In this document: piece by piece, positions 1 through 64,000 of the stretch
Position numbering within the stretch: position 1 is the stretch's first letter
Layout: the number at the start of each line of letters is the position of its first letter
Notes under the pieces: generated by a model
The model's database searches: none
Seen by the model: the letters and a program-made list of their open reading frames with translations, nothing else
What the model was told of the DNA's origin: nothing
Position numbers and translations under genes: made by a program
Assembly (NCBI RefSeq): GCF_001543895.1
Contig: NZ_JYIJ01000019.1
Coordinates: 248,001 to 312,000 of the forward strand
DNA from: Carbonactinospora thermoautotrophica
Lineage (GTDB): Bacteria; Actinomycetota; Actinomycetes; Streptomycetales; Carbonactinosporaceae
Direction of reading: 5' to 3'
DNA length: 64,000 nucleotides

Positions 1-74
1 TCATCGGCACCGGCGGGGACCCGGCTGAGGCCGTCCCCGGCACCGGCACGGTACGCGGCGACGTGATCGCCTGA
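1..74 (+). CDS. panD: PanD, aspartate 1-decarboxylase, C-terminal end only
   Basis: This is the last 23 codons of a gene entering from the left; the reading frame begins at base 3 and stops with TGA at 72-74. The tail contains GGDPAEAVPG, resembling the C-terminus of actinobacterial PanD (a GxDPA segment followed by a variable tail). PanD makes beta-alanine for pantothenate. The stop overlaps the nadB ATG by one base, and the order panD-nadB-nadC-coaX is common in actinomycetes, which supports the call. Only the weakly conserved tail is visible, so a different pantothenate gene cannot be fully excluded. Confidence 0.65.
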   Translation, partial: IGTGGDPAEAVPGTGTVRGDVIA

Positions 75-1726
75 TGAACGCCCCCCTGCCGCTCGCGCAC
101 CGGCTGCTCGCCCCGCCGCCCGGGTGGGTCGCGTACGCCGACGTCGTGGTCGTCGGCTCCGGCATCGCCGGGCTGACCGTCGCGCTCAACGCCCGCCGCG
201 CCGGGCTCACGGTGCTCGTGGTGACCAAGGACGTGCTGTCCGCCGGCTCGACCCGCTGGGCGCAGGGCGGCATCGCCGCCGCCCTCGACGCGGAAGACTC
301 GCCCGAGCTGCACCTGAAGGACACCCTGGTCGCCGGCGTGGGACTGTGCGACGAGGCCGCCGTGCGCGTCCTGGTCACCGAGGGCCCGCAGGCGGTGCGC
401 CGCCTCATCGAGCTGGGCGCCCGCTTCGACCGCGACCGGCACGGCGAGCTGGAGCTGACCCGCGAGGGCGGCCATCTGCGCAACCGCATCGCCCACGCGG
501 GCGGGGACGCCACCGGCGCGGAGATCTTCCGGGCCCTGGAGGAGGCGGTCCGCGCGGAAGCCGAGGCCGGCGGTGTCGAGCTGATCGAGCACGCCCTCGT
601 CCTCGACCTGCTCTTCGACGACCGGGGTCGCGCCGCCGGCGTGACCCTGCACGTGATGGGCGAGGGCCAGCGCGACGGTGTGGGCGCGGTGCACTCCCGG
701 GCGGTGGTGCTGGCCACCGGCGGGCTCGGCCAGGTGTACAGCGCGACCACCAACCCGCCGGTGTCCACCGGCGACGGGGTGGCGCTGGCGCTGCGGGCCG
801 GGGCCGCGGCGACGGATCTGGAGTTCGTGCAGTTCCACCCCACCGCGCTCTACGTCGGACCGGAGGCGAAGGGTCAGCAGCCGCTGGTCTCCGAGGCGGT
901 CCGCGGCGAGGGCGCGGTGCTGGTGGACGCGGCCGGGGAGCGGTTCATGGTCGGGCAGCACCCGCTGGCCGAGCTCGCGCCGAGGGACGTCGTCGCCAAG
1001 GCGATCACCCGCCGGATGAGCGAGACCGGCGCCGACCACGTGTACCTGGACGGACGCGCGTTCGGCGAGGACACCTGGCGCCGGCGTTTCCCCACCATCT
1101 GGGAGAGCTGCCGCGCCCACGGCATCGACCCGGCGCGCGAGCTGATTCCGGTCCGCCCGGCCGCGCACCACGCCAGCGGCGGGGTGCGTACCGACCTGTA
1201 CGGCCGGACCACCATCCCCGGCCTGTACGCCTGCGGTGAGGTGGCCTGCACCGGCGTGCACGGCGCCAACCGGCTGGCCTCGAACTCCCTGCTGGAGGGC
1301 CTGGTCTTCGCCGAGCGCATCGCCGCCGACCTGGCGACCCGGCTGCCCGAGCCGCGCGATCCGGTGCCGGACGACCGGCCGGAGGGCCTGCTCGACCCGG
1401 CGGTGCGGGGCGAGGTGCAGCAGGCCATGACCGCGGGAGCAGGGGTGCTGCGCAGCCGCGACAGCCTGGATGAGACGTGCCGCCGCCTCATGGCGGCGCG
1501 GCTGCGGACCAGCGACGAGCCGTGCACCGAGGCGTGGGAGGCGACCAACCTCCACTTGGTGGCGAGCGCGCTGGCGGCGGCCGCGCGGGAGCGGGAGGAG
1601 ACCCGCGGCAGCCACTGGCGGGAGGATTTCCCGGACGCCGACGAGCGCTGGCTCGGCCACCTGGTGACCGTGCTGCGCGACGGGACGATCACGATGGAGT
1701 ACCAGAAGAAGGAGGAGGCTCCGTGA
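74..1726 (+). CDS. nadB: NadB, L-aspartate oxidase
   Basis: This 550-residue cytosolic flavoenzyme oxidises L-aspartate to iminoaspartate, the first step of de novo NAD synthesis. The N-terminal FAD-binding GSGIAG lies at residues 28-33. TRWAQGGIAAAL follows near residue 60, and the substrate-binding PAAHHASGGV and the HGANRLASNSLLEGLVF block characteristic of NadB lie in the second half. Length is normal for the family (about 530-560). The ATG overlaps the preceding TGA by one base, so the gene is translationally coupled to panD. No nadA lies beside it in the visible part. NadB belongs to the fumarate-reductase flavoprotein superfamily, but the motifs and the adjacent nadC make NadB clear. 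Confidence 0.96.
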   Translation: MNAPLPLAHRLLAPPPGWVAYADVVVVGSGIAGLTVALNARRAGLTVLVVTKDVLSAGSTRWAQGGIAAALDAEDSPELHLKDTLVAGVGLCDEAAVRVLVTEGPQAVRRLIELGARFDRDRHGELELTREGGHLRNRIAHAGGDATGAEIFRALEEAVRAEAEAGGVELIEHALVLDLLFDDRGRAAGVTLHVMGEGQRDGVGAVHSRAVVLATGGLGQVYSATTNPPVSTGDGVALALRAGAAATDLEFVQFHPTALYVGPEAKGQQPLVSEAVRGEGAVLVDAAGERFMVGQHPLAELAPRDVVAKAITRRMSETGADHVYLDGRAFGEDTWRRRFPTIWESCRAHGIDPARELIPVRPAAHHASGGVRTDLYGRTTIPGLYACGEVACTGVHGANRLASNSLLEGLVFAERIAADLATRLPEPRDPVPDDRPEGLLDPAVRGEVQQAMTAGAGVLRSRDSLDETCRRLMAARLRTSDEPCTEAWEATNLHLVASALAAAAREREETRGSHWREDFPDADERWLGHLVTVLRDGTITMEYQKKEEAP

Positions 1727-1794
1727 GCGAGCGCAGCGGGCTCGCCGACGAGACCGTGCGCGGCCACCTGGCCGACGGTGAGGAGGCCTGGTGA
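1723..1794 (+). CDS. Coupled 23-codon mini-ORF between nadB and nadC (MSERSGLADE... type)
   Basis: A GTG at 1723 overlaps the nadB stop as GTGA. A 23-codon frame runs to TGA 1792-1794, which itself overlaps the nadC GTG at 1791. The peptide begins MSERSGLADETV and ends GEEAW. The mini-ORF thus bridges two genes by two start-stop overlaps, and its end carries the GGTGAGGAGG ribosome-binding sequence of nadC. Its opening bases GTGAGCGAGCGCAGCG closely match the start of a second mini-ORF before proC (31119-31181). I infer a coupling or leader element inserted between genes rather than a functional protein; no function is known to me. Confidence 0.55.
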   Translation: MSERSGLADETVRGHLADGEEAW

Positions 1795-2687
1795 CCGCCC
1801 TGGGGGAGGACCTGACCCGCGAGCTGCGCGCGGCCGGGCTCGACCCGGAGTACGTGGCCCGCGTCGCCCGGGACGCCGTGGCCGAGGACCTGGCCGGCGG
1901 GGTGGACGTCACCAGCGTCGCGACCGTGCCCGCGGACCAGGAGGCGGTCGCCGACTTCGTGGCCCGCGCCGACGGGGTGGTCGCCGGTCTGCCGGTGGCC
2001 GAGACGGTCGTGCACGTCGTGACCGGCGGCGCGTACCGGGCGGAGGCCAAGGCCGTCGACGGCGCCCGGGTGCGGCGCGGCGACGTGTTGCTCACCGTGA
2101 CGGCCCGGACCCGGGACCTGCTCACCGCCGAGCGGACCGCCCTCAACCTGCTATGCCGCCTGTCCGGGATCGCCACCCTGACCCGGCGCTGGGCGGACGC
2201 GGTCGAGGGCACCGGCGCGCGGATCCGCGACACCCGCAAGACCACGCCCGGGCTGCGGGCGCTGGAGAAGTACGCCGTCCGGTGCGGGGGCGGCGTCAAC
2301 CACCGGATGTCCCTCTCGGACGCTGCCATGGTCAAGGACAACCACGTCGTCGCGGCCGGCGGGGTGGCCGCGGCGTTCGAGGCGGTGCGCCGCGCCTTCC
2401 CCGGCATCCCCATCGAGGTCGAGGTGGACCGGGTGGACCAGATCCCGGAGGCGCTCGCCGCCGGGGCGGAGGAGATCCTGCTGGACAACATGGGGGTGGA
2501 CGAGTTGCGGGAGGCGGTGCGCCTGGTGGCGGGCCGCGCCCGGCTCGAGGCCAGCGGGGGGCTGACCCTGCAGAACGCCCGTGCGGTGGCGGAGACCGGA
2601 GTGGACTATCTTGCGGTCGGCGCGTTGACGCACTCCGCCCCGATCCTCGACATCGCCTGCGACCTGCGGCCCCGAGGGGACACCTGA
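1791..2687 (+). CDS. nadC: NadC, quinolinate phosphoribosyltransferase
   Basis: NadC (298 residues) converts quinolinate and PRPP to nicotinate mononucleotide in de novo NAD synthesis. Family signatures visible are the ERTALNLLCRLSGIAT helix, DTRKTTPGLRALEKYAV and the GGGVNHRMSLSDAAMVKDNH segment that binds PRPP and quinolinate. The C-terminal barrel strands EASGGLTLQNARAVAETGVDYLAVGALTHS are also intact. GTG start at 1791 is preceded by GAGGAGG and overlaps the mini-ORF stop; the TGA overlaps the coaX ATG by one base. It is the third enzyme of a cofactor operon with nadB. Confidence 0.96.
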   Translation: MTALGEDLTRELRAAGLDPEYVARVARDAVAEDLAGGVDVTSVATVPADQEAVADFVARADGVVAGLPVAETVVHVVTGGAYRAEAKAVDGARVRRGDVLLTVTARTRDLLTAERTALNLLCRLSGIATLTRRWADAVEGTGARIRDTRKTTPGLRALEKYAVRCGGGVNHRMSLSDAAMVKDNHVVAAGGVAAAFEAVRRAFPGIPIEVEVDRVDQIPEALAAGAEEILLDNMGVDELREAVRLVAGRARLEASGGLTLQNARAVAETGVDYLAVGALTHSAPILDIACDLRPRGDT

Positions 2688-3469
2688 TGCTGCTCACGAT
2701 CGACGTCGGCAACACCCACACCGTGCTCGGTCTCTTCGAAGGCGAGGAGATCGTCGAGCACTGGCGCATCGCGACCGACGCGCGGCGCACGGCGGACGAG
2801 CTGGCGATCGTCCTGCAGGGCCTCATGGCCCAGTTCGGCGGTCCCCGGCTGAAGATCAACGGCATCGCGGTGTGCTCCACGGTCCCCTCGGTGCTGCACG
2901 AGATGCGGCAGATGCTCCGGCGGTACTACGCCGACATCCCAGCCGTCGTGGTCGAGCCGGGGGTGAAGACCGGTGTGCCGGTGCTCACCGACAACCCCAA
3001 GGAGGTGGGCACCGACCGGATCATCAACGCGCTCGCCGCCGCCCACCTGTTCGGCGGCCCGGCCATCGTCGTGGACTTCGGCACGGCGACCACCTTCGAC
3101 GCGGTGAGCGAGAAGGGCGAGTACCTCGGGGGTGCGATCGCCCCGGGCATCGAGATCTCGGTGGACGCGCTGGGCGCCCGCGGCGCGCAGTTGCGGAAGG
3201 TGGAGCTGGTGCGGCCGCGCAGCATCATCGGCCGCAACACCGTCGAAGCGCTCCAGGCCGGCATCCTGTACGGTTTCGCCGGCCAGGTGGACGGCGTGGT
3301 CGAGAAGATGGCGGTCGAGCTGTCCGACGACCCGGACCTGGTCACCGTGATCGCCACCGGCGGCCTCGCCCCGCTGGTGGTGGACGAGGCTACGACGATC
3401 GACGTGCACGAGCCCTGGCTCACCCTGATCGGCCTGCGGTTGGTCTTCGAGCGCAACGTCCAGGTCTGA
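2687..3469 (+). CDS. coaX: CoaX, type III pantothenate kinase
   Basis: CoaX phosphorylates pantothenate, the first committed step of coenzyme A synthesis. The 260-residue protein starts MLLTIDVGNTHTVLGLF, the DxGNT phosphate loop of the ASKHA fold. It continues with GTDRIINALAA (pantothenate pocket), DFGTATTFDAVSEKGEYLGGAIAPGI and the C-terminal ATGG motif. The ATG overlaps the nadC stop by one base, so translation is coupled. A frame extending further upstream exists but is only the shadow of nadC. Linkage to panD and the nad genes joins CoA and NAD supply in one transcript. Confidence 0.95.
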   Translation: MLLTIDVGNTHTVLGLFEGEEIVEHWRIATDARRTADELAIVLQGLMAQFGGPRLKINGIAVCSTVPSVLHEMRQMLRRYYADIPAVVVEPGVKTGVPVLTDNPKEVGTDRIINALAAAHLFGGPAIVVDFGTATTFDAVSEKGEYLGGAIAPGIEISVDALGARGAQLRKVELVRPRSIIGRNTVEALQAGILYGFAGQVDGVVEKMAVELSDDPDLVTVIATGGLAPLVVDEATTIDVHEPWLTLIGLRLVFERNVQV

Positions 3470-3479
3470 CCGCCGATCG

Positions 3480-3503
3480 CCCGATCCCCTGGGGGGGTCG
3501 GGT
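3480..3503 (+). terminator. GC-rich hairpin after coaX
   Basis: The arms around 3480-3489 and 3493-3502 (CCCGATCCCC and GGGGTCGGG) pair with one bulged A and a three- to four-base loop; there is no U-tract. A second, longer pairing (CGCCCGATC with GATCGGGCG) also spans this gap. It plausibly ends the panD-coaX operon ahead of the lysS promoter. Confidence 0.4.
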
Positions 3504-3561
3504 GAGGTGGCGATCGGGCGACCCGATGGGCCTGGCGGTCCGGTCACCCGGCCGTGGCCGG

Positions 3562-3567
3562 TAGCCT
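3562..3567 (+). promoter_or_regulatory. lysS promoter -10 box (leaderless start)
   Basis: TAGCCT lies seven bases before the GTG at 3575, with no Shine-Dalgarno sequence between. Transcription would begin at or beside the start codon, giving a leaderless mRNA. This pattern recurs at many genes in the window. Confidence 0.5.
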
Positions 3568-3574
3568 TTTGTGC

Positions 3575-5098
3575 GTGACCGAGCAGCCGAAGAACCAGCC
3601 AATTCAGCAGATAGACGACCTTCCCGAGCAGATGCGGGTGCGGCGGGAGAAGCTGGATCGGCTGCGTGCCAAAGGCGTCGACCCCTATCCGGTCGGATTC
3701 CCGCGGACGACGACCATCGGTGAGCTGCGCGCCAAGTACCCCGACCTGCCCCCGGACACGCGCACCGGCGAGACGGTGGGGGTGGCCGGCCGGGTGATGC
3801 TGTACCGCACCGGCGGCAAGCTGTGCTTCGCCACGATCCGGGACGCGACCGGCGACCTGCAGGTGATGCTGTCCCTCGACCAGGTCGGCGAGGAGTCGCT
3901 GGCCTCCTGGAAGCAGGACGTGGACCTCGGCGACCACATCGGTGTCGAGGGTGAGGTGATCACCTCCCGCCGGGGTGAGCTGTCCATCCTGGTCAAGCGG
4001 TGGGCGATCACCGCGAAGTGCCTGCGCCCGCTGCCGGACAAGCACAAGGGTCTGACCGATGTGGAGGCGCGGGTCCGCCAGCGGTACGTGGACCTGATCG
4101 TCAACCCCGAGGCCCGCGCCATGCTGCACACGCGCAGCGCGGCCGTGCGCGCCCTGCGGGACAGCCTGAGCCGGCGCGGGTTCATCGAGGTGGAGACCCC
4201 GATGCTGCAGGTGATCCACGGCGGCGCGAACGCCCGGCCGTTCGTCACGCACATCAACGCGTACGACATGCCGCTGTACCTGCGGATCGCGCCCGAGCTG
4301 TACCTGAAGCGCCTGGTCGTGGGCGGCGTGGAGAAGGTCTTCGAGATCAACCGGAACTTCCGCAACGAGGGTGTCGACTCCACGCACAACCCCGAGTTCA
4401 CGATGCTCGAGGCGTACGAGGCGTACGGCGACTACGACACCATGCAGAAGCTCACGCGGGAGTTGATCCAGGAGGTCGCGACCGCGGTCTACGGCTCGCC
4501 GGTCGTGCGGCACACCAAGGCCGACGGCACGGTCGAGGAGTACGACATCAGCGGCGAGTGGCAGACGCTGACCGTCAACGAGGCGATCTCCAACGCGCTC
4601 GGTGAGGAGGTCACCGCCTCGACCGACGTCGAGACCCTGAAGAAGCTGTGCGACGCCGCGGGCGTGCCGTACGAGCCGACGTGGAACCGGGGCCAGATCG
4701 TCCTGGAGATGTACGAGCGGCTGGTCGAGGAGCACACCGTGCTGCCCACCTTCTACCGGGACTTCCCCAAGGAGGTGTCGCCGCTCACCCGGCAGCACCG
4801 GCAGGACCCGCGGCTGGCCGAGCGCTGGGACCTGGTGGCGTTCCGGTCCGAGATCGCCACGGCGTACTCCGAGCTGGTCGACCCGGTGGAGCAGCGCGAG
4901 CGGCTGACCCAGCAGTCGCTGCTCGCGGCCGGGGGCGACCCGGAGGCGATGCAGCTGGACGAGGACTTCCTGCGCGCGCTGGAGTACGCGATGCCGCCGT
5001 CCGGCGGTATGGGTATGGGTATTGACCGCATGCTCATGATGCTCACCGGCAAGAACATCCGCGAGACCATCCTCTTCCCGCTGGTGAAGCCGGAGTAA
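3575..5098 (+). CDS. lysS: LysS, class II lysyl-tRNA synthetase
   Basis: This 507-residue cytosolic enzyme charges tRNA-Lys. It has an N-terminal OB-fold anticodon-binding domain (about residues 45-150, VGVAGRVMLYRTGGKLCFATI) and the class II catalytic domain. Motif 2 appears as FEINRNFRNEGVDSTHNPEFTMLE, and motif 3 as GGMGMGIDRMLMMLTG near the end. The GTG at 3575 is chosen because a TAGCCT -10 box sits seven bases upstream; an in-frame GTG at 3554 would add seven non-conserved residues and overlap that promoter. No C-terminal LysX-type extension is present. Confidence 0.95.
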   Translation: MTEQPKNQPIQQIDDLPEQMRVRREKLDRLRAKGVDPYPVGFPRTTTIGELRAKYPDLPPDTRTGETVGVAGRVMLYRTGGKLCFATIRDATGDLQVMLSLDQVGEESLASWKQDVDLGDHIGVEGEVITSRRGELSILVKRWAITAKCLRPLPDKHKGLTDVEARVRQRYVDLIVNPEARAMLHTRSAAVRALRDSLSRRGFIEVETPMLQVIHGGANARPFVTHINAYDMPLYLRIAPELYLKRLVVGGVEKVFEINRNFRNEGVDSTHNPEFTMLEAYEAYGDYDTMQKLTRELIQEVATAVYGSPVVRHTKADGTVEEYDISGEWQTLTVNEAISNALGEEVTASTDVETLKKLCDAAGVPYEPTWNRGQIVLEMYERLVEEHTVLPTFYRDFPKEVSPLTRQHRQDPRLAERWDLVAFRSEIATAYSELVDPVEQRERLTQQSLLAAGGDPEAMQLDEDFLRALEYAMPPSGGMGMGIDRMLMMLTGKNIRETILFPLVKPE

Positions 5099-5100
5099 CG

Positions 5101-5193
5101 ATGGACGTCATCGCGGCGCTGATTCCCTCGATCGTGGTGGCGGTGGCGTTCATCGCCGCCGTCGCCGCGATCATCCGGAACCAGAACCGGTAG
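5101..5193 (+). CDS. 30-residue single-pass membrane peptide downstream of lysS
   Basis: The ATG lies two bases after the lysS stop, with GGAG in the end of lysS as ribosome-binding site. The peptide is a single hydrophobic helix (IPSIVVAVAFIAAVAAII) followed by a basic polar tail RNQNR. Short membrane proteins between lysS and lsr2 occur in other actinomycetes, so it is probably real. No function is known. It is followed by a strong terminator at 5288-5332. Confidence 0.55.
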   Translation: MDVIAALIPSIVVAVAFIAAVAAIIRNQNR

Positions 5194-5287
5194 CTTTGTT
5201 CCCGGAAAGTCATCCGTCCGGGGCGAACGTGACCCTCGGAATGAGCACAATCCTTACGGCGCTTGGATCTCGCCAGCTTTGACGCGA

Positions 5288-5332
5288 ACCGGCCGGTGGA
5301 CCCGGGAGGCCGACCCCGGCCCACCGGCCGGT
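5288..5332 (+). terminator. Terminator after lysS and the small membrane ORF
   Basis: A perfect 12-bp inverted repeat (ACCGGCCGGTGG at 5288-5299, CCACCGGCCGGT at 5321-5332) encloses a 21-base loop that can fold further. There is no U-tract, as is usual for high-GC actinomycete terminators. Confidence 0.65.
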
Positions 5333-5433
5333 GATTGACGCGACCGTATGCGGAATGCCCGGGGCCACGCCGCGAGGCGATCATTCGTGCTGCCCGGCGG
5401 AAAATGGGTTTCTGGCCGGTGCGGCCCAGGCGG

Positions 5434-5439
5434 TACGGT
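5434..5439 (+). promoter_or_regulatory. -10 box of the argA-type gene
   Basis: TACGGT stands seven bases before the ATG at 5447 with no Shine-Dalgarno sequence, indicating a leaderless transcript and fixing the start. Confidence 0.5.
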
Positions 5440-5446
5440 CCCGCCC

Positions 5447-5983
5447 ATGGAAGTGTCTACCGCCGGAGCAGGCAGCCCGCCTGTCGTCACGATCCGCCGG
5501 GCACGTACCGGAGATGTCCGGCACATTCGCCGTCTCATCGACACGTACGCGCGCGATCGCATACTTCTCGACAAGCCCACGGTGACCCTCTTCGAGGATA
5601 TTCAGGAGTTCTGGGTCGCCGAACGCGATCTCGACGGCGAGATCGTGGGCTGCGGCGCGTTGCACGTCATGTGGGAGGACCTGGCGGAGGTGCGCACGCT
5701 GGCGGTCGATCCGTCCTGCCGTGGCCAGGGCGTGGGGCACCGCCTGCTGGACAAGCTGCTGGACACCGCGCGCTGGCTGGGGGTGCGGCGCATCTTCTGC
5801 CTGACCTTTGAGGTGGAGTTCTTCCGCCGCCACGGGTTCCGCGAGATCAGCGGTACTCCGGTGCCCCAGGAGGTCTACGAGGAGCTGCTGCGTTCGTACG
5901 ACGAAGGCGTGGCGGAGTTCCTGGATCTGGAGCGCGTGAAGCCCAACACCCTGGGGAACACCCGCATGCTCTTGTACCTGTGA
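5447..5983 (+). CDS. argA: Amino-acid N-acetyltransferase (Rv2747/ArgA type)
   Basis: This 178-residue single-domain GNAT protein should acetylate L-glutamate with acetyl-CoA, opening arginine synthesis. It strongly resembles M. tuberculosis Rv2747 as I recall it: DTYARDRILLDKPTVTLFEDIQEFWVAE, GCGALHVMWEDLAEVRTLAVDPSCRGQGVG (acetyl-CoA loop) and a conserved FRRHGFREI...GVAEFLDLERVKPNTLGN tail. Unlike classical ArgA it lacks an N-terminal amino-acid-kinase domain. The ATG at 5447 is preferred over an upstream frame from 5348 because of the TACGGT box. Substrate identity rests on resemblance to Rv2747. Confidence 0.85.
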   Translation: MEVSTAGAGSPPVVTIRRARTGDVRHIRRLIDTYARDRILLDKPTVTLFEDIQEFWVAERDLDGEIVGCGALHVMWEDLAEVRTLAVDPSCRGQGVGHRLLDKLLDTARWLGVRRIFCLTFEVEFFRRHGFREISGTPVPQEVYEELLRSYDEGVAEFLDLERVKPNTLGNTRMLLYL

Positions 5984-6082
5984 TGTGTCTGTGATGCACC
6001 TGTGTTCAACCGGAATTCGGGCCGGGGCGGCCCGATGCTTGCGGGAGTAGCGCCGGGGGACCACCATGGGGGAGGCAATGAC

Positions 6083-6098
6083 ACCCCCGAGAGGGGGT
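6083..6098 (+). terminator. GNRA-type hairpin between argA and lsr2
   Basis: ACCCCC (6083-6088), loop GAGA, GGGGGT (6093-6098), then TTCC. It is a compact stem with a stable tetraloop, likely ending the upstream transcript or forming the 5' end of the lsr2 leader. Confidence 0.4.
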
Positions 6099-6141
6099 TT
6101 CCTGAAGGCTCGGGTTTGTGTTTTCCGCCGAAAGGCGCTTT

Positions 6142-6172
6142 CCTTTCTCTTAGGAACCGTTCTAAGGAAAGG
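6142..6172 (+). promoter_or_regulatory. Leader hairpin that buries the lsr2 ribosome-binding site
   Basis: Bases 6142-6157 (CCTTTCTCTTAGGAAC) pair with 6159-6172 (GTTCTAAGGAAAGG) with small mismatches. The 3' arm contains the purine run AAGGAAAGG that serves the lsr2 GTG at 6180. A smaller inverted repeat GAAAG-gcg-CTTTC abuts it at 6130-6142. The arrangement suggests translational control of lsr2, or the palindrome could be a DNA operator. Confidence 0.5.
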
Positions 6173-6179
6173 TTAAGAG

Positions 6180-6512
6180 GTGGCGCAGAAGGTTCAGGTC
6201 ATTCTCGTGGACGACCTCGAAGGCGGCCCGGCTGACGAGACCGTGTCGTTTTCGCTGGACGGGGTCTCGTACGAGATCGACCTCAACGAGGCAAATGCCA
6301 GCAAGCTTCGCGACGCGCTGAGCAAGTACATTGCCGCCGCCCGCAAGGTTGGCGGCCGCGGTTCCGCTCGGGGCCGGGGTCGCAGCAGCCGGAAGACGTC
6401 CGCCAAGACGGGGGAGATTCGTGCCTGGGCCAAGTCCAAGGGCCTGGAGGTCAACGAGCGCGGCCGCATTCCGGCGTCGATCGTGGAGGAGTACGAGAAG
6501 GCGCACAGCTGA
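6180..6512 (+). CDS. lsr2: Lsr2, nucleoid-associated DNA-bridging protein
   Basis: Lsr2 (110 residues) is the actinobacterial H-NS analogue that coats and silences AT-rich, often foreign, DNA. The N-terminal dimerisation domain (residues 1-60, MAQKVQVILVDDLEGG...DGVSYEIDLNEANASKLRDAL) is followed by a basic linker rich in Gly, Arg and Ser. The C-terminal DNA-binding domain (IRAWAKSKGLEVNERGRIPASIVEEYEKAH) has the RGR AT-hook-like motif (Arg-Gly-Arg) that reads the minor groove. GTG start has AAGGAAAGG seven bases upstream. It stands alone between terminators, and its leader is structured (6142-6172). Confidence 0.96.
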   Translation: MAQKVQVILVDDLEGGPADETVSFSLDGVSYEIDLNEANASKLRDALSKYIAAARKVGGRGSARGRGRSSRKTSAKTGEIRAWAKSKGLEVNERGRIPASIVEEYEKAHS

Positions 6513-6553
6513 GCGCCTGGCATTCCGGCGCATCCCGGTGGCGCGACCCCGGT

Positions 6554-6572
6554 GCCGGGGACATTCCCCGGC
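6554..6572 (+). terminator. Terminator after lsr2
   Basis: A perfect 8-bp stem GCCGGGGA / TCCCCGGC with a three-base CAT loop lies 41 bases after the lsr2 stop; a second small stem (CGTCGC / GCGACG, 6584-6598) follows. No U-tract. Confidence 0.6.
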
Positions 6573-6753
6573 CGGCGGGCGGCCGTCGCTTCGCGACGCC
6601 CGCGGCACACGGCAACCCGCACAGGCGGTGGGTGCGGGTCGCAGACAGCGTACGCGTGGCCACGCGCCGTGACGAGCCCGGACGGTTCCCGGCGCGTGGC
6701 GCTTGTTCTTGCCGACTCCTTGTCCGGGAATCGCTTTCCAGCGAGAACGGGAA

Positions 6754-6793
6754 GCGCCGCGGTACAGGTCGGGGGAAGCCCGTACCGCGGCGC
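6754..6793. repeat. Perfect 12-bp inverted repeat in the lsr2-clpC gap
   Basis: GCGCCGCGGTAC (6754-6765) and GTACCGCGGCGC (6782-6793) are exact reverse complements with a 16-base loop. It lies 240 bases after lsr2 and well upstream of the clpC promoters, so it is not explained by either gene. It could be a terminator, a small RNA stem or an operator. Confidence 0.5.
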
Positions 6794-7041
6794 CAGCCGC
6801 GCGGAGCCGCACCTTTGGCCGCTGGGAGGGGGACGGCGGCGGGGTGCGAGGGACGCCCCGCCAGGGGCTCCGACGCGGAGTCGGGCCGGAGACGCCGCCG
6901 GCGCCTGCCCGGCCTCGCTCTGTGCCCGGTACAACGAGATGAGGCGTAAGGTGGGCACTGGGTATCACCCGATCGGATCAAGAACGGCACGATCGGGGTA
7001 GATCCGGTCAAGTCCCACAGTTTGAGACGGCGGGCCGATTC

Positions 7042-7055
7042 GTTCGCTCATGGCG
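7042..7055 (+). promoter_or_regulatory. ClgR operator upstream of clpC
   Basis: GTTCGC-TCATG-GCG matches the published ClgR consensus GTTCGC-N5-GCG exactly. ClgR activates clp and lon genes in Streptomyces, Corynebacterium and Mycobacterium. A TAGATT -10-like box follows at 7059-7064, placing ClgR at an activator position. Confidence 0.7.
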
Positions 7056-7086
7056 TACTAGATTGCGACCCAGGGCATGACCTGCG

Positions 7087-7112
7087 GGAACATCGGAGCC
7101 ATGCGGCGAGTT
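7087..7112 (+). promoter_or_regulatory. Candidate SigR/SigH-type promoter of clpC
   Basis: GGAAC (7087-7091) is separated by 18 bases from GTT (7110-7112), fitting the GGAAY-N18-GTT consensus of the thiol-oxidative-stress sigma factors SigR and SigH. clpC is a known member of those regulons in relatives. A further TAGCAT box at 7193-7198 could be a housekeeping promoter. Confidence 0.5.
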
Positions 7113-7268
7113 GGATTCAGTTGTCCGAACTGAGGGTTAACGCCTCTGATGCAGGGGGCTCACAGGGGAGTGAGCGGTGTCCGCGTGCGGGACTAGCATG
7201 CGGAAGGACAGAGAGGGGCGGATGACAGGGAGCCCCGATCTGCCCGGCCGCTCCGAGGAGCGATAGAG

Positions 7269-9767
7269 ATGTTCGAGAGGTTCACTGACCGCGCGCGGCG
7301 TGTTGTTGTCCTGGCCCAAGAGGAGGCCAGGATGCTCAACCACAACTACATCGGTACCGAGCACATCCTGCTTGGCCTCATTCACGAGGGCGAGGGCGTC
7401 GCTGCGAAGGCGCTGGAGAGCCTCGGCATCTCGTTGGAGGCTGTGCGGCAGCAGGTTGAGGAGATCATCGGGCAGGGACAGCAGGCGCCGTCGGGGCACA
7501 TCCCGTTCACGCCCCGGGCCAAGAAGGTCCTGGAGCTGTCGCTGCGCGAGGCCCTGCAGCTTGGGCACAACTACATCGGTACCGAGCACATCCTGCTGGG
7601 ATTGATCCGGGAAGGCGAAGGCGTGGCCGCCCAGGTGCTGGTGAAGCTGGGCGCCGACCTGAACCGGGTGCGCCAGCAGGTGATCCAGCTGCTGTCCGGG
7701 TACCAGGGCAAGGAGCCGACGTCGGCCGGTGGGCCCGCGGAGGGCACCCCGTCGACCTCGCTCGTCCTCGACCAGTTCGGGCGTAACCTGACGCAGGCTG
7801 CCCGGGAAGGCAAGCTCGACCCGGTGATCGGGCGGGAGAAGGAGATCGAGCGGGTCATGCAGGTGCTGTCCCGCCGGACGAAGAACAATCCCGTCCTGGT
7901 CGGTGAGCCGGGTGTGGGCAAGACCGCCGTGGTCGAGGGGCTTGCCCAGGCGATCGTCAAGGGCGAGGTGCCCGAGACGCTGAAGGACAAGCAGCTGTAC
8001 ACCCTTGACCTGGGGGCTCTGGTCGCCGGCTCCCGCTACCGCGGGGACTTCGAGGAGCGGCTGAAGAAGGTGCTCAAGGAGATCCGCACCCGCGGCGACA
8101 TCATCCTGTTCATCGACGAGCTGCACACGTTGGTGGGCGCGGGTGCGGCCGAGGGCGCGATCGACGCCGCCAGCATCCTCAAGCCCATGCTGGCCCGCGG
8201 TGAGCTGCAGACGATCGGCGCGACCACGCTGGATGAGTACCGCAAGCACCTGGAGAAGGACGCGGCGCTGGAGCGCCGGTTCCAGCCGATCCAGGTGGCC
8301 GAGCCGACGATCGCGCACACGATCGAGATCCTCAAGGGGCTGCGCGACCGGTACGAGGCGCACCACCGGGTTTCGATCACCGACGGCGCCCTGGTCGCCG
8401 CGGCGACGCTGGCCGACCGGTACATCTCCGACCGGTTCCTGCCGGACAAGGCGATCGACCTCATCGACGAGGCCGGCTCGCGGCTGCGCATCCGCCGCAT
8501 GACCGCGCCGCCGGACCTGCGCGAGTACGACGAGAAGATCGCCAACGTGCGGCGGGAGAAGGAGTCCGCGATCGACGCGCAGGACTTCGAGAAGGCCGCC
8601 GCGCTGCGCGACAAGGAGAAGCAGCTGCTGGCCGAGAAGGCCCAGCGGGAGAAGGAGTGGAAGGCCGGCGACATGGACGTCGTCGCCGAGGTCGACGAGG
8701 AGCTGATCGCCGAGGTCCTGTCGACCGCGACCGGCATCCCGGTCTTCAAGCTCACCGAGGAGGAGTCGCAGCGCCTGCTGCGCATGGAGGAGGAGCTGCA
8801 CAAGCGGGTCATCGGTCAGGACGACGCCATCAAGGCGCTGGCCAAGACCATCCGGCGTACCCGTGCCGGGCTGAAGGACCCCAAGCGTCCCAGCGGCTCG
8901 TTCATCTTCGCCGGCCCGTCCGGCGTGGGTAAGACCGAGCTGTCGAAGACGCTGGCGGAGTTCCTCTTCGGGGACGAGGACGCGCTCATCCAGCTGGACA
9001 TGAGCGAGTTCTCCGAGAAGCACACGGTCTCGCGGCTGTTCGGCTCCCCGCCCGGCTACGTCGGGTACGAGGAAGGCGGCCAGCTGACCGAGAAGGTGCG
9101 CCGGCGGCCGTTCTCCGTCGTCCTGTTCGACGAGGTGGAGAAGGCCCACCCGGACATCTTCAACTCGCTGCTGCAGATCCTCGAGGACGGTCGCCTGACC
9201 GACTCCCAGGGCCGGGTCGTCGACTTCAAGAACACCGTCATCATCATGACGACCAACCTGGGTACCCGGGACATCTCCAAGGGCTTCAACCTGGGCTTCG
9301 CGTCCACGAAGGACGCCCAGACCGGGTACGAGCGGATGAAGGCGAAGGTGTCGGAGGAGCTCAAGCAGCACTTCCGGCCCGAGTTCCTCAACCGGGTGGA
9401 TGACGTCATCGTCTTCCACCAGCTCACCCAGGACGAGATCATCAAGATCGTCGACCTGATGATCGCCAAGGTGGACGAGCGGCTGAGGGACAAGGACATG
9501 GGTCTGGAGCTGACCCCGTCCGCCAAGGAGCTGCTCGCCAAGAAGGGTTACGACCCTGTCCTCGGCGCCCGGCCGCTGCGTCGGACGATCCAGCGTGAGA
9601 TCGAGGACCAGCTCTCGGAGAAGATCCTCTTCGGCGAGCTGCGGCCCGGCCACCTGGTCATCGTCGACACCGAAGGCGAAGGCGAGGACGCCAGGTTCAC
9701 CTTCCGCGGTGAGCCGAAGTCCTCGCTGCCGGCGATGCCGCCCGTGGCCACCGCGGGATCCGAGTGA
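7269..9767 (+). CDS. clpC: ClpC, AAA+ unfoldase of the Clp protease
   Basis: ClpC (832 residues) unfolds substrates and feeds them to ClpP. The N-terminal double Clp-N repeat appears as two near-identical [14 protein letters not shown] units (about residues 24 and 99). AAA+ domain 1 has Walker A GEPGVGKT near residue 212. The UVR-containing middle region ([26 protein letters not shown]) marks ClpC rather than ClpB. AAA+ domain 2 has GPSGVGKT near residue 549. ATG start is preceded by GAGGAGCG. Upstream ClgR and SigR-like sites predict induction by protein damage and disulfide stress. The gene ends at a canonical terminator. Confidence 0.97.
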
Positions 9768-9782
9768 TCTGCCAGCGCTGAG

Positions 9783-9815
9783 GGAGGCCGCCCCGTTCCG
9801 GGGCGGCCTCCTTTT
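9783..9815 (+). terminator. Rho-independent terminator of clpC
   Basis: A perfect 13-bp stem (9783-9795 with 9799-9811) with loop TTC is followed by TTTT, the clearest intrinsic terminator in the window. Confidence 0.9.
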
Positions 9816-9837
9816 GGTCACGGCTGGCAAACGATTG

Positions 9838-9867
9838 CTGACAATGATCACCCCATGGCTTTATCGT
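9838..9867 (+). promoter_or_regulatory. Candidate promoter of the fatty-acid transporter gene
   Basis: CTGACA (9838-9843) and TATCGT (9862-9867) are separated by 18 bases, close to the housekeeping -35/-10 pattern, and precede the transporter by 43 bases. Confidence 0.4.
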
Positions 9868-9910
9868 CCACCCGCCGCTCCATCCAGGAGCCGGCGGAGT
9901 GGGAGGAGCC

Positions 9911-11428
9911 ATGGTGACGACTCGTACCGATGAGGCTGCCGCGTCGCAGCCTGGACTACCGGCGCGGGACAATCCGCTCGCCCGGATCGCGCTCCGGTTC
10001 ACCGCGTTCACCGAACGCTGGCTGCCCGACGCGTTCGGGTTCGTGCTGGTCGGCACGTTCGTGATCTTCGCGTTGGGGCTGCTGACCGGGGAGAAGATCG
10101 TCGGCGCGCCGGCCGACCCGAAGGCGACGACCGGATATGGGCTCGTCGACGCCTGGGGCAAGGGGTTCTGGTCGCTGATCCAGTTCACCCTCCAGATGGC
10201 GATGATCATCATCGGCGGCTACGCGGTCGCGGTCTCCCGCCCGGTCGCCCGCCTCATCGCCCGGCTCGCCCAGATCCCGAAGAGCCCCCGCGCGGCCATC
10301 GCCTTCACCGCGGCCGTGGCCATGCTCACCGCGTACCTGAACTGGGCGTTCAGCCTGGTTTTCACCGCCATCCTGGCCAAGGAGATCGCCCGCCTGGTCC
10401 GCGGCGTGGACTACCGGGCGCTCGGCGCCATGGCCTTCCTCGGCCTCGGCACCGTGTGGGCCCAGGGCCTGTCCGGCTCGGCCGCCCTCCAGGTCGCCAG
10501 CGAGTCCTCCAGCCCTGCGCCCGTCCAGGAGGTCATCAAGGCCGGCCGCGGCGACTCCGGGCTGATCCCGCTCACCGAGACGATCTTCCTCTGGCAGGGC
10601 ATCGTGGCCACCGCGATCATCTTCCTGATCGCCGTCGCCATGGCCTGGCTGCTCGCCCCCTCGCCCGGGCGCGCCAAGACCGCCCAGGACCTCGGCATCG
10701 AGCTGCGTCCCCTGCTGGAGGAGCGGTCCGCCGACACCACCGACGTGGCCGCCGCCCGCGGTGGCGGTCGCCGTCCCGGCGACTGGCTGGAGTACAGCCC
10801 GCTCTTCGCGATCCTGATCTTCCTGCTCGGCCTGTGGTACCTGGCCCGGTACTTCGCCAACGCCAAGGGCAACCCGCTCAACGCCCTGGACCTCAACACG
10901 GTCAACCTGATCCTGCTGCTGCTCGCGCTCATCCTGCACTGGCGCCCGCTCCGCCTGGTCGACGCGGTCCGCCGCGGCGCGCCCGCAGCCTCCGGGGTGC
11001 TGTTGCAGTTCCCGTTCTACGGCGGCATCTTCGGCATGATCGCCTACACCGGCCTGGCGAAGACCATCGCCGGCTGGCTGGTCGACATCTCGAACGCCTT
11101 CTTCTACCCGGCCGTCATCGCGATCTACTCCTGCGTGCTCGGCATCTTCGTGCCCAGCGGCGGTAGCAAGTGGGTCATCGAGGCGCCGTACGTCATCGAG
11201 GCCGCCAACCAGCTCCAGGTCCACCAGGGCTGGATGGTCGTCGTGTACGACCTGGGTGAGGCGAGCGCCAACCTGCTCCAGCCGTTCTGGATGCTGCCCA
11301 CGCTCGCCATCCTCGGCCTGAAGGCCCGCGACATCATGGGCTACACGTTCGCGATGTTCCTGGCCTGCTTCCCGGCCGTCCTGGTCCTGGTCACCCTGTT
11401 CGCCCAGACGCTCGGCTTCCCGCGCTGA
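9911..11428 (+). CDS. atoE: AtoE-type short-chain fatty acid transporter
   Basis: This 505-residue polytopic membrane protein has about ten to twelve hydrophobic segments and belongs to the SCFA_trans family, whose E. coli member AtoE is associated with acetoacetate and butyrate uptake. Typical segments include FTAFTERWLPDAFGFVLVGTFVIFALG, LNWAFSLVFTAILAKEIAR, LPLTETIFLWQGI-like and FPFYGGIFGMI. GGAGG lies four bases before the ATG at 9911 (seven before an alternative GTG at 9914). It is a single-gene unit between a terminator and a perfect palindrome. The true substrate is not shown by the sequence. Confidence 0.88.
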   Translation: MVTTRTDEAAASQPGLPARDNPLARIALRFTAFTERWLPDAFGFVLVGTFVIFALGLLTGEKIVGAPADPKATTGYGLVDAWGKGFWSLIQFTLQMAMIIIGGYAVAVSRPVARLIARLAQIPKSPRAAIAFTAAVAMLTAYLNWAFSLVFTAILAKEIARLVRGVDYRALGAMAFLGLGTVWAQGLSGSAALQVASESSSPAPVQEVIKAGRGDSGLIPLTETIFLWQGIVATAIIFLIAVAMAWLLAPSPGRAKTAQDLGIELRPLLEERSADTTDVAAARGGGRRPGDWLEYSPLFAILIFLLGLWYLARYFANAKGNPLNALDLNTVNLILLLLALILHWRPLRLVDAVRRGAPAASGVLLQFPFYGGIFGMIAYTGLAKTIAGWLVDISNAFFYPAVIAIYSCVLGIFVPSGGSKWVIEAPYVIEAANQLQVHQGWMVVVYDLGEASANLLQPFWMLPTLAILGLKARDIMGYTFAMFLACFPAVLVLVTLFAQTLGFPR

Positions 11429-11443
11429 AGCCGCTGAAGCCGC

Positions 11444-11481
11444 CGAGTGTGCGTGTCGTCACATGACGACACGCACACTCG
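11444..11481. repeat. Perfect 18-bp palindrome, copy 1
   Basis: CGAGTGTGCGTGTCGTCA (11444-11461) is followed by CA and its exact reverse complement (11464-11481). The same 18-mer core forms the centre of the arms of a second, longer palindrome at 12061-12118. It may terminate the transporter gene, but the shared sequence suggests a mobile or duplicated element. Confidence 0.85.
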
Positions 11482-11501
11482 ACTGGGGGGCCGGCCCGCC
11501 G

Positions 11502-12047
11502 ATGTGGAACATGTACGGCGTCACCGACGAGGGCAAGCGAGAGGCGCTCATAACCCTGGCCCGGGACGGGAAAAGCGCGGCTGGTGGCAGACGTACCAGG
11601 CGTACGAGGGCGGCGTGCTGCCAGGCACCTACCTCGACCTGATCAGCCTGGAGGCGGACGCGGCGTCGATCCGCACGTACCAACCGCGGATAGTGCCCGG
11701 CCTGCTCCAGACCGAGGCGTACGTCCGGGCCATGATCGAGGCGGCCCGGGTCGAGATGTCGCCGGAGGAGATCGAGACGGTGGTCGAGGTCCGCCTGGCC
11801 CGGCAGGCGGTGCTCACCAGGCAGCGCCCGCTCCGGCTGTGGGCGGTGCTCGACGAGGCCGTGCTGCGCCGGATGGTCGGCGGGCCAGAGGTCATGCGGG
11901 ACCAGCTCCGCCACCTGGTGGTGATGGCGAAGCGCCAGAACGTCACGCTCCAGGTGTTGCCCTTCGCCGTGGGCGCGCCCGCCTGGTCGTCACCCCTGGC
12001 GCGCGTTCCTCAGCGGCGCCAAGGACGGCGACTTCGACCTGGCCTGA
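11502..12047 (+). pseudogene. Decayed XRE regulator (DUF5753) fused to a DUF397 tail
   Basis: The region starts with MYGVTDEGKREALITLARD, the linker after the helix-turn-helix in actinobacterial XRE regulators, but the HTH itself is missing. A frameshift near 11575 leads into an intact stretch of DUF5753 (RGWWQTY... VPGLLQTEAYVRAMI... LDEAVLRRMVGGPEVM... NVTLQVLPFAVGA). After a second frame change the last bases read AFLSGAKDGDFDLA-stop, the typical end of a DUF397 protein. So the usual XRE-DUF397 gene pair has lost the HTH, the DUF5753 end and most of DUF397. It is framed by the two palindromes and is almost certainly inactive. Confidence 0.8.
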
Positions 12048-12060
12048 CGGGGGTCCCTCG

Positions 12061-12118
12061 CACGTCGAGTGTGCGTGTCGTCACACGGAGGCGTGTGACG
12101 ACACGCACACTCGACGTG
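12061..12118. repeat. Perfect 27-bp palindrome, copy 2 (same core as copy 1)
   Basis: Arms 12061-12087 and 12092-12118 are exact reverse complements around the loop GAGG. Each arm contains the 18-mer core CGAGTGTGCGTGTCGTCA found in copy 1. It separates two convergent pseudogenes, so it could act as a bidirectional terminator, but identical cores 600 bp apart point to a repeated element. Confidence 0.85.
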
Positions 12119-12123
12119 GGGTA

Positions 12124-12739
12124 TCACTCGACCTGCACCTGGCCGGGTGGGAAGAGTTCGGCGCCGCGCACGCGGGCATTGACCACCTTGATCCGGAGGT
12201 TCGGCAGGCCGGCGAGCGCGGTGAGGTCGATCTCGGGACATCTCCTGCGGTAGTGCAACAATCTCAGGTGCTCCAGGCTGGGCATGGACCGCAGCGACGT
12301 CAGGTCGGCCGGCAGGTCGCAATCCCAGAACTCCAGTTCCTGAAGTTGGCGTATGTCGGCTAGCGGGTAGAGACCGGCGATCTGTTGCTCGAACAGGTCC
12401 AAGCGTCGCAACCGGGGCAGGTTCACGAGCTTGGCGACCTCGTCGAAGGCGGCCATCTCGGCCAGCTCGCGGCGCAGCTCCCCGGTCCGGCGTACCTCCT
12501 CCACGTAGGCGCGGGCCGGGAACGTGGGCTGCCGGGTGGCGTACTCGACCACATGCGCGCAGCAGGTGGCCAGCAGCCGGTCGTACAGGCCTGTGGCGGC
12601 CTCACCCAGCCCGGCGCGGGCCGGCTGGGCGGGATCGGCGACCAGGCCGGCACCGGCCTGGTCGGTCGAGCAGGGCCTTGGCGGTGAGCTGCAGCGCGGT
12701 TCCGGCGAGCTTGAGCAGTTCTCCTGCAAGCCCCTGCAC
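12124..12739 (-). pseudogene. Remnant of a NACHT/NLR-type gene: N-terminal helices joined to leucine-rich repeats
   Basis: From a GTG at 12739 the frame reads QGLAGELLKLAGTALQLTAKALLD, like the helical N-terminal domain of actinobacterial NACHT proteins. A frameshift near 12665 leads to GAGLVADPAQPAR and GLYDRLLATCCAHVVEYATRQPTF, further N-terminal segments of that family. The rest is directly a C-terminal array of about five leucine-rich repeats (LPRLRRLDLFEQQ, LQELEFWDCDL, LEHLRLLHY, LPNLRIKVV). The central P-loop NACHT ATPase is absent. I infer an internal deletion plus frameshift in a former NLR-like defence gene. The family call is from pattern memory. Confidence 0.6.
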
Positions 12740-12816
12740 AGAGCATCCCCCCATCCACAGCAGGGCGTCGCAGATGGGGGAGAGGCTATTCGATCAGGCG
12801 TCCGGCTGGTGGTCGC

Positions 12817-13137
12817 TCAGGCACCGTCCGGCCCGGGATGGGGCACGGCGTCGGGATCGTACTCGACGAGTTCGGAGACCCATTCGGCCTCGTGGGCCTC
12901 GACGCCGGGGACGTCGTCGATCAGGACGTGCGGGTCGATCAGATGCGTGACGGCCTCGGCGATGTCCTCCTCGATGGCCTCGAGCGCGTCGGCGCGCATC
13001 TCGTCGGACAGGTAGTCGGCGGTCCGGACGGATTCGACGGCCGCGGCGCGTAGAGCCTCCTCGTCGGTGAGCTCGACGATGAGTTCCAGGCTGATGCGGA
13101 CGAAGCTGCGGGAGCTGGAATTGGCGGAGATGTCCAT
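12817..13137 (-). CDS. Conserved hypothetical acidic protein, 106 residues
   Basis: The frame begins MDISANSSSRSFVRISLELIVELTDEEALRAAA and is strongly acidic through its C-terminal half (EAIEEDIAEAVTHLIDPHVLIDDVPGVEAHEAEWVSEL). There is no signal peptide or membrane segment. The N-terminal strand pattern and the ELTDEEAL helix resemble uncharacterised small actinobacterial proteins. Codon usage (GC-rich third positions) supports a real gene. It lies between the NLR remnant and mutY on the same strand; I do not know its function. Confidence 0.6.
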   Translation of the reverse strand: MDISANSSSRSFVRISLELIVELTDEEALRAAAVESVRTADYLSDEMRADALEAIEEDIAEAVTHLIDPHVLIDDVPGVEAHEAEWVSELVEYDPDAVPHPGPDGA

Positions 13138-13152
13138 AAGGACACCAGCTTA

Positions 13153-13190
13153 GAGCTTCACCGGCCGGGTCGCCTACCGTGCTGAAGCTC
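13153..13190. terminator. Hairpin at the end of mutY
   Basis: GAGCTTCA (13153-13160) and TGAAGCTC (13183-13190) pair perfectly around a 22-base loop and overlap the mutY stop region; it probably ends the leftward mutY transcript. Confidence 0.45.
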
Positions 13191-14073
13191 AGCGCGGCGA
13201 CGCCGGAAGCCGGTACCGGCCGTCGTCCAGCGGCTCGACCAGGCCGTCGGCGACCAGGCCGTCCAGGGCGCGGGCGCGCTGCGCCGCGTCGGGCCAGACG
13301 GCGTCCAGGGCCGTCTGGGGGACCGGGCCGTCGGCCTCGCGGAGCACGGCGAGCAGCAGGCCGCGGACCTGGCGGTCGGTGCCCGCGTACGACTGGCCGC
13401 GCCGTGGCGGGCCCGGGGGCTTGCCGGCGAGCCGCCAGGCGCAGCGCGCGGCGATCGGGCAGTCCGCGCAGCGCGGCGCGCGGGCGGTGCACACCAGGGC
13501 GCCCAGCTCCATGGACGCGGCGGCCCACCGGGCGGCTTGCTCGGGCTCGGCCGGGAGCAGGGACTCGGCGAGGCGCCACTCACCGGCCGTCGTGGACGGC
13601 GGCGGGTGCTCCTCGCCCCGGACCGCCCGGGCGAGGACGCGGCGCACGTTGGTGTCGAGGACGGCGTGCCGCTGCCGGAACGCGAACGAGGCCACGGCCG
13701 CGGCCGTGTACGCGCCGACGCCGGGCAGGGCGCGCAGGGCCTGGTACGCGGCGGGGACCTCACCGCCGTGGCGCTCGGTGATCGCCACCGCGGCGGCGTG
13801 CAGGCGCAGCGCACGGCGCGGGTACCCGAGCCGGCCCCACTGGCGGACCGCCTCGCCGGGCTCCTCGGCGGCCAGGTGCTTGGGCGTGGGCCAGCGGGCC
13901 AGCCACGCCTCGTACGCGGGCAGCACCCGGCTGACCGGCGTCTGCTGGAGCATGAACTCGCTCACCAGCACGGCCCAGGGGCCGGCGTCCGGGCGGCGCC
14001 AGGGCAGGTCGCGGGCGTGCTCGGCGTACCAGTCGAGGACTGGTTCGACGATCGCGGCGTAAGCGTCGGGCAT
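13189..14073 (-). CDS. mutY: MutY, A/G-specific adenine DNA glycosylase
   Basis: MutY (294 residues) removes adenine mispaired with 8-oxoguanine. Visible are the MLQQTPVSRV helix, the helix-hairpin-helix LRALPGVGAYTAAAV, the catalytic Asp in HAVLDTNVRR (about residue 138), and a [4Fe-4S] cluster motif C-x6-C-x2-C-x5-C (CTARAPRCADCPIAARC). The C-terminal NUDIX-like 8-oxoG recognition domain seen in E. coli MutY is replaced by a short winged segment (DRQVRGLLLAVLREADGPV), as in many actinobacteria. It shares this repair neighbourhood with disA and radA. Confidence 0.95.
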   Translation of the reverse strand: MPDAYAAIVEPVLDWYAEHARDLPWRRPDAGPWAVLVSEFMLQQTPVSRVLPAYEAWLARWPTPKHLAAEEPGEAVRQWGRLGYPRRALRLHAAAVAITERHGGEVPAAYQALRALPGVGAYTAAAVASFAFRQRHAVLDTNVRRVLARAVRGEEHPPPSTTAGEWRLAESLLPAEPEQAARWAAASMELGALVCTARAPRCADCPIAARCAWRLAGKPPGPPRRGQSYAGTDRQVRGLLLAVLREADGPVPQTALDAVWPDAAQRARALDGLVADGLVEPLDDGRYRLPASPR

Positions 14074-14200
14074 GCTGTCCGCATCCTGCCACGGATCGCG
14101 GGTCCGCGGCGACCGGCCGGGCAGCGCGGGGATCGTACGACGACCTTCGCCCGGCGTGCCATCACCGGGACTGAAGATCTTTCCCTCTATCGTGTCACCC

Positions 14201-14938
14201 GTGGAGTCGCTCCGCCGTCCTGTAGGTCCATTGCCCCCTGCTGTCTACTGGCGTCGGCGCGTCATGGTGCTCGGCGTCGTCCTGCTGTTGATCTTTCTCC
14301 TGGCCAAAGCCTGTACCGGCGGCGATTCGGAGAGCCGCGTGAGCCACGCCCCCTCGCCCACGCCGAGCCCCCAGGCGGTCGACCCCGTGCCGGCCGGCGT
14401 ACCGGTCTCACCGGGCTCGTCCGAGGGGCTGCAGGACAAGGGCAGCGACCGAAGCAGTGACAGCGGTGGCAAAAGCCCCGACACGGCCGATGCCCAGGGC
14501 GCGGGCCAGCCCATGCCGAGCACGCCCACCTCGAGCCCGGACCCTGAGCTGTGCCGTCCCGGCGACATCAAGATCACCGTGCAGACCGACAAGCGCCAGT
14601 ACGCGCCGGGCGTGAACCCGTTCTTCACGCTCACCGTGGAGAACGTCGGGCAGAGCGCCTGCCGGCTGTGGGTGGGCGGCGATACCACCGAGCTGGTGGT
14701 CACCTCGGGCACCGACCGCATCTGGTCGTCCGAGGACTGCAGGCAGGGTGGCCCGGCGGAGCTGGAGCGGTTCGAGCCCGGGGTCCCGGTCACGTTGCGG
14801 CACGTGATCTGGCAGCGGGTGCGTTCCAAGCCCGGTTGCCCGACCGGCAGCCCGCAGCTGGCGCGTCCCGGGACGTACGTGGTGACCGGGAGCGTGCGGG
14901 GGCTGCAGCCCGCGAGGGCCGTGTTCGAGCTGCGGTAA
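14201..14938 (+). CDS. Membrane-anchored extracytoplasmic protein of unknown function
   Basis: The 245-residue protein begins MESLRRPVGPLPPAVYWRRR, a conserved cytoplasmic start I recognise from Streptomyces homologues. It has one transmembrane helix (VMVLGVVLLLIFLLA), a long Ser/Pro/Asp/Gly linker, and a C-terminal beta-sandwich-like domain (about residues 125-245: KITVQTDKRQYAPGVNPFFTLTVENVGQSACRL). That domain has three or four cysteines likely forming disulfides. A TATCGT box at 14188-14193 is seven bases before the chosen GTG; an in-frame GTG at 14192 is less likely. Its role at the cell surface is unknown. Confidence 0.7.
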   Translation: MESLRRPVGPLPPAVYWRRRVMVLGVVLLLIFLLAKACTGGDSESRVSHAPSPTPSPQAVDPVPAGVPVSPGSSEGLQDKGSDRSSDSGGKSPDTADAQGAGQPMPSTPTSSPDPELCRPGDIKITVQTDKRQYAPGVNPFFTLTVENVGQSACRLWVGGDTTELVVTSGTDRIWSSEDCRQGGPAELERFEPGVPVTLRHVIWQRVRSKPGCPTGSPQLARPGTYVVTGSVRGLQPARAVFELR

Positions 14939-15093
14939 AACCCGGACCAACTCGGGGAAGGCGACCGCCGTCGCCTGCCGCTGATGTTCGGCGGGTGGTG
15001 ACTTCACGCGGTCGTTCTCGGTACTTCTACCTGTGACCACGCCCTGGCCTGGTGGTTGAGTCGAGGTGATCACGCCGGACGAAGGAGTGTGCC

Positions 15094-15660
15094 ATGCCAC
15101 CGACCGTCGAGCCGGCTGGCCCGAACGAGGCGTTACCGGGGCCGGCCGGCGTCGCCCAGCCGCGGCACCTGACCGCGGCCGAGGAACTGCAGATCGCCTT
15201 GGAGACGATCAACGCCTTCACCGGGTGGGTGCACAACGCGGACACCAAGATCGGAATCCTGGCCGGGGTGCAAGTGACGCTCGCTGTGATGGTGGCGAGT
15301 CAGGCCGAGGCGGCGATCGAGGCCGCGAACGTGTTCGGCGTCGCCGCGTGGGCGGTGCTACTCGTGTTCGTGGCGTGCTTTGCGGCGTCCGCCGGCTACC
15401 TGGGCCGCGCGCTGTGGCCCAGGCTCGCGGTGCGCGGTCGGCCCAACCGCTTCGCCTTCCCATCGCTGGCCGCATGCCCGCCCGAAGAGTTGGGTCAAGC
15501 TGATCCGGCACGGCTGGTCGCCGAGGCGTGGGAGCAGGCGCACACGCTCTCGCTGATCGCGCTCGCCAAGTTCCGTTACTTCGGCCGCGCCCTGTCGTGG
15601 ACCGGCGCGGCGTTGTGCTGCGTCCTGGCTTGGCTCGCCACTACGTCGCTGACCGGTTGA
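15094..15660 (+). CDS. DUF5706/Pycsar-effector-like membrane protein
   Basis: This 188-residue protein has a helical N-terminus leading to INAFTGWVHNADTKIGILAG, the W-x3-ADTK-x-G signature I associate with DUF5706, the family of the PycTM effectors of Pycsar anti-phage defence. Transmembrane segments are at about residues 53-69, 82-104 and 168-186. In known Pycsar systems a cyclic pyrimidine nucleotide activates such proteins to breach the membrane. Here it converges, across a bidirectional terminator, on an operon containing a nucleotide-cyclase homologue. Whether the two work together is inference; stand-alone DUF5706 genes also exist. The ATG at 15094 follows GAAGGAG. Confidence 0.65.
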   Translation: MPPTVEPAGPNEALPGPAGVAQPRHLTAAEELQIALETINAFTGWVHNADTKIGILAGVQVTLAVMVASQAEAAIEAANVFGVAAWAVLLVFVACFAASAGYLGRALWPRLAVRGRPNRFAFPSLAACPPEELGQADPARLVAEAWEQAHTLSLIALAKFRYFGRALSWTGAALCCVLAWLATTSLTG

Positions 15661-15668
15661 CTCGGCAC

Positions 15669-15703
15669 GGCGCGCGGCCCGCCCCCCGCACGGGCCGCGC
15701 GCC
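15669..15703. terminator. Bidirectional terminator between convergent defence genes
   Basis: A perfect 13-bp stem (GGCGCGCGGCCCG at 15669-15681, CGGGCCGCGCGCC at 15691-15703) with a nine-base loop lies between the DUF5706 gene and the SPFH-like gene, both of which end here. Confidence 0.8.
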
Positions 15704-15715
15704 GCCGGCGCGGTG

Positions 15716-16621
15716 TCACCGGGTACTTGCCGGTTCGTCCGGGGCCGACACCGCGATGCCGAGGTGGCGCATCAGCTCGCGCAGCGCCGAGTCGTACGAG
15801 GTGACGAAGTCGTACAGGTCAAGCTTGTGATGGGCGTTGATGGCCTCCTCGCACAGCGCCCGGAGGCGTTCGGTCATCCGCCGCTGCTCGTCGAGTACCT
15901 GCTGCGCCACGGTGGTGACCTGGTCAGGATCAGCCGCCAGGCGCACGCTCTGCGCAGCGAACGGGCCGCGATCCCCCACCGCTGTCAGGAAGCCCTCCCA
16001 CAGCTCGCTCAACTCGGCCAGTTGGCTGATCCGCCGCTTGGCGAGCTGGTGCCGGTGTTCGGCTTCCTGCAGTTCGGTCCAGCGCTTCCGCAGGTGCTCA
16101 CGGACCACTTCGTCCGGGTGGACGTGCACCCAGACGCGGCAGCGCAGCAGGCCTTGGTCGAAAGACGCCGGTTGCTGGAGCTGGGCGTTCATGTGCTGCT
16201 CGGCGGCCACGTACTCGTGCGGCGGAAGTGTCCGTGAGACGGCTCGGAGCAGGGCCACAACCGTATCGTGGAGCCCCGGCTGGTAGGTGTGTATGCGCTC
16301 TTCTATCAGGAGCGGGGGACCACTGGCCTCCCAGGCGTAGTGGACCTCGACCTGGAAGTCGAACACGTCACCTTGACACGGGACGGCCACCTGGAAGCTG
16401 CGGTCGAAGCGATAGGGCGGCGAGGGTGGCGGGGGCGGCGAGGGTGGCGGGGGCGGCTGCTGGAACAGGGAGTTGAGCAGCCGGCGCAAGACCGCGAGCA
16501 CCGCCGGGAACAGGGAGCTGAGCACCCCGCGCAGGAACACGAACATCGCCGTCGTCGAGGGGTGCTGGAAGAGAACGCGCAGCCTGGAGCCGCGCATTCT
16601 CGCGGGGTCGGGGTGAGACAC
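15716..16621 (-). CDS. SPFH-like membrane-associated protein of the cyclase operon
   Basis: The 301-residue product has an N-terminal hydrophobic/amphipathic stretch (about 24-48, MFVFLRGVLSSLFPAVLAVL) and a polyproline linker (55-69). A globular part follows whose strand-helix order (FDRSFQVAVPCQGDVFDFQVEVHYAW ... LRCRVWVHVHPDEVVREHLRKRWTELQEAEHRHQLAKRRI) looks like an SPFH/stomatin domain followed by a coiled helix. It ends with further helices. The GTG lies six bases after the ATPase stop, so it is the last gene of the operon. I infer a membrane scaffold or sensor; the SPFH assignment is by eye and moderate. Confidence 0.55.
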   Translation of the reverse strand: MSHPDPARMRGSRLRVLFQHPSTTAMFVFLRGVLSSLFPAVLAVLRRLLNSLFQQPPPPPSPPPPPSPPYRFDRSFQVAVPCQGDVFDFQVEVHYAWEASGPPLLIEERIHTYQPGLHDTVVALLRAVSRTLPPHEYVAAEQHMNAQLQQPASFDQGLLRCRVWVHVHPDEVVREHLRKRWTELQEAEHRHQLAKRRISQLAELSELWEGFLTAVGDRGPFAAQSVRLAADPDQVTTVAQQVLDEQRRMTERLRALCEEAINAHHKLDLYDFVTSYDSALRELMRHLGIAVSAPDEPASTR

Positions 16622-16627
16622 GGTGAC

Positions 16628-18757
16628 TCAGTCCTTCATGACGCTCGACAACACCTTTTCGGCGCTGGCCAGGGTCTGCTGGCGGTGCGAACTCCACACC
16701 CGCAGGTAGAAGCGGAGCCGCTCGCGGACCGCCTCGTCGGCGGCCAGTTCGCCGGCCAGGGCGATCAGCGGGGTCAGCAGTCCCGGATCGGTGTCCGCCC
16801 ACGAGAACCACTGGCACAGCGCCTCCCACGCCTCGGCGCGCACCCCCGGCTCGACCAGCGCGGCCCGCCACAACCCGGTAACACCGTCGAGCCAGCGTTC
16901 GTCGTCGGCCAGCAACGCCGGGCGAGTGCCTACGGAGTCGAGCCGCGTGTTCTGTACCAGCCGGACGAAACACCGGATGCCGAGCCTCCGCTGTCGCCTG
17001 TCCGTGGAGGCGGTCCAGCCCCGCAGGGTGTGCAGCACGTCCGCCTGCCGCCCGGCCTCGAACATCTCAGCCAGGCTGTTGCCGACCGCGCGGATGACAT
17101 CCGGCCGCTCATTGCGCGAGAAGTAGGTCAGGTTACGAAGCGCGTCGTCGGGAAAAAGCGCGCCGATATCGGTGCCGTACGCGAGGACGGCGGTGCGTTG
17201 TCGGGCCAGGGAACCGCTGCGGCACCAGTTGCGAAGCAGCCGCCGTACCTGGGGCGCCAACTCGCTGTCGCAGGCGACGATCTCGAGGGCCCAGGCTGCG
17301 GACTCCCGCTCCTGCCGCCTCGGCGAGCTCGCCCAGGGATGGATGACCTCCTGGTACACGTGGTCGAAGTCGTGAACGGCGAACTTGCCCACCGCCTGGG
17401 CGGCCCGGACCCGTATCTCGACGCCACGGCTGCCGGCGAGCTGCCGGAGCCACCGGAGGATCGGGGACCGCGCCGCGTCGTAGTCCTGCCACACCACGTC
17501 CAGCACGGCCATCGGAAGCGCCGGGTTGCGGAAGGCCACGCACTCGACCGGCCTGCGTCGCCAGCTCGCGGCCGGGCGCGTCTCGACCTTGGCGTGGGCG
17601 ACCTGCAGCCAGTACTGGCGTGGATGCGCGAAGATCGGCCGACCAGGCTGCGCGCCCGGAACCTCGACCTGGCGCAGTTCCGTTTCCAGCGCTTCGGCCG
17701 CGTCCACCACCTGCGTGTACGGCAAGTCGTTGAACACCGAGAGCGCGATGAGGAAGGCCCGAAGCCGCAGCGATTCAGCCGGGTCGTCGTCCGGACGGGC
17801 CGCCAAGAGCTGCTTCGCCCGCCCACGTGCTCGCTCTCGGAGCCGATCCAGCGCCGCGTCGAGCGTCAGGTCGCCACGCGCCACCTGAGCCAGCACTGCG
17901 GCGAGTTCCGCCACTTGTCCCGGCAGCGGCGCGGCCTCGAGCGCGCGGACGACCTCCATGTCGGCTAGCAGGGTCTCGTCCACCCGTTCCCGGCCGCCGA
18001 GCCGCCACCCGAGGTGGCTGTACAGCAGGTCGCGAGGGTCCGGCGGACGATGCTCGACCAGGTACTGGTCGAGCCGGTCGACGGGAAGCCGCTCGGGCTG
18101 CTCCGCCACGGTCACCACCAGGTAGGCGTCCCGCTCTTCGAGCAGCCGCGCCAGCCAGTTGATCCGGGTCGGGGTGAGGGCACGGGTCCGTTCCAGCGGC
18201 AGCGTGTCGATCAGGTACCCGCACCCTTCCCGCAGGTCCCGTTCGTCGATCTGGTCGAGCCAGGCCTCGGCGTCCAGGCTCCACAGGCGCTCACCGGCCA
18301 CTGCGCCGAGCAGACAAAGAGCACTGGTGTGCTTGCCGGACGAGGCTGGGCCGCACAGGATCAGCACGTGGTGCCGCCGTAGCGTCCACAGGGCGCGGTC
18401 GTACGCTTCGAAGGGCACGTACACGGCGCGCAACGTGTCCACGGCATCGACGGGAACCGGGCCGGTGACCCTGACCGCCATGCCTGCCACAGCGCCGAAC
18501 GTCACGTCACGACCCGCCGCGTGGCCGCCGAAGCTGACCGGACCGGCGAAGACCGGATTCAGCCAGGTGGATACGCCCACCCGGCGCAGCAGCCGGATGA
18601 TCTCCTCTTCGACGCGCTGCTGTTCCTCGTCGAGCTGCTCGTCCAGATCGTCCTCGGCGTCCGGTGGGGGCGACGCGGTACCAGCCGGTTCGTCCGGCGC
18701 TTCCCCCGGCGAGTGCGCAGGCTCTTCCGCACGCCAGTCCATGGTTTCCCCGGTCAT
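16628..18757 (-). CDS. P-loop STAND-like ATPase with HEAT-like repeats
   Basis: The 709-residue protein opens with an acidic disordered region and a coiled helix (33-57), then FAGPVSFGGHAAGRDV (70-85), a motif shared with the C-terminus of the preceding cyclase homologue. A P-loop GPASSGKHT at 136-144 and a candidate Walker B strand YLIDTL at 181-186 define the NTPase. The C-terminal 350 residues are paired amphipathic helices of HEAT type (IRVRAAQAVGKFA, ESAAWALEIVA, DVIRAVGNSLAEMF). This is the layout of NLR-like signalling ATPases: N-terminal adaptor, NTPase, superhelical sensor. The ATG overlaps the cyclase stop as ATGA. No known family name can be given. Confidence 0.65.
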   Translation of the reverse strand: MTGETMDWRAEEPAHSPGEAPDEPAGTASPPPDAEDDLDEQLDEEQQRVEEEIIRLLRRVGVSTWLNPVFAGPVSFGGHAAGRDVTFGAVAGMAVRVTGPVPVDAVDTLRAVYVPFEAYDRALWTLRRHHVLILCGPASSGKHTSALCLLGAVAGERLWSLDAEAWLDQIDERDLREGCGYLIDTLPLERTRALTPTRINWLARLLEERDAYLVVTVAEQPERLPVDRLDQYLVEHRPPDPRDLLYSHLGWRLGGRERVDETLLADMEVVRALEAAPLPGQVAELAAVLAQVARGDLTLDAALDRLRERARGRAKQLLAARPDDDPAESLRLRAFLIALSVFNDLPYTQVVDAAEALETELRQVEVPGAQPGRPIFAHPRQYWLQVAHAKVETRPAASWRRRPVECVAFRNPALPMAVLDVVWQDYDAARSPILRWLRQLAGSRGVEIRVRAAQAVGKFAVHDFDHVYQEVIHPWASSPRRQERESAAWALEIVACDSELAPQVRRLLRNWCRSGSLARQRTAVLAYGTDIGALFPDDALRNLTYFSRNERPDVIRAVGNSLAEMFEAGRQADVLHTLRGWTASTDRRQRRLGIRCFVRLVQNTRLDSVGTRPALLADDERWLDGVTGLWRAALVEPGVRAEAWEALCQWFSWADTDPGLLTPLIALAGELAADEAVRERLRFYLRVWSSHRQQTLASAEKVLSSVMKD

Positions 18758-19491
18758 CGCGCGTTCACATCCCGTCCGGCGGCGTGGCCGCCGAAGCTCG
18801 TGGGGCCCAGGAAGAGCGCCCCGTGCATGGAGTCCTGGATGCGTACCCCGGACGCCCGATGCGGTGACCGATCCGCTTCGTCCGGCTCCTCAGCCGCTTC
18901 GTCGGCCTCGGGCAGCGGGGGTACGAGGTGGCCGGGCACGTGAATCCAGGCCTGCTGTCGGAATTCCTTTTCCGCGACCCGTACCGCGCGGTACGACGCC
19001 GGGTCGATTCCGGGGTACTCGTGCCGGATGACTTCCTGGTAGAGCTTGTCGGAAACGATGAGCGCCAGATCCTTGGGTGTTTTCCGTAGCGCCATCCGGA
19101 GAGGCCGGGCATTGAGCAGGCGCGCCGCAGTGACCACCGCCTCGCCCGGATACCCGGTTCCGTCCAGGTGGACCTCGCCGGCGTGCAGGCTGGCCCGCAA
19201 CCGCATCCGGCCTTCCGCTGTCCGATAGCGGTTGAACTGCTGAAGAGCGTTCCCGAGCTGTCGGACGAGATCGTCGAGGAGCCGGGTCTTCGGCACCTCG
19301 GGACGGATCAGGATCAGTTTCATGTCCCCTTGGTCCTGGTGCCGATCCGGGGTGATTCCGGCCGCCTGGAACGCATCCGCCAGCACCTGGCGCAGCGCGG
19401 CGCGCAACTCACTTTGGCCGGAATTGTTCCTGCGGCTGTAGCCTTCGATGTCGACTGCGACGATCGAACGGTGGACGGGATCGGAAATCAT
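18754..19491 (-). CDS. Class III nucleotide-cyclase homologue with C-terminal signalling motif
   Basis: Residues 5-180 of this 245-residue protein follow the class III cyclase fold. First metal Asp is in VAVDIEGYS (Asp14), second in DQGDMKLIL (Asp56), and the LHAGEV...GEAVVTAARLL core retains the catalytic Arg124. The usual transition-state Asn (VNxAAR) is Val120 here, so activity is uncertain. After an acidic linker the protein ends with FLGPTSFGGHAAGRDV (227-242), repeated in the ATPase encoded next. The ATG at 19491 (GAGGG upstream) is preferred to a TTG at 19530. Related actinobacterial cyclase-like proteins occur in conflict systems; the product nucleotide is unknown. Confidence 0.65.
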   Translation of the reverse strand: MISDPVHRSIVAVDIEGYSRRNNSGQSELRAALRQVLADAFQAAGITPDRHQDQGDMKLILIRPEVPKTRLLDDLVRQLGNALQQFNRYRTAEGRMRLRASLHAGEVHLDGTGYPGEAVVTAARLLNARPLRMALRKTPKDLALIVSDKLYQEVIRHEYPGIDPASYRAVRVAEKEFRQQAWIHVPGHLVPPLPEADEAAEEPDEADRSPHRASGVRIQDSMHGALFLGPTSFGGHAAGRDVNAR

Positions 19492-19563
19492 GTGCCCTCG
19501 CTTCGCCGTTTCGGCCGGTTGCGGCACCAAGATGAAGCCGTCACCGAGGCGAGAACAGGTAAA

Positions 19564-19603
19564 AGTACGGATTCGAGGGATATCGAGTACTGATTCGGGG
19601 GAT
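19564..19603. promoter_or_regulatory. 22-bp-spaced direct repeat in front of the cyclase operon
   Basis: AGTACGGATTCGAGGGAT (19564-19581) and AGTACTGATTCGGGGGAT (19586-19603) match at 16 of 18 positions with a 22-bp period, two helical turns. They lie in the gap between the Crp/Fnr gene and the cyclase gene, where the cyclase promoter should be, and look like a tandem operator. Confidence 0.6.
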
Positions 19604-19618
19604 CACGCGGTCGCCGGT

Positions 19619-20299
19619 TCAGCTCACATCCCGCAGCGCCTGCGGACGCAGGATCGTCACATGCCGTCGACGGGTCTTGATCAGTCCTTCGGCGCGGAAC
19701 TCGCGCAGGGCCTTGACCACCGATTCCAAAGACGCGCCGACCAGACCGGCCAAATCAGTCTGCGAGAGCGCCAGATCGATCGCTCGGCCATCCGGGGTGT
19801 CGCGTCCGTACCACTCGTCCAGTTCGAGCAGGACGAGGGCCAGCCGCCGCCGGACGCTGTACGCCCCGAACTGGAGGCGGCGCAGGTTCGCGGCGCGTAG
19901 TCGGCCGGCGACCAGGCGGGTGAGCACCAACGCCGCAGCCGGATGGCGCAGCAGGAACCCGTGGAACGTCGAGCCGGCGATCACCCTGCTGTGCACCCGT
20001 TCGAGCGCGGTGACCGTGGCCGAGCGCGGCATCTGGTCCAGCCATGCCAGTTCGCCGAGGATGTCACCCGGGCCGCGGATCGCCAGCACCGCCTCGTATC
20101 CGCTCGGCGCCCGCGAGGTGACCTTGACCCTTCCGCTGAGCAGCAGCACCACGTGGTGCGACCGCTCGCCTTCCCGGAGCAGGACCTCTCCGGCCTCGTA
20201 CTGGCGGGCGATGCCCAGCTTCAGCAGGTGCTGGCGCGCGGCAGGGGCGAGATGAGCCAACAGTCCACTGGCTCGGACCCCGGCCGCCCCAGCGCCCAT
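19619..20299 (-). CDS. Crp/Fnr-family cyclic-nucleotide-type transcription regulator
   Basis: The 226-residue protein has an N-terminal cNMP-binding beta-roll (residues 20-125: YEAGEVLLREGERSHHVVLLLSGRVKVTSRAP... GDILGELAWLDQMPRSATVTAL) with the GELA-x6-RSAT phosphate-binding cassette well preserved. A long dimer helix and a C-terminal HTH_Crp (LSQTDLAGLVGASLESVVKALREFRAEGLI) follow. No Fnr cysteines are present. The ATG at 20299 (AAGGA upstream) is preferred over a TTG at 20371. It is the first leftward gene before the cyclase homologue, so a cyclic nucleotide made by that protein is an obvious candidate ligand, though this is inference. Confidence 0.85.
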   Translation of the reverse strand: MGAGAAGVRASGLLAHLAPAARQHLLKLGIARQYEAGEVLLREGERSHHVVLLLSGRVKVTSRAPSGYEAVLAIRGPGDILGELAWLDQMPRSATVTALERVHSRVIAGSTFHGFLLRHPAAALVLTRLVAGRLRAANLRRLQFGAYSVRRRLALVLLELDEWYGRDTPDGRAIDLALSQTDLAGLVGASLESVVKALREFRAEGLIKTRRRHVTILRPQALRDVS

Positions 20300-20443
20300 G
20301 CCCGCGATCCTTCTCCCGCACCGAATCACCCGTTCGAGGCAGGATTGATTTTGGCTGGGTGCTTCGATCAAGACAACGGAAATGTCGGATTACGCAAGGG
20401 CGCTGTCATAGCTACGCCGGGTGAGCGCGCGCTCGCGACTGGG

Positions 20444-21547
20444 TTACACGTACCGCTCGAGGATCGAGGACTCGGCCAGCCGGGACAGGCCCTCGCGGAC
20501 CGTGCGGGCGCGCGACTCGCCCACGCCCTCCACGGCCTGCAGGTCGTCGATGCTGGCGGCCAGCAGCTTCTGCAGGCTGCCGAAGTGCTCGACCAGCCGA
20601 TCGATGACCAGGTTCGGCAGCCGCGGCACCTTGGCCAGTAGCCGGTACCCGCGCGGCGACACCGCCGCGTCCAAGGCGTCCGCGCCGGCGTACCCGAGGG
20701 CCTTCGCCACCAGGGAGAGGTCGAGCAGCTCGTTGGACGACAGCTCGTCCAGGTCGCGAAGCACGTCCTCGACCGTGCGGGTGCGCTTGCCCCCACGCTC
20801 GGGCAGGTAGTCGCGCGCGACCAGCTCCCGGTCCGCGTCCACCCCGGCGACCAGCTCGTCCAGTTGCAGGGCGAGCAGCCGACCGTCGTTGCCGAGCTCG
20901 ACGACGTACCCTTCGATCTCGCTCGCGATGCGGCGCACCATCTCCAGGCGCTGCGCGACCGCGGCCACGTCGCGCACCGTGACCAGGTCCTCGATCTCCA
21001 GCGCCGAGAGCGTGCCGGACACCTCGTCCAGGCGCAGCTTGTACCGTTCCAACGTGGCCAGGGCCTGGTTGGCGCGGGAGAGGATCGCGCCGGAGTCCTC
21101 CAGCACGTAGCGGCGGCCGGCCACGTACAGGGCGATCAGCCGCATCGACTGGCTGACCGAGATCACCGGGAAGCCGGTCTGCTTGGCCACCCGCTCCGCG
21201 GTGCGGTGCCGGGTGCCGGTCTCCTCGGTGGGGATCGACGGGTCGGGCACCAGGTGGACCCCGGCGCGCAGGATCCGCGTGCAGTCGCGGTCCAGGACGA
21301 CGGCGCCGTCCATCTTGCACAGCTCGCGCAGTCGGGTGCTCGAGAACTCGACGTCGAGCACGAACCCGCCCGTGCACAGCTGCTCGACCGTCTTGTCGTA
21401 GCCGAGCACGATGAGCGCGCCCGTGTTGCCGCGCAGGATCCGCTCGAGCCCGTCGCGTAGAGCGGTGCCGGGCGCCACCCGGGCGAGCGTCGCACGCAGC
21501 AGGGCATCCGGGTTCGTGCCCTTGTCGGCCCGGTCACTCGTTGCCAC
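20444..21547 (-). CDS. disA: DisA, DNA integrity scanning protein / c-di-AMP synthase
   Basis: DisA (367 residues) makes cyclic di-AMP and responds to branched DNA. The N-terminal DAC domain carries the DGA motif ([10 protein letters not shown]) and RHR motif ([12 protein letters not shown]). A helical spine and a C-terminal helix-hairpin-helix domain ([19 protein letters not shown]) follow. The octamer-forming domain order is complete. It starts with GTG at 21547, 34 bases after radA, and the two genes probably form an operon, as in Bacillus and Streptomyces. c-di-AMP is a potassium and osmotic signal; no ydaO riboswitch was recognised in the window. Confidence 0.96.
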
Positions 21548-21581
21548 AGAACTCCCTGCGGTTCATCAGATCGACGAAAGT

Positions 21582-22943
21582 CTAACGACGGCACGCATCG
21601 GACAACGCGGCCAGCGCGGCGCGTATGTCCGTAGCCTCCGTCACGGCCACCCCCTCGGGCACCTTCCCGGGATCAGGTGGTACCAGTGCCCGAGTGAACC
21701 CCAGCCGCGCGGCTTCGGCCAGTCGTCGTTGCACACCTGTGACCCGGCGTACCTCTCCGGCGAGCCCCACCTCGCCCACCGCCACCAGGTCGGGCGGCAG
21801 CGGTCGGTCCGCGGCGGAGCTCGCCACGGCCAGCGCGACGGCCAGGTCGGCGGCCGGCTCGGTCAGCCTTACTCCGCCTACGGTAGCGGCATAGATGTCG
21901 GTGTTGCCCAATCGCACCCCTCCCCGACGTTCCAGCACGGCCAGGACCATCGCGACCCGAGACGACTCCAAGCCGGACGTGGCCCGCCGGGGCATGGCCA
22001 GGGACGTGGGCGCGACCAGGGCCTGCACCTCGGCGACCAGTGGGCGCCGGCCCTCCAGGGTGACGGTCACGCAGGTGCCCGGCACGGGGTCGCCGCGCCG
22101 GGACAGGAACAGCCCGCTCGGGTCGGGTAGGCCGATGATGCCCTCGTCGTTGAGATCGAAACAGCCGACCTCGTCCGTCGGGCCGAAACGGTTCTTCACC
22201 GCGCGCACCATGCGCAGGCGCGAGTGCCGGTCGCCCTCGAACTGCAGGACCACGTCGACCAGGTGCTCCAGCACGCGTGGGCCGGCGATCGAGCCGTCCT
22301 TGGTGACGTGCCCGACGAGGATCGTGGCGATGTTCCGTTCCTTGGCCACCCGGATCAGCGCCGCGGCCACCTCCCGGACCTGCGTCACGCCTCCGGGCGC
22401 GCCATCGACCTCGGCCGAGGAGATCGTCTGCACGGAGTCGACGACCAGCAGTCGCGGGTCCACCGCCTCGACGTGCCCGAGCGTGGCCGAAAGGTCCGTC
22501 TCGGCCGCGAGGTAGAGCCGCTCGTGCAGGGCGCCGATGCGCCCGGCGCGCAGTCGCACCTGGGCCGCGGACTCCTCGCCGGTCACCACCAGGCTGGTCG
22601 CGCCTTGGCGGGCGCACGCGGCGGCCACCTCCAGCAGCAGGGTGGACTTCCCCACCCCGGGCTCGCCGGCCAGCAGGACGACGGCCCCGGGGACCAGACC
22701 GCCGCCCAGCACCCGGTCCAGCTCGGCCAGCCCGGTCGGCCGGGCCTGCGCCGCCTCGACGTCGACCTCCGCGATCGGCCGGGCAGGGCTGCTCACCGGC
22801 CCGGGGACGACCGTGCGCAGCTTGGGCGCGCCGGCCTCCTCCACCGTGCCCCACGCCTGGCACTCCGGGCAGCGGCCCAGCCACTTGGCCGTGGCGTACC
22901 CGCACTCGACGCAGCGGTACGTGCGACTCGACGTCTTGGCCAT
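21582..22943 (-). CDS. radA: RadA/Sms, recombination and branch-migration ATPase
   Basis: RadA (453 residues) processes recombination intermediates. It has an N-terminal C4 zinc finger ([18 protein letters not shown]), a RecA-like ATPase with Walker [10 protein letters not shown], the RadA-specific [11 protein letters not shown] motif, and a C-terminal Lon-protease-like domain without the catalytic dyad. The ATG at 22943 begins [11 protein letters not shown] directly before the zinc finger; an in-frame extension upstream covers the divergent promoter region and is rejected. It heads the leftward radA-disA unit. Confidence 0.96.
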
Positions 22944-23061
22944 GCCCGTCAGGTTAGGCGGCCGACACGACAAGCCCTCGACAGCCCATGAAGTTCCCCC
23001 GAATGGGGGGTTTGCCGCGCACCGGAGACCGGATGGCGGATCTCGGCCGTACGGTCGGATC

Positions 23062-23901
23062 GTGAAAGCTCGGGGACTGGTCACCGCCCTGCTCGTGGGC
23101 GACTACCAGGGGCTGATCGGGCTCTTCGACACGTACGGGGACGACCTGTACGACTACTGCTGGACGCTGTTGTCCGTCAAGGAGGCCATCGGCGTGGTCT
23201 TGCGCGACACGCTGGTCATCGCCTACCACCGGATCGGCGAGCTGTCCGACCCTGACCTGCTGACCGCCTGGGTGTACGCGATCGCGCGCAACCAGTGCCT
23301 GTGCCGCGAGCTCCCGGCCGAGCCGATCCGCCGACTGCCCCGGCTGCCGGCCGACGAGCCGGGTCCGATCGCGCGGGCCGCCGCGGGCGCGCTGCCGTTC
23401 CGGGAGCGGGACGCGCTGGAGCTGTGGGTGCGGCATCGGCTGGAGGACCGCGAGATCGCCGCGATCCACGGGGTGAGGGTCCGCCGCGCGCGTGCCGTGC
23501 GGGCCCGGGCGGCCGTCCGGCTGGAACGGCTGTTCTGGGCGTACCGGTCCGCCTGGGGCCACGGCGCCTGCGATCGGCTGCGCGCGCTGCTCGCCGACTG
23601 GGACGGCACCGTCTCGGCCGTCGAGGCCGGCCCGGTGGCCAGGCACCTGCGGCGGTGTCCGGCCTGCGCGCGGGGGGTGGGCGAGGAGTCGGGCGTGCAC
23701 GGGCTGTGGAGCGCGGAGCCGGAGCGCGCGCCCGGCGGGTACCGGGCGATCCTTCTCACCGAGGTGCGGGACTGGACCCGGGCGGCGCGGCAGGAGGAGA
23801 TCGCGCGCCGGGCCGGGCGGTTCGACCGGGCCGGTTTCCCCGTGCCGCTGGACCGCCGGAGCTGGCGCGGTCGGCCGCGCCGGCGAAGAGCCGCTCAGTA
23901 G
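23062..23901 (+). CDS. Sigma-factor-like protein with C-terminal zinc-binding motif (paralogue 1)
   Basis: The 279-residue protein has a sigma-70 region 2-like segment ([41 protein letters not shown]...[11 protein letters not shown]) and a region 4-like HTH ([26 protein letters not shown]). A C-terminal [11 protein letters not shown], the H-x3-C-x2-C zinc motif of anti-sigma ZAS domains, follows. It ends [19 protein letters not shown], a tail shared with the next gene. TACGGT at 23050-23055 is six bases before the GTG, so the transcript is probably leaderless. A sigma-like and an anti-sigma-like element appear fused in one chain. Target promoters are unknown. Confidence 0.7.
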
Positions 23902-23902
23902 G

Positions 23903-23953
23903 AACGGTCGGAAACGATCAAGAACGATCGAAAACGATCGTTCAAAAACGATA
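23903..23953. repeat. 10-bp-phased AACGATC iterons between the two sigma-like genes
   Basis: AACGGTC, AACGATC, AACGATC and AACGATC begin at 23903, 23913, 23923 and 23933, an exact 10-bp period, and AACGATA follows at 23947. They begin two bases after the stop of the first sigma-like gene and lie about 100 bp before the second. All copies face the same side of the helix, as in cooperative protein-binding arrays. Confidence 0.75.
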
Positions 23954-23968
23954 GAGCGCGTCAAAAGT

Positions 23969-23986
23969 TATGTGATTTCCCACATA
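23969..23986. promoter_or_regulatory. TATGTG-N6-CACATA palindrome upstream of the second sigma-like gene
   Basis: A perfect 6-bp inverted repeat with six-base spacer (TATGTG ATTTCC CACATA) in a relatively AT-rich stretch 60 bp before the start. It resembles a Crp-type operator (GTG-N6-CAC half-sites), and a Crp/Fnr gene lies 4 kb away. Confidence 0.5.
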
Positions 23987-24046
23987 CGTGTTATTGCGTG
24001 GGGAAATTCCCTCGATGCCCCGTACACAGGCAATACGTTGCGGCTT

Positions 24047-25573
24047 GTGAAGGACATCACCCCCCTCGCTGGGACGGTGGTCGGCGACGCCTGGGGACGG
24101 GAGGCCGCGTACGACGCGTACGCCGACGGCCTCCACACGTACTGCCTGTCCCTGCTGCAAGACCACGACGTCGCGGCCGACGCGCTGTACGACACCTTCG
24201 TGGTCGCCGACCACCACATCGTCGAGCTGCGCGCCTCGGACCGGCTGAAGCCCTGGCTTTACGCGCTCGCCCGGAACGAGTGCCTGCGCCGGCTCCGCGG
24301 CGAGGTCACGTCCTCCCACAACCTGAACCGGGCGCACGCCGAGGAGGCAGTGGCCGACCTGGAACGAAACCTGCGCCGGGCCGAGCTGCACTCGCTGCTC
24401 TGGCCGGAGGCGCAGGGGCTGGACCCGCAGGCCCGGGAGGCGCTGGAGCTGTCGGTACGGCACGGGCTGGCCGGCCCCGACCTCGCCAAGGTCCTCGGCA
24501 TCACGCCGGAGTACGCCCACGCGCTGCTCTCCCGGGCGTGGCAGGAGGTGGAGCTCACCCGGGCGGTCCTCACCGTGGTGAACGCGGGCGACGTCCAGTG
24601 CCGGGAGCGGAACCGCCTGGTCGGGAGCTGGGACGGCGACCTGACCGCGCAGGTGCGCAAGCGGTTCAAGCGGCACCTGCAGCGGTGCGCGGCCTGTGAG
24701 ACCGTGGCCCGTGGCGCGGCCGGCGCCTCGATGCTGCCGGGCATGCTGCCGCTGGTCGCCGCGCCGCGGGCGCTGCGCGACCGGATCCTCGGCGACCTCG
24801 GGGCGGGCCGGCGCCAGCGCAAGCACCTGGAGATCGCGCGCCGGGCCGCGCACTTCGACGCGGAGGGGTTCCCCGTACCGTACGACCGGAAGTCCGGGTT
24901 CGGGCGGTCGTGGCGCCGGCCGGCGGTCGCGGCGGTGGTCGTGCTCGCCGCGTCCGCGAGTTGTCTGATCGCATGGAAAACGAATTCCACCGAACCGGTG
25001 ACCGTGCTCGCCGGGCCCCAGGTCAGGGCGCCGTACCACCCTGGGGCCGATGACCGTCGCCAGTCGCCCGAGCCGCCGGCCCAGGCAGACCCCACGGCAC
25101 ATCCCACCGTGACCCCCACGCTCACGGTCGCCCCGAGCCTGACCGCGCCGAAGACCGCGGCGGCCAACAACCGCTCGACGCTGGAGCAGCCGACCCCTGC
25201 CCGCCCGTCGCGGAGCCGGCCCGCCACCCCGGGGAAGAGCGGCCCGCAGCCGACGCCGAGCCAGTCCACGCCCACGCCGGCGCCGGGCGAGCTGCGGTTG
25301 TCGCAGCAGCAGGTCGACCTGGGGGATGGGGACCAGGCCACGGTCACGCTGCGGAACACCGGCGGCAGCCCGGTCAGCTGGCGGGCGGAGTACCCCGCGG
25401 ACCTCCTGTCGGTAAGCCCGGCCTCCGGAACGCTCCAGCCCGGGCAGGAGCAGACCATCACCATCACGATCCACAACCGGCCGGCCGAGAACTGGCAGAC
25501 CCAGATCACCTTCCTGCCCGGCCAGCTCGTGCTCACCGTGACCGGCAACGGCACGTCCACCCCAGGGGGCTGA
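24047..25573 (+). CDS. Sigma-like/zinc-motif fusion with transmembrane segment and extracytoplasmic domain (paralogue 2)
   Basis: The 508-residue protein has sigma region 2-like (AYADGLHTYCLSLLQDHDVAADALYDTFVVADHHI...WLYALARNECLRRL) and region 4-like (PQAREALELSVRHGLAGPDLAKVLGITPEYAHALL) segments. The zinc motif HLQRCAACE follows, with a tail RRAAHFDAEGFPVPYDRKS like paralogue 1. It then adds one transmembrane helix (about 285-305), a Pro/Thr-rich linker and a C-terminal beta-sandwich (LSQQQVDLGDGDQATVTLRNTGGSPVSW), Hydin/BACON-like. TACGTT at 24034-24039 lies seven bases before the GTG. A membrane-tethered sigma-like protein with an outside sensor domain is unusual; membrane tethering argues for an anti-sigma or one-component sensor role. 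Confidence 0.7.
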   Translation: MKDITPLAGTVVGDAWGREAAYDAYADGLHTYCLSLLQDHDVAADALYDTFVVADHHIVELRASDRLKPWLYALARNECLRRLRGEVTSSHNLNRAHAEEAVADLERNLRRAELHSLLWPEAQGLDPQAREALELSVRHGLAGPDLAKVLGITPEYAHALLSRAWQEVELTRAVLTVVNAGDVQCRERNRLVGSWDGDLTAQVRKRFKRHLQRCAACETVARGAAGASMLPGMLPLVAAPRALRDRILGDLGAGRRQRKHLEIARRAAHFDAEGFPVPYDRKSGFGRSWRRPAVAAVVVLAASASCLIAWKTNSTEPVTVLAGPQVRAPYHPGADDRRQSPEPPAQADPTAHPTVTPTLTVAPSLTAPKTAAANNRSTLEQPTPARPSRSRPATPGKSGPQPTPSQSTPTPAPGELRLSQQQVDLGDGDQATVTLRNTGGSPVSWRAEYPADLLSVSPASGTLQPGQEQTITITIHNRPAENWQTQITFLPGQLVLTVTGNGTSTPGG

Positions 25574-25700
25574 AAACATCCACCCAGGCGGCCCACGTCG
25601 CGTTCTCCCAGCTTGAGCGTCCTTTCCCGGGGCGGGCTGCCTCCGCCATCGGTGGGAGGGCGGCGCGCGTTGCCCGCCCGCGACCGGTAGCGTCACTGGT

Positions 25701-26684
25701 ATGCGACTTGGTGTCCTGGACGTGGGCTCCAACACCGTCCACCTGCTCGTCGTGGACGCCCACCACGGTGCGCGGCCACAGCCGGCGTACTCGTACAAGA
25801 CCGAGCTCCGCCTGGCTGAGCTGCTGGACGACCACGGCAGGCTCGGCGAGAAGAGCATGCGACGCCTGGAGCAGGCGGTCGCCGAGGCCATGCGAGTCGC
25901 CGAGGACAAGGGCGTGGAGGAGCTCCTCGCCTTCGCCACCTCGGCGATACGCGAGGCGGTCAACGGCGAGGAGGTCATCGAGCGGGTGCGCCGCGACACC
26001 GGCGTGGAGCTGGCGGTGTTGCCCGGCGGGGACGAGGCGCGGCTGACGTTCCTGGCGGTGCGGCGCTGGTTCGGCTGGTCGTCCGGACGGCTGCTGGTAC
26101 TGGACATCGGCGGCGGGTCGCTGGAGATGGCCTGCGGCATCGACGAGGAGCCGGACGTGGCGATCTCGCTGCCGCTCGGCGCCGGCCGGCTCACCCGTAG
26201 CTGGTTCACCGCCGACCCGCCGCCGCAGCGCGAGATCCGGGCGTTGCGCAAGTACGTGCGCACCGAGATCGCCAAGTCGGTGGGCGAGCTGACCCGGTTC
26301 GGGCCGCCGAACCACGCGGTCGCCACCTCCAAGACGTTCAAGCAGTTGGCCCGGATCTGTGGCGCGGCCCCGTCGAGCGAGGGCCCGTACGTGCGGCGGG
26401 TGCTGTCGCACGAGAAGCTGCTCGAATGGCTGCCGAAGCTGGCGGCGATGACCAGCGCGGAGCGGGCCGAGCTGCCCGGTGTCTCGCCCGGCCGGGCCCC
26501 GCAGTTGCTCGCCGGGGCCGTCGTCGCGGACGCGGCCATGGATCTGCTGGAGGTCCGCGAGCTGGAGATCTGTCCGTGGGCGCTGCGGGAGGGCATAATC
26601 CTGCGCCGTCTGGACTGGATGGACGGGCGGAATCTGCGCAAGATTGGTGAGTACCACAGGAATGTGGACAGGCGTGCCGTGTAA
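25701..26684 (+). CDS. ppx: Ppx/GppA-family exopolyphosphatase
   Basis: The 327-residue protein has the ASKHA phosphatase fold: N-terminal [17 protein letters not shown] phosphate loop, then [14 protein letters not shown] and the C-terminal [20 protein letters not shown]. It corresponds in size and context to M. tuberculosis Rv0496 (Ppx1), which hydrolyses short polyphosphate, and lacks the extra C-terminal domains of E. coli Ppx. TAGCGT at 25688-25693 lies seven bases before the ATG, so the mRNA is probably leaderless. The next gene is the sugar isomerase, as in mycobacteria. Confidence 0.88.
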
Positions 26685-26734
26685 ACACCGTCGGTGGTAC
26701 GTGTAACCGGAGAATCCGCGTAGGCTGGGCACTC

Positions 26735-27622
26735 GTGAGCGATCACCATGAACCACTCGACATGACCGTTGTCGACCACCAGGCACACGCCGTGCGGGAG
26801 CCGGACGCCATCCTTCGCGTGCCCACGGCGCAGATCGCTCTGTCCACAGCGTCGGTCTACCCGGAGTCGACCGCGAGCGCCTTCGAGATCGCGTCCCGCC
26901 TGGGGTACGACGGCATCGAGGTCATGGTCTGGACGGACCGGGTCAGCCAGGACACCACGGCGTTGCGGTACCTGTCCGACCACTACGGCATCCCGATCCT
27001 CGCGATCCACGCGCCGTGCCTGCTCATCACACAGCGGGTGTGGGGCAGTGACCCCTGGGCGAAGCTCAGGCGTGCCCAGCGGATGGCGGAGGCGGTCGGC
27101 GCCTCCACCGTGGTGGTGCATCCGCCGTTCCGCTGGCAGCGGGAGTACGCGCGCGGGTTCGTCGAGGGGCTGCAGCGCATGCGCGAGGAGACCGACGTCA
27201 AGTTCGCGGTGGAGAACATGTTCCCGTGGCGGGCCCGCGGCCGGGAGATGGAGGCGTACGCGCCCGGCTGGAACGTGCTCGACGAGGACTACGACCACTA
27301 CACGCTGGATCTCTCGCACACCGCGACCGCCCGCAACGACGCCCTTGCCGTGGCCAAGGCCATGGGGGAGCGGCTGGCCCACGTGCACCTCGCCGACGGC
27401 ACCGGGTCCAGCAAGGACGAGCACCTGGTGCCCGGACGCGGCACCCAGCCGTGCGCGGAGCTGCTGGAACTGCTGGCGCGTCAGGAGTACTCGGGCTCGA
27501 TCGTGCTCGAGGTGAACACGCGCCGGGTGAGCCGGGAGCAGCGCGAGGCCGACCTGGCCGAGGCGCTGGCCTTCACCCGGCTCAACCTGGCCGCCGCGAT
27601 GGAGGTCCCCGAGCGCCGGTGA
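26735..27622 (+). CDS. Sugar phosphate isomerase/epimerase-like TIM-barrel protein
   Basis: This 295-residue AP-endonuclease-2/xylose-isomerase-like barrel shows typical metal-site segments: [58 protein letters not shown] and GSIVLEVN. These supply the usual Glu, His, Asp and Glu ligands. It matches the position of Rv0498 in the conserved mycobacterial block. TAGGCT at 26721-26726 precedes the GTG by eight bases; an ATG at 26762 is an alternative start. Substrate unknown. Confidence 0.85.
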
Positions 27623-27694
27623 CCCGGCGCGCCCTGCGCTTGGATTCCCCGGCGACGGATTCTCGCCCCGGTGACGTGACGCGGGGACCGGCGG

Positions 27695-28315
27695 TCAGGT
27701 CGCGGGGGCGATGCCCGGATCGGTGAGGTACCGCTGCAGCGTCGGCGCGATCACCGGGATCAACTGCTCGGGCGGCATGGACGCCAGCGGCTCGACCTTG
27801 AGCACGTACCGGATCGAGATGAGCCCGACCAGCTGCGAACCGATCAGGGTGGCGCGCAGCTCGGGCTGTGGCAGGTCCAGGTTGGCCGCGACCCGCCGGA
27901 ACAGCTCCTGGATGAGGAAGCCGCGCAGCATCCGGGCGCCCTGCTCGCTGGTGTGCACGGACCGGATGACCGCGAGCCCCCGCTCCCGCCCGGCCGGGTC
28001 CTCCCACACGCTGAAGAACAGCCGCGCGATGCGCTCGCCCAGTCCCTCGACCCCGCCCGCGACGAGCTTCGGCACGATCTCGGCGGGGTTGAACGGGAAC
28101 TGCAGCGCCTCGACGAAAACCCGCTCCTTCGACCCGAAGTAGTGGTACACCAGCGCTGGGTCCACGCCGGCCAGCCGGGCGATGCCCCGGATGGAAGTCT
28201 TCTCGTACCCGTGCGCGGCGAACTCCGACAACGCGGCGGCCAGGATCTGGCCGCGGGTGTCTTCTGAGCCGGGTCGGCGTCCGGGGCCGCGTCGCGAGGT
28301 GACCTGCCTGTTCAC
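27695..28315 (-). CDS. TetR-family transcriptional regulator
   Basis: The 206-residue protein has an N-terminal basic arm and the TetR HTH (TRGQILAAALSEFAAHGYEKTSIRGIARLAGVDPALVYHYFGSKERVF). A helical ligand domain containing the TetR_C segment (VIRSVHTSEQGARMLRGFLIQELFRRVAANLDLPQPELRATLIGSQLVGLISIRYVLKVEPLA) follows, as in many actinomycete regulators of drug-export ABC genes. A TAGAGT box is seven bases before the GTG at 28315 (four before an ATG at 28318), which favours GTG. The nearby ABC transporter (29220-29968) is broken and may have been its target. Confidence 0.88.
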   Translation of the reverse strand: MNRQVTSRRGPGRRPGSEDTRGQILAAALSEFAAHGYEKTSIRGIARLAGVDPALVYHYFGSKERVFVEALQFPFNPAEIVPKLVAGGVEGLGERIARLFFSVWEDPAGRERGLAVIRSVHTSEQGARMLRGFLIQELFRRVAANLDLPQPELRATLIGSQLVGLISIRYVLKVEPLASMPPEQLIPVIAPTLQRYLTDPGIAPAT

Positions 28316-28466
28316 CATCCCAACTCTACGAGCGCGTTGCGACCCGCTCCGGTGTCCTGGGGTTCCCGCCGCTTGCCTCCGTTTTCCCCGGATCTCCTGG
28401 CGCAAGATCGCGAACGGCGGTACGAAAAGGGGTGCAAGCCCGATCCTGGCGGTGGAGGAGAACCCG

Positions 28467-29156
28467 ATGCGTGGTGAGTTGCTGGGCAGCTCGGTCGAGC
28501 CGGGCCTGTCGGCGATGTCGCTGCAGAACCCGAAGATGCTTCGCGTCGACCTGGACGGCGAGGTGATCGCCCGGCAGGGGGCGATGGTCGCGTACCAGGG
28601 TGAGATCGACTTCAAGTACCAGGGCAGCGGCGTGAAGCGGCTGCTCAAGAAGATGGTGACCGGCGAGGGCCTGCCGCTGATGCGCTGCGAGGGCTCCGGG
28701 CGGGTGTTCTTCGCCCGCGAGGCCCGGGACATCCAGATCATCGAGCTGGAGGGCGAGTCCCTCACGGTCAACGGGGACAACGTGCTGGCGTTCGAGGCCA
28801 CGCTGGACTGGGACATCCGGCGGGTCGAGGGGCTCGGCGTGTTCCTCGGGGGCGTGTTCAACACCGTGTTCACCGGGTACGGCGCGTTGGCGATCACCTG
28901 CGACGGCCCGCCGGTCGTGCTGGACCCCACCGAGCTGCCCACGTACGTGGACCTGGGCGCGGCCGTCGCGTGGACCACGTCGCTGCGCACCAGCATCCGC
29001 AACACCATGGGCCTGGGCACCCTGTTCGGCCGGGGTAGCGGGGAGAAGGTGCAGATCGGGTTCAGCGGCGAGGGATTCGTGGTGGTGCAGCCTTCGGAGG
29101 GTCGCGGCGAGTCCTGGTCGTCCGGCAACAGCGGCGAGGAGGCCGAGGAGAACTGA
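28467..29156 (+). CDS. AIM24-family protein
   Basis: The 229-residue protein is a beta-rich AIM24/TIGR00266-type fold: GELLGSSVEPGLSAMSLQNPKMLRVDLDGEVIARQGAMVAYQG, FFAREARDIQIIELEGESLTVNGDNVLAFEATLDWDI and the glycine-rich ALAITCDGPPVVLD...YVDLGAAVAW repeats. GGAGGAG lies six bases before the ATG; a longer upstream frame overlaps the TetR gene and is rejected. Bacterial AIM24 proteins are uncharacterised; the yeast namesake is mitochondrial. The gene ends at a strong terminator. Confidence 0.85.
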   Translation: MRGELLGSSVEPGLSAMSLQNPKMLRVDLDGEVIARQGAMVAYQGEIDFKYQGSGVKRLLKKMVTGEGLPLMRCEGSGRVFFAREARDIQIIELEGESLTVNGDNVLAFEATLDWDIRRVEGLGVFLGGVFNTVFTGYGALAITCDGPPVVLDPTELPTYVDLGAAVAWTTSLRTSIRNTMGLGTLFGRGSGEKVQIGFSGEGFVVVQPSEGRGESWSSGNSGEEAEEN

Positions 29157-29163
29157 GCCCGCG

Positions 29164-29210
29164 GCGCGCCCCGGCCCGGGGTCCAACCCCGGGCCGAGGC
29201 GCGCTATTTT
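29164..29210 (+). terminator. Rho-independent terminator after the AIM24 gene
   Basis: GCGCGCC(C)CGGCCCGGGG, loop TCCAA, CCCCGGGCCG(A)GGCGCGC followed by TATTTT: a long stem with one mismatch pair and a U-rich tail. Confidence 0.85.
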
Positions 29211-29219
29211 CAGCACCTG

Positions 29220-29968
29220 ATGAATTATCCGTGTGGAGAACCAGCCCTGTCCGTCGAGCGGCTGCGCGTCGTCCGGGGCCGGTGCTGGACGACGTCTCCT
29301 GCACCGTGCCCCGCGGCACGCTCGCCGGCCTGATCGGCCTGCTGCGCTGGATCTTCGACGCCAGCCCGCGCGTGTTCGACCAGATCGGCGCGCCGCTGCT
29401 CGGGGTCTTCCCGTTCGTGGTGATGTTCCTGGTCACGTCGGTCGCCACCTTGCGCGAGCGCACCTCCGGCACCCTGGAGCGGCTGCTCAGCCTGCCGCTC
29501 GCCAAGCTGGACCTGCTGCTCGGGTACGCCCTCGCGTTCGGCCTGGTCGCCGCCGTCCAGGCGGCGCTCGCCACCTGGTTCACCCTCGGCGTGCTCGGCC
29601 TCGACGTCGCCGGATCGCCTGCGGTGCTCGTGCTGGTGGCCGTCCTGGACGCCCTGCTCGGTGTCGCCCTCGGCCTGTTCGTGAGCGCGTTCGCGGCGAC
29701 CGAGTTCCAGGCGGTGCAGTTCATGCTGGCCGTGGTGCTGCCGCAGTTCCTGCTGTGCGGGCTCCTGGTGCTCCGGGACCAGCTCGACCCGGTCCTGCGC
29801 GTGGTCTCCGACGCGTTGCCCCTTTCGTATGCGGTCGACGCCATGAGGTACGTGACACGGTCGCCCGAAGCGGGCACAGAACTGGTACAGGACCTCGCGG
29901 TCATCGCGGGAGCCTGCGTCGCCGCCCTCGCCCTCGGCGCGGCCACGCTGCGCAGACGGACTCCGTAG
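29220..29968 (+). pseudogene. ABC transporter remnant: ATPase N-terminus fused by deletion to permease C-terminus
   Basis: From ATG 29220 the frame reads NYPCGEPALSVERLRVVRG, the start of an ABC ATPase. One base is lost near 29279, after which VLDDVSCTVPRGTLAGLIG continues the ATPase up to just before where the P-loop should stand. The sequence then jumps directly into the second half of an ABC-2 permease (GVFPFVVMFLVTSVATLRERTSGTLERLLSLPLAKLDLLLGY ... LPLSYAVDAMRYV). A single deletion removed the P-loop, the rest of the ATPase and the first permease helices. The remaining frame from 29231 is open, but no transporter can result. Confidence 0.75.
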
Positions 29969-30062
29969 GCGGACTCGCCGAGCACCCCGGCGACCCGCGA
30001 CCTACCCTGGGAGGGCCGGCGACCCCGGCTCCCTGCTTCTCCCCACGAGGAGGACGGTAAGC

Positions 30063-30992
30063 GTGCTTCGCCGTGTGCTTCTCGCGGCCTCCCGCAGCGA
30101 GAAGATGAAGAACGCGATCGAGACCTGGCCGGTCTCCAGAAGCGTGGTCAGGCGTTTCGTCGCAGGCACCAGCGTGGACGACGCGATCCGCGTCACCCGC
30201 CTCCTGACCAACGACGGGCTGCTGGTGACGCTGGACCACTTGGGTGAGGACACGCTGGACCGTCAGCAGGCCGACGCGACCCGGGACGCGTACCTGGTCC
30301 TGCTCCAGCGGCTCGCCGAAGCCGGTCTCACCGAGGGCGCGGAGGTCTCGCTCAAGCTCTCCGCCATAGGCCAGGCCCTTCCGGGTGACGGTGAGAAGAT
30401 CGCGTGCGAGAACGCGTACAAGATCTGCGAAGCCGCCCGCGCCGCCGGCACCACGGTCACCCTCGACATGGAGGACCACACCACCACCGACTCCACCCTT
30501 GCGATCCTGCGGGAGCTGCGGCGGGACTTCCCGTGGGTCGGCGCGGTCCTGCAGGCGTACCTCAAGCGCACCGAGGCTGACTGCCGCGACCTCGCGTACG
30601 AGGGCTCACGGGTGCGGCTCTGCAAGGGCGCGTACGCCGAGCCCGCATCCGTCGCCTACCAGGACGAGCACGAGGTGGACCGCTCGTACGTGCGCTGCCT
30701 CAAGATCCTGATGGGTGGCCGGGGCTACCCGATGGTGGCCACGCACGACCCGCGGCTCATCGAGATCGCCGGCGCGCTCGCCGTCCAGTTCGGCCGCGAC
30801 CAGGGCACGTACGAGTACCAGATGCTCTACGGCGTGCGCACCGAAGCGCAGCGCCGGCTGGCCGGGGCCGGCGAGAGGATGCGCGTGTACGTGCCGTACG
30901 GCCAGCAGTGGTACGGCTACCTCATGCGCCGCCTCGCCGAGCGGCCGGCGAACCTGGCGTTCTTCCTCCGGTCGCTGGCGTCCCGCCGGTAG
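30063..30992 (+). CDS. putA: Proline dehydrogenase (monofunctional)
   Basis: The 309-residue FAD enzyme oxidises proline to pyrroline-5-carboxylate. Family motifs are VSLKLSAIGQ, TTVTLDMEDHTTTD, VLQAYLKRTEADC (flavin and substrate strand), RVRLCKGAYAEP, and the C-terminal YEYQMLYGVR and VYVPYG...YLMRRLAERPAN. It is a single-domain protein, unlike the PutA fusion of enterics. GAGGAGG lies eight or nine bases before the GTG. It sits just upstream of proC, so opposing catabolic and biosynthetic enzymes of the proline cycle are neighbours. Confidence 0.95.
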   Translation: MLRRVLLAASRSEKMKNAIETWPVSRSVVRRFVAGTSVDDAIRVTRLLTNDGLLVTLDHLGEDTLDRQQADATRDAYLVLLQRLAEAGLTEGAEVSLKLSAIGQALPGDGEKIACENAYKICEAARAAGTTVTLDMEDHTTTDSTLAILRELRRDFPWVGAVLQAYLKRTEADCRDLAYEGSRVRLCKGAYAEPASVAYQDEHEVDRSYVRCLKILMGGRGYPMVATHDPRLIEIAGALAVQFGRDQGTYEYQMLYGVRTEAQRRLAGAGERMRVYVPYGQQWYGYLMRRLAERPANLAFFLRSLASRR

Positions 30993-31118
30993 GGGCCGTT
31001 TCCCGCCGGCCCGGGCTGGGTCGGTTGGACAAAGCCGGTTCGACAGCCGGTTCGGCAGCCGCTTCGATAGTGACGGCTACCAAGCACGAGCTACCGATCA
31101 CGAGAGGTGGACACCCCG

Positions 31119-31181
31119 ATGAGCGAGCGCGGCGAGCGAATCGTCGAAGCCCGTGCCCGCGCCGAGGAGGTGCGAGCATGA
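31119..31181 (+). CDS. Coupled 20-codon mini-ORF before proC (MSERGER... type)
   Basis: An ATG at 31119 with GAGAGGTGG upstream opens a 20-codon frame beginning MSERGERIVEAR. Its TGA (31179-31181) overlaps the proC ATG at 31178 as ATGA. The last codons contain the GAGGAGG used by proC. Its first bases (ATGAGCGAGCGCGGCGAGCG) nearly repeat the mini-ORF before nadC. I infer a coupling leader that belongs to a small dispersed element found in front of actinobacterial genes. Confidence 0.55.
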   Translation: MSERGERIVEARARAEEVRA

Positions 31182-31987
31182 GCCAGCGGATCGCTGTGAT
31201 CGGCGCGGGCAAGATGGGCGAGGCCCTGCTGTCCGGCATGCTGCGGGCCGGCAAGCAGCCGGGCGACCTGATGGCGACCGTCCGGCGCGCCGAGCGCGCG
31301 AAGCTGCTCCGCGAGCGGTACGGCATCGAGATCGTCACGAACGCCGAGGCCGCCAAGAGCGCGGACACCCTGATCCTCGCGGTCAAGCCGCAGGACATGG
31401 AGGTCCTGCTGGACGAGCTGAGCCCGTACGTGTCCGCGAACCAGCTCATCGTCTCGGTCGCGGCCGGTATCACGACCGGGTTCATCGAACGCCGGCTCAC
31501 CGAGGGCGTGCCGGTCGTCCGGGTCATGTCCAACACGCCGGTGCTGGTCGACGAGGCGATGAGCGCGATCTCGCCCGGCGCGCACGCCGCCGAAGAGCAC
31601 CTGCGGCGCACCGAGGAGATCTTCAAGCCGGTCGGCAAGACGATCCGGGTGCCGGAGTCGCAGCAGGACGCCGTGACCGCGCTGTCCGGCTCCGGCCCGG
31701 CGTACTTCTACTACCTGGTCGAGGCCATGACCGACGCCGGCCTCCTGCTCGGCCTGCCGCGCGCGGTCGCGCACGAGCTGGTCGTGCAGACCGCGATCGG
31801 CGCCGCGGTGATGATGCGCGACTCCGGCGAGCACCCGGTCATCCTGCGCGAGGCCGTGACCTCCCCGGCCGGCACGACCGCCGTCGCCGTCAAGGAGCTG
31901 GAGAACCACAGCGTGCGCGCCGCCCTGATCGCCGCCCTGGAGGCCGCCCGCAACCGGTCCCGGGAGCTGGCGTCCGGGCACGAGTGA
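31178..31987 (+). CDS. proC: ProC, pyrroline-5-carboxylate reductase
   Basis: ProC (269 residues) performs the last step of proline synthesis. The Rossmann motif is IAVIGAGKMGEALLSGML, and VKPQDMEVLLDEL lies before the second half. The family signature in the C-terminal helical domain is ALSGSGPAYFYYLVEAMTDAGLLLGLPR...LREAVTSPAGTTAVAVKELE. Length is typical. Translation is coupled to the upstream mini-ORF by ATGA. Position matches Rv0500. Confidence 0.97.
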   Translation: MSQRIAVIGAGKMGEALLSGMLRAGKQPGDLMATVRRAERAKLLRERYGIEIVTNAEAAKSADTLILAVKPQDMEVLLDELSPYVSANQLIVSVAAGITTGFIERRLTEGVPVVRVMSNTPVLVDEAMSAISPGAHAAEEHLRRTEEIFKPVGKTIRVPESQQDAVTALSGSGPAYFYYLVEAMTDAGLLLGLPRAVAHELVVQTAIGAAVMMRDSGEHPVILREAVTSPAGTTAVAVKELENHSVRAALIAALEAARNRSRELASGHE

Positions 31988-32147
31988 GCCGACCGATCGC
32001 GCCGCGCTGACCGGGGGCCGCGGCCGCGGACCCGCGCCCGGGTGAGCCGGCTCCTACCGCGCGTACCACCGCGAGCCGGCCCGCGTCGATTACCGCGCCT
32101 GCCGCCCGTGAGGAAGCCCTGGGTCAGGCTTTTCCAAGCCCGGTTCA

Positions 32148-32153
32148 TACGAT
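32148..32153 (+). promoter_or_regulatory. -10 box of the MacAB-like exporter operon
   Basis: TACGAT is six bases before the GTG at 32160, with no Shine-Dalgarno sequence; it predicts a leaderless mRNA for the three-gene exporter operon. Confidence 0.45.
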
Positions 32154-32159
32154 GGCAGG

Positions 32160-33506
32160 GTGATGTCCCGTACGGCTCGGGTCGCCGTCGGTCCCCTGGT
32201 GCTGTCCACCGTGGTCTTCGGGGCCGTGGCGTGCAGCCGCGACGACTCGGGCGTTCAGATCGGCGTGGTGGAGCGCGAGACGGTCACCGAGGTCGTCGAA
32301 GCGCCCGCCAGCATCGCCGCCCGGGCGTCGGCCACCCTCAGCTCGCCCGCGCCGGGCACGATCGTCGAACTCGACGTCGACGACGGGCAGCAGGTGCGCG
32401 CCGGCCAGGTGCTGCTGCGGATCCACTCGCCCCAGGCGGAGGAGCAGCTGCGCCAGGCCAGGAAGGCCGACGCCGAGGTGGCCGCGTCCGGGCGCGTGCG
32501 CCTGCCCAGCGTGGACCTATCAGCCACCGAACGGCAGGCCGACCAGGCCGCGGCGGACGCGTTCGCCGCGGCCCGCCGCTCCGCCGAGCAGATCCCGGAC
32601 CCCAAGCTCCGGCAGGCCGCGCTCGCCCAGGTCGAGCAGACGCACGCCACGTACCAGGCCGCGCGCGCCGACGCGAACCAGGCGATCCGCCGGTTCAACG
32701 CCGGCCTCGGCAGCCTGGGCGAGGCCCTGTCCTCGCTGAGCCGAGCCCAGCGGGTCCAGACCCGCAGCGCCGTGGCGCTCGCCCAGCAGACCGTGGACGC
32801 GCTCACCGTCCGGGCGCCGATCTCCGGTGTGGTCACGCTCGGCGGCACCGGCGGCGGCGCCGGAGACCTGTCCGCCCTGCTCGGCCAGCTTCCGCAGGGC
32901 GGCGAGCAGCAGGGCCGGCAGCTCCTCCGGGACGGCCTGCCCAGCGCCGAGCAGGCCACGATCGCCGAGGGCGCCCCGGTCACGGCCGGCACCCCGCTCG
33001 TCACGATCACCGACACCTCCGAGCTCTCGGTCACCGCCGAGGTCGCCGAGACCGACGTGCTGCTCGTCCGGCCCGGCGTGCCGGCGGACATCGAGCTGGA
33101 CGCGGTGCCCGGCGCGCGCTACTCCGCGACCGTGCGCAGCGTCGGCGTCACCCCCACCACGAACACCCGCGGTGGCGTCTCGTACACGGTCCGGCTCGCG
33201 CTCGGCGCGGGGAAGCTCGCCGACGGCACCCCGGCCCCGGTGCCGAAGCCCGGCATGTCCGCCGTGGCCTACCTCAGGGTGCGCACCGTCAGCGACGCGG
33301 TGGCGGTGCCGTCCTCGGCCGTCGTACGCGAGGGCGACCGGGACACGGTGTGGGTCGTCGTGGGCGACCGGCTGCGCCGCCGCGAGGTCAAGCTCGGCGC
33401 CCAGGGCGACGCGAACGTCCAGGTGGTGAGCGGCCTGAAGGTCGGCGACCGGATCGTGGTGCGGGGCGCGGACCGCGTTCGCGACGGCCAGGAGGTCCCG
33501 GGGTGA
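32160..33506 (+). CDS. MacA-like periplasmic-adaptor lipoprotein (HlyD/MFP family)
   Basis: The 448-residue protein begins with a basic start and hydrophobic stretch ending FGAVAC, a plausible lipobox. A biotinyl-lipoyl half (ATLSSPAPGTIVELDVDDGQQVRAGQVLLRI), a long coiled-coil helical hairpin (about 105-210), the returning lipoyl half (LTVRAPISGVVTL) and beta-barrel segments (ELSVTAEVAETDVLLV) follow. It should bridge the MacB-like permease to outside substrates in this Gram-positive envelope. Its stop overlaps the ATPase GTG (GTGA), so all three genes are one operon. Confidence 0.88.
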   Translation: MMSRTARVAVGPLVLSTVVFGAVACSRDDSGVQIGVVERETVTEVVEAPASIAARASATLSSPAPGTIVELDVDDGQQVRAGQVLLRIHSPQAEEQLRQARKADAEVAASGRVRLPSVDLSATERQADQAAADAFAAARRSAEQIPDPKLRQAALAQVEQTHATYQAARADANQAIRRFNAGLGSLGEALSSLSRAQRVQTRSAVALAQQTVDALTVRAPISGVVTLGGTGGGAGDLSALLGQLPQGGEQQGRQLLRDGLPSAEQATIAEGAPVTAGTPLVTITDTSELSVTAEVAETDVLLVRPGVPADIELDAVPGARYSATVRSVGVTPTTNTRGGVSYTVRLALGAGKLADGTPAPVPKPGMSAVAYLRVRTVSDAVAVPSSAVVREGDRDTVWVVVGDRLRRREVKLGAQGDANVQVVSGLKVGDRIVVRGADRVRDGQEVPG

Positions 33507-34252
33507 GCCGGCCCGCCCTGGAAGCGATCGACGTCCACCGGACCTACCAGCTCGAGGGCGTGTCCGTCGAGGCCCTGCGCGGCGTCACCCTGCGCGTCGA
33601 CCCCGGCGAGTTCGTCGCCGTCATCGGCCCGAGCGGGTCGGGCAAGTCCACGCTCATGCACCTGCTGGGCTGCCTGGACCGGCCGACCAGCGGTACCTTG
33701 CGCGTGGACGGCCGGGACGTGTCCGAGCTCTCGGACGCCGAGCTGGCCGCGCTGCGCAACCAGACCATCGGGTTCGTGTTCCAGGCGTTCCACCTGCTGC
33801 CCCGCACCACCGCCGTGGAGAACGTGGCGCTGCCGCTGGTGTACCGCGGGGTGGGCCGTGCCGAGCGGCGCCGCCGGGCGGTCGAGGCGCTGCAGGCCGT
33901 GGGGCTCGGCCACCGGCTCACGCACCGGCCGACGCAGATGTCCGGCGGGGAGCAGCAGCGGGTCGCCATCGCGCGGGCCCTGGTGGGGGAGCCGCGGGTG
34001 CTGCTGGCCGACGAGCCGACCGGGAACCTGGACACCCGTACCGGCGAGGAGGTCATGGGAATCCTCGAACGGCTCAACGCCGAGCGGGGGGTCGCGGTGG
34101 TGCTGGTGACGCACGAGATGGACGTCGCCGGGCGGGCCAGGCGGATCATCCGCATCCGGGACGGGCTGGTCGAGTCCGACTCCGTGCCCGCCGGGGCCGC
34201 GCGTGACGGCGGCGTGGATGGTGGCGCGGGCGAGCGGGAAGCCCGGTCATGA
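33503..34252 (+). CDS. MacB/LolD-type ABC transporter ATPase
   Basis: The 249-residue ATPase contains Walker A GPSGSGKST, Q-loop VFQAFHLLP, signature MSGGEQQRVAIARAL, Walker B VLLADEPTGNLD and H-loop VTHEMD, all intact. The LLPRTTAVENVALPL segment is typical of the MacB/LolCDE group. GTG at 33503 overlaps the adaptor stop, and its own stop overlaps the permease ATG (ATGA). It energises the permease encoded next; substrate (antibiotic, peptide or lipid) is not predictable. Confidence 0.93.
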   Translation: MSRPALEAIDVHRTYQLEGVSVEALRGVTLRVDPGEFVAVIGPSGSGKSTLMHLLGCLDRPTSGTLRVDGRDVSELSDAELAALRNQTIGFVFQAFHLLPRTTAVENVALPLVYRGVGRAERRRRAVEALQAVGLGHRLTHRPTQMSGGEQQRVAIARALVGEPRVLLADEPTGNLDTRTGEEVMGILERLNAERGVAVVLVTHEMDVAGRARRIIRIRDGLVESDSVPAGAARDGGVDGGAGEREARS

Positions 34253-35433
34253 GAGCGGGCGAGGCGTTCCGGGTCGCGGTGGACTCGCTGCGCGCGAACC
34301 GGCTACGCAGCGTCCTGACCATGCTCGGCGTGATCATCGGTGTCGCCGCGGTCGTGGTGCTGGTCGCGATCGGCAGCGGCGCCAAGCGTGAAGTGGAGAC
34401 CCAGGTCCAGGGACTGGGCTCCAACCTCATCCTGGTGGTGCCGGGCAAGGCCCGGTTCGGGTCCGCGCCCAGCGTGAGCCGGCTCACCCTGGAGGACACC
34501 CGGGAACTCACCCGGATCGTCGGCAACCCGGACGCGGTCGCCGCCACGGTCGCCTCCGGCGAGACCCTGCGGGCCGGCCAGCGGGAATTCTTCGGCACGG
34601 TCAACGGGGTGACCGACACCGTTCCCCAGGTCTTCGACCGGCCGGTCGCCCGCGGCCGGTACCTCACCGCGGCCGACGTCGCGACGAGGCGCCGGGTCGC
34701 CGTGCTCGGCTCCGTGGTCGCGCAGCGGCTGTTCCCGGACGAGGACCCGGTGGGCCGGCAGGTGTCGATCGCCGGCGTGCGGTTCCGGGTGATCGGCGTG
34801 CTGGCCGAGAAGGGGACGGCCTTCGGGGTGAGCGTGGACGAGGACACGCACATCCCGCTGACCACCGCCCAGCGCCTGTTCGGGGTGGACCGGGTCGACG
34901 CCCTCGCGGTCAAGGCCCCCTCGACCGAGAGCATCGAGGAACTGCAGGCCAGCCTGATCGACGCGCTCAAGGCGAAGTACCCGGGTGAGGAGTTCTCCGC
35001 GGTCACCCAGACGCAGATCCTCGGCACGATCGGCCGGATCCTCGGCATGCTCACCGGGGTGCTGGCCGCGATCGCCGGCATCTCCCTGCTGGTCGGCGGC
35101 GTCGGGGTGTCCAACATCATGCTGGTCAGCGTGCGCGAGCGCACCCGGGAGATCGGCCTGCGCAAGGCGCTGGGCGCGCGGCAGCGGGACATCCTCGCCC
35201 AGTTCCTCATCGAGGCGGTGTTGCTCACCACGATCGGCGGGGTGATCGGCATCGGGCTCGGGGTCGGCGTCTCGCTGCTGCTGGAGTGGGTGTCCCCGGT
35301 GCCGTCGCTGATCACCTGGTGGTCGCCGCTGCTGGCGTTCGGCGTCTCGGCCGCGGTCGGGGTGTTCTTCGGCGTCGTCCCGGCCCGTCGCGCCAGCCGG
35401 CTCGACCCGGTGGTGGCCTTGCGCACCGAGTGA
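34249..35433 (+). CDS. MacB-like ABC permease
   Basis: The 394-residue membrane protein has one N-terminal helix (RSVLTMLGVIIGVAAVVVLVAIG), a large extracytoplasmic MacB-PCD domain (about 50-255), and three C-terminal helices in the FtsX-like domain (ILGMLTGVLAAIAGISLLVGGVGVSNIMLVSVRERTREIGLRKALGA, VLLTTIGGVIGIGLGVGVSLL, LLAFGVSAAVGVFFGVVPA). The ERTREIGLRKALGA coupling helix is canonical. It completes a tripartite mechanotransmission-type exporter. Confidence 0.93.
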   Translation: MRAGEAFRVAVDSLRANRLRSVLTMLGVIIGVAAVVVLVAIGSGAKREVETQVQGLGSNLILVVPGKARFGSAPSVSRLTLEDTRELTRIVGNPDAVAATVASGETLRAGQREFFGTVNGVTDTVPQVFDRPVARGRYLTAADVATRRRVAVLGSVVAQRLFPDEDPVGRQVSIAGVRFRVIGVLAEKGTAFGVSVDEDTHIPLTTAQRLFGVDRVDALAVKAPSTESIEELQASLIDALKAKYPGEEFSAVTQTQILGTIGRILGMLTGVLAAIAGISLLVGGVGVSNIMLVSVRERTREIGLRKALGARQRDILAQFLIEAVLLTTIGGVIGIGLGVGVSLLLEWVSPVPSLITWWSPLLAFGVSAAVGVFFGVVPARRASRLDPVVALRTE

Positions 35434-35565
35434 CCGGCCAGCACCCGCCCGGCGCCGGCCGTGGCCCGCAGGTGAGGGGTCGATCACCGCTGATTCGGGG
35501 GAATGATCTGGAACGCGTTCGGCTGGACGATATCGCCTGGCACGGCACGCATTAGCGTGGGGGGC

Positions 35566-36759
35566 ATGAGCACATCGGTCCGCGTGTACTGGGACGATTC
35601 CCTGACCGCGTACGACTTCGGACCCGAGCATCCGATGGCGCCGATCCGGATCGAGCTGACCATGCGGCTCGCCCGCGAGCTGGGTCTGCTCGACCAGCCG
35701 AACGTCACCGTCGAGCCCGCGCCCACGGTCGATCCCGAGCTGCTGGCCCGCGTCCATGACCCGGAGTACATCGCCGCGGTCCGGCGTGCCGGAACCGACC
35801 CGTTGCCCGAGTCGTGGAAGTACGGGCTGGGCACCGAGGACAACCCGATCTTCCCCGGCATGCACGAGGCGTCCGCCCGGATCGCGGGCGCCTCCCAGGC
35901 GGCCGCCGAGGCGGTGTGGCGCGGCCCGGAGAACGGTGGAGCCCAGCACGCGGTCAACATCGCCGGCGGCCTGCACCACGCCATGCGCGGTCGCGCCGCG
36001 GGTTTCTGCGTGTACAACGACCCGGCCGTCGCGATCACGCGGCTGCTGGAGCTGGGCGCGGAGCGCGTCGCGTACGTCGACGTCGACGTCCACCACGGCG
36101 ACGGTGTGCAGGCGCTGTTCTGGGACGACCCCCGCGTACTGACCGTCAGCCTGCACGAGAGCGGGCGCACGCTCTTCCCCGGCACCGGGTTTCCCGAGGA
36201 GATCGGCGGCCCAGGCGCGGAGGGCACCGCGGTCAACGTGGCGCTCCCGCCCGGCACCGGCGACCAGGGCTGGCTGCGGGCGTTCCACGCGATCGTGCCG
36301 CACGTGCTGGCGGCGTTCCGGCCTCAGGTGCTGGTCACCCAGCACGGTTGCGACAGCCACGTCGAGGACCCGCTGGCCCACCTCGCGTTGAGCGTGGACG
36401 GGCAGCGCATGGCGTACCAGGCGCTGCACGAGCTGGCCCACCGCTACGCGGGCGGCCGCTGGGTGGTGACCGGGGGCGGCGGCTACGAGGTGGTCCACGT
36501 GGTGCCGCGCGCCTGGACCCTTCTCATGGCGGAGGTGATCGGGGTGCCACTGGACGAGGAGATCCCCGCGGCGTGGCGGGAGTACGTGCAGCGGGTCATC
36601 GGCAGGGTCGCCCCGCTGCGGCTGACCGACGGCCAGCGGCCCACGGTTCGGGATTGGACCGGCGGGTACGATCCTGGTGACTGGCTGGACCAGGCGATCC
36701 TCGCCACGCGAAAGGCGGTCTTCCCGGCGCTCGGCATCGACCTGATGGTGGACTTGTGA
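35566..36759 (+). CDS. acuC: AcuC-type histone-deacetylase-family enzyme
   Basis: The 397-residue protein has the arginase/deacetylase fold: HPMAPIRIELTMRLARE, GGLHHAMRGRAAGFCVYND (catalytic His pair), YVDVDVHHGDGVQ (zinc ligands Asp and His), QHGCDSHVEDPLAHL (zinc Asp) and VTGGGGYE. AcuC deacetylates and activates acetyl-CoA synthetase. TAGCGT at 35553-35558 lies seven bases before the ATG; a frame starting at 35503 runs through that promoter and is rejected. The next gene overlaps its stop. Confidence 0.92.
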   Translation: MSTSVRVYWDDSLTAYDFGPEHPMAPIRIELTMRLARELGLLDQPNVTVEPAPTVDPELLARVHDPEYIAAVRRAGTDPLPESWKYGLGTEDNPIFPGMHEASARIAGASQAAAEAVWRGPENGGAQHAVNIAGGLHHAMRGRAAGFCVYNDPAVAITRLLELGAERVAYVDVDVHHGDGVQALFWDDPRVLTVSLHESGRTLFPGTGFPEEIGGPGAEGTAVNVALPPGTGDQGWLRAFHAIVPHVLAAFRPQVLVTQHGCDSHVEDPLAHLALSVDGQRMAYQALHELAHRYAGGRWVVTGGGGYEVVHVVPRAWTLLMAEVIGVPLDEEIPAAWREYVQRVIGRVAPLRLTDGQRPTVRDWTGGYDPGDWLDQAILATRKAVFPALGIDLMVDL

Positions 36760-37637
36760 AGCGACGTTTCGTACGGTCCGTGCACCGGCGGCGCGGCGCG
36801 GCGCGGGTGAGGTTCCGGGAGACGGCGTCCCGCGGGGTGAGCCGTGACCCGGCGGACCGTGATGAGCTGCGCAAGCACCTGCTGGAGCATCGGATCGCCG
36901 GGGACGTGGCGACCCCGCGCGAGAACAACCTGCGCAACTACCGGTTGCTCGCCGACCGCGAGCCCAGGTACCTGTTCGGCTTGGAGCCGGAGGGCCGGTG
37001 GAGCTTCGCGGACGTGCTCGCGCTGATGGCGGAGAAGGTCGGGGTGTCCCCGGACCCGAAGTACACGCACGGTCCGGACACGATCGACGTCGAGCGGACC
37101 CTGGAGCGGCTTGACGCGTTCGCCGACCGGGTCCGGCAGGCGGCGCGGAACCGGGAGCGGGTCGTGCTCGCCACCGGCCACCCGGCCGGGCTGCTCGGCG
37201 TGTACCTCGAGATCGCCCGCGCCCTGGCCGGCGCCGGTTGCGAGCTGCTCACCCCGGCGGCCGGCTGGTCGTACCAGGCGAAGACGCTGGGTGGGGAGGA
37301 GCCGCGCGAGATCCGGTACGTGGGCGGCGTCGCCATGCTGAGCGACCGCGCGGGTCTGGTGCACACCCACTCGGCGCGGCCGATCCGGGCGATGCTCGCG
37401 GATCTGGTGGACTCCAACCTGCCGCTGCCCGACCTGGTGATCGGCGACCACGGCTGGGCGGGCGGCGCCGGCCAGGCGGGCATCGACGCGATCGGGTTCG
37501 CCGACTGCAACGACCCGGCCCTGTTCGTGGGCGAGGCCGAGGGGCGGGTGCGGGTGGCGGTCCCGCTGGACGACAATGTCGCCCCGCATCTCTATGCCCC
37601 GCTGACAGCTTATGTACTGAAGCAAGCCGGTTTGTGA
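36756..37637 (+). CDS. Conserved actinobacterial protein, putative phosphatase
   Basis: The product (293 residues from GTG 36756, which overlaps the acuC stop as GTGA) contains PRENNLRNYRLLADREPRYLFGLEPEGRW, VVLATGHPAGLLGVYLEIARALAGAGCELLTPA and LVIGDHGWAGGAGQAGIDAIGFADCNDPALFVGEAEGRVRVAVPLDDNVAPHLY. Homologues are usually labelled phosphatase, but I see no classical phosphatase motif. The first 27 residues are basic and poorly conserved-looking, so GTG 36837 (VSRDPADRDEL) may be the real start. Function unknown. Confidence 0.75.
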   Translation: MKRRFVRSVHRRRGAARVRFRETASRGVSRDPADRDELRKHLLEHRIAGDVATPRENNLRNYRLLADREPRYLFGLEPEGRWSFADVLALMAEKVGVSPDPKYTHGPDTIDVERTLERLDAFADRVRQAARNRERVVLATGHPAGLLGVYLEIARALAGAGCELLTPAAGWSYQAKTLGGEEPREIRYVGGVAMLSDRAGLVHTHSARPIRAMLADLVDSNLPLPDLVIGDHGWAGGAGQAGIDAIGFADCNDPALFVGEAEGRVRVAVPLDDNVAPHLYAPLTAYVLKQAGL

Positions 37638-37681
37638 CGATAAACCGTCTCTACCTCTTCCCCACCAGTATCACGCTTCAC

Positions 37682-37718
37682 TAGGCTGGACGTACGCACG
37701 TGCGTGTGGTGAGTCACC
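37682..37718 (+). promoter_or_regulatory. Promoter and twin palindromes before the HTH gene
   Basis: A TAGGCT -10 box (37682-37687) is followed by the perfect palindrome ACGCACGTGCGT (37694-37705) at the expected transcription start, and GGTGAGTCACC (37708-37718) just after. Both would sit in the first transcribed bases, a classical repressor position. The HTH protein itself could be the binder. Confidence 0.5.
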
Positions 37719-37763
37719 GGAGGGGAAGCCGGTGCCCGTCACGTGCTGAAAGTGCGGTGCGCA

Positions 37764-37967
37764 ATGGGTCCCAGCGAACACTCGCTCAGCGAGGTCAGCT
37801 TCCTGACCGTCGCCGAGGTCGCCGCGCTGATGCGCGTCTCGAAGATGACCGTCTACCGCCTGGTGCACAGCGGGGAGCTGCCCGCCATCCGGGTGGGCCG
37901 GTCGTTCCGCGTTCCCGAGGAGTCCGTGTACGCCTACCTGCGCGACGCCTACGTCCAGACCGCGTGA
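37764..37967 (+). CDS. Small excisionase-like HTH DNA-binding protein (Rv0500A/BdtA type)
   Basis: The 67-residue protein is a single winged HTH of the MerR/excisionase group: FLTVAEVAALMRVSKMTVYRLVHSGELPAIRVGRSFRVPEESVYAYL. It corresponds to Rv0500A of mycobacteria and, I believe, to bdtA next to bldN in Streptomyces. The ATG at 37764 is chosen by similarity; an upstream GTG at 37743 would add seven residues. The leader of about 70 bases carries two palindromes. Confidence 0.82.
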   Translation: MGPSEHSLSEVSFLTVAEVAALMRVSKMTVYRLVHSGELPAIRVGRSFRVPEESVYAYLRDAYVQTA

Positions 37968-38135
37968 CGGCGCGAGCGGTGCTGCGGTGGCATGCGCCGC
38001 CGGGGGATGCGCGCCCGGTCCGGGAGATCCGGGTACCCTTGATGGAAGTCCTCCTCACTGCGGTGAGGTGAACGTCCGTCGTGCGAGCGGTACGGTCTCG
38101 CGCACCCAGATCACCACGTCAGCGAGGGTATCCCG

Positions 38136-38234
38136 GTGGGCTCTGTCATCAAGAAGCGCCGCAAGCGCATGGCGAAGAAGAAGCACCGCAAGCTGCTCAA
38201 GAAGACGCGCGTCCAGCGGCGTAACAAGAAGTAG
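38136..38234 (+). CDS. Ribosomal protein bS22
   Basis: This 32-residue, extremely basic protein ([16 protein letters not shown] start, RRNKK end) is the actinobacterial small-subunit protein bS22 (Rv0500B/AURKAIP1-like). It binds near the decoding centre of 16S rRNA. GTG start with GAGGG seven bases upstream. It is too short for routine gene finders but its sequence and position between the HTH gene and the epimerase are highly conserved. A strong terminator follows. Confidence 0.92.
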
Positions 38235-38254
38235 AAACCGCGCACCGTCGTGAA

Positions 38255-38296
38255 CCGCCCGCTCCGTACCGATCACGGAGCGGGCGGCTGCCTTTC
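38255..38296 (+). terminator. Terminator after bS22
   Basis: A perfect 13-bp stem CCGCCCGCTCCGT / ACGGAGCGGGCGG (38255-38267 with 38275-38287), loop ACCGATC, followed by CTGCCTTT. Confidence 0.85.
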
Positions 38297-38324
38297 CGGC
38301 GGATCCTGATCGAGGTGAGTTGGT

Positions 38325-39356
38325 ATGGGGCGTGTCGTTCTCGTCACCGGTGTCTCGCGCTACCTGGGAGCCGGGCTCGCCCGCCTGCTCCAGGGCGAGC
38401 CTGACGTGGACCGGATCATCGGCGTGGACGTCGTGTCACCCGGGTACGACCTGGGGCGCGTGGAGTTCGTCCGCGCCGACATCCGCAACCCGATCATCGC
38501 CAAGGTGATCGCCAGCGCCGAGGTGGACACCGTCGCGCACCTCAACATCATCTCCACCCCGTACGGCGCGGGTGGCCGGCCGTCGATGAAGGAGATCAAC
38601 GTCATCGGCACCATGCAACTGCTGGCCGCCTGTCAGAAGGCGCCCTCGGTGCGCAAGCTCGTGGTCAAGTCGACCACCAGCGTGTACGGCTGCTCACCCC
38701 GCGATCCGGCCATGTTCACCGAGGAGATGGAGCCGAAGGAGCTGCCGCGCTCGGGCTGGGCGAAGGACGCCTGCGAGGTCGAGGGGTACGTGCGCGGCTT
38801 CAGCCGGCGGCGGCCCGACGTGGCGGTGACCGTGCTCCGGTTCGCGAGCTTCCTCGGCCCCGGCATCGACACGCCGCTCAGCCGGTACTTCAGCCTGCCG
38901 GTGATCCCCAAGGTGCTCGGGTTCGACGCCCGCCTGCAGTTCGTCCACGAGGACGATGGGCTGGAGGTGCTCCGGCGCGCCGTCGTGGAGGACTACCCGG
39001 GCACGTACAACATCGCCGGAGACGGTGTGATGTTCCTCTCCCAGGCGATCCGCCGCCTCGGCCGGCCCATGCTCCCGGTGCCGACGCCGGCCGCCTCGGC
39101 CATGGGGCTCGTGCTCCGGCGGTTCGGCGTGGTGGACTTCACCCCCGAACAGGTGCGCTACCTCACCTACGGGCGAGCGGTCGACACGACACGCATGCGC
39201 GAGGAGCTGAAGTTCGAGCCGCGGTACAGCACGCTGGAGACGTTCGATGACTTCGCTCGCGCGCGGGGCTTGCGGCGGGTGATCCCGCTCGAGCCGCTGG
39301 AGCGGTTCGAGGCCCGCTTCGCCGCCTCCGCGGCAGGGAGGGGCACGGATGCCTGA
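38325..39356 (+). CDS. NAD-dependent epimerase/dehydratase-like protein (Rv0501 type)
   Basis: The 343-residue extended-SDR protein has the nucleotide motif VVLVTGVSRYLGAGLA and VDVVSPGYDLGRVEFVRADI. The SVYG strand follows, but the catalytic YxxxK is absent: the equivalent region reads RSGWAKDACEVEGYVRG, with Trp in place of Tyr. Later ITYNIAGDGV-like and PxxSAM segments fit sugar epimerase folds. Gene order matches Rv0501 (named GalE2), but loss of the Tyr argues against normal epimerase chemistry. Its last bases overlap the acyltransferase start by eight, so the two are coupled. Confidence 0.82.
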   Translation: MGRVVLVTGVSRYLGAGLARLLQGEPDVDRIIGVDVVSPGYDLGRVEFVRADIRNPIIAKVIASAEVDTVAHLNIISTPYGAGGRPSMKEINVIGTMQLLAACQKAPSVRKLVVKSTTSVYGCSPRDPAMFTEEMEPKELPRSGWAKDACEVEGYVRGFSRRRPDVAVTVLRFASFLGPGIDTPLSRYFSLPVIPKVLGFDARLQFVHEDDGLEVLRRAVVEDYPGTYNIAGDGVMFLSQAIRRLGRPMLPVPTPAASAMGLVLRRFGVVDFTPEQVRYLTYGRAVDTTRMREELKFEPRYSTLETFDDFARARGLRRVIPLEPLERFEARFAASAAGRGTDA

Positions 39357-40389
39357 AGCTCGAGTGATCCCGTTCGACGGGGACGGCAAGCGGGCCGCCG
39401 CCCGGGCGCGCCGCGCCGCGGCCCACGGACCCGCCGAGCCGACGGGTCTCGGTGCCGCCCCTGAGAAGCCGCCGGTGGAGGAGCCGGTCCACGACCTGGC
39501 TGACCTGCTGGCCGGGCTCGGCCAGTACGCGGTCCAGGAGCTGCTCGGCGGCGAATGGGAGCGCAGGATCGCCAAGGGCCTGGCCTTCCTGCGCCGCCGC
39601 CTCACCGGCGCATACGAGGTCGACGAGTTCGGCTTCGACCCTGACCTCCACCAGCACGTGCTCATGGCGCTGCTGCGCCCGCTGTACGAGAAGTACTTCC
39701 GCGTCGAGACGCGCGGCCTGGAGAACGTGCCCGACGAGGGCGGCGCGCTGGTCGTCGCCAACCATTCGGGAACCCTGGCGCTGGACGCGCTGATGACCCA
39801 GGTGGCGCTGCTCGACCACCACCCGGCGCACCGCAACCTGCGCATGCTCGGCGCTGACCTGGTGTTCCAGATGCCGTTCGTGGGAGAGCTGGCCCGCAAG
39901 AGCGGCAGCACACTCGCCTGCAACCCGGACGCCGAGCGCCTGTTGTCCCGCGGTGAGCTGGTCGGGGTGTGGCCGGAGGGGTTCAAGGGGATCGGCAAGC
40001 CGTTCCGCGAGCGGTACAAGCTGCAGCGGTTCGGCCGGGGCGGGTTCGTCTCGGCGGCGCTGCGCACCCGGACGCCGATCATCCCCTGCGCGATCGTGGG
40101 CGCGGAGGAGATCTACCCGATCCTCGCCAACTTCAAGATCCTGGCGCGGTTGCTCAACCTGCCGTACTTCCCGATCACGCCGACGTTCCCGTGGCTCGGC
40201 CCGCTCGGCGTGGTGCCGCTGCCGTCCAAGTGGCTGATCGAGTTCGGCGAGCCGATCCACACCGATTCCTACGAACCGGGCGCCGCCGACGACCCGATGT
40301 TGGTGTTCAACCTCACCGACCAGGTGCGCGAGACGATCCAGCACACGCTCTACCAACTGTTGATGCAACGCCGGTCGGTCTTCTTCTGA
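39349..40389 (+). CDS. PlsC-family lysophospholipid acyltransferase (Rv0502 type)
   Basis: The 346-residue protein has a polar, Ala/Arg-rich N-terminal 100 residues followed by an acyltransferase domain. NHSGTLALD (HX4D catalytic motif, near residue 139), LGADLVFQMPFVGELARKSGST, VWPEGFKGIGKPFRERYKLQRFGRGGF (substrate PEG motif) and TPIIPCAIVGAEEIYPIL are visible. It should acylate a lysophospholipid or glycolipid at the membrane. It follows the epimerase-like gene with an eight-base overlap, as in mycobacteria. Confidence 0.9.
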   Translation: MPEARVIPFDGDGKRAAARARRAAAHGPAEPTGLGAAPEKPPVEEPVHDLADLLAGLGQYAVQELLGGEWERRIAKGLAFLRRRLTGAYEVDEFGFDPDLHQHVLMALLRPLYEKYFRVETRGLENVPDEGGALVVANHSGTLALDALMTQVALLDHHPAHRNLRMLGADLVFQMPFVGELARKSGSTLACNPDAERLLSRGELVGVWPEGFKGIGKPFRERYKLQRFGRGGFVSAALRTRTPIIPCAIVGAEEIYPILANFKILARLLNLPYFPITPTFPWLGPLGVVPLPSKWLIEFGEPIHTDSYEPGAADDPMLVFNLTDQVRETIQHTLYQLLMQRRSVFF

Positions 40390-40390
40390 A

Positions 40391-40429
40391 CAGATCGTGG
40401 GCCGCGTCCCGGACGCGGCCCACGATCTG
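40391..40429. terminator. Bidirectional terminator between the acyltransferase and DUF5667 genes
   Basis: A near-continuous inverted repeat of 19 bp per arm (40391-40409 with 40411-40429) separates two convergent genes and begins two bases after the first stop. Confidence 0.85.
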
Positions 40430-40443
40430 CTTCGCAGGATCGT

Positions 40444-41541
40444 TCAGTGGGTCTCCCCCTTGATCAGGGGGAGCAGCGGCGGGAGCTTGAGCCGCAGTGG
40501 TGGTTCGCTACCGGGCAAGAACGGCGGGAGCTGAATGACCGGCCCCTGGTCCGGCGACTGGGACGACCCGGGAGTGGGCGACGTCGGATCGCCGGTGATC
40601 GTGGGGTTGACACCCGCGTTCGGCGTATTCGCCGAGGGGTCCGTCGGAGAGGCGTTCCCGCCTGGGACGCCCTGCTGGCCCGCGCCGGGGTGACCGGGGA
40701 TGGACCCGTCGGGCGCGGTCGTGCCGGGCTGGCCGCCCGTGCTGGGCGTGGTAACGGGCAGTCGCGCCAGTTGCCGGTCGATCCCTGCGAGCAGGCCCAG
40801 CAGACTCGCCGACCGCTCGCGCAGCTCGGGCGGCAGCTGGCCCTTCAGCGTCTGGACACGGCCGCCCTCCCGGCGGGTGAACTCCCGCAGCGGCTGCAGG
40901 ACCTCCGCGTCGCCGGACTCGCGGTACGCCTCGGTGAGGCGCTGGCTGCCACGCCGCGTGACCTCTTCCAGGTCGCGCAACGTGCCCGCGAGGGTGTCGA
41001 CCGTCCTCTGGTCCGGCGGCTGGGAGCCGGAGCGTCGCAGCAGTGCCTCGGCCTCGGACAGCCGCGTCGAGGCGATCTCCAGGTACTCCCTGCCGCGGCT
41101 CGCGTCGGAGCCGGCCAGCGTGACCTGCGCGTCCTCGAGGCTCCGCTTCAGCGGGTACATCAGATCGCCGGGCAGCGCGTTCTGCGCGGCCACGGCGGCG
41201 CCGCCCAGGGTGCCCGTCCCGATCGCGAGACCGGCCAGGCCGGCGACGAGCCGGCGGCGCCAGGCCCGTACCGGGACCGGGGCGGCTTCGGACACCCGAG
41301 CATGCCGCGCGCCGGCCGGGGCTGTACCAGCCGCCGGCTGTACCGCGGCGACAGCGAGCAGCCGCTGCCGCAGGGCATCACGGAACTCGGGGGAAGGCTG
41401 GGGACCTCCCTCCGAGACCGGCCGCAGCGTCTCGACGACCCGCAGCAACGGTTCAAGCGCCGGGTCGGAGGTGCTGCCACCGTGTGCGACGGCTCGGGCG
41501 AACTGCTCCGCCCGTCGCCTCTCCAGCGGCGTGACGATCAT
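40444..41541 (-). CDS. DUF5667 membrane protein, RsbN-like anti-sigma candidate for BldN
   Basis: The 365-residue protein has a cytoplasmic N-terminus (MIVTPLERRRAEQFARAV...), one transmembrane helix (about 105-125, LVAGLAGLAIGTGTLGGAAVA), and an extracytoplasmic DUF5667 helical domain (ALPGDLMYPLKRSLEDAQVTLAGSDASRGREYLEIASTRLSEAEALL). A long Pro/Ser/Thr/Gly tail ends it. In Streptomyces the gene beside bldN encodes the anti-sigma factor RsbN, with a similar layout. Here it lies 139 bases downstream of bldN on the same strand. TAAGGT at 41554-41549 precedes the ATG by seven bases. The anti-sigma role is inferred from context. Confidence 0.78.
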   Translation of the reverse strand: MIVTPLERRRAEQFARAVAHGGSTSDPALEPLLRVVETLRPVSEGGPQPSPEFRDALRQRLLAVAAVQPAAGTAPAGARHARVSEAAPVPVRAWRRRLVAGLAGLAIGTGTLGGAAVAAQNALPGDLMYPLKRSLEDAQVTLAGSDASRGREYLEIASTRLSEAEALLRRSGSQPPDQRTVDTLAGTLRDLEEVTRRGSQRLTEAYRESGDAEVLQPLREFTRREGGRVQTLKGQLPPELRERSASLLGLLAGIDRQLARLPVTTPSTGGQPGTTAPDGSIPGHPGAGQQGVPGGNASPTDPSANTPNAGVNPTITGDPTSPTPGSSQSPDQGPVIQLPPFLPGSEPPLRLKLPPLLPLIKGETH

Positions 41542-41680
41542 ATGCGGCACCTTATTCTCGGCATGACAGGCCGCCGAGCCACGGTGGCTCGACATTGGGA
41601 GAACGAACCGGGGTCAAGTGCGGTTACGTGCCGAATGGGTGACTCGGACCGCCCGCTGTTCCAGACGACCCCGGACGGGC

Positions 41681-42460
41681 TCATCTGAAGTCCTCCGGCA
41701 AGAGCCGGGCGAGCGTGCGTACGGCTCGGTATTGAAGTGTCTTTACCGCTCCTTCGTTCTTGCCCATGATCCGCGCGGTCTCCGCGACCGACAGGCCCTG
41801 GAGGAACCGCAGGGTCAGGCACTCCTGTTGTTGGGGATTCAACTTTTTGATGGCATCGAGCAAGGCGGCGTTGGAGATCGACTCCAGCACGCTCTCCTCG
41901 GGGCTGGTCTCGACTTCGTCCGCGTCCAGCATCTCGCCGGTGGTCACCTCGAGCCGGAACCGGCTCGACTTGAAGTGGTCGGCGACGAGGTTGCGGGCGA
42001 TGGTGACCAGCCAGGCGCCGAAGTCGCGGCCCTGCCAGGCGAACGTCCCGATCCGGCGCAGTGCGCGCAGGAAGGTCTCGCTGGTCAGGTCCTCCGCGAG
42101 CGCCCGCGCTCCCACCCGGTAGTAGACGTACCGGTAGACAGTGTCCACGTAGCGGTCGTAGAGCTGTGCGAACGCTTCCCCGTCCCCGCGCTGGGCCAGC
42201 TCGACCAGGGCCATGACGCGCTGGGCCTCGCCGTCACTGGAGGTGACGGGAGCACCGGAGCCCCGGGTCGGGTGGGCGACAGGGGCGCGCGATGAGGCGC
42301 GCAGGGTCCAGACGTGGTGATCGGGGTCGGCTGTGGGGCCGCGCGTCACCCATGGGAGGGCGACGGCGAACGAGGGGCGGCTGGATCCTTGCAGCACCGC
42401 CTGTACGGCGGCGCGCAGGGCTGCCAACCCTGAGACGTCGACGCTGACATTACGGTGCAC
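41681..42460 (-). CDS. bldN: BldN-type ECF sigma factor
   Basis: The 259-residue protein has a roughly 80-residue N-terminal extension (MHRNVSVDVSGLAALRAAV) resembling the pro-sequence of Streptomyces BldN. Sigma region 2 (FAQLYDRYVDTVYRYVYYRVGARALAEDLTSETFLRALRRIGTFAWQGRDFGAWLVTIARN) and region 4 (LNPQQQECLTLRFLQGLSVAETARIMGKNEGAVKTLQYRAVRTLARLL) follow, both almost identical to BldN as I know it. BldN drives chaplin and rodlin genes during aerial development, implying a sporulating organism. GTG start with GGGAG upstream. The N-terminal extension implies proteolytic maturation. Confidence 0.92.
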   Translation of the reverse strand: MHRNVSVDVSGLAALRAAVQAVLQGSSRPSFAVALPWVTRGPTADPDHHVWTLRASSRAPVAHPTRGSGAPVTSSDGEAQRVMALVELAQRGDGEAFAQLYDRYVDTVYRYVYYRVGARALAEDLTSETFLRALRRIGTFAWQGRDFGAWLVTIARNLVADHFKSSRFRLEVTTGEMLDADEVETSPEESVLESISNAALLDAIKKLNPQQQECLTLRFLQGLSVAETARIMGKNEGAVKTLQYRAVRTLARLLPEDFR

Positions 42461-42572
42461 GGGACTCCCAAGTCAGCTCGTGACGATGTTGAGACCTGGT
42501 GTGCCCAAAGATCGTACGCGTGTGATGCGCGCTATGTGAACGTTTCCAGAATAACGGTCAGTGAAAATGCCG

Positions 42573-43448
42573 CTACGGACCGTACCGGCGGCGCAGGGCG
42601 GCACCGGCCGCGACCCCGCCGACCAGCGCTGTCGCGCCCGCGACCGTGGGGAAACCGATCTTGAGCGCCTTGCGGCCCGTGCGGTAGTCCCGGATTCGCC
42701 AGCCGTGCTCCTTGGCGTGCCGGCGCAGCTCCCCGTCCGGGTTCACCGCGCACGGCCGGCCCACCAGCGACAGCATCGGGATGTCGTTGGAGGAGTCGCT
42801 GTACGCCGAGCACACGGAGAGGTCCAACCTCTCCCGCTCGGCCAGCGCCCGGACGGCCTCGGCCTTGGCCGGCCCGTGCAGCGGCTCGCCGACCAGCCGC
42901 CCGGTGTACACCCCGTTCACCGACTCCGCGACCGTGCCCAGCGCCCCGGTCAGGTCGAGCCGCCGCGCGATCGTGGTGGCCAGCTCGACCGGGGCGGCGG
43001 TCACCAGCCACACCCGCTCGCCACGGTCGCGGTGCATCTGCGCGAGGGCTCGCGTACCCGGCCAGATCTTGTGGGCCATGTACTCGTCGAAGACCTCTTC
43101 GATGATCCGGGTGAGCTCGTCCACCCGGTGCCCCCTGACGAACGACAGCGCCTGCTCGCGTGCCCTGGCCATGTGCTCGGCGTTCTCGAACCCGCCGAGC
43201 CGGAAGCACGCCTGTTGCCACGCCCACCGGGCGATGTCCCCGGTCGTGAAGAACTTCCGCGCCGCCAGCCCCCGCGCGAGGTAGAAGAGGGACGCCCCTT
43301 GCATGAGGGTGTTGTCCAGGTCGAAGAAGGCTGCGGAGTTGCTGGTGGATGGCGGTTCGAGCGCGGCCCCCAGCTCCGCCGCCGCGGCGGAGGCCTCTCC
43401 GGCGAGCACGGCCGCGCTCCTGCGGTTGCGACCAAGCAGGCGAGCCAT
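42573..43448 (-). CDS. HAD-IB family phosphatase (SerB1/CicA type)
   Basis: The 291-residue protein has HAD motif I FFDLDNTLMQGAS, motif II VWLVTAAPVE, Lys and motif III/IV CSAYSDSSNDIPML, plus the four-helix cap typical of subfamily IB. A C-terminal hydrophobic stretch (VAGATALVGGVAAGAAL) may anchor it to the membrane. It matches Rv0505c (annotated SerB1), but phosphoserine specificity is not shown. TAGGCT at 43460-43455 lies six bases before the ATG. Confidence 0.88.
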   Translation of the reverse strand: MARLLGRNRRSAAVLAGEASAAAAELGAALEPPSTSNSAAFFDLDNTLMQGASLFYLARGLAARKFFTTGDIARWAWQQACFRLGGFENAEHMARAREQALSFVRGHRVDELTRIIEEVFDEYMAHKIWPGTRALAQMHRDRGERVWLVTAAPVELATTIARRLDLTGALGTVAESVNGVYTGRLVGEPLHGPAKAEAVRALAERERLDLSVCSAYSDSSNDIPMLSLVGRPCAVNPDGELRRHAKEHGWRIRDYRTGRKALKIGFPTVAGATALVGGVAAGAALRRRYGP

Positions 43449-43581
43449 GCTGGGAGCCTATCCACTTCCGATGACCCGCAGACACTCATGACGGTGAACG
43501 GGTGACGTCTTGTCACCGACGTGACGGATACCATCGGACGGCGCCTCCTGTTTCGTGCCAACCCGTGCCAGACTTCCATGA

Positions 43582-45099
43582 GTGGTGCAGAACCTCTCCG
43601 ACCTGGTGCGGAACGCGGCCCGCGCCGCGCCCGGGCGCGCCGCGCTCATCGTCGGCGGGGACTCCGCCGGTGACCAGCGCCTGACCTGGGCGGAGCTGGA
43701 CGCCCGCGTGGACGCGATGGCCGTCGGCCTGGGCAGGCGGGGCCTCACACCCGGCGACCGGGTCGCGTTGCTGCTCGGCAACACCCCCGAGTTCGTGATC
43801 ACGTACTTCGGCGCGTTGCGCGCCGGCCTCGTCGCGCTGCCCGTCCACACCGGCTACACCGGCGCCGAGCTGCGCCGGGTGATCGCCGACGCTCGACCGG
43901 GCCTGGTCGTGTACGACGAGCGCGGCGCCGAGGCGGTCGCCGCCGCCCAGGTCCCGGCGCTGGCCGTGGGCTCGCCCGAGTACGCCGAGCTGGCTTCGCG
44001 ATCGCCTACCCAGCCGGTCGACAGCGGCCGGGGCGGGGAGGACCTGGCCGTGCTCGGGTACACCGCCGGGACGACGGGCGAGCCGAAGGCCGCCATGCTC
44101 AGCCACCGGGCGCTGCTCGCCAACCTGGAGCAGTGCGCGCGCATCGACCCGCCGCCGCTGGCCGGGGACGACGTGGTTCTCATCGCGCTACCGCTCTTCC
44201 ACCTGTACGCGCTGAACACCGCGCTCGGCGGGGTGGCGCACATGGCGGCGACCGCGGTGCTGGTCGACCGATTCGACCCGGATGAGACGCTGCGGCTGGT
44301 GCGGCGGCACGGGGTCACGAACATCCCCGGCGTTCCCGGCATGTACGCGTCCTGGTTGGGCTGCTCCGGCCTGCGCGAGGCGCTCGCCTCGGTACGGCTC
44401 CTGGTCTCCGGCGCCGTGCCCCTGCCCCCGGCCATGCTCAAGGAGTGGATCACCGTCACCGGCCAGCCGGTCTTCGAGGGGTACGGCCTCACCGAGGCCG
44501 CCCCGGTGCTCACCAGCACCCTGTGCACCGGCAAGGTCAAGCCCGGCTCGGTCGGGCGGGCGTTGCCCGGGATCGAGCTGCGGCTGGTTGATGAGGACGG
44601 GGACGACGTCGACGAGGGCGACCCGGGTGAGATCGTGGTACGCGGCGCCAACCTCTTCTCCGGCTACTGGCCCGACGGCTCCGGCGGACCGGACCCGGAC
44701 GGCTGGTTCCGCACCGGCGACGTCGCGTACGCCGACGAGGACGGCGACCTCTTCTTGGTGGATCGGCGCAAGGAGCTGATCATCGTCAACGGGTTCAACG
44801 TGTACCCGAGCGAGGTCGAGGAGGCGATCCGCGAGCACCCGGACGTGGCCGAGGCCGCGGTGATCGGCGTGCCCGACCCGGCCACCGGCGAGGCGGTCAC
44901 GGCCTACGTGGTGCCACGCCCCGGCGCGGAGCTCACCGCCGAGGACGTGCTCGCGCACTGCGCGGGCCGGCTGGCGCGGTTCAAGAGCCCGTCGCACGTC
45001 CGGATCGTCTCCGACCTGCCCAGATCCACAACCGGAAAGATCGCCAAGGGCCGGCTGCGCGCCCGGGAACGGGCTCGCCGCCCGGAGGAGGACGAGTGA
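43582..45099 (+). CDS. AMP-forming long-chain acyl-CoA synthetase / acyl-CoA ligase
   Basis: The 505-residue ANL-family enzyme has the AMP-binding loop YTAGTTGEPKAAMLSHRAL, then LPLFHLYALN, FEGYGLTEAAPV and GWFRTGDVAYADEDGDLFLVDRRKELIIVNGFNVYPSEVEEAI. The catalytic Lys-containing C-terminal STTGKIAKGRLR is present. All motifs are intact. GTG at 43582 begins MVQNLSDLV; a second GTG three bases on is possible. Its stop overlaps the glutaredoxin GTG. The chain length of the acid is unknown. Confidence 0.92.
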   Translation: MVQNLSDLVRNAARAAPGRAALIVGGDSAGDQRLTWAELDARVDAMAVGLGRRGLTPGDRVALLLGNTPEFVITYFGALRAGLVALPVHTGYTGAELRRVIADARPGLVVYDERGAEAVAAAQVPALAVGSPEYAELASRSPTQPVDSGRGGEDLAVLGYTAGTTGEPKAAMLSHRALLANLEQCARIDPPPLAGDDVVLIALPLFHLYALNTALGGVAHMAATAVLVDRFDPDETLRLVRRHGVTNIPGVPGMYASWLGCSGLREALASVRLLVSGAVPLPPAMLKEWITVTGQPVFEGYGLTEAAPVLTSTLCTGKVKPGSVGRALPGIELRLVDEDGDDVDEGDPGEIVVRGANLFSGYWPDGSGGPDPDGWFRTGDVAYADEDGDLFLVDRRKELIIVNGFNVYPSEVEEAIREHPDVAEAAVIGVPDPATGEAVTAYVVPRPGAELTAEDVLAHCAGRLARFKSPSHVRIVSDLPRSTTGKIAKGRLRARERARRPEEDE

Positions 45100-45365
45100 G
45101 GGGACGGTTCGGCCGCCGCGCCGCCGGGGAGCATCGGATCACCCTGCTCAGCAAGCCCGGCTGCCATCTGTGCGAGGAAGCGCGGGAGGTGATCAGTCAG
45201 GTCGCCGGCGAGCTGGGCGTGCCCTGGGACGAGGTCGACATCACCCAGGACGAGGAGCTGTACCGCAAGTACTGGGAGCAGATCCCGGTCACCCTGATCG
45301 ACGGGCGCCAGCACGATTTCTGGAAGGTCGACGAGACCCGCCTGCGCAAGGCGCTCGGCGGGTAG
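45096..45365 (+). CDS. Glutaredoxin-like protein (DUF836)
   Basis: The 89-residue thioredoxin-fold protein has the redox motif C-x-x-C as KPGCHLCEEAREVI, the cis-Pro strand QIPVTLIDG and a final WKVDETRLRKAL helix. GTG at 45096 overlaps the acyl-CoA ligase stop (GTGA). Members of this family are small dithiol proteins of unknown partners in actinobacteria. It ends three bases before the converging GNAT gene. Confidence 0.88.
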   Translation: MRGRFGRRAAGEHRITLLSKPGCHLCEEAREVISQVAGELGVPWDEVDITQDEELYRKYWEQIPVTLIDGRQHDFWKVDETRLRKALGG

Positions 45366-45368
45366 CCC

Positions 45369-46205
45369 TCAAGCCGCCCCGGGCGGTTCGGCGATCAGGG
45401 CGGTGCCGATCCGGCGGAAGCCGACCCGCGCGTACACCCGGGCCACGTCCTCGTCGGTCGCGGTCAGGAAGACCAGCCGGCAGCCCCGGGCGAGGGCGTC
45501 CTGCACCAGGCGGCTGGTGACCGCGGAGCCCAGGCCCCGGCGGCGCTCGGCCGGCAGGGTGGCGACCCCGACGATCTCGGTCACGTCGCCGACCGGCTGG
45601 TGGGTGCCGACCGCGAGCGGGTAGCCATGCTCGTACGCGGCGGCGGTGACCGACAGCCCCTCGCGCAGCAGCTCCCGCTGCGCGTCCAGGAGCGGCCCTT
45701 CCTGCTCGGCGGCGGCCCACACGAGCGTCTCCCGGCCGGTGCGGCCGACCTGGGTGCCGAGCTCGACGAACGCGAGTGCGGCCACGGCGAGCACGGTCGC
45801 CAGGTCCGGCGCGTCCGGGTCGATGAGCCGGATCTCCACGCCCTCGGGGGCAGGCAGCGGGCGCCACGCCTCGGGGTCCGCCAGCACCATGAGCGGGTGC
45901 TCGGCGACGGTCAGGCCGGCCGCCTCCGCGGCCTGGCGCAGCGACGGCGTCACCTCGGTCACCCACTCGAAGGACTCCGGCACCCCAAGCTCACGCTGTC
46001 GCTGCCGTACCCGCCGGACGTGCTCGGCCGTGATCCGTTCGGTTTCACCCGGTCGGGGACGGGCGTAGTACGGCCATCCGGGTCCCTCCCGCACGAACAG
46101 CGTGAGCGGACCGTGCTCCTCGACCCGTGCCCTGGCGCGGGGAACCGCGTCGTAGTACCGCTCGATCCGGGCGAGCAGCTCCCCGTGCTCGGTGTCCATC
46201 CGCAT
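45369..46205 (-). CDS. GNAT-family N-acetyltransferase
   Basis: The 278-residue protein has an N-terminal 120-residue unclassified part (ERYYDAVPRARARVEEHGPLTLFVREGPGWPYYARP) resembling the front half of double-GNAT actinomycete proteins. A C-terminal GNAT domain follows with DVTEIVGVATLPAERRRGLGSAVTSRLVQDALARGCRLVFLTAT and VYARVGFRRIG (acetyl-CoA binding loop RRRGLG). Substrate unknown. It converges on the glutaredoxin gene with only three bases between stops, so no room exists for a terminator. Confidence 0.85.
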   Translation of the reverse strand: MRMDTEHGELLARIERYYDAVPRARARVEEHGPLTLFVREGPGWPYYARPRPGETERITAEHVRRVRQRQRELGVPESFEWVTEVTPSLRQAAEAAGLTVAEHPLMVLADPEAWRPLPAPEGVEIRLIDPDAPDLATVLAVAALAFVELGTQVGRTGRETLVWAAAEQEGPLLDAQRELLREGLSVTAAAYEHGYPLAVGTHQPVGDVTEIVGVATLPAERRRGLGSAVTSRLVQDALARGCRLVFLTATDEDVARVYARVGFRRIGTALIAEPPGAA

Positions 46206-46510
46206 GGCGATATGAAAGCCCTCAGGGCCGGGCCACGCCCAGCCTTTTTCCGTGCCGATTTCTTCCGGCCGGCTTCGGCGCCGGCAGGTCCTGCGGCGGC
46301 CGATCCCGCGTACCCCCAGCGGAGGGTGCCGTCCGGCGTGGCCGCCGGGCGCGTTCGGCGGGTCGGGGAAGCCGTCCTCGTGGGGGAGCCGGGGCGCTTC
46401 GGCCGCGCGCAGGAGCGTCAGCCACGCGCCGCTTCGACGATCTCGCCGTCGAGCTGTTCGCCTGGCGGTTCCCAGCCGGGTAGGCCGCCGGGCCGCGTAC
46501 CGTTACCGAC
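46206..46510 (+). other. Intergenic region between divergent GNAT and PPC-domain genes
   Basis: No convincing gene. A rightward frame ends FDDLAVELFAWRFPAG-stop at 46483, which looks like a protein tail rather than chance, but it has no good start and the rest is Arg/Pro/Gly/Ala-rich. The right edge holds the PPC gene promoter: TACCGT at 46498-46503, seven bases before the ATG. Confidence 0.4.
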
Positions 46511-46903
46511 ATGCGGACGATCGCTCTCCGGCTCCACCCGGGTCATGACCTCAAGCACGAGCTGCGCGCCCTGTGCGAGCGCGAGGACATCAGGGCCGGC
46601 TGGATCCTCACCTGCGTGGGCAGCCTGGCCCGGCTCCGGCTCCGGCTGGCCGGGGCCACCGACCACCTCGTGCGGGACGGCCGTTTCGAGATCGTCTCCC
46701 TGACCGGCACCCTGTCCCGGCACGGCTCGCACCTGCACCTCGCCGCCGCCGACGAGCAGGGCGTGACCGTCGGGGGCCACCTGGTGGACGGGTGTGTCGT
46801 GCGGACCACCGCCGAGCTGGTCGTCGGCGTGGCCGACCAGTTGGTGTTCCGCCGTGAACCGGACCCGGCCACCGGCTTCGACGAGCTGGTCGTCGAACGC
46901 TGA
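46511..46903 (+). CDS. PPC/DUF296 domain DNA-binding-like protein
   Basis: The 130-residue protein is a single PPC (plants and prokaryotes conserved, DUF296) domain: MRTIALRLHPGHDLKHELRALCEREDIRAGWILTCVGSLARLRLRLAG, then ISLTGTL-like SLTGTLSRHGSHLHL with the His-x2-His-x-His metal motif, GGHLVDGCVVRTTAELVV. Plant homologues carry AT-hooks; bacterial ones are stand-alone trimers of unknown function. TACCGT lies seven bases before the ATG. Confidence 0.9.
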   Translation: MRTIALRLHPGHDLKHELRALCEREDIRAGWILTCVGSLARLRLRLAGATDHLVRDGRFEIVSLTGTLSRHGSHLHLAAADEQGVTVGGHLVDGCVVRTTAELVVGVADQLVFRREPDPATGFDELVVER

Positions 46904-46921
46904 CAGCCGGCGGCTGGCCGC

Positions 46922-48964
46922 CTACCGGCCGAACGGGCGCGGCGGTGTGTCGGCGAGCGCGCCCTTCATCGCCTCCTGCCACACCGGACCCGGGACACGT
47001 GCCCCGGACACCCGCGGGTAGTGCTTGCCCCGCAGCACCAGGCTGCGCATCGGGCGCGACCTGTCGGGGTAGCCCGTCCACACCGCGGTCGACAGGTCGG
47101 GCGTGTAGCCCACGAACCACACCGCCACCGTGCTGTCCGTGGTGCCCGTCTTGCCCGCGGCCGGGCGGCCCAGCGTCAGCCGGCCGCCGGTGCGCTGCCG
47201 GTCCGGACCGTCGATGACGCCGGCCAGCACGCTGTTCACCGTGTCCGCGACCCTCGGGTCGAGCACCCAGCGGCACTTGGGCGGCGGGATCGGGAGCTTG
47301 CTGCCGTTCCGGTCGATGACCGCCGAGATCGGCCGTGACTCGCAGTGCACCCCGCGCGCGGCGAACGTCGCGTACGCCTCGGCCATCGCCAGCGGCGAGA
47401 CTTCCTGGGAACCGAGCACGAACGACGGCACCGTCTCCAGCGGGCGGCCGTCCGCGCGGCGCACCCCGAGCAGATGCGCCGTCTTGACCGCCTCGCACTG
47501 CGTGGTGAGCTGCTCGAGCTGGGCGAAGTAGGTGTTCACCGACCGCCAGGTCGCCACCCGCATGTCGATCGCGCCGTACCCGAGGCCCTCGTAGTTGCTC
47601 ACCGCCCACGGCGGGTACCGCCTGCCGCTGTCGCAGAACCGGAACCCGCTGAGCGTGATGGCCGGCGGCGCGTTGAACGTCTTGGTCACCGGGACGCCCT
47701 GCTTGATCGCGGTCGCCAGCACGAACGGTTTGAAGGTCGAGCCGGCCTGGAAGCCGCTGCTGCCGCCGTCCCGCTTGTCGACGGCGAGGTTCACCTTCGT
47801 CTGCCCGCGGCCGTTCCCGAACCGCCGGTTCGTCGCGATCGCCTTCACCGCGCCCGTGCCCGGCTGCACCATCGCCAGCGCCATGGCCACCTCGTTGTCC
47901 GGCTCGATCCGCGCGTCGATCGCCCGCTGGGCCGCCTCCTGCGCCCGCGGGTCCAGCGTGGTCTGGATCCGCAGGCCGCCGCGCAGCAGCAGGTCACGCC
48001 GTTCCCGCGCGGTCTTCCCGAACACCGGGTCGGACAGGATCACCGACAGCGCGTACTCGCAGAAGAACGGCGCCTTGGACCGCTCGCAGCCGTTGCCCAT
48101 CGGCACCACGTCCAGGCCCAGGGGCGCCTGCTTGGCCCGCGCCGCCTCCGCAGAGGTGATGAAGCCGACCGCGGCCATCCGGTCGAGCACGGTGTTGCGT
48201 CGGCTGCGGGCGGCCTGCGGGGCGTGCGTCGGGTCGTACATGCCGGGCTGGCGGACCAGCCCGGCGATCAGCGCCGCCTCCGGCAGGGTCAGCAGCGCCG
48301 CCGACTTGCGGAAGTAGTGCCGGGCGGCCGCCTCCACGCCGTACACGCCGTCGCCGAAGTACGCGATGTTGAGGTACGCCTCCAGGATCTGGTCCTTGGT
48401 GAGCCGCTTCTCGACCTCGGCCGCGTACTTCAGCTCCTGGATCTTGCGTTTCAGCGTGGGCGCCGTCGCCTCCTTGATCTTCTTCTGGTCGCCGTGCGCC
48501 GTCTGGATCAGCATGTTCTTCACGTACTGCTGGGTCAGTGACGACGCGCCCTGCTCGACGTCGCCGGCCTTGAGGTTCTGGACCAGCGCCCGGATCACGG
48601 CCTTCGGATCGACCGGCCCGTGCTGGTAGAAACGGGCGTCCTCGACCGCGAGCATGGCCCGCTGCATCACGGGCGCGATCTTCGCCAGCGGCACGACGAT
48701 GCGGTTCTGTTCGTAGAAGGCCGCCAGGGGGCTGCCGTCAGCGGCGAGCAGCACCGACCGCTGCGACAGTTCCTGCTCCGGTAACCCGGCCGGCAGGCTG
48801 TTGTAGTATTCCGCGCCCTGTTTCGCCGCCAGGCCCGCCGCGCCGGCGAACGGGAGCAGCAGCCCGGCGACGAGCACCCCCGCGAGCGCGCTGGCCGCGA
48901 CGAACGAGCTGAGCCCGGCTCTCGTGTTCCCCCGCTGCCGAACGGGGCGGATCCTGGGTACCAC
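46922..48964 (-). CDS. Class A penicillin-binding protein
   Basis: The 680-residue bifunctional enzyme polymerises and cross-links peptidoglycan. A short basic cytoplasmic tail and one transmembrane helix (about 20-45) precede the GT51 glycosyltransferase (AMLAVEDARFYQHGPVDPKAVIRALVQN, EQGASSLTQQYVKN, EAYLNIAYFGDGVYGVEAAARHYF). The transpeptidase has SxxK GSTFKPF, SxN SVNTYF and KTGTT. It lacks a PASTA tail. GTG start with GGGAGG upstream. It stands alone between the PPC gene and a divergent EI24 gene. Confidence 0.95.
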   Translation of the reverse strand: MVPRIRPVRQRGNTRAGLSSFVAASALAGVLVAGLLLPFAGAAGLAAKQGAEYYNSLPAGLPEQELSQRSVLLAADGSPLAAFYEQNRIVVPLAKIAPVMQRAMLAVEDARFYQHGPVDPKAVIRALVQNLKAGDVEQGASSLTQQYVKNMLIQTAHGDQKKIKEATAPTLKRKIQELKYAAEVEKRLTKDQILEAYLNIAYFGDGVYGVEAAARHYFRKSAALLTLPEAALIAGLVRQPGMYDPTHAPQAARSRRNTVLDRMAAVGFITSAEAARAKQAPLGLDVVPMGNGCERSKAPFFCEYALSVILSDPVFGKTARERRDLLLRGGLRIQTTLDPRAQEAAQRAIDARIEPDNEVAMALAMVQPGTGAVKAIATNRRFGNGRGQTKVNLAVDKRDGGSSGFQAGSTFKPFVLATAIKQGVPVTKTFNAPPAITLSGFRFCDSGRRYPPWAVSNYEGLGYGAIDMRVATWRSVNTYFAQLEQLTTQCEAVKTAHLLGVRRADGRPLETVPSFVLGSQEVSPLAMAEAYATFAARGVHCESRPISAVIDRNGSKLPIPPPKCRWVLDPRVADTVNSVLAGVIDGPDRQRTGGRLTLGRPAAGKTGTTDSTVAVWFVGYTPDLSTAVWTGYPDRSRPMRSLVLRGKHYPRVSGARVPGPVWQEAMKGALADTPPRPFGR

Positions 48965-49177
48965 CGCGGCACCTCCCGATCAGGAGTCACGCCCCTGAAA
49001 TACCCGCATAAAACGGGACATAGCACAATCCTCGCTGGCAATGGCCGGATGGGTGCCCCGCCACCGCCGCGGGCACGCGCAGGGCCCGCCCGCCGCACCC
49101 GTCCGGGTGCGGCGGGCACCGTATGATCACCGCGGGTGGCCGGGCCAGGTCACCCGCGAAGGTCATGGGAGGGCCCG

Positions 49178-49975
49178 ATGCGGGAGTTCGTCGCCGGTCT
49201 GCGGATGTTCGCCCGAGGTTGCGGGATCGTCCTGCGCTCGCCGCGGTTGCTCCTCCTCGGGGCGCTCCCAGCCCTGCTCACCACCCTGCTGCTGCTCGGC
49301 GGCCTGGTCGCGCTCGTCTACTGGGTCGACGAGCTGGTCACCTGGATGACGCCGTTCGCCGCCGACTGGGCCGACGGCCTGCGCCTGGCGCTGCGTGTCA
49401 CGGTCGGCATCGCGGTCGTCGGGGCGGCCGTCGCGCTCGGGGTGGTCACGTTCACCGCCCTGGCCCTGCTCGTCGGCGGCCCCTGCTACGAGCGCATCGC
49501 CGAGGTCGTCGACGACGGCCTGGGCGGGACGCCGGATTCGGCCGAGGCTTCCTGGCTGCGGTCCTTCGCCCGGGGCACGGTCGACTCGGTCGTGCTCGTG
49601 GCGATCTCCGCGCTGGTCGCGGTGGTCCTGTTCCCGGCCGGCTTCATCCCGGTGGTCGGGCAGACCGTCGTGCCGGTCCTAGGGACCTGCGTCGGCGGCT
49701 GGATGCTCGCGTTGGAACTCGTCGGGGTCGCGTTCCAGCGGCGTGGCCTGCGGCTGGGCGACCGGCACCGGGCGCTGCGCCGCCGCCGGGCGCTGACTCT
49801 CGGGGTTGGCGTGCCCGTCTACCTGCTGTGCGCGATCCCGTTCGCCGCGCTGCTGGTCATGCCGGCCGCGGTCGCCGCCGGCACCCTGCTCGCCCGCGCG
49901 GTGCTCCCGGACGCCGCCGCGCAGCCGGCCCGCCAGCGGGACGGTGCCGTGGCGTCGGCAGGGCGATCGGGCTGA
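49178..49975 (+). CDS. EI24-domain (CysZ-like) integral membrane protein
   Basis: The 265-residue protein begins MREFVAGLRMFARGCGIVLRSPRLLLLGALPALLTTLLLLGGLVALVYW and has about five to six hydrophobic segments. The DxxGGxPxS... ERIAEVVDDGLGG loop and SFARGTVDSVVLVAISALVAVVLFPAGFIPVVGQ are typical of actinobacterial EI24 proteins. The E. coli relative CysZ transports sulfate; no sulfur genes are nearby, so the function here is open. GGGAGGG precedes the ATG at 49178; upstream in-frame starts lack a binding site. Confidence 0.85.
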   Translation: MREFVAGLRMFARGCGIVLRSPRLLLLGALPALLTTLLLLGGLVALVYWVDELVTWMTPFAADWADGLRLALRVTVGIAVVGAAVALGVVTFTALALLVGGPCYERIAEVVDDGLGGTPDSAEASWLRSFARGTVDSVVLVAISALVAVVLFPAGFIPVVGQTVVPVLGTCVGGWMLALELVGVAFQRRGLRLGDRHRALRRRRALTLGVGVPVYLLCAIPFAALLVMPAAVAAGTLLARAVLPDAAAQPARQRDGAVASAGRSG

Positions 49976-50039
49976 GCGCCGCGAGGACGGCGGGAGACCG
50001 CCGTTCGCCTGGGGCGCGCGGCGGAATGGTCACGGCGCT

Positions 50040-50663
50040 TCAGAGAGCCGCGTGGCGTTGACCCGTCAGGGCGGCGGGGTCGAACTTCACGTGGACGAGG
50101 GTCGGACCGCCGGGGTCGCGGTCGATGGCGAGCGGGACCGCTGCTTGCTTGCCGGCTCCGAAGGTGAGGGTCTCGGCGGAGCCGGTGACGGTCACCACGA
50201 CGGCCGGGGGCTCGATCGGGCCGGACTGCCCGAGCATGGGAAAGGCGTCCAGCTCCACCCGCCAGTAGCAGGGGATGCCCGCGGCCGCGTACCGAGCCGG
50301 CTTCGTGATCCGGTCCTGGGTGCGGGTGGACGGGCTGACGACCTCCACCACCGTCAGCACCCGGGCGGCGGGGATGTCCCGGCTGATCTGCTCGGGGTCG
50401 GCATCCGTGACCAGCACGTCAGGGATGAATCCAGTGCCGTTGTCCAGTCGTACCGCGGTGGCGGTGACGGCCTCCAGGCCGTCGGGCAGCACCTCGGCGA
50501 TGAGCGCACGCAAGCGGTCGGCGGCTACCTGGTGGCGGTACGCAGGGGCAGGGGACACGATCAGTGCTCCGTCGAGAACCTCATAGCGGTTGCCGTCGTC
50601 GGGCATGGCGAAGAGGTCGTCGACGGTGTACGGCGCGGCGTGCGCGAGCGCGATCTCGGTCAC
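50040..50663 (-). CDS. Uma2-family putative restriction-endonuclease-fold protein
   Basis: The 207-residue protein has the Uma2 PD-(D/E)xK pattern: NRYEVLDGALIVSPAPAYRHQVAADRLRALI, FIPDVLVT, LTVVEVVSPSTRTQDRITKPARYAAAGIPCYWRVEL. Asp, Glu and Lys of the predicted nuclease site are present. AGGAGG lies four bases before the GTG at 50663. Uma2 genes are numerous in actinomycetes, lack a partner methylase and remain without a known role. Confidence 0.85.
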   Translation of the reverse strand: MTEIALAHAAPYTVDDLFAMPDDGNRYEVLDGALIVSPAPAYRHQVAADRLRALIAEVLPDGLEAVTATAVRLDNGTGFIPDVLVTDADPEQISRDIPAARVLTVVEVVSPSTRTQDRITKPARYAAAGIPCYWRVELDAFPMLGQSGPIEPPAVVVTVTGSAETLTFGAGKQAAVPLAIDRDPGGPTLVHVKFDPAALTGQRHAAL

Positions 50664-50963
50664 CGTGCCTCCTGACCTCTCCTCCAATACCCCCAGCGCT
50701 GAACCCCTTTCCCCTGGTTCAGCGTACCGGCAGGGATCGCCGGTTCCGGCCGAGACAGTACGAAGGCCCCCGATGTGGGGGCCTTCGGGTGAGTGGGAGA
50801 CGTCGGTTTGAAGTGCCCTGGGACGTTTCCGGCGTCAAGTGACTGTCGGGAGTGTGGCGGGAACGGCTCGGTATGTGCGGGAGATCTCGCGGGCGAAGTA
50901 GCTGATCTCCTGCCTGGCCTTGTCTTCCGCGGTGCCGCACGGCCAGGCGGAGCGGGTCTTCGG
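50664..50963. other. Gap between Uma2 and the catabolic island, with terminator and a gene tail
   Basis: CGAAGGCCCCC (50761-50771) and GGGGGCCTTCG (50777-50787) form an 11-bp terminator stem. To its right, a leftward frame ending about 50841 reads GTAEDKARQEISYFAREISRTYRAV, which looks like the C-terminal tail of a real protein whose body is gone. I cannot name it. Nothing else is seen. Confidence 0.5.
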
Positions 50964-52025
50964 TCAGGGGGTGATGACCAGCTTGAGGAAGCCGTCGGCG
51001 CGGGCCGCGAACGCGGCGGCGGCGTCGGGGAATTCCTCCAGGGTCACCCGGTGGGTGATGACGGCGGCGGGGTCGATCACGCCGTGTTCCAGGACTCGCA
51101 TGGCCTGCCACTGCGCGGTCTTGGCGTTGGCGAAGCCGTTGAGGCGCAGTTGCAGGTTCTTGAAGTACATGTCGAACAGCGAGACCGGGTACTCGTTCTC
51201 CAGGTACACCCCACCGCCGCTGATCACGCCGCCCGGCCGGGCGATGGAGACGGCGAGTCCGAAGGCGGGGCCGCGACCGGCGAATTCGACCACTTTGTCC
51301 ACGCCACGCCCGGCGGTGACCTCGGCCACCTTTTCGGGTACCGGATCGCGGTCCACGTTGACCGGGGTGGCGCCCAGTTGCTCGGCCCTGGCGAGCCGGT
51401 AGGCGACCCGGTCGAAGGCGAGGACAGGGGCGTGGGTCCGTCGCCGGGCGAGTTGGAGGGCGAGCAGGCCGGTGGGTCCGCATCCGATCACGGCCACGGT
51501 GTCGGTGGGGCGGATCTCGGCGGCCTCCACGGCGATGATCGCGGCGGGGAGGTTGCAGGACAGCAGGAGGGCGGCTTCGTCGTCGATGCTGTCCGGGACG
51601 TGTTCGAGGTGGTTGTCGGCGAGCGGCACGCGCACGTACTCGGCCTGGCTCCCGCCGAGGTCGCCGAACGCGGTGCCGTACCCGTAGATGGCTTTCCCGC
51701 TGGTCTCGCAGTGGGCGGTCTGCCCGGCCCGGCACATGAAGCACAGGCCGCAGCTCACCGAGTAGGGGAAGGTCACCCGGTCGCCGGGGGAGAACCGCGT
51801 GACGTCCTCGCCGGTCTCCACGACCTCGGCGCAGATCTCGTGGCCGAGCGTGGTCCGGCCGGGGACGACCATCTGCTCGACCTCGCCGTTGTACAGGTAA
51901 AGGTCCGAGCCGCACATGGACGCGGTGCGGGTCTTGACGATGAGATCGCGGGAATCCTCGATGCGGGGGTCGGCGACTTCTGCGATCTTCACGTCGCCTG
52001 GCCCCTGGTATACCGCTGCGCGCAT
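50964..52025 (-). CDS. Zinc-dependent medium-chain alcohol dehydrogenase of the tmo operon
   Basis: The 353-residue MDR enzyme has catalytic zinc ligands in SMCGSDLYLYNG and GHEICAEV, the structural zinc motif CGLCFMCRAGQTAHC, and the Rossmann VAVIGCGPTGLLALQLAR with an Asp-type NAD site (AFDRVAYRLARAEQLGA). It is the last leftward gene after tmoF (53-base gap). It probably oxidises an alcohol formed from side reactions of the monooxygenase (such as benzyl alcohol) or acts downstream of it; specificity is inferred from context only. A much longer open frame through tmoF is a shadow. Confidence 0.88.
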   Translation of the reverse strand: MRAAVYQGPGDVKIAEVADPRIEDSRDLIVKTRTASMCGSDLYLYNGEVEQMVVPGRTTLGHEICAEVVETGEDVTRFSPGDRVTFPYSVSCGLCFMCRAGQTAHCETSGKAIYGYGTAFGDLGGSQAEYVRVPLADNHLEHVPDSIDDEAALLLSCNLPAAIIAVEAAEIRPTDTVAVIGCGPTGLLALQLARRRTHAPVLAFDRVAYRLARAEQLGATPVNVDRDPVPEKVAEVTAGRGVDKVVEFAGRGPAFGLAVSIARPGGVISGGGVYLENEYPVSLFDMYFKNLQLRLNGFANAKTAQWQAMRVLEHGVIDPAAVITHRVTLEEFPDAAAAFAARADGFLKLVITP

Positions 52026-52078
52026 CAGCGCCTCCGTAGGGATCGGGTGGGGACGGAAAGCCGGTTCGGCGATGCCGC

Positions 52079-53119
52079 TCAGCCGAATCGGTCGAAGTGG
52101 ATTCGGTCGAGCTGGACGCCGTGGGCGCGGAGCAGGGCGAGCACCGCGTCGGCCATGAGGGGCGGACCGGCGAGGTAGAAATCGCTGTCGACCAGCCGGC
52201 CCAGGTGGGGTTCGAGGGCCTCGGTGACGAAGCCCGTGGTATGGGTCCATCCCGGCTCCGGCCGCACCAGCGCCCCGTGCAGGGTGGCGTCGGGCAGGGA
52301 TGCCGCGAGCGCGGTCAGCTCCTCCCAGCAGACCAGTTCCGCCCGGGTGTTGGCACCGTAGCAGAGGTGGACGGGCCGGGGGTCGCCGGTGGCGGCGAGC
52401 TGGCGGGCCAGCGCCAGGATCGGTGAGATCCCGGTCCCTCCGGCGATCAGCACGACCGGGCGGGTGCCGGGGCGCAGCCACATGTCGCCGTAGGGCAGCT
52501 CCAGGGCCAGCCGCCGGCCGGGTTCGCAGGCGAACAACCCCTCGCTGCCGGGCCGCCCGGGATAGCGCTTGGCGATGAACTCGACCAGAGACGAGCCGGG
52601 CAGGTTGGCCATCGAGTAGCAGCGGCGCAGGCCCGGACCCAGCTGCAGGATGGCGTACTGGCCGGGCCGGTAGGTGGCCGGCGCGTCCAGCCGAAACCCG
52701 AAGCGGCGGATGCCGGGACCCAGTTCCTCCACCTCGACCAGCTCGGCCCGATGGTCGGCGGTGGGCAGCTCCTCGCGCGGCCGGTCGCTGGCCCACAGGG
52801 GCTTGATCGTCAGGTCCGATCGGGCGGTTGCCTGGCAGGTGATGGTCCGGCGGCGCCGCGCGTCGCGGGTCTGGACCGCCGGCGCGTCGGGAAACAACAG
52901 GTCCACCTCGCCGTCGAGCAGGGTCACCTTGCAGGTGCCGCAGCTTCCCCATCCGCATTCGAAGGGGAGCCAGATCCCCGCGCGCCTGGCGGCGGCGAGG
53001 ATCGGCTCACCTTCGCGGACCTCGAAGCTCTCGCCCGTGGTGGCCACGGCGACGCGGTAGGTCCGCGCCGTGGTCGCGCTAGAAACCGGCACCGGTGAGG
53101 AACGCATGGTGCTGGTCAT
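52079..53119 (-). CDS. tmoF: TmoF, NADH:ferredoxin oxidoreductase of the toluene monooxygenase
   Basis: The 346-residue reductase has an N-terminal plant-type [2Fe-2S] domain (CGWGSCGTC, final Cys in TITCQA), an FAD domain (RCYSMANLPG) and an NAD domain (VVLIAGGTGISPILALARQL, FYLAGPPLMADAVL). It passes electrons from NADH to the Rieske ferredoxin TmoC. The ATG at 53119 overlaps the end of tmoE by 41 bases; internal ATG 53107 or GTG 53092 are alternative starts. Order A-B-C-D-E-F is exactly that of Pseudomonas mendocina tmo. Confidence 0.9.
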   Translation of the reverse strand: MTSTMRSSPVPVSSATTARTYRVAVATTGESFEVREGEPILAAARRAGIWLPFECGWGSCGTCKVTLLDGEVDLLFPDAPAVQTRDARRRRTITCQATARSDLTIKPLWASDRPREELPTADHRAELVEVEELGPGIRRFGFRLDAPATYRPGQYAILQLGPGLRRCYSMANLPGSSLVEFIAKRYPGRPGSEGLFACEPGRRLALELPYGDMWLRPGTRPVVLIAGGTGISPILALARQLAATGDPRPVHLCYGANTRAELVCWEELTALAASLPDATLHGALVRPEPGWTHTTGFVTEALEPHLGRLVDSDFYLAGPPLMADAVLALLRAHGVQLDRIHFDRFG

Positions 53120-54086
53120 CCACCGCGTCGATCATGGCCTTGGGAGCCAGGGGCTGGGGCGCGTCGCCGAACAGCGGGGCCAGCGCCGCGACCGCCTCCT
53201 GGGCCGGGGCCCGCCACTTGCCCACCCAACCGACGAGCAGGTCCCGCAGCTCTGGGCGGCGTGCCACGGCATAGTGCACCAGCGCCTGGCTCCACTCCTG
53301 GCTGCGCCGGCTGTCGCCCTGGAACTCGGTGAACAACAGGTTGAGGAACTCATCCCCGTTCTGCCGGGCCAGTTCGGCGAACTGCCAGTTCAGGGCCGCG
53401 TCCACCGCGGGCTTGACGGCGAGGTTCAGCGCGGCGAACGCCTCGCCCCAGTCGTAGGCGACCAGGAGCTCTTCGAGGACCTTGCGCAGCGGTTGCCAGG
53501 CGGGGTCGTCCTCCCACGCTCCCCGCGCGGTCCCGGTCGCGGCGAGGTCCTCCCCGTGCGCGTTCGCCAGCACCTTGGTCCAGTAGGCGATCCGCTGGAT
53601 GCGCCGCATCTCGTCGGCCGCCTGGAAGTAGGCGGCGTTGGTGATGTAGGAGGAGGGCGCCATCTGCCCCACGTACAGGGAGACCATCTGCAGGACGTGC
53701 AGCGGGAAGCGCAACGGCACGAACAACGCCCGCAGCGTCGCCACCCACTCCGGGTCCAGCGCGGTCACGCTGTCGCGCGCCTCGTGCTGGTCGATGAGCA
53801 GGTCGAGGTAGACCTCGCGCTCGTGCTGCAGCAGCACGTAGTCCTTGTAGGTGAGCTTGTAGGGGTCCCGGAAGCCTTCCCAGTCGTCCACCTGGAACGG
53901 GGAGCCCTCCCGGTACCGCAGGTACCACCGGTTCAGCGGCGCTTGCGGGTCCAGCTCGAAGGGAGCCGGGTCCCGCCGGAAGTGGTAGTGGAACTTGGCC
54001 GTGACCGCCTCGTAGGGGCTGGGCTTCTTCTTGACGTCGCCCAGCAGGCTCCACGTCCTGGGCCGGCGACGTTCGCTCGTCCTCAT
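53079..54086 (-). CDS. tmoE: TmoE, hydroxylase beta subunit of toluene monooxygenase
   Basis: The 335-residue subunit resembles T4MO TmoE: RTWSLLGDVKKKPSPYEAVTAKFHYHF, PLNRWYLRYREGSPFQVDDWEGFRDPYKLTYKDYVLLQ, then a helical body without a di-iron site (the pseudo-ligand positions of the alpha-subunit paralogue). It forms the alpha2-beta2-gamma2 hydroxylase with TmoA and TmoB. It begins directly at the end of tmoD with no gap, so translation is likely coupled. Confidence 0.93.
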   Translation of the reverse strand: MRTSERRRPRTWSLLGDVKKKPSPYEAVTAKFHYHFRRDPAPFELDPQAPLNRWYLRYREGSPFQVDDWEGFRDPYKLTYKDYVLLQHEREVYLDLLIDQHEARDSVTALDPEWVATLRALFVPLRFPLHVLQMVSLYVGQMAPSSYITNAAYFQAADEMRRIQRIAYWTKVLANAHGEDLAATGTARGAWEDDPAWQPLRKVLEELLVAYDWGEAFAALNLAVKPAVDAALNWQFAELARQNGDEFLNLLFTEFQGDSRRSQEWSQALVHYAVARRPELRDLLVGWVGKWRAPAQEAVAALAPLFGDAPQPLAPKAMIDAVDDQHHAFLTGAGF

Positions 54087-54389
54087 TCAGTCCTGCCTTT
54101 CCAGGTACCAGATGGCCTCGTCGTCGGTGAGCTTCAGCCGCCCCGAGAAGGCAGACAGGGCCGGCTCCAGCTGGGAAAGTTGGAAACTGTGCCCGAGGGC
54201 CTCCTCCAGGCTCGCCCGGGTGACCCGGCAGCGTTGCGGGACGCTGATCCGGATGTAGCCGCCCCGGTCCTCGACGACCACCTCGGCGCCGGGGTTGTCG
54301 GCCTCGATGGCGGTGATCAGGGCGTCCGCCAGGTCGGCGTTCACCCCGCGCACCACCGGGCCGACCATCTTCACGTGGGGCTCGGTCAT
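54087..54389 (-). CDS. tmoD: TmoD, effector (coupling) protein of toluene monooxygenase
   Basis: This 100-residue MmoB/DmpM-family protein has no cofactor. It reads VVRGVNADLADALITAIEADNPGAEVVVEDRGGYIRISVPQRCRVTRASLEEALGHSFQLSQLEPALSAFSGRL. It docks on the alpha subunit and tunes oxygen activation. The FQLSQLEPALSAFSG segment corresponds to the hydroxylase-binding face. It lies between tmoC (10-base gap) and tmoE (no gap). Confidence 0.92.
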   Translation of the reverse strand: MTEPHVKMVGPVVRGVNADLADALITAIEADNPGAEVVVEDRGGYIRISVPQRCRVTRASLEEALGHSFQLSQLEPALSAFSGRLKLTDDEAIWYLERQD

Positions 54390-54399
54390 GCTCTTCCTC

Positions 54400-54762
54400 T
54401 CACAGCGAGAAGCGGTTGTAGTGGGACCGGCCGTCCTGCGGAATCCCGATCTGGATCACGTTCTCGGTGACCCGGACGGGGTACTCGTACAGCCGGCACC
54501 CCGCCGGGTTGATGCCGGTGCCGGTTCTCAGGTCGAACTCCCAGTTGTGCCCGCCGCACACGAGCACCCCGGAGTCCTCGTCCCATTTCCCGTCGGCCAG
54601 CAGGATCTCCTGGTGGGGGCACACCCCCTGGAACGCCTTGAGCTCGCCCCCGGAGAGGTGGACGAGCAGCACCTGCTCGCCGCCCACCTCGACGTCGAGG
54701 ATGTCGCCCTCCCACAGGTCGTCCACCTCGACGGCGTCGAACCAGCGGATCTCGGTGCTCAT
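54400..54762 (-). CDS. tmoC: TmoC, Rieske-type [2Fe-2S] ferredoxin
   Basis: The 120-residue ferredoxin has both Rieske motifs, CPHQ (C-x-H) and CGGHNWEF (C-x2-H), and ends VIQIGIPQDGRSHYNRFSL. It carries electrons from TmoF to the TmoA di-iron centre. Its ATG overlaps the tmoB stop as ATGA. The Rieske type, rather than direct electron transfer by the reductase, is diagnostic of four-component group 2 toluene/alkene monooxygenases. Confidence 0.95.
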   Translation of the reverse strand: MSTEIRWFDAVEVDDLWEGDILDVEVGGEQVLLVHLSGGELKAFQGVCPHQEILLADGKWDEDSGVLVCGGHNWEFDLRTGTGINPAGCRLYEYPVRVTENVIQIGIPQDGRSHYNRFSL

Positions 54763-55010
54763 GCGTAACTGACTTCCAGGACGTCCAGCGGGGCCACCCC
54801 GGCGGTCACCACGGTCTCGTCCGGGGCCAGCTCCTTGCCGTTGTGGCGCACCCGCGGGGAGCCCTCCCGCGCGGCCACGCGCCGGTTCACCGCGTGGTAG
54901 GCGATCTTCTCCGCCACCACGCTCATCGGGTCCTCGTCGTCCACGGCGACAAGGAGGACCACGAAGTCACCCTCGACCACGCCTTGGACAGGGAACGGAG
55001 CCATCGTCAC
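54759..55010 (-). CDS. tmoB: TmoB, hydroxylase gamma subunit of toluene monooxygenase
   Basis: The 83-residue ubiquitin-fold subunit reads FPVQGVVEGDFVVLLVAVDDEDPMSVVAEKIAYHAVNRRVAAREGSPRVRHNGKELAPDETVVTAGVAPLDVLEVSY, as in TmoB. It binds the alpha-beta core. An internal ATG at 55004 is a possible start. A strong hairpin lies in the 69-base gap behind tmoA. Confidence 0.92.
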   Translation of the reverse strand: MTMAPFPVQGVVEGDFVVLLVAVDDEDPMSVVAEKIAYHAVNRRVAAREGSPRVRHNGKELAPDETVVTAGVAPLDVLEVSYA

Positions 55011-55025
55011 GCCTCTCTGGTCTGT

Positions 55026-55065
55026 GCGCGCCGGACGCGTTCGCGGACGCGCGCGTCCGGCGCGC
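55026..55065 (-). terminator. 14-bp hairpin between tmoA and tmoB
   Basis: GCGCGCCGGACGCG (55026-55039) and CGCGTCCGGCGCGC (55052-55065) pair perfectly around a 12-base loop, in the only sizeable gap of the tmo operon. It has no U-tract. It may attenuate transcription or protect the 3' end of a tmoA mRNA, giving more alpha subunit than electron-transfer proteins. Confidence 0.6.
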
Positions 55066-55079
55066 GAAACGGTCGGTCC

Positions 55080-56594
55080 TTACGACGCCACCGCCGCTGC
55101 GGGCCGGGTCGTGAAAGCCCAGGCGTAGTTCACGGCGTCCTGCCCCATCTCCTCCGGGGACAGGCCCATGTAGGCGAGCGCGCCCTCCATGGTCGGCGGC
55201 TGGATCTTGCCGGCCAGGAACTGGTCCACGATGCTCAGGTGGCCCTGGAACCGGGCCGGGTTCTGCTCGAAGATCCACCGGCACGGCTCGGAGCAGAAGG
55301 AGTAGCGCCGGCCCTGGTAGTCCAGCAGGAACGGAGCCGGGCTGGCCAGGTGCCCGGCGTTGTAGCCGGCCGGGGTCACCACCGGGATCTGGCACATGTT
55401 GCAGACCATCGGGAAGGTCTCCGGCAGGGTCAGCTCCGGCTTGCCGCGCCGGACGTTGTCCGAGATCACGTCCCAGTGCTTGCCGAACGTGTCGTTCCAG
55501 CCCGGGTACTTCTCCTCCAGCCAGTCCCGCTCCTCCGCGGACACCCCGCCGTCGGGGTTCCACCACACGGTGGGCCGCCAGTACCACACGCCCAGGTGCA
55601 GCGCGTGGTGGTACCAGTCCAGCTCAGGCAGGAAGTGCTCCTCCCAGTACCACGGCTTCTCCAGGCCGAAGTCGCGGAACTGGTCCATGAACTGCTTGAT
55701 GATCCACTCGTTCATGAACTCCTTGAACGAGTGCGACCGGTGCTCCAGCGGCGTGTAGTAGTCCATCGACAGCCCGGTCAGCAGGGCGAAGACGTGCCAG
55801 GACCGCCAGAACATGTGGTCCACGAGCTTCTGGGCCACGTCGGCCCTGCCGTTCTCGACGAGCACCTTGATCGTCGGCTCGCCCTGCTGGGCATGCCGGG
55901 CCTCGTCGGTCTGGATCGAGGAGATCAGCGCGCTGAACTCCAGGTCGCCCACCTCCATGGCGTCCGCGGCCATGCCGAGGAACTGCAGGTTGGTGAAGCC
56001 CGTCTCGAAGGTGGAGGTGAGCTGGATGGCCGTGGACACCGCGTCGTTGGCGGTGAACATGTCGTCGAACAGGTGCCGCGCGGCGATCGCGCCCCACTCG
56101 TTGGTGTGCAGCGCCTTGTGCGCCCAGTCCGCGCGGGGCTCCTTGGCCAGCAGGCCGTAGGGGAAGTAGGTCTGGATCTGCCCGTGCCGGGTCTCGTCCA
56201 GGGTGCCGAAGGTGGCCATGTTCCGCCACGCGGCCGCCCGGCCGAACCGGCCCATGCGCGCCTCGGCGATGGAGGCCAGGTACTCGGGAATGGCGATGGC
56301 GCCGTAGTGGGCGAGGATCGCCGCCTTCCAGCCCGGGTCGAGCTGCTCGAACAGCTTGGACCGGCCGACCACCGAGTTCACCGAGTAGACGCCGGTGTCC
56401 TTGTTCACCTGGTTGTGCACGTACTCGGAGTAGGTGATCTTGTACGGCTCGTCCCAGGTCCACCAGCGCTCAGCCGGAACGCCGTAGCTGTTGGACAGGT
56501 CCTCGGGCCACGCCTCCTCTTCGGTGACGTAGGAGAGCTTCCAGTTCATGTCCCGAGTCAGGTCGTACCACTCGGAACGCGCAAGACGAGGCAC
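55080..56594 (-). CDS. tmoA: TmoA, di-iron hydroxylase alpha subunit of toluene-4-monooxygenase type
   Basis: The 504-residue catalytic subunit aligns colinearly with T4MO TmoA. Iron ligands fall at the same numbers: Glu104, Glu134 and His137 (DETRH), Glu197, Glu231 and His234 (DEARH). The gate Thr201 is kept, but position 103 is Pro instead of the Gly that steers para-hydroxylation. A C-terminal YHS-like Cys motif (CNMC...FCSEPC) is intact, unlike T4MO. It should hydroxylate toluene, benzene or alkenes. The first gene of the leftward operon, it faces the shared divergent promoter region. Confidence 0.95.
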   Translation of the reverse strand: MPRLARSEWYDLTRDMNWKLSYVTEEEAWPEDLSNSYGVPAERWWTWDEPYKITYSEYVHNQVNKDTGVYSVNSVVGRSKLFEQLDPGWKAAILAHYGAIAIPEYLASIAEARMGRFGRAAAWRNMATFGTLDETRHGQIQTYFPYGLLAKEPRADWAHKALHTNEWGAIAARHLFDDMFTANDAVSTAIQLTSTFETGFTNLQFLGMAADAMEVGDLEFSALISSIQTDEARHAQQGEPTIKVLVENGRADVAQKLVDHMFWRSWHVFALLTGLSMDYYTPLEHRSHSFKEFMNEWIIKQFMDQFRDFGLEKPWYWEEHFLPELDWYHHALHLGVWYWRPTVWWNPDGGVSAEERDWLEEKYPGWNDTFGKHWDVISDNVRRGKPELTLPETFPMVCNMCQIPVVTPAGYNAGHLASPAPFLLDYQGRRYSFCSEPCRWIFEQNPARFQGHLSIVDQFLAGKIQPPTMEGALAYMGLSPEEMGQDAVNYAWAFTTRPAAAVAS

Positions 56595-56753
56595 GCTTCC
56601 TCCTTGATTCGGACACCGACGGCATGGCCACGCGGGTTCGCGCGTCTGGCCCGTGCCGCCGCGACCACCCGACCGTGCGGGCCGGCCCGATGGGCCGGCA
56701 TGTCAGGCTGCCTGCCTGTTGCCGACACACGGTGAAGGTCAGTTCAATCCGTC

Positions 56754-56779
56754 GCCACAAACGTTCCTCATAGCGGAAC
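56754..56779. promoter_or_regulatory. Operator copy 1 (tmoA side)
   Basis: GTTCCTCATAGCGGAAC at 56763-56779, preceded by CCACAAAC, is an inverted repeat GTTCC-N7-GGAAC. Together with its left flank it matches the reverse complement of copy 2 at about 22 of 25 positions, including the asymmetric spacer. Confidence 0.7.
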
Positions 56780-56939
56780 AGGACATATCGGTCATTGTGG
56801 ATATCGTCGCTGGTCGGATGGGATCAACGGCTGTCGCCGGACGGCTCGGGCGTGTTTCAGCACCGTTGCCGACAGTCCGCGGTTCGTCCGCATCGGCGGT
56901 GTGAAACCGCCGGTGAGGCGGAGGTATCCGGCCCGCACG

Positions 56940-56972
56940 CCACAGCCGTTCCGCAGTGAGGAACGGTTGTGG
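56940..56972. promoter_or_regulatory. Operator copy 2 (dmp side)
   Basis: A 33-bp near-perfect inverted repeat: CCACAGCCGTTCC (56940-56952), spacer GCAGTGA, GGAACGGTTGTGG (56960-56972), with one mismatch in 13 pairs. It ends 32 bases before the first rightward ATG, a position suited to repression or activation of the phenol operon. Confidence 0.75.
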
Positions 56973-57004
56973 CCGGCCGGGGACCGCGCGGTGATGGTTT
57001 GCAC

Positions 57005-57430
57005 ATGACGCCGTTCATGTCAGCAGTGGCGGAGGTCGTCGGCGGCGCCGGTCACGCCGGCCTTCCCGCGACCGTGCCGAGCGAGCCCCGGCCCATGGGG
57101 GTGGGGGCCGAGCGGCAGGTGGCGATCCGTTCGCTCGCCGAGCAGTTGGCCTGCGAGGCGAACGCGGTCCTGGCGGACCGTGGGGAGCGCATCGAGCTGG
57201 AGGACCGGCCGGGCGACGGCGTGCTCGTGTTCACCCTGCGCTACCGGTCCCGGCAGGCGGAGGTGTCGACCCGGTTCGCCGACGGGGTCGCCTACGGCCG
57301 GCTACGCGGCGTTGCCGCCGGTGCGCAGGACGAGCAGCCCCGCGAGCTCGCCGGCCCCGAGGCGTTGGAGGACCTCATCCTGCGGCTGCTCGCCGGCCCC
57401 GACGACGCACCGGCGGCGGGCGGGTCCTGA
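57005..57430 (+). CDS. Unknown 141-residue protein heading the phenol-hydroxylase operon
   Basis: The protein reads MTPFMSAVAEVVGG..., then QVAIRSLAEQLACEANAVLADRGERIELEDRPGDGVLVFTLRYRSRQAEVSTRFADGVAYGRL and an acidic C-terminal helix. It is soluble and lacks cofactor motifs. In Pseudomonas the first gene of the operon is dmpK, an assembly factor of about 90 residues, but I see no resemblance to DmpK. By position it may replace DmpK. The ATG at 57005 follows the operator; ATG 57095 is a possible alternative start. Identity unknown. Confidence 0.7.
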   Translation: MTPFMSAVAEVVGGAGHAGLPATVPSEPRPMGVGAERQVAIRSLAEQLACEANAVLADRGERIELEDRPGDGVLVFTLRYRSRQAEVSTRFADGVAYGRLRGVAAGAQDEQPRELAGPEALEDLILRLLAGPDDAPAAGGS

Positions 57431-57461
57431 CCGCCCGGCACACCCCCGAAGGAGGCATCAG

Positions 57462-58484
57462 GTGCAGTACGAACTCCGGACGCAGGTCATCGAGCCGCTC
57501 CGGGCTACCTTCGACAGCCTCGTCGAGCGCTACGGCGGCCGGCCCGCCTCGCGCTACGAGGAGGCCACGATCGACGTCCAGCCCCGGGAGAACTTCCACT
57601 ACCGGCCGCTGTGGGACCCGGCGCACGAGCTGTACGACGAGGACTTCTCCGCGCTCAAGCTCGCCGACCCCTACAGCTTCACCGACCCCCGCCAGTTCTA
57701 CTACGCCCCGTACGTCACCGCTCGGGCGCAGATGTTCGACGCGTTCGGCCGGACGCTGGACTACATCGAGGAGCGCGGCCTGTTCGAGCGGATGCCCGCC
57801 GCCTGGCGGACCCTGACGGCGGCCGTCGTGCTGCCGATGCGGCACTACGAGGGCGGGGCGCAGCTGGTGTCGGTGGCCGGGGCCCGGTTCGCCTACGGCG
57901 CCACCATCGAGCAGTGCCTGTCACTCGCGGCGTTCGACCGCATCGGCAACGCCCAGCTCCTCAGCCGGGTGGGGCTGGCCCTGGGCGGGTCCGAATCGCT
58001 CGGGGAGGCGAAGCGGGCGTGGCTGGAGGCCGAAGACCTGCAGCCGTTGCGCCGCTACGCCGAGGAACTGCTGGTGGAACAGGACTGGGCGGTGGCCGCG
58101 TTCGCGCTCGACCTGGCCGACCGGCTCATCTACCCGCTGCTGTACCGGCACCTGGACGAGCAGGCGTTGGCCGGCGGCGCGGGCGCGGTGAGCCTGGTGG
58201 CGCAACACCTCGCCGGCTGGTTCGCCGACCAGCGCCGGTGGGTGGACGCCTTGCTCGCGGCCTGGGTCGCCGACCCCGAGCACGGTGAGGCCAATGCCGC
58301 GGTGCTGTCGGACGCGGCGCGCACCTGGCTGCCGCGGGCGTGCGACGCGGTCCGCGGTCTGGGCCGGGCGGCGGACGCCGCCGTCGACACCGGGGCTGAG
58401 CGCGCCGTGGACGAGTTCGCCGCCCGGCTTCGCGAACAGCTCGCGGCAGCGGGCATCCGGGCCACGGAGGAGGAGAGCGCATGA
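57462..58484 (+). CDS. dmpL: Phenol hydroxylase beta subunit (DmpL/P1)
   Basis: The 340-residue subunit shows the DmpL pattern: VQYELRTQVIEPLRATFDSLVERYGGRPASRYEEATIDVQPRENFHYRPLWDPAHELYDEDFSALKLADPYSFTDPRQFYYAPYVTARA, then HYEGGAQLVSVAGARFAYGATIEQCLSLAAFDRIGNAQLL. It scaffolds the hydroxylase and carries no iron. GAAGGAGG lies seven bases before the GTG. Its stop overlaps dmpM (ATGA). Confidence 0.93.
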   Translation: MQYELRTQVIEPLRATFDSLVERYGGRPASRYEEATIDVQPRENFHYRPLWDPAHELYDEDFSALKLADPYSFTDPRQFYYAPYVTARAQMFDAFGRTLDYIEERGLFERMPAAWRTLTAAVVLPMRHYEGGAQLVSVAGARFAYGATIEQCLSLAAFDRIGNAQLLSRVGLALGGSESLGEAKRAWLEAEDLQPLRRYAEELLVEQDWAVAAFALDLADRLIYPLLYRHLDEQALAGGAGAVSLVAQHLAGWFADQRRWVDALLAAWVADPEHGEANAAVLSDAARTWLPRACDAVRGLGRAADAAVDTGAERAVDEFAARLREQLAAAGIRATEEESA

Positions 58485-58783
58485 CCGCCACCCCTGCCCA
58501 GCAGCGTCCCCGCACGGTCGGGGTGGACCTGCAGCAGAACAGCGAGGACACCCGGGCCATCGTCGCGGCCATCGAGCGGGACAACCCCGAAGCCGTCGTC
58601 CGTCACATGCCGGGCCTGGTGAAGATCCAGACACCCGGGCGGCTCGTGGTCCGGCGCGAGACGGTCGAGGAGCTGCTCGGCCGGCCGTGGGAGACGCACG
58701 AGTTCCAGCTCGCCATCGTCACCTACTACGGCCACGTCGACGAGTGGGACGACGACGAGATCGTCATCAAGTGGAGTCACTGA
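58481..58783 (+). CDS. dmpM: Phenol hydroxylase coupling protein (DmpM/P2)
   Basis: This 100-residue cofactor-free effector of the MmoB/DmpM family reads VGVDLQQNSEDTRAIVAAIERDNPEAVVRHMPGLVKIQTPGRLVVRRETVEELLGRPWETHEFQLAIVTYYGHV. It is paralogous to TmoD 4 kb away but clearly of phenol-hydroxylase type (FQLAIVTYYGHVDEWDDDEIVIKW ending). ATG overlaps the dmpL stop; six bases separate it from dmpN. Confidence 0.94.
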   Translation: MTATPAQQRPRTVGVDLQQNSEDTRAIVAAIERDNPEAVVRHMPGLVKIQTPGRLVVRRETVEELLGRPWETHEFQLAIVTYYGHVDEWDDDEIVIKWSH

Positions 58784-58789
58784 GGAGCC

Positions 58790-60298
58790 ATGGCCAAGAA
58801 GCTTCCGCTCAAGCAGCGTTACGCGGCCCTCACCCGGGACGTGCACTGGGAACCGTCCTACGTCGACCCGGAGAAGGTCTTCCCGTACACCTCGTTCGAG
58901 GGCATCAAGATCCACGACTGGTCCAAGTGGGAGGACCCGTTTCGGCTGACCGTCGACGCCTACCACAAGTACCAGGCGGAGAAGGACAAGCGGCTGTACG
59001 CGGTCCTGGACGGCTTCGCGCAGAGCCAGGGACACCTGACGCTCTCCGACGCCCGGTACCTGAACGCGATGAAGCTGTTCATCCAGGGCGTGACGCCCCT
59101 GGAGTACGCCGCGCACCGCCACTTCGCGTTCCTGGCGCGCTACCTCAACGGCGCCGGCCCCAGGTTCGCCGCGCTGTGCCAGAGCATCGACGAGCTGCGG
59201 CACACCCAGACCGAGATCCACACCCTGTCCATCTACAACAAGTACTACCCCGGGTTCCACAACTGGAACAGGATGCACGACCGGGTGTGGTACCTGTCGG
59301 TGCCCAAGTCGTTCTTCGACGACGCGATCTCGGCCGGCCCGTTCGAGTTCCTCATCGCGATCTCGTTCAGCTTCGAGTACCTGCTGACGAACCTGCTGTT
59401 CGTGCCGTTCATGAGCGGCGCCAGCTTCAACGGCGACCTGCCGTCGATGACCTTCGGGTTCTCCGCGCAGAGCGACGAGAGCCGACACATGACGCTGGGC
59501 CTGGAGGCGATCAAGTTCCTGCTGGAGCAGGACGAGGGCAACGTCCCGATCATCCAGGACTGGATCGACAAGTGGTTCTGGCGCGGGTACCGGGTGGCCG
59601 CCCTGGTCGCGGCGATGACCGACTACATGCTGCCGAAGAAGTTCATGAGCTGGAAGGAGGCGTTCGAGCTCTACTTCGAGGAGCAGATGCTCGGCGGGCT
59701 CTTCCCCGACCTGGCGTTCTACGGGATCAAGCCGCCGCGTCACGTCGAGCACGCCATCGGTGAGAAGGACATCCTCTCCCACCAGGTCTACTGGGTGCTC
59801 TACCAGTTCTCCTTCGCCGCCTCGTTCACCACGACCGTGCCCGAGCCGTACGAGCTGGACTGGCTGTCCAGCCAGTACCCGGACACCTTCGACCGGTTCT
59901 ACCGGCCGCTGTGGGACAAGGCGCGCAAGATCCAGGAGAACGGCGGGCGATTCTTCTTCAAGGGCCTGCCCCAGCTCTGCCAGACCTGCCAGATCCCGAT
60001 GGCCTTCACCGAGCCCGGCGACCCGACCACGATCTGCCAGCGGCACACCGTGTACAACGGCGAGCGCTTCGACTTCTGCTCCGACGGCTGCCAGTGGGTC
60101 TTCGAGCGCGAGCCGGAGAAGTACGTGCAGGCCTGGATGCCGGTGCACCAGATCTACCAGGGCAACTGCGGCGGGCCGAGCGTGCCTGAGGTGCTGGCCT
60201 GGTACGGCATCCAGGAGGGCGACAACGGCGAGTACCTGGGCTCGGTGGAGCACACGAACTGGCAGCGCTGGCACGCCACCGCACCTGTGGGGAGCTGA
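58790..60298 (+). CDS. dmpN: Phenol hydroxylase di-iron alpha subunit (DmpN/P3)
   Basis: The 502-residue catalytic subunit carries Glu105, Glu135 and His138 (DELRH), Glu196, Glu230 and His233 (DESRH) as di-iron ligands. A C-terminal YHS-type Cys motif (CQTCQIP...FCSDGC) is present. The N-terminus MAKKLPLKQRYAALTRDVHWEPSYVDPEKVFPYTSFEGIKIHDWSKWEDPFRLTVDAYHKYQAEKDKRLYAVLDGF is diagnostic of multicomponent phenol hydroxylases. It converts phenol or cresols to catechols. Gene order L-M-N-O is canonical. Confidence 0.96.
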   Translation: MAKKLPLKQRYAALTRDVHWEPSYVDPEKVFPYTSFEGIKIHDWSKWEDPFRLTVDAYHKYQAEKDKRLYAVLDGFAQSQGHLTLSDARYLNAMKLFIQGVTPLEYAAHRHFAFLARYLNGAGPRFAALCQSIDELRHTQTEIHTLSIYNKYYPGFHNWNRMHDRVWYLSVPKSFFDDAISAGPFEFLIAISFSFEYLLTNLLFVPFMSGASFNGDLPSMTFGFSAQSDESRHMTLGLEAIKFLLEQDEGNVPIIQDWIDKWFWRGYRVAALVAAMTDYMLPKKFMSWKEAFELYFEEQMLGGLFPDLAFYGIKPPRHVEHAIGEKDILSHQVYWVLYQFSFAASFTTTVPEPYELDWLSSQYPDTFDRFYRPLWDKARKIQENGGRFFFKGLPQLCQTCQIPMAFTEPGDPTTICQRHTVYNGERFDFCSDGCQWVFEREPEKYVQAWMPVHQIYQGNCGGPSVPEVLAWYGIQEGDNGEYLGSVEHTNWQRWHATAPVGS

Positions 60299-60303
60299 CT
60301 ACC

Positions 60304-60627
60304 ATGCCCGTACGCGCGATCACCGACACCTACGTCTTCCCGTCCAGCTCCCGCCAGGAGCTGTACGGCGACGACCAGCTCGTCCACGTGCTGTGGCGGG
60401 GCAACATGACGCTCTGCGCGGCGGCCTGCTTCCGGGCGCCGAAGGCCATGACGTGGTCGGCCTTCCTCACCGAGATGGTCGAGCCCTGGGCTGGTTCCGA
60501 CCCTGACTACGTCCCCGGGTCGGCCCGCGACTGGGTGCTCGACGGCCGGCCGTTCACCCCCGAGCCCGACCGGACCCTCGCCGAGCTGGGGGTCGGCCAC
60601 AAGAGCCTGATCGAGTTCTGGGTGTGA
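60304..60627 (+). CDS. dmpO: Phenol hydroxylase gamma subunit (DmpO/P4)
   Basis: The 107-residue subunit reads MPVRAITDTYVFPSSSRQELYGDDQLVHVLWRGNMTLCAAACFRAPKAMTWSAFLTEMVEPWAGSDPDYVPGSA, typical of DmpO. It completes the hydroxylase. Its stop overlaps the ferredoxin GTG as GTGA. Confidence 0.95.
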   Translation: MPVRAITDTYVFPSSSRQELYGDDQLVHVLWRGNMTLCAAACFRAPKAMTWSAFLTEMVEPWAGSDPDYVPGSARDWVLDGRPFTPEPDRTLAELGVGHKSLIEFWV

Positions 60628-61010
60628 CGGTGGCGACGGTGACCGTCGAGGGCGTCACGGTGGAGCTCCAGCCCGGGGAGACCATCCTCGCGGGCCTGCA
60701 CCGCGCCGGGTACGCCTACCGGATCGGCTGCCGCCGGGGCGGCTGCGGGGTGTGCAAGGCGGAGGTGACCACCGGCACGGTCTCCCACGTCGGGCCGGTG
60801 GCCGAGGCGGCGCTGCCGGCCGCCGAACAGGCCCGGGGCGTCTGCCTCACCTGCCGGGCCGTGCCAGCCACCGACGTCGTCATCCGACTGCGCGACGACG
60901 CACGGTTCCGCTGCGTCGCGCCTCTTCTCGCCGGCCTCGCCGGCGCTCACGCGAACCACCGCTCCCAGGAGCGGAACCGCCGCTCCCAGGAGCAGGGAGG
61001 AGAGAACTGA
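60624..61010 (+). CDS. dmpQ: Plant-type [2Fe-2S] ferredoxin (DmpQ/XylT type)
   Basis: The 128-residue protein has a chloroplast-type ferredoxin domain with C-x4-C-x2-C (CRRGGCGVC) and the distal Cys in GVCLTC. Such ferredoxins reduce the oxidised iron of catechol 2,3-dioxygenase and so reactivate it, which fits its place directly before that gene. The C-terminal 20 residues are a polar tail encoded by a short direct repeat (CGCTCCCAGGAGC twice, 60959-60993). The stop overlaps the dioxygenase ATG by one base. Confidence 0.9.
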   Translation: MTVATVTVEGVTVELQPGETILAGLHRAGYAYRIGCRRGGCGVCKAEVTTGTVSHVGPVAEAALPAAEQARGVCLTCRAVPATDVVIRLRDDARFRCVAPLLAGLAGAHANHRSQERNRRSQEQGGEN

Positions 61011-61921
61011 TGGGTGTCATGCGACTGGGCTACGTACACGCCCGGGTCACCGACTTGGCGGCAGCGCGCTCGCACTACGGCGACACGCTGGGGATGCGGC
61101 TGGTCCACGAGGAGAGCGACCGGCTGTACTACAAGGCGTGGGACGAGTACGACCACCACTCGGTCGTCCTGGAGTCCGGCGGCGTCGGGCTGGTCAAGCT
61201 CGGCTACAAGTGCCAAAGCCCCGACGACATCGCGGAGTTCGAGAACCGCATCCAGCGGTTCGGCTGCATCACCGAGCGGATGAGCAAGGGTGAGAACCTG
61301 GCCGTCGGCGACGGCCTGCGCGTGGTGCTGCCCAGCGACCACGTCCTGGAGCTGTACGCGGACATCGAGTACGTCGGCACCGAGACCGGAACGCTCAACC
61401 CCGACCCGTTCCCGCGACACCTGGTGGGCGTGGGCGTGCCCCGGATCGACCACGCGCTCATCACGTGTGAGGAGCCGGAGGTGCTGGAGCGGTTCTTCGC
61501 CGAGTGCCTGGACTTCCACGCCTCCGAGCGGGTGGTGACCCAGCTGGACGGCGGTGAGCTGCTCGGCTCGTGGATGTTCTGCACCAACACCCCCCACGAC
61601 ATCGCCTTCATCAAGGGCCCGAACGGCAAGCTGCACCACTTCGCCTACTACCTGACCGACTGGAACGAGATCCTGCGGGCGGGCGACATCTTCGCGATGG
61701 ACGACGTGTCGGTCGACGTGGGCCCGACCCGGCACGGCATCACCCGCGGCCAGACGATCTACTTCTTCGACCCGGCCGGCAACCGCAACGAGGTGTTCGC
61801 CGCCGGGTACATCACCTACCCCGACTTCCCGACCATCACCTGGACCGCCGACCAGCTCGCCAAGGGCATCTTCTACGTGTCCCGCGAGCTCAACGACCGG
61901 TTCACCACGGTCCTGACCTGA
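61010..61921 (+). CDS. dmpB: Catechol 2,3-dioxygenase (extradiol, DmpB/XylE type)
   Basis: The 303-residue type I extradiol dioxygenase opens catechol beside the diol to 2-hydroxymuconic semialdehyde. Iron ligands are His148 (RIDHAL), His209 or 210 (LHHFAYYL) and Glu261 (NRNEVFAAGY). The flanking family signature (IYFFDPAGNRNEVF) is intact. GGGAGGAG precedes the ATG. The N-terminal half is the structurally similar non-catalytic domain. A hairpin separates it from the reductase gene. Confidence 0.95.
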   Translation: MGVMRLGYVHARVTDLAAARSHYGDTLGMRLVHEESDRLYYKAWDEYDHHSVVLESGGVGLVKLGYKCQSPDDIAEFENRIQRFGCITERMSKGENLAVGDGLRVVLPSDHVLELYADIEYVGTETGTLNPDPFPRHLVGVGVPRIDHALITCEEPEVLERFFAECLDFHASERVVTQLDGGELLGSWMFCTNTPHDIAFIKGPNGKLHHFAYYLTDWNEILRAGDIFAMDDVSVDVGPTRHGITRGQTIYFFDPAGNRNEVFAAGYITYPDFPTITWTADQLAKGIFYVSRELNDRFTTVLT

Positions 61922-61931
61922 CCCGCGCGGT

Positions 61932-61971
61932 CGCGGGCGGGCCCGCCGCAGCGCATCCGGGCCCGCCCGCG
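61932..61971 (+). terminator. 14-bp hairpin between dmpB and dmpP
   Basis: CGCGGGCGGGCCCG (61932-61945) and CGGGCCCGCCCGCG (61958-61971) pair perfectly with a 12-base loop in the 93-base gap. No U-tract. It may partly terminate or stabilise the upstream hydroxylase-dioxygenase message. Confidence 0.6.
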
Positions 61972-62014
61972 CACCACCCCAGCACGTTTCACGACTGCCG
62001 AAGGAGTGACCCGG

Positions 62015-63073
62015 ATGCCGGCGACGTACCGGGTGACCGTCGAGCCGCTCGGACAACAGGTCGACTGTCGCGAGGACCAGCCCATCCTGGATGCCTGCCT
62101 GCGCGCCGGGATCTGGCTGCCGCATGCCTGCACACACGGCACCTGCGGCACCTGCAAGGTGGAGATCCTCGACGGCGAGGTCGACCACGGCGACGCTTCG
62201 ACGTTCGCCCTGATGGACTTCGAACGCGATGAGGGCAAGACCCTGCTCTGCTGCGCGCGGCCCCGCTCCGACGTGACCATCGAGGGCGACGTCGAGGTCG
62301 AGGAGGGCGTCACCACCTATCCGGTGCGCGACTTCGTCGGCACGGTCGCCGCGGTCGAGGACTGCGCCACCGACACCCGCCGGCTGCTCATCGACCTCGA
62401 CCACGACATCGCGTTCAACCCCGGCCAGTACGTGTCCCTCGAGGTGCCCGGCACGGGGGTGAGCCGCACGTACTCGATGGCCAACCCCCCGGCCGAATCC
62501 CGCCGCATCGAGTTGCACATCCGCCGCACCCCCGGCGGGCTGGCCAGCGACGGCTGGATCTTCAAGACCCTGGCGCCGGGGGACACGGTCCGCCTCTCCG
62601 GCCCGTACGGCCGTTTCTTCTGGCGCCCCGCCCGCACCGAGCCGGCCATCTGCATCGCCGGCGGCACGGGGCTGGCGCCGATCAAGGCCATGATCCGGCA
62701 CGTGCTGGAAACCGGCGCCGACCGCGAGATCATCCTCTACCATGGCGGGCGCACCGCGGCCCACATGTACGACGTCGACTACTTCCGCGCGCTGGAGGAA
62801 GCCCATCCCGACCGGTTCCGCTACCGGCCGTGCCTGTCCGATGAGCAGGCGGCCGGGTACCAGACCGGGCTGGTCACCGACGTGCTGGCCGCCGAGATGG
62901 ACACCTGCCGCGGCCACGTCGCCTACGTGTGCGGCCCGCCGCCCATGGTGGAGGCCGCGCTGCGCACCCTCATGGCCAAGCGGCTGTTCCCCCGGGACAT
63001 CTACCGGGAGGACTTCTACGACGCCTCGGACAAGGCCGCCGCGAACGTGCGCAGCCCCCTGCTCAAGCGGTGA
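62015..63073 (+). CDS. dmpP: Phenol hydroxylase reductase (DmpP/P5)
   Basis: The 352-residue flavo-iron-sulfur reductase has an N-terminal [2Fe-2S] domain (CTHGTCGTC, final Cys in LLCCAR), an FAD domain (RTYSMANPP) and an NADH domain (AICIAGGTGLAPIKAMIRHVLE, AYVCGPPPMVEAAL). Length equals DmpP (353). AAGGAG is eight bases before the ATG at 62015; GTG at 62006 overlaps that site and is rejected. Unlike Pseudomonas, where P follows O, the reductase lies after the ferredoxin and dioxygenase genes. Confidence 0.93.
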   Translation: MPATYRVTVEPLGQQVDCREDQPILDACLRAGIWLPHACTHGTCGTCKVEILDGEVDHGDASTFALMDFERDEGKTLLCCARPRSDVTIEGDVEVEEGVTTYPVRDFVGTVAAVEDCATDTRRLLIDLDHDIAFNPGQYVSLEVPGTGVSRTYSMANPPAESRRIELHIRRTPGGLASDGWIFKTLAPGDTVRLSGPYGRFFWRPARTEPAICIAGGTGLAPIKAMIRHVLETGADREIILYHGGRTAAHMYDVDYFRALEEAHPDRFRYRPCLSDEQAAGYQTGLVTDVLAAEMDTCRGHVAYVCGPPPMVEAALRTLMAKRLFPRDIYREDFYDASDKAAANVRSPLLKR

Positions 63074-63118
63074 GGGGCGGACTGCGGGGTCGCGGTGAGG
63101 GGCGGACTGCAGGGTCGG
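63069..63118. repeat. Tandem 25-bp duplication after dmpP
   Basis: Two consecutive 25-bp units (63069-63093 and 63094-63118) both begin GGTGAGGGGCGGACTGC and differ at two positions. They straddle the dmpP stop (TGA within the first unit) and duplicate it. Probably a replication-slippage product without function. Confidence 0.8.
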
Positions 63119-63160
63119 CGCCGGGGCAGGACAGCGGCAGGAACAGCGAGAGGAGCACAG

Positions 63161-64000
63161 GTGAGTGACGTCGACAGCCGCGTGCGGCGGCCCGAGCTGG
63201 GCGCCTCGGTGGTCGCCCGCGGCATCCGCACCAACTACCTGGAGGCCGGCTCGGGCCCACCGGTCGTGCTGGTACACGGCTCCGGACCCGGGGTGAGCGC
63301 CTACGCGAACTGGCGGCTCACCATGCCGGCCCTGGCCGAGCGGTTCCGCGTGCTGGCCCCGGACATGGTCGGCTTCGGCTACACCGAGCGGCCCGCGGGC
63401 CTGCGCTACGACACCGAGACGTGGACCGATCACCTGGTCGGTTTCCTCGACGCGCTCGGGCTGGCCCGCGTCAACCTGGTCGGCAACAGCTTCGGCGGCG
63501 CGATCGCGCTGCGGGTCGCCGCCCGCCACCCCGACCGGGTGGACCGGCTGGTGCTCATGGGCAGCGTGGGCGTGTCGTTCCCGATCACCCCCGGCCTGGA
63601 CGCGGTCTGGGGTTACCAGCCGTCGCTGGAGAACATGCGCCGCCTGCTCGACATCTTCGCCTACTCCCGCGAGCTGGTCACCGACGAGCTGGCCGAGGTC
63701 CGCTACCGGGCGAGCATCCAGCCCGGCTTCCACGAGTCGTACTCGGCGATGTTCCCCGCCCCCCGGCAGCGCTGGGTGGACGCGCTCGCCACGCCCGAGG
63801 AGGAGATCGCCGCGCTCCCGCACGAGACCCTCCTCATCCACGGCCGCGACGACCAGGTGATCCCGATGGAGGTGTCGCTGCGCCTGCTGCGGCTCATCGG
63901 CAACGCGCGACTGCACGTCTTCGGCCGCTGCGGGCACTGGACCCAGATCGAACGCGGCGAGGAGTTCAATCGCCTGCTCGTGGACTTCCTGGACCGGCCG
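63161..64000 (+). CDS. dmpD: 2-hydroxymuconic semialdehyde hydrolase (DmpD type), 3' end beyond window
   Basis: A GTG at 63161 with GAGAGGAG upstream opens a frame that runs to the window edge (280 codons). The alpha/beta-hydrolase shows the oxyanion segment VLVHGSGPGVSAYANWR, nucleophile elbow GNSFGG, acid GRDDQVIP and base CGHWTQIE. The HGSGPGVSA-x-ANWR and late PMEVSLRLLRLIGNARLH segments match DmpD/XylF, which hydrolyse the ring-cleavage product to 2-hydroxypent-2,4-dienoate. Only a few C-terminal residues should be missing. Other meta-pathway genes likely follow. Confidence 0.93.
   Translation, partial: MSDVDSRVRRPELGASVVARGIRTNYLEAGSGPPVVLVHGSGPGVSAYANWRLTMPALAERFRVLAPDMVGFGYTERPAGLRYDTETWTDHLVGFLDALGLARVNLVGNSFGGAIALRVAARHPDRVDRLVLMGSVGVSFPITPGLDAVWGYQPSLENMRRLLDIFAYSRELVTDELAEVRYRASIQPGFHESYSAMFPAPRQRWVDALATPEEEIAALPHETLLIHGRDDQVIPMEVSLRLLRLIGNARLHVFGRCGHWTQIERGEEFNRLLVDFLDRP

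Follow-up and report, generated by a model that had tools for sequence, protein, structure and literature searches.

A short motif co-varies between a STAND ATPase and its adjacent class III cyclase-like protein and suggests homotypic recruitment

The window analyzed here—the whole 64,000-nucleotide stretch of Carbonactinospora thermoautotrophica contig NZ_JYIJ01000019.1 from position 248,001 to 312,000—contains two overlapping genes whose products carry nearly the same glycine-rich peptide, one at the C-terminal end of a cyclase-like protein and the other near the N-terminus of an ATPase. The features concerned are the following, with positions counted within the window:

18754–19491, minus strand: class III nucleotide-cyclase-like protein, ATG start, 245 aa
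16628–18757, minus strand: nSTAND-type NTPase with C-terminal HEAT-like repeats, 709 aa
18766–18813, minus strand: cyclase C-terminal motif FLGPTSFGGHAAGRDV, residues 227–242 of 245, followed by NAR
18503–18550, minus strand: ATPase N-terminal motif FAGPVSFGGHAAGRDV, residues 70–85 of 709

The motif pair in the window

The motifs FLGPTSFGGHAAGRDV and FAGPVSFGGHAAGRDV are identical in 14 of 16 residues and in 35 of 48 nucleotides. Both the peptides and their degree of identity had been given in a sequence-only reading of this DNA and are confirmed here. The same reading had pointed to different synonymous codons and proposed selection at the protein level, and this holds as well: at the identical four-fold codons of the pair the third base is the same in 3 of 9, with an expectation of ∼0.37 from third-base composition. 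Since this agreement is at chance level, the two motifs are not a fresh DNA duplication—a recent duplication of the pair is ruled out by the third-base divergence—and their match is maintained at the protein level. The best ungapped match between the whole cyclase and the whole ATPase scores 78, compared with a mean of 35 and a maximum of 58 in 1000 shuffles (Gumbel p ∼6e-7). A chance or low-complexity origin of the match is ruled out by this shuffling together with the permutation tests described below. Exact matches to a degenerate 24-nt pattern encoding the core GHAAGRDV occur at only these two sites of the 5.13-Mb genome; this search and that of the neighboring open reading frames rule out the motif as a common element found elsewhere.

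The cyclase and ATPase genes share 4 nt (18754–18757), which suggests coupled translation; an alternative TTG start of the cyclase gene is possible at 19530. In the AlphaFold2 (AF2) model of the cyclase, FLGPTSFGGHAAGRDV lies within a low-confidence tail with block means of pLDDT between 46 and 62 from residue 201 onward. FAGPVSFGGHAAGRDV is placed between the helix 33–65 and the NTPase domain of the ATPase, inside a stretch (60–95) with pLDDT below 50. As judged by these models, the motif lies in an apparently disordered linker or tail in both proteins.

The cyclase-like protein and the STAND ATPase

Pfam, NCBIfam, and PADLOC give no confident name to the window cyclase or ATPase alone; both could be named from alignments of their homologues. 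A 'CATRA' lead led nowhere. In the PDB, the profile of 46 cyclase homologues (A1) matches class III cyclases, among them the adenylyl cyclase Ma1120, with a best E of 1.9e-6, and the AF2 model (pLDDT 86) resembles class III cyclases with a Foldseek E of 6.5e-10. The metal-binding residues Asp14 and Asp56 are invariant (46 of 46), and the Arg of the NxAxR motif is present in 45 of 46. The Asn position of this motif is more variable: 23 of the 46 cyclases carry Asn there, 17 carry Asp, and 6, including the window cyclase, carry Val. The PADLOC PycC model matches three of the 46 family members (best E 0.0064), the window cyclase not being among them.

A STAND-type P-loop NTPase domain followed by repeats was found among the ATPase homologues. 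In the window ATPase, nSTAND3 (PF20720) is detected at an E of 7.1e-5, below the Pfam cut-off, and it is found in 15 of 39 homologues with a best E of 5e-7; HEAT_2 is found in 10 of the 39. In Foldseek, the AF2 model (pLDDT 82) matches HEAT/ARM proteins and, with weaker similarity, the STAND filament of AVAST5. Of the 39 aligned STAND homologues (alignment A3), 38 have an arginine (GxxxSGR/TGR) at the position of the Walker A lysine, and the window ATPase is the only one to keep the lysine (GPASSGKH). As read from these sequences, the Val of the cyclase in the window and the Walker A arginine in the relatives of its ATPase would both count against a simple enzyme story.

Distribution and gene order

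Scans of sequence collections with the single proteins gave no relatives, and searches of genomes at the level of the order and the class did find some. At approximately 30% identity, homologues of the ATPase occur in 206 of 392 genomes from the order; among 395 genomes drawn from the class, 46 have one. The loci compared here comprise 80 from the order and 20 from other families, each with an ATPase homologue. A cyclase homologue lies directly upstream on the same strand in 75 of the 80 order-level loci, often with an overlap of 4 to 7 nt, and upstream of the ATPase in 16 of the 20 loci from other families. The sequence-only reading had proposed a search of actinobacterial termini for paired motifs in adjacent genes; the pairing of the two genes is conserved in these 75 of 80 and 16 of 20 loci.

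Approximately 35 of the 80 loci (among the Streptomyces-like loci L032–L111) lie, as judged by eye, between rpoC and fusA/rpsG. Such a conserved housekeeping position in many species, as opposed to a mobile island, may speak for a physiological role besides defense. The literature on S. coelicolor SCO4656–4658, considered as possible orthologues, yielded nothing useful.

Co-variation of the motifs

The arrangement of the motifs is the same in the different lineages, with very different sequences. Many Streptomyces-like loci feature GGSLVGGDQHGVSGGQVTGDV; further lineage versions are FGSGDAAGTIYKNY, HGSGTLISSGSVHTMNF, VGVIGGATISGG, FTVTGGDITHGDHHGDK, and GKGGNANVSGGDQTINQ. In most loci the partner protein bears the matching version, and the matched stretch spans 16 to about 30 residues, nearly residue by residue. 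When cyclase C-termini and ATPase N-termini of 92 pairs were compared, the mean score was 73.4 for cognate and 37.3 for non-cognate combinations; 73 of the 92 cognate pairs scored above 99% of their shuffles and 19 below that threshold. For the window motif, the score is 78 with its own partner; over the 91 other loci, it is at most 34 with the ATPases and at most 43 with the cyclases.

This preference for the cognate partner was also evaluated by permutation on unrelated loci, with one representative per cluster and 15 to 37 clusters defined by similarity of the protein bodies. Cognate combinations averaged 53–60 as observed and 26–28 after permutation, with p at its floor (5e-4), and in more than half of the unrelated clusters no partner scored better than the cognate one. 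The cognate match also holds within the largest related group after de-duplication. An earlier permutation on longer, unmasked termini was noisier and had the same outcome. No convincing copy of the motif was found in the other open reading frames of the tested loci, the eight listed matches being low-complexity. The sequence-only reading had named one finding that would speak against it, namely a motif that is widespread in unrelated proteins whose genes are not paired; this was looked for and does not describe what is seen here.

One cyclase (L065) has seemingly lost its tail motif, ending in a low-complexity Gly/Ser tail, and its ATPase copy is kept. Its close relatives L061, L073, and L074 retain both motif copies; decay or a frameshift is a possible origin of the L065 tail.

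Four relatives of the cyclase without a STAND neighbor (L166, L167, L168, and L170) adjoin genes of small helical proteins. In L167 and L168, the C-terminus of the small protein matches the C-terminus of the cyclase (SVVANDSARAIGVQHGDVHIHNL versus TAVAHDYATVFAVQHGDMHLHGL); these small proteins have no Pfam match and may be BELL-like. From these matches, the tail motif may serve as an adaptor of general use on these cyclases. A separate cyclase subfamily (L156–L159 and L161–L165) is of a different architecture: its C-terminus is unrelated, with a conserved segment, GPVAVLLADEASLLDELAGLGVRTVVLVGG, and without the tail motif.

Surrounding genes

The sequence-only reading had found the motif pair and had missed the class III and nSTAND/HEAT identities of the two proteins as well as three further genes of the locus:

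19619–20371, minus strand: Crp/Fnr regulator with a cyclic-nucleotide-binding domain (PF00027 E 1.1e-21, PF13545 E 7.9e-18)
15716–16621, minus strand: SPFH/Band_7-like protein with a Pro-rich linker, the third gene of the operon
15094–15660, plus strand: PycTM (Pycsar effector) membrane protein (PF18967 E 4.7e-7, 30.6 bits versus a cut-off of 27.2)

The Crp/Fnr gene lies directly upstream of the cyclase gene. Of the 75 paired loci, 74 have a homologue of it, in 71 cases on the same strand. The SPFH-like protein is without the motif; Band_7 is detected in 5 of its 27 homologues with a best E of 7.4e-6. The PycTM gene of the window adjoins the SPFH-like gene and is convergent with the operon. 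With profiles built here, a PycTM-like gene was found at 67 of the 80 loci; in 60 it lies on the same strand downstream of the ATPase, at a median distance of 1.3 kb. The Pfam cut-off for PycTM is passed by 5 of 10 representative related loci. Genome-wide, PycTM has 23 matches in 26 genomes, 13 of which—counted from coordinates—are near such a cyclase or STAND gene. Because PycTM is this rare, its association with the locus is not background. Taken as a set, the Crp/Fnr, SPFH, and PycTM neighbors point to a likely role for the cyclase.

The genome of the window features three more PycTM matches (on contigs C8 and C9 and, below threshold, on C17) in long open frames of 398–642 aa, and other Pycsar-like loci may therefore exist in it.

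Proposed mechanism and alternatives

The co-changing tags in about a hundred related gene sets suggest, at the level of sequence, that a receptor recruits an enzyme and switches it on. We propose that the motif is a homotypic recruitment element through which an NLR-like STAND sensor is linked to a class III cyclase as its effector, and that it resembles bacterial amyloid signaling sequences (BASS) in where it lies and how it works; we assign to this a probability of roughly 0.6. The sequence-only reading had arrived at homotypic recruitment of the cyclase by the ATPase on the basis of the window; the pairing, the co-variation, the absence of the motif from the other open reading frames tested, and the linker position support it well. 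The effector is a class III cyclase homologue and not one of the BELL, CHAT, or TIR proteins known from BASS pairs. The whole locus is best read as a STAND-gated, Pycsar-like second-messenger system, in which the sensor recruits the cyclase via a lineage-specific, BASS-like motif.

In such a system, the STAND/HEAT protein would sense a trigger and oligomerize, bringing its flexible N-terminal motifs into a cluster. The clustered motifs would then directly contact and nucleate their counterpart in the cyclase tail, possibly in an amyloid-type structure. Cyclase domains clustered on this template would become active—class III enzymes work as dimers—and produce a cyclic nucleotide. Two products of the locus, PycTM as membrane effector and the Crp/Fnr regulator, are the putative receivers of this nucleotide, and the SPFH protein is the likely membrane scaffold.

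A different account, which we regard as unlikely and still as the strongest of the competitors, holds that the motif peptides dock on a common third partner, which might be the membrane, a chaperone, or the SPFH scaffold, and co-vary by following one binding site. Short linear motifs in disordered tails often bind a folded partner, as is generally known, and a candidate partner is at hand, given that an SPFH-like profile homologue is encoded downstream in 39 of the 80 loci. However, no SPFH gene was found at about half of the loci, where the motif pair is kept nonetheless, and the matched stretch is longer and closer than a shared docking site would require.

Concerted evolution without function—an ancestral duplication followed by gene conversion between the adjacent copies—is improbable as an explanation of the match. 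The copies are only some hundred bases apart, and at identical four-fold codons of 66 pairs the third base is the same in 64%, with 47% expected from codon use. This excess stems from one large related group, where DNA-level exchange may consequently help to keep the copies alike. Outside this group, however, approximately 80 of 163 third bases agree, which is chance level as in the window pair (3 of 9), and the proteins are still matched; DNA exchange hence does not explain the older pairs, including that of the window. Moreover, the matches do not extend beyond the motif, which keeps a constant position with respect to both folds, and the linkers on either side of it have diverged freely.

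That the motif is a fixed structural element, a glycine-rich part of some common fold present in both proteins by coincidence, is very improbable. The repetitive, glycine-rich sequence does resemble β-solenoid turns by eye, but the motif is found in low-confidence regions, away from the cyclase and NTPase domains. It varies in sequence from lineage to lineage, mainly matches the partner's copy, and is absent from the other neighboring open reading frames, as is its exact core from the rest of the genome.

The homotypic recruitment of the cyclase can be extended to a more far-reaching and tentative picture, to which we give somewhat less than even odds: a large actinobacterial family of NLR-like sensors would template a lineage-specific, possibly amyloid motif and thereby turn on a cyclase, whose nucleotide would fire PycTM and the Crp regulator. 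If true, amyloid-type signaling and Pycsar-type signaling would be joined in one pathway.

Comparison with known systems

Pycsar consists of a PycC cyclase and a PycTM or PycTIR effector; cyclic pyrimidines activate PycTM, which disrupts the membrane (PMC11224242). The present locus shares with it a class III-type cyclase gene near a PycTM gene and the metal-binding Asp pair. It differs in its extra STAND, Crp/Fnr, and SPFH genes, in a cyclase that barely matches the PADLOC PycC model, and in the PycTM gene of the window, which is convergent and outside the operon. As judged by sequence, the locus looks like a Pycsar variant with a dedicated sensor, membership not being proven. The literature consulted does not state how Pycsar cyclases sense infection, and the sensor–cyclase pair offers a candidate trigger for a Pycsar-like cyclase. 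A literature search that covered few subscription papers found no description of a sensor–cyclase system of this kind.

The ternary and iSTAND conflict systems carry effector-associated domains (Kaur 2020, PMC7159879; Kaur 2021, PMC8195603). They resemble the present system in joining STAND NTPases and effectors—sometimes cNMP cyclases or Band-7 proteins—by homotypic adaptors in multicellular prokaryotes. Their adaptors, however, are folded α-helical domains, in contrast to the short, apparently disordered motif found here, and they contain MoxR/vWA, none of which is among the recurrent neighbors of the present loci.

A likeness of logic exists to the amyloid signalosomes with fungal NWD2/HET-S, RHIM, and PP motifs, in which a receptor templates the polymerization of a short motif on an effector (PMC7889193). 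Here, the effector is neither a pore-former nor a kinase and may, as an enzyme, produce a second messenger.

A close counterpart is found in the NLR/BELL gene pairs of bacteria with their BASS motifs (reviewed in PMC7889193 and PMC8086366), of which ten families have been described. These motifs occur at the N-termini of NLRs and the C-termini of BELL and, less often, CHAT or TIR proteins, encoded by adjacent genes in filamentous bacteria (PMC7889193). The present pairs likewise feature adjacent or overlapping genes, a short motif that an NLR-like protein bears N-terminally and its effector C-terminally, and many lineage-specific motif families that are matched within the pair, again in filamentous actinobacteria. 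They differ in two respects: the receptor is an nSTAND protein with HEAT-like repeats, and the effector is class III cyclase-like, whereas the BASS pairs in the literature consulted are described with BELL, CHAT, or TIR effectors. By analogy, the present pairs would work like BASS pairs and are not filed as members of BASS. A conserved sensor–cyclase pair of this kind, joined by co-varying terminal motifs, would extend motif-templated NLR signaling to second-messenger enzymes, and the some dozens of natural, mutually distinct motif pairs form a set for studying the specificity of assembly.

Follow-up and report, generated by a model that had tools for sequence, protein, structure and literature searches.

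The short reading frame in front of proC in the actinobacterium Carbonactinospora thermoautotrophica is likely a diverged member of a MIRU-like repeat family, whose insertion would have made the translation of proC dependent on the ribosomes that translate this mini-ORF. The grounds for this reading are a repeat family, its placement at gene starts, the 4-nt overlaps, a hairpin that covaries in related elements and the hairpin potential of the proC copy. The window, i.e. the whole stretch of 64,000 nucleotides that was analyzed, contains one copy before proC and a second one before nadC. Two sequence profiles were used to trace such elements: R1 was made from five elements of the same genome without both window copies, and R2 comprises 38 elements with both window copies included. 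The proC locus is organized as follows.

30063 to 30992, plus strand: proline dehydrogenase gene upstream of proC (NF045947, E = 1.4e-66, below the curated cut-off)
31102 to 31110, plus strand: purine-rich GAGAGGTGG, ribosome-binding site of the mini-ORF and perhaps the ancestral one of proC (from the sequence; a similar leader lies directly 5' of proC in locus L014)
31119 to 31181, plus strand: mini-ORF of 20 codons plus stop, MSERGERIVEARARAEEVRA, starting in an ATGA, its stop overlapping proC (from the sequence)
31119 to 31177, plus strand: element unit of 59 bp with ATGA at both borders (E = 1.1e-4 with R1, which lacks this copy; 4.4e-8 with R2, which includes it)
31152 to 31160, plus strand: 5' arm of the proC hairpin, CGTGCCCGC (paired with the 3' arm at 8 of 9 positions, equalled by 46 of 2000 shuffles; RNAfold)
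31161 to 31171, plus strand: hairpin loop, GCCGAGGAGGT, holding the proC Shine-Dalgarno GGAGG at 31166-31170 (sequence, pairing, RNAfold)
31172 to 31180, plus strand: 3' arm of the hairpin, GCGAGCATG, including the proC ATG (arm pairing, RNAfold)
31178 to 31987, plus strand: proC, pyrroline-5-carboxylate reductase (TIGR00112, 266.9 bits)

The 20-codon frame reported in the preliminary description is present at 31119-31181 as claimed: ATG 31119 opens MSERGERIVEARARAEEVRA, and the TGA stop at 31179-31181 forms an ATGA overlap with the proC ATG at 31178. The possibility that the mini-ORF is an N-terminal extension of proC was ruled out, because it lies in another frame. The same description had given the mini-ORF a ribosome-binding site of its own; a purine-rich stretch indeed precedes it, but this is more likely the ancestral ribosome-binding site of proC, the present proC site being located inside the element in the hairpin loop. 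In RNAfold the loop is partly closed, with GAGGA remaining in the apical loop. The proC copy is shorter than other copies (59 vs 77 bp) and diverged, and compared with the 17-base loop of the sdhC copy (GCCGAGCGGAGCGAGGA) its loop looks as if it had suffered a 6-base deletion. The second window copy is found between nadB and nadC.

1723 to 1794, plus strand: element and mini-ORF VSERSGLADETVRGHLADGEEAW of 23 codons, with GTGA overlaps at the nadB stop and the nadC start (from the sequence; E = 0.25 with R1, made without this copy, and 2.6e-7 with R2, built with it)
1765 to 1793, plus strand: hairpin with CACCTGGCC, loop GACGGTGAGGA and GGCCTGGTG, the latter with the nadC GTG (8 of 9 positions paired, 12 of 2000 shuffles equal; RNAfold)

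The nadC element is 68 bp long, both window copies are single and not tandem, and RNAfold places the start codons of proC and nadC in stems. The openings of the two mini-ORFs, said earlier to share 18 of about 20 bases, agree by eye at 16 of the first 20. The view that both mini-ORFs are one kind of thing with coupling as their probable point held up; however, rather than two leader ORFs they represent an interspersed and sometimes tandem repeat family. A candidate third window copy on the minus strand (7051-6968) was rejected by eye, lacking the element 3' end and a convincing gene behind it.

The preliminary description had further argued that two copies with the same coupling geometry make chance unlikely, an argument that does not hold from the window alone according to shuffles and mechanical counts. 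The string TGAGCGAGCG occurs twice in the window vs 0.44 expected occurrences, and 7 of 100 shuffles reach two. A mechanical count of the geometry, defined as a mini-ORF of 12-50 codons with a 4-nt overlap to an ORF of at least 100 codons, returned 104 occurrences at 62 downstream starts. The significance rests on the whole genome (5.13 Mb), which excludes chance for the repeat family: RTGAGCGAGCGNRGCG has 11 matches there vs 0 for the reversed control pattern. One RTGAGCGAGCGNRGCG match, at locus L010, was taken as a chance occurrence, no short frame starting there. In an R1 search of the same genome the proC copy takes rank 13 among the 67 matches listed (E = 1.1e-4), and the nadC copy appears only at E = 0.25. 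The R1 E-values are not decisive alone, because 17 of the 395 other genomes in a phylum sample of 396 also match at E up to 0.001.

According to our reading of the RTGAGCGAGCGNRGCG matches, each unit consists of an open frame bordered on both sides by ATGA or GTGA. The element junctions include ribE-pnuC, nuoI, nadB-nadC, hemA-hemC and sigH-rsrA; the final two copies at ribE-pnuC, and likewise those in front of nuoI, form a tandem of identical 77-bp repeats. R2 found 27 matches in the genome up to E = 0.045, 19 of which end in DTGA, and 15 carry an intact mini-ORF with a 4-nt overlap, the other 12 being without an intact coupled frame. By mechanical count, 14 of the 27 start on the stop codon of an open frame with 80 codons or more, a number that takes in the proC copy, whose upstream frame is not regarded as a gene. 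Host genes were identified with NCBIfam at E up to 1e-10. Above the curated cut-off are riboflavin synthase, succinate dehydrogenase cytochrome b, aspartate kinase and HisA as well as RsrA behind a SigH-type sigma factor and the pairs hemA to hemC and TlyA to NAD kinase, and below it are PnuC, NuoI and a zinc ABC permease. For the genes that follow the succinate dehydrogenase subunit and HisA, NCBIfam gave no match at this threshold; the labels 'sdhD', 'RidA-like' and 'nuoH' were given by eye or position. Twelve loci searched against Rfam had no match at gathering scores, and one element used as query against the PLSDB plasmids gave 12 partial matches, none covering 80%.

Several other loci of the genome carry sequences of the same type in other arrangements. 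At G000:C12:189650-189715 (loci L129 and L347) an element seems, by eye, to be fused in frame to an apparent aroB; the start reads ATGC and not ATGA, hence the mini-ORF reads into the gene as an N-terminal extension. At G000:C10:51432 (L001) the upstream frame passes through SER-type sequence and ends with VSERGEEGA at a GTGA overlap to the gene that follows, which is perhaps an element remnant turned C-terminus. At G000:C19:1051129 (L011) a SER-type frame of 48 codons contains SERSERT twice and ends in TAATG, and the gene before it resembles by eye polyphosphate kinase.

Related elements are spread among other actinobacteria. The order-level search covered 41 genomes, among which C. thermoautotrophica is the sole member of its family; judged from the named proC relatives, the other families of the order appear to be Streptomyces-like and Catenulispora-like. 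R1 gave 10 matches in G268, a genome of another family, and found matches in 15 of 148 genomes of the genus g7. The latter is probably Mycobacterium or very close to it, because a PPE protein had matches in all six g7 genomes tested (1.2e-65 to 1.1e-62; for comparison 1.3e-8 in C. thermoautotrophica and 1.8e-29 in G268). With R2, matches were found in 111 of 396 g7 genomes, and 29 of the 30 g7 loci listed show an intact mini-ORF with the 4-nt overlap, the remaining one having been misread by the script, probably owing to a nearby contig end. The relation to the elements of the Mycobacterium-like g7 was found by R1, i.e. from elements of C. thermoautotrophica with the proC and nadC copies excluded, and both element ends are common to the two, as they are in the alignments across lineages. 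Related units with DTGA overlaps were found in other actinobacteria, too. At the level of the class, RTGAGCGAGCGNAGCGAGCG with one mismatch allowed occurs in 79 of 394 genomes vs 19 of 394 for its reversed control (read from the table), the control matching once each except in G791. Two further genomes, G866 with 65 matches and G629 with 10, show AGG where the start codon would be in the matches listed (AGGAGCGAGCGCAGCGAGCG), perhaps another repeat class without start codon.

A further characteristic of the family is a probable hairpin over the downstream start codon. A mixed alignment without either window copy suggested a stem between the middle of the element and its 3' end including the start codon, and the base opposite the first base of the start codon is C in the GTG rows (5) and T in the ATG rows (19). 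The consensus fold of this alignment is weak in energy (-0.02 kcal/mol), hence sets of equal length were used instead. The coupling filter kept 90 frames, a few of them nested or doubtful, from which sets were formed of frames with 18 or more codons and a common length within the lineage (own genome 3, G268 7, g7 15, g13 11, g273 13, G568 6, G634 5), with the G607 copies and odd lengths staying outside; for the permutation of 3' arms (20000) and the G-U counts, g7 was enlarged to 35 and G634 left out. At the best-pairing offset in the equal-length sets, 6.7 to 8.4 of 9 positions are paired vs 4.4 to 6.0 at the runner-up. The paired cells amount to 97.7% in g273, 92.9% in g13 and 77.8% in g7, those changed on both sides to 9, 10 and 6, respectively; in each of these sets all 500 shuffles stayed below the observed values for both of these measures and for the covariation score, and slid structures reached 14.8-53.0% paired. 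The numbers of pairs changed on both sides (shuffles as high: g273 387, g13 1, g7 51 of 500) and of further pair types (387, 103 and 39 of 500) stand out, if at all, only in g13 and g7. When 3' arms were permuted among elements, the observed pairing was reached in 0 (g273), 1 (g13), 0 (g7) and 180 (G268) of 20000 cases, and the small sets gave no significant result (own genome 6699/20000, G568 1297/20000, G634 3002/5000); these shuffle and permutation tests are inflated by sequence kinship, and the sets were chosen for intact coupling.

The GAGG Shine-Dalgarno closes the loop in the elements of C. thermoautotrophica, G268 and g7. At least seven pairs with 9-base arms are possible in 18 of 19 own and 25 of 29 g7 elements but also at 174 of 310 comparable window sites, hence the strength of the observation lies in the covariation and not in the pair count. 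Eight pairs with at least seven of the Watson-Crick type occur at 12 of these 310 sites, proC and nadC included, and the proC hairpin alone is only modestly unusual. All in all, the start-codon hairpin has good support at the level of the family and is plausible in the proC copy.

Evidence on the insertion itself comes from candidate element-free sites. Exact motif forms were absent near proC in all 80 loci from named records and all 29 from the same order. The MAG locus L014 carries a proC of 76% identity, and its 30-base proC leader is similar to the 30 bases in front of the mini-ORF (as high a score in 1 of 5000 shuffles, for the best-scoring of 36 proC loci compared); in L234 nadB and nadC overlap directly by GTGA. 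These two loci are candidate empty sites for proC and nadB-nadC, respectively. For the 36 proC loci whose start is clear, leader scores averaged 14.82 vs the element 3' end and 13.24 vs the left flank, the left flank scoring higher in 9 and lower in 24, hence distant leaders are uninformative or mildly contrary to insertion. Another proC 76% identical to that of the window was met in L032 (JAJAYQ010000111.1), titled Spirochaetaceae bacterium, where an apparent proline dehydrogenase 3' end lies just 5' of proC; this record is probably a mislabelled or contaminated MAG.

Taken by function, the best mechanism for these features seems to be translational coupling, in which the insertion event, the translation of the mini-ORF and the dependence of proC on it are the parts that we infer. 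The ATGA at the start of proC would have been the insertion site of a short unit, which would have left ATGA on either side. Ribosomes would then load at the old ribosome-binding site of proC and read the mini-ORF, the peptide itself probably being of little importance. In the RNA of the element, the proC AUG would be hidden in the 3' arm of the hairpin and the Shine-Dalgarno displayed in its loop; the ribosome on the mini-ORF would open the hairpin and halt at the UGA that overlaps the start codon, from where proC could be initiated. Translational coupling by RNA unfolding is treated in a review (PMC12548453), and in the excerpts of it considered here the principle is alike with regard to a structure over the downstream start, its opening by the upstream ribosome and the 4-nt overlap. 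Unlike there, a repeated element of ~20-27 codons takes the place of an upstream operon gene, and its coupling would be deduced from the arrangement.

The closest counterparts known are the mycobacterial interspersed repetitive units (MIRUs; Supply et al. 1997, as cited in later papers), which underlie tuberculosis strain typing. According to the portions of the literature drawn on here, MIRUs occur in many mycobacteria, are apparently mobile, insert at start codons and carry an ORF coupled at -4 nt (PMC12548453). The senX3-regX3 operon carries MIRUs of 77 and 53 bp, said to be exclusive to M. leprae and the M. tuberculosis complex (PMC4213456), and a class I MIRU forms the entire 77-nt 5' UTR of a gene in M. 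bovis that is leaderless in M. marinum (PMC4128351). The exact function of such repeats is described as not well understood (PMC2734929). The likeness, which was drawn from descriptions of M. tuberculosis MIRUs and not from their sequences, includes the size (59 bp at proC, 68 bp at nadC, 77 bp and others, interspersed, compared with repeat units of 40-100 bp in excerpts of PMC2734929), the small ORF at -4 nt (the proC and nadC copies, 15 of 27 own R2 matches and 29 of 30 g7 loci listed; PMC12548453, in part), tandem copies (identical 77-bp repeats at ribE-pnuC and before nuoI) and the place at start codons (PMC12548453) and between operon genes. In contrast to the MIRUs as described, the host is an actinobacterium outside Mycobacterium, the proC copy is a shortened 59-bp form, and a covarying start-codon hairpin is found. 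In the literature searched, covering few subscription journals, we found neither such elements outside mycobacteria nor a start-codon hairpin in MIRUs described, and the motif strings had no match.

Several other explanations have to be weighed against coupling. Elements of the IS200/IS605 or REP type insert beside a fixed tetranucleotide, and the inverted repeat might be a comparable DNA signal, the coding strand folding as single-stranded DNA for mobilization beside DTGA and the coupling merely ensuring harmlessness. This is unlikely, despite the DTGA at both borders, a stem that reaches into the 3' DTGA and the multi-copy and tandem occurrence of the elements, since the stems vary by locus within lineages with compensatory changes, as expected if they were kept after insertion. 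Moreover, G-U pairs are frequent (47 vs 16 A-C pairs, 13 of the latter in one inner column of g273), which favors folding of the sense strand and fits RNA, though coding-strand DNA could account for it as well. We regard it as rather improbable that the element has its effect at the level of transcription, serving as a promoter or as a spacer in the 5' UTR, with an incidental small ORF. Passages of two papers fit such a role, in that the MIRU-containing region can drive senX3-independent regX3 expression (PMC4213456) and repeat length is linked to the fpg1 mRNA level (PMC2734929), but it leaves the DTGA overlap (29 of 30 listed g7 loci) and the pairing of the start codon unexplained. To the same low degree it is probable that the resemblance at proC is due to chance, proC then having an ordinary leader that happens to contain a short open frame: such geometry is frequent in the window (62 downstream starts) and R1 also matches 17 of 395 other genomes of the phylum sample at E up to 0.001, but R1 was built without the proC copy and still ranks it 13th among 67 listed matches of the own genome, and borders, stem and loop follow the family plan.

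The open frame is weak evidence by itself, because frame +2 is open about as often (19 of 27 own and 20 of 30 listed g7 elements), frame +1 being open in one of each. A functional small peptide, the amount of which would be set relative to ProC by the coupling, is highly improbable even though synonymous change is highest in the true frame for two of the four sets (g273 0.53 vs 0.19 and 0.17; G268 0.45 vs 0.18 and 0.37), since the other two do not show this pattern (g13 0.30 vs 0.38 and 0.23; g7 0.32 vs 0.29 and 0.45), the differences between mini-ORFs are spread over all codon positions, the family precedes unrelated genes and the peptides differ between lineages. The peptide is therefore probably mostly unimportant, with some doubt in the sets g273 and G268.

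Collectively, MIRU-like elements in many actinobacterial families together with a covarying start-codon hairpin point to a specific mechanism, which is testable by point mutations. Some of the SER-rich small ORFs and N-termini annotated in actinobacteria may accordingly be remnants of such elements. Beyond proC, we tentatively suggest, with hardly more doubt than belief, that MIRU-like elements might form an old, class-wide family of insertable translation switches, whose hairpin buries the start codon and displays the Shine-Dalgarno, and in which compensatory changes would reflect that the switch was kept and tuned after insertion. If true, genes behind such elements would be translated only through the mini-ORF. 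Start-codon gating would then also be an answer to the function of the repeats used in tuberculosis typing.
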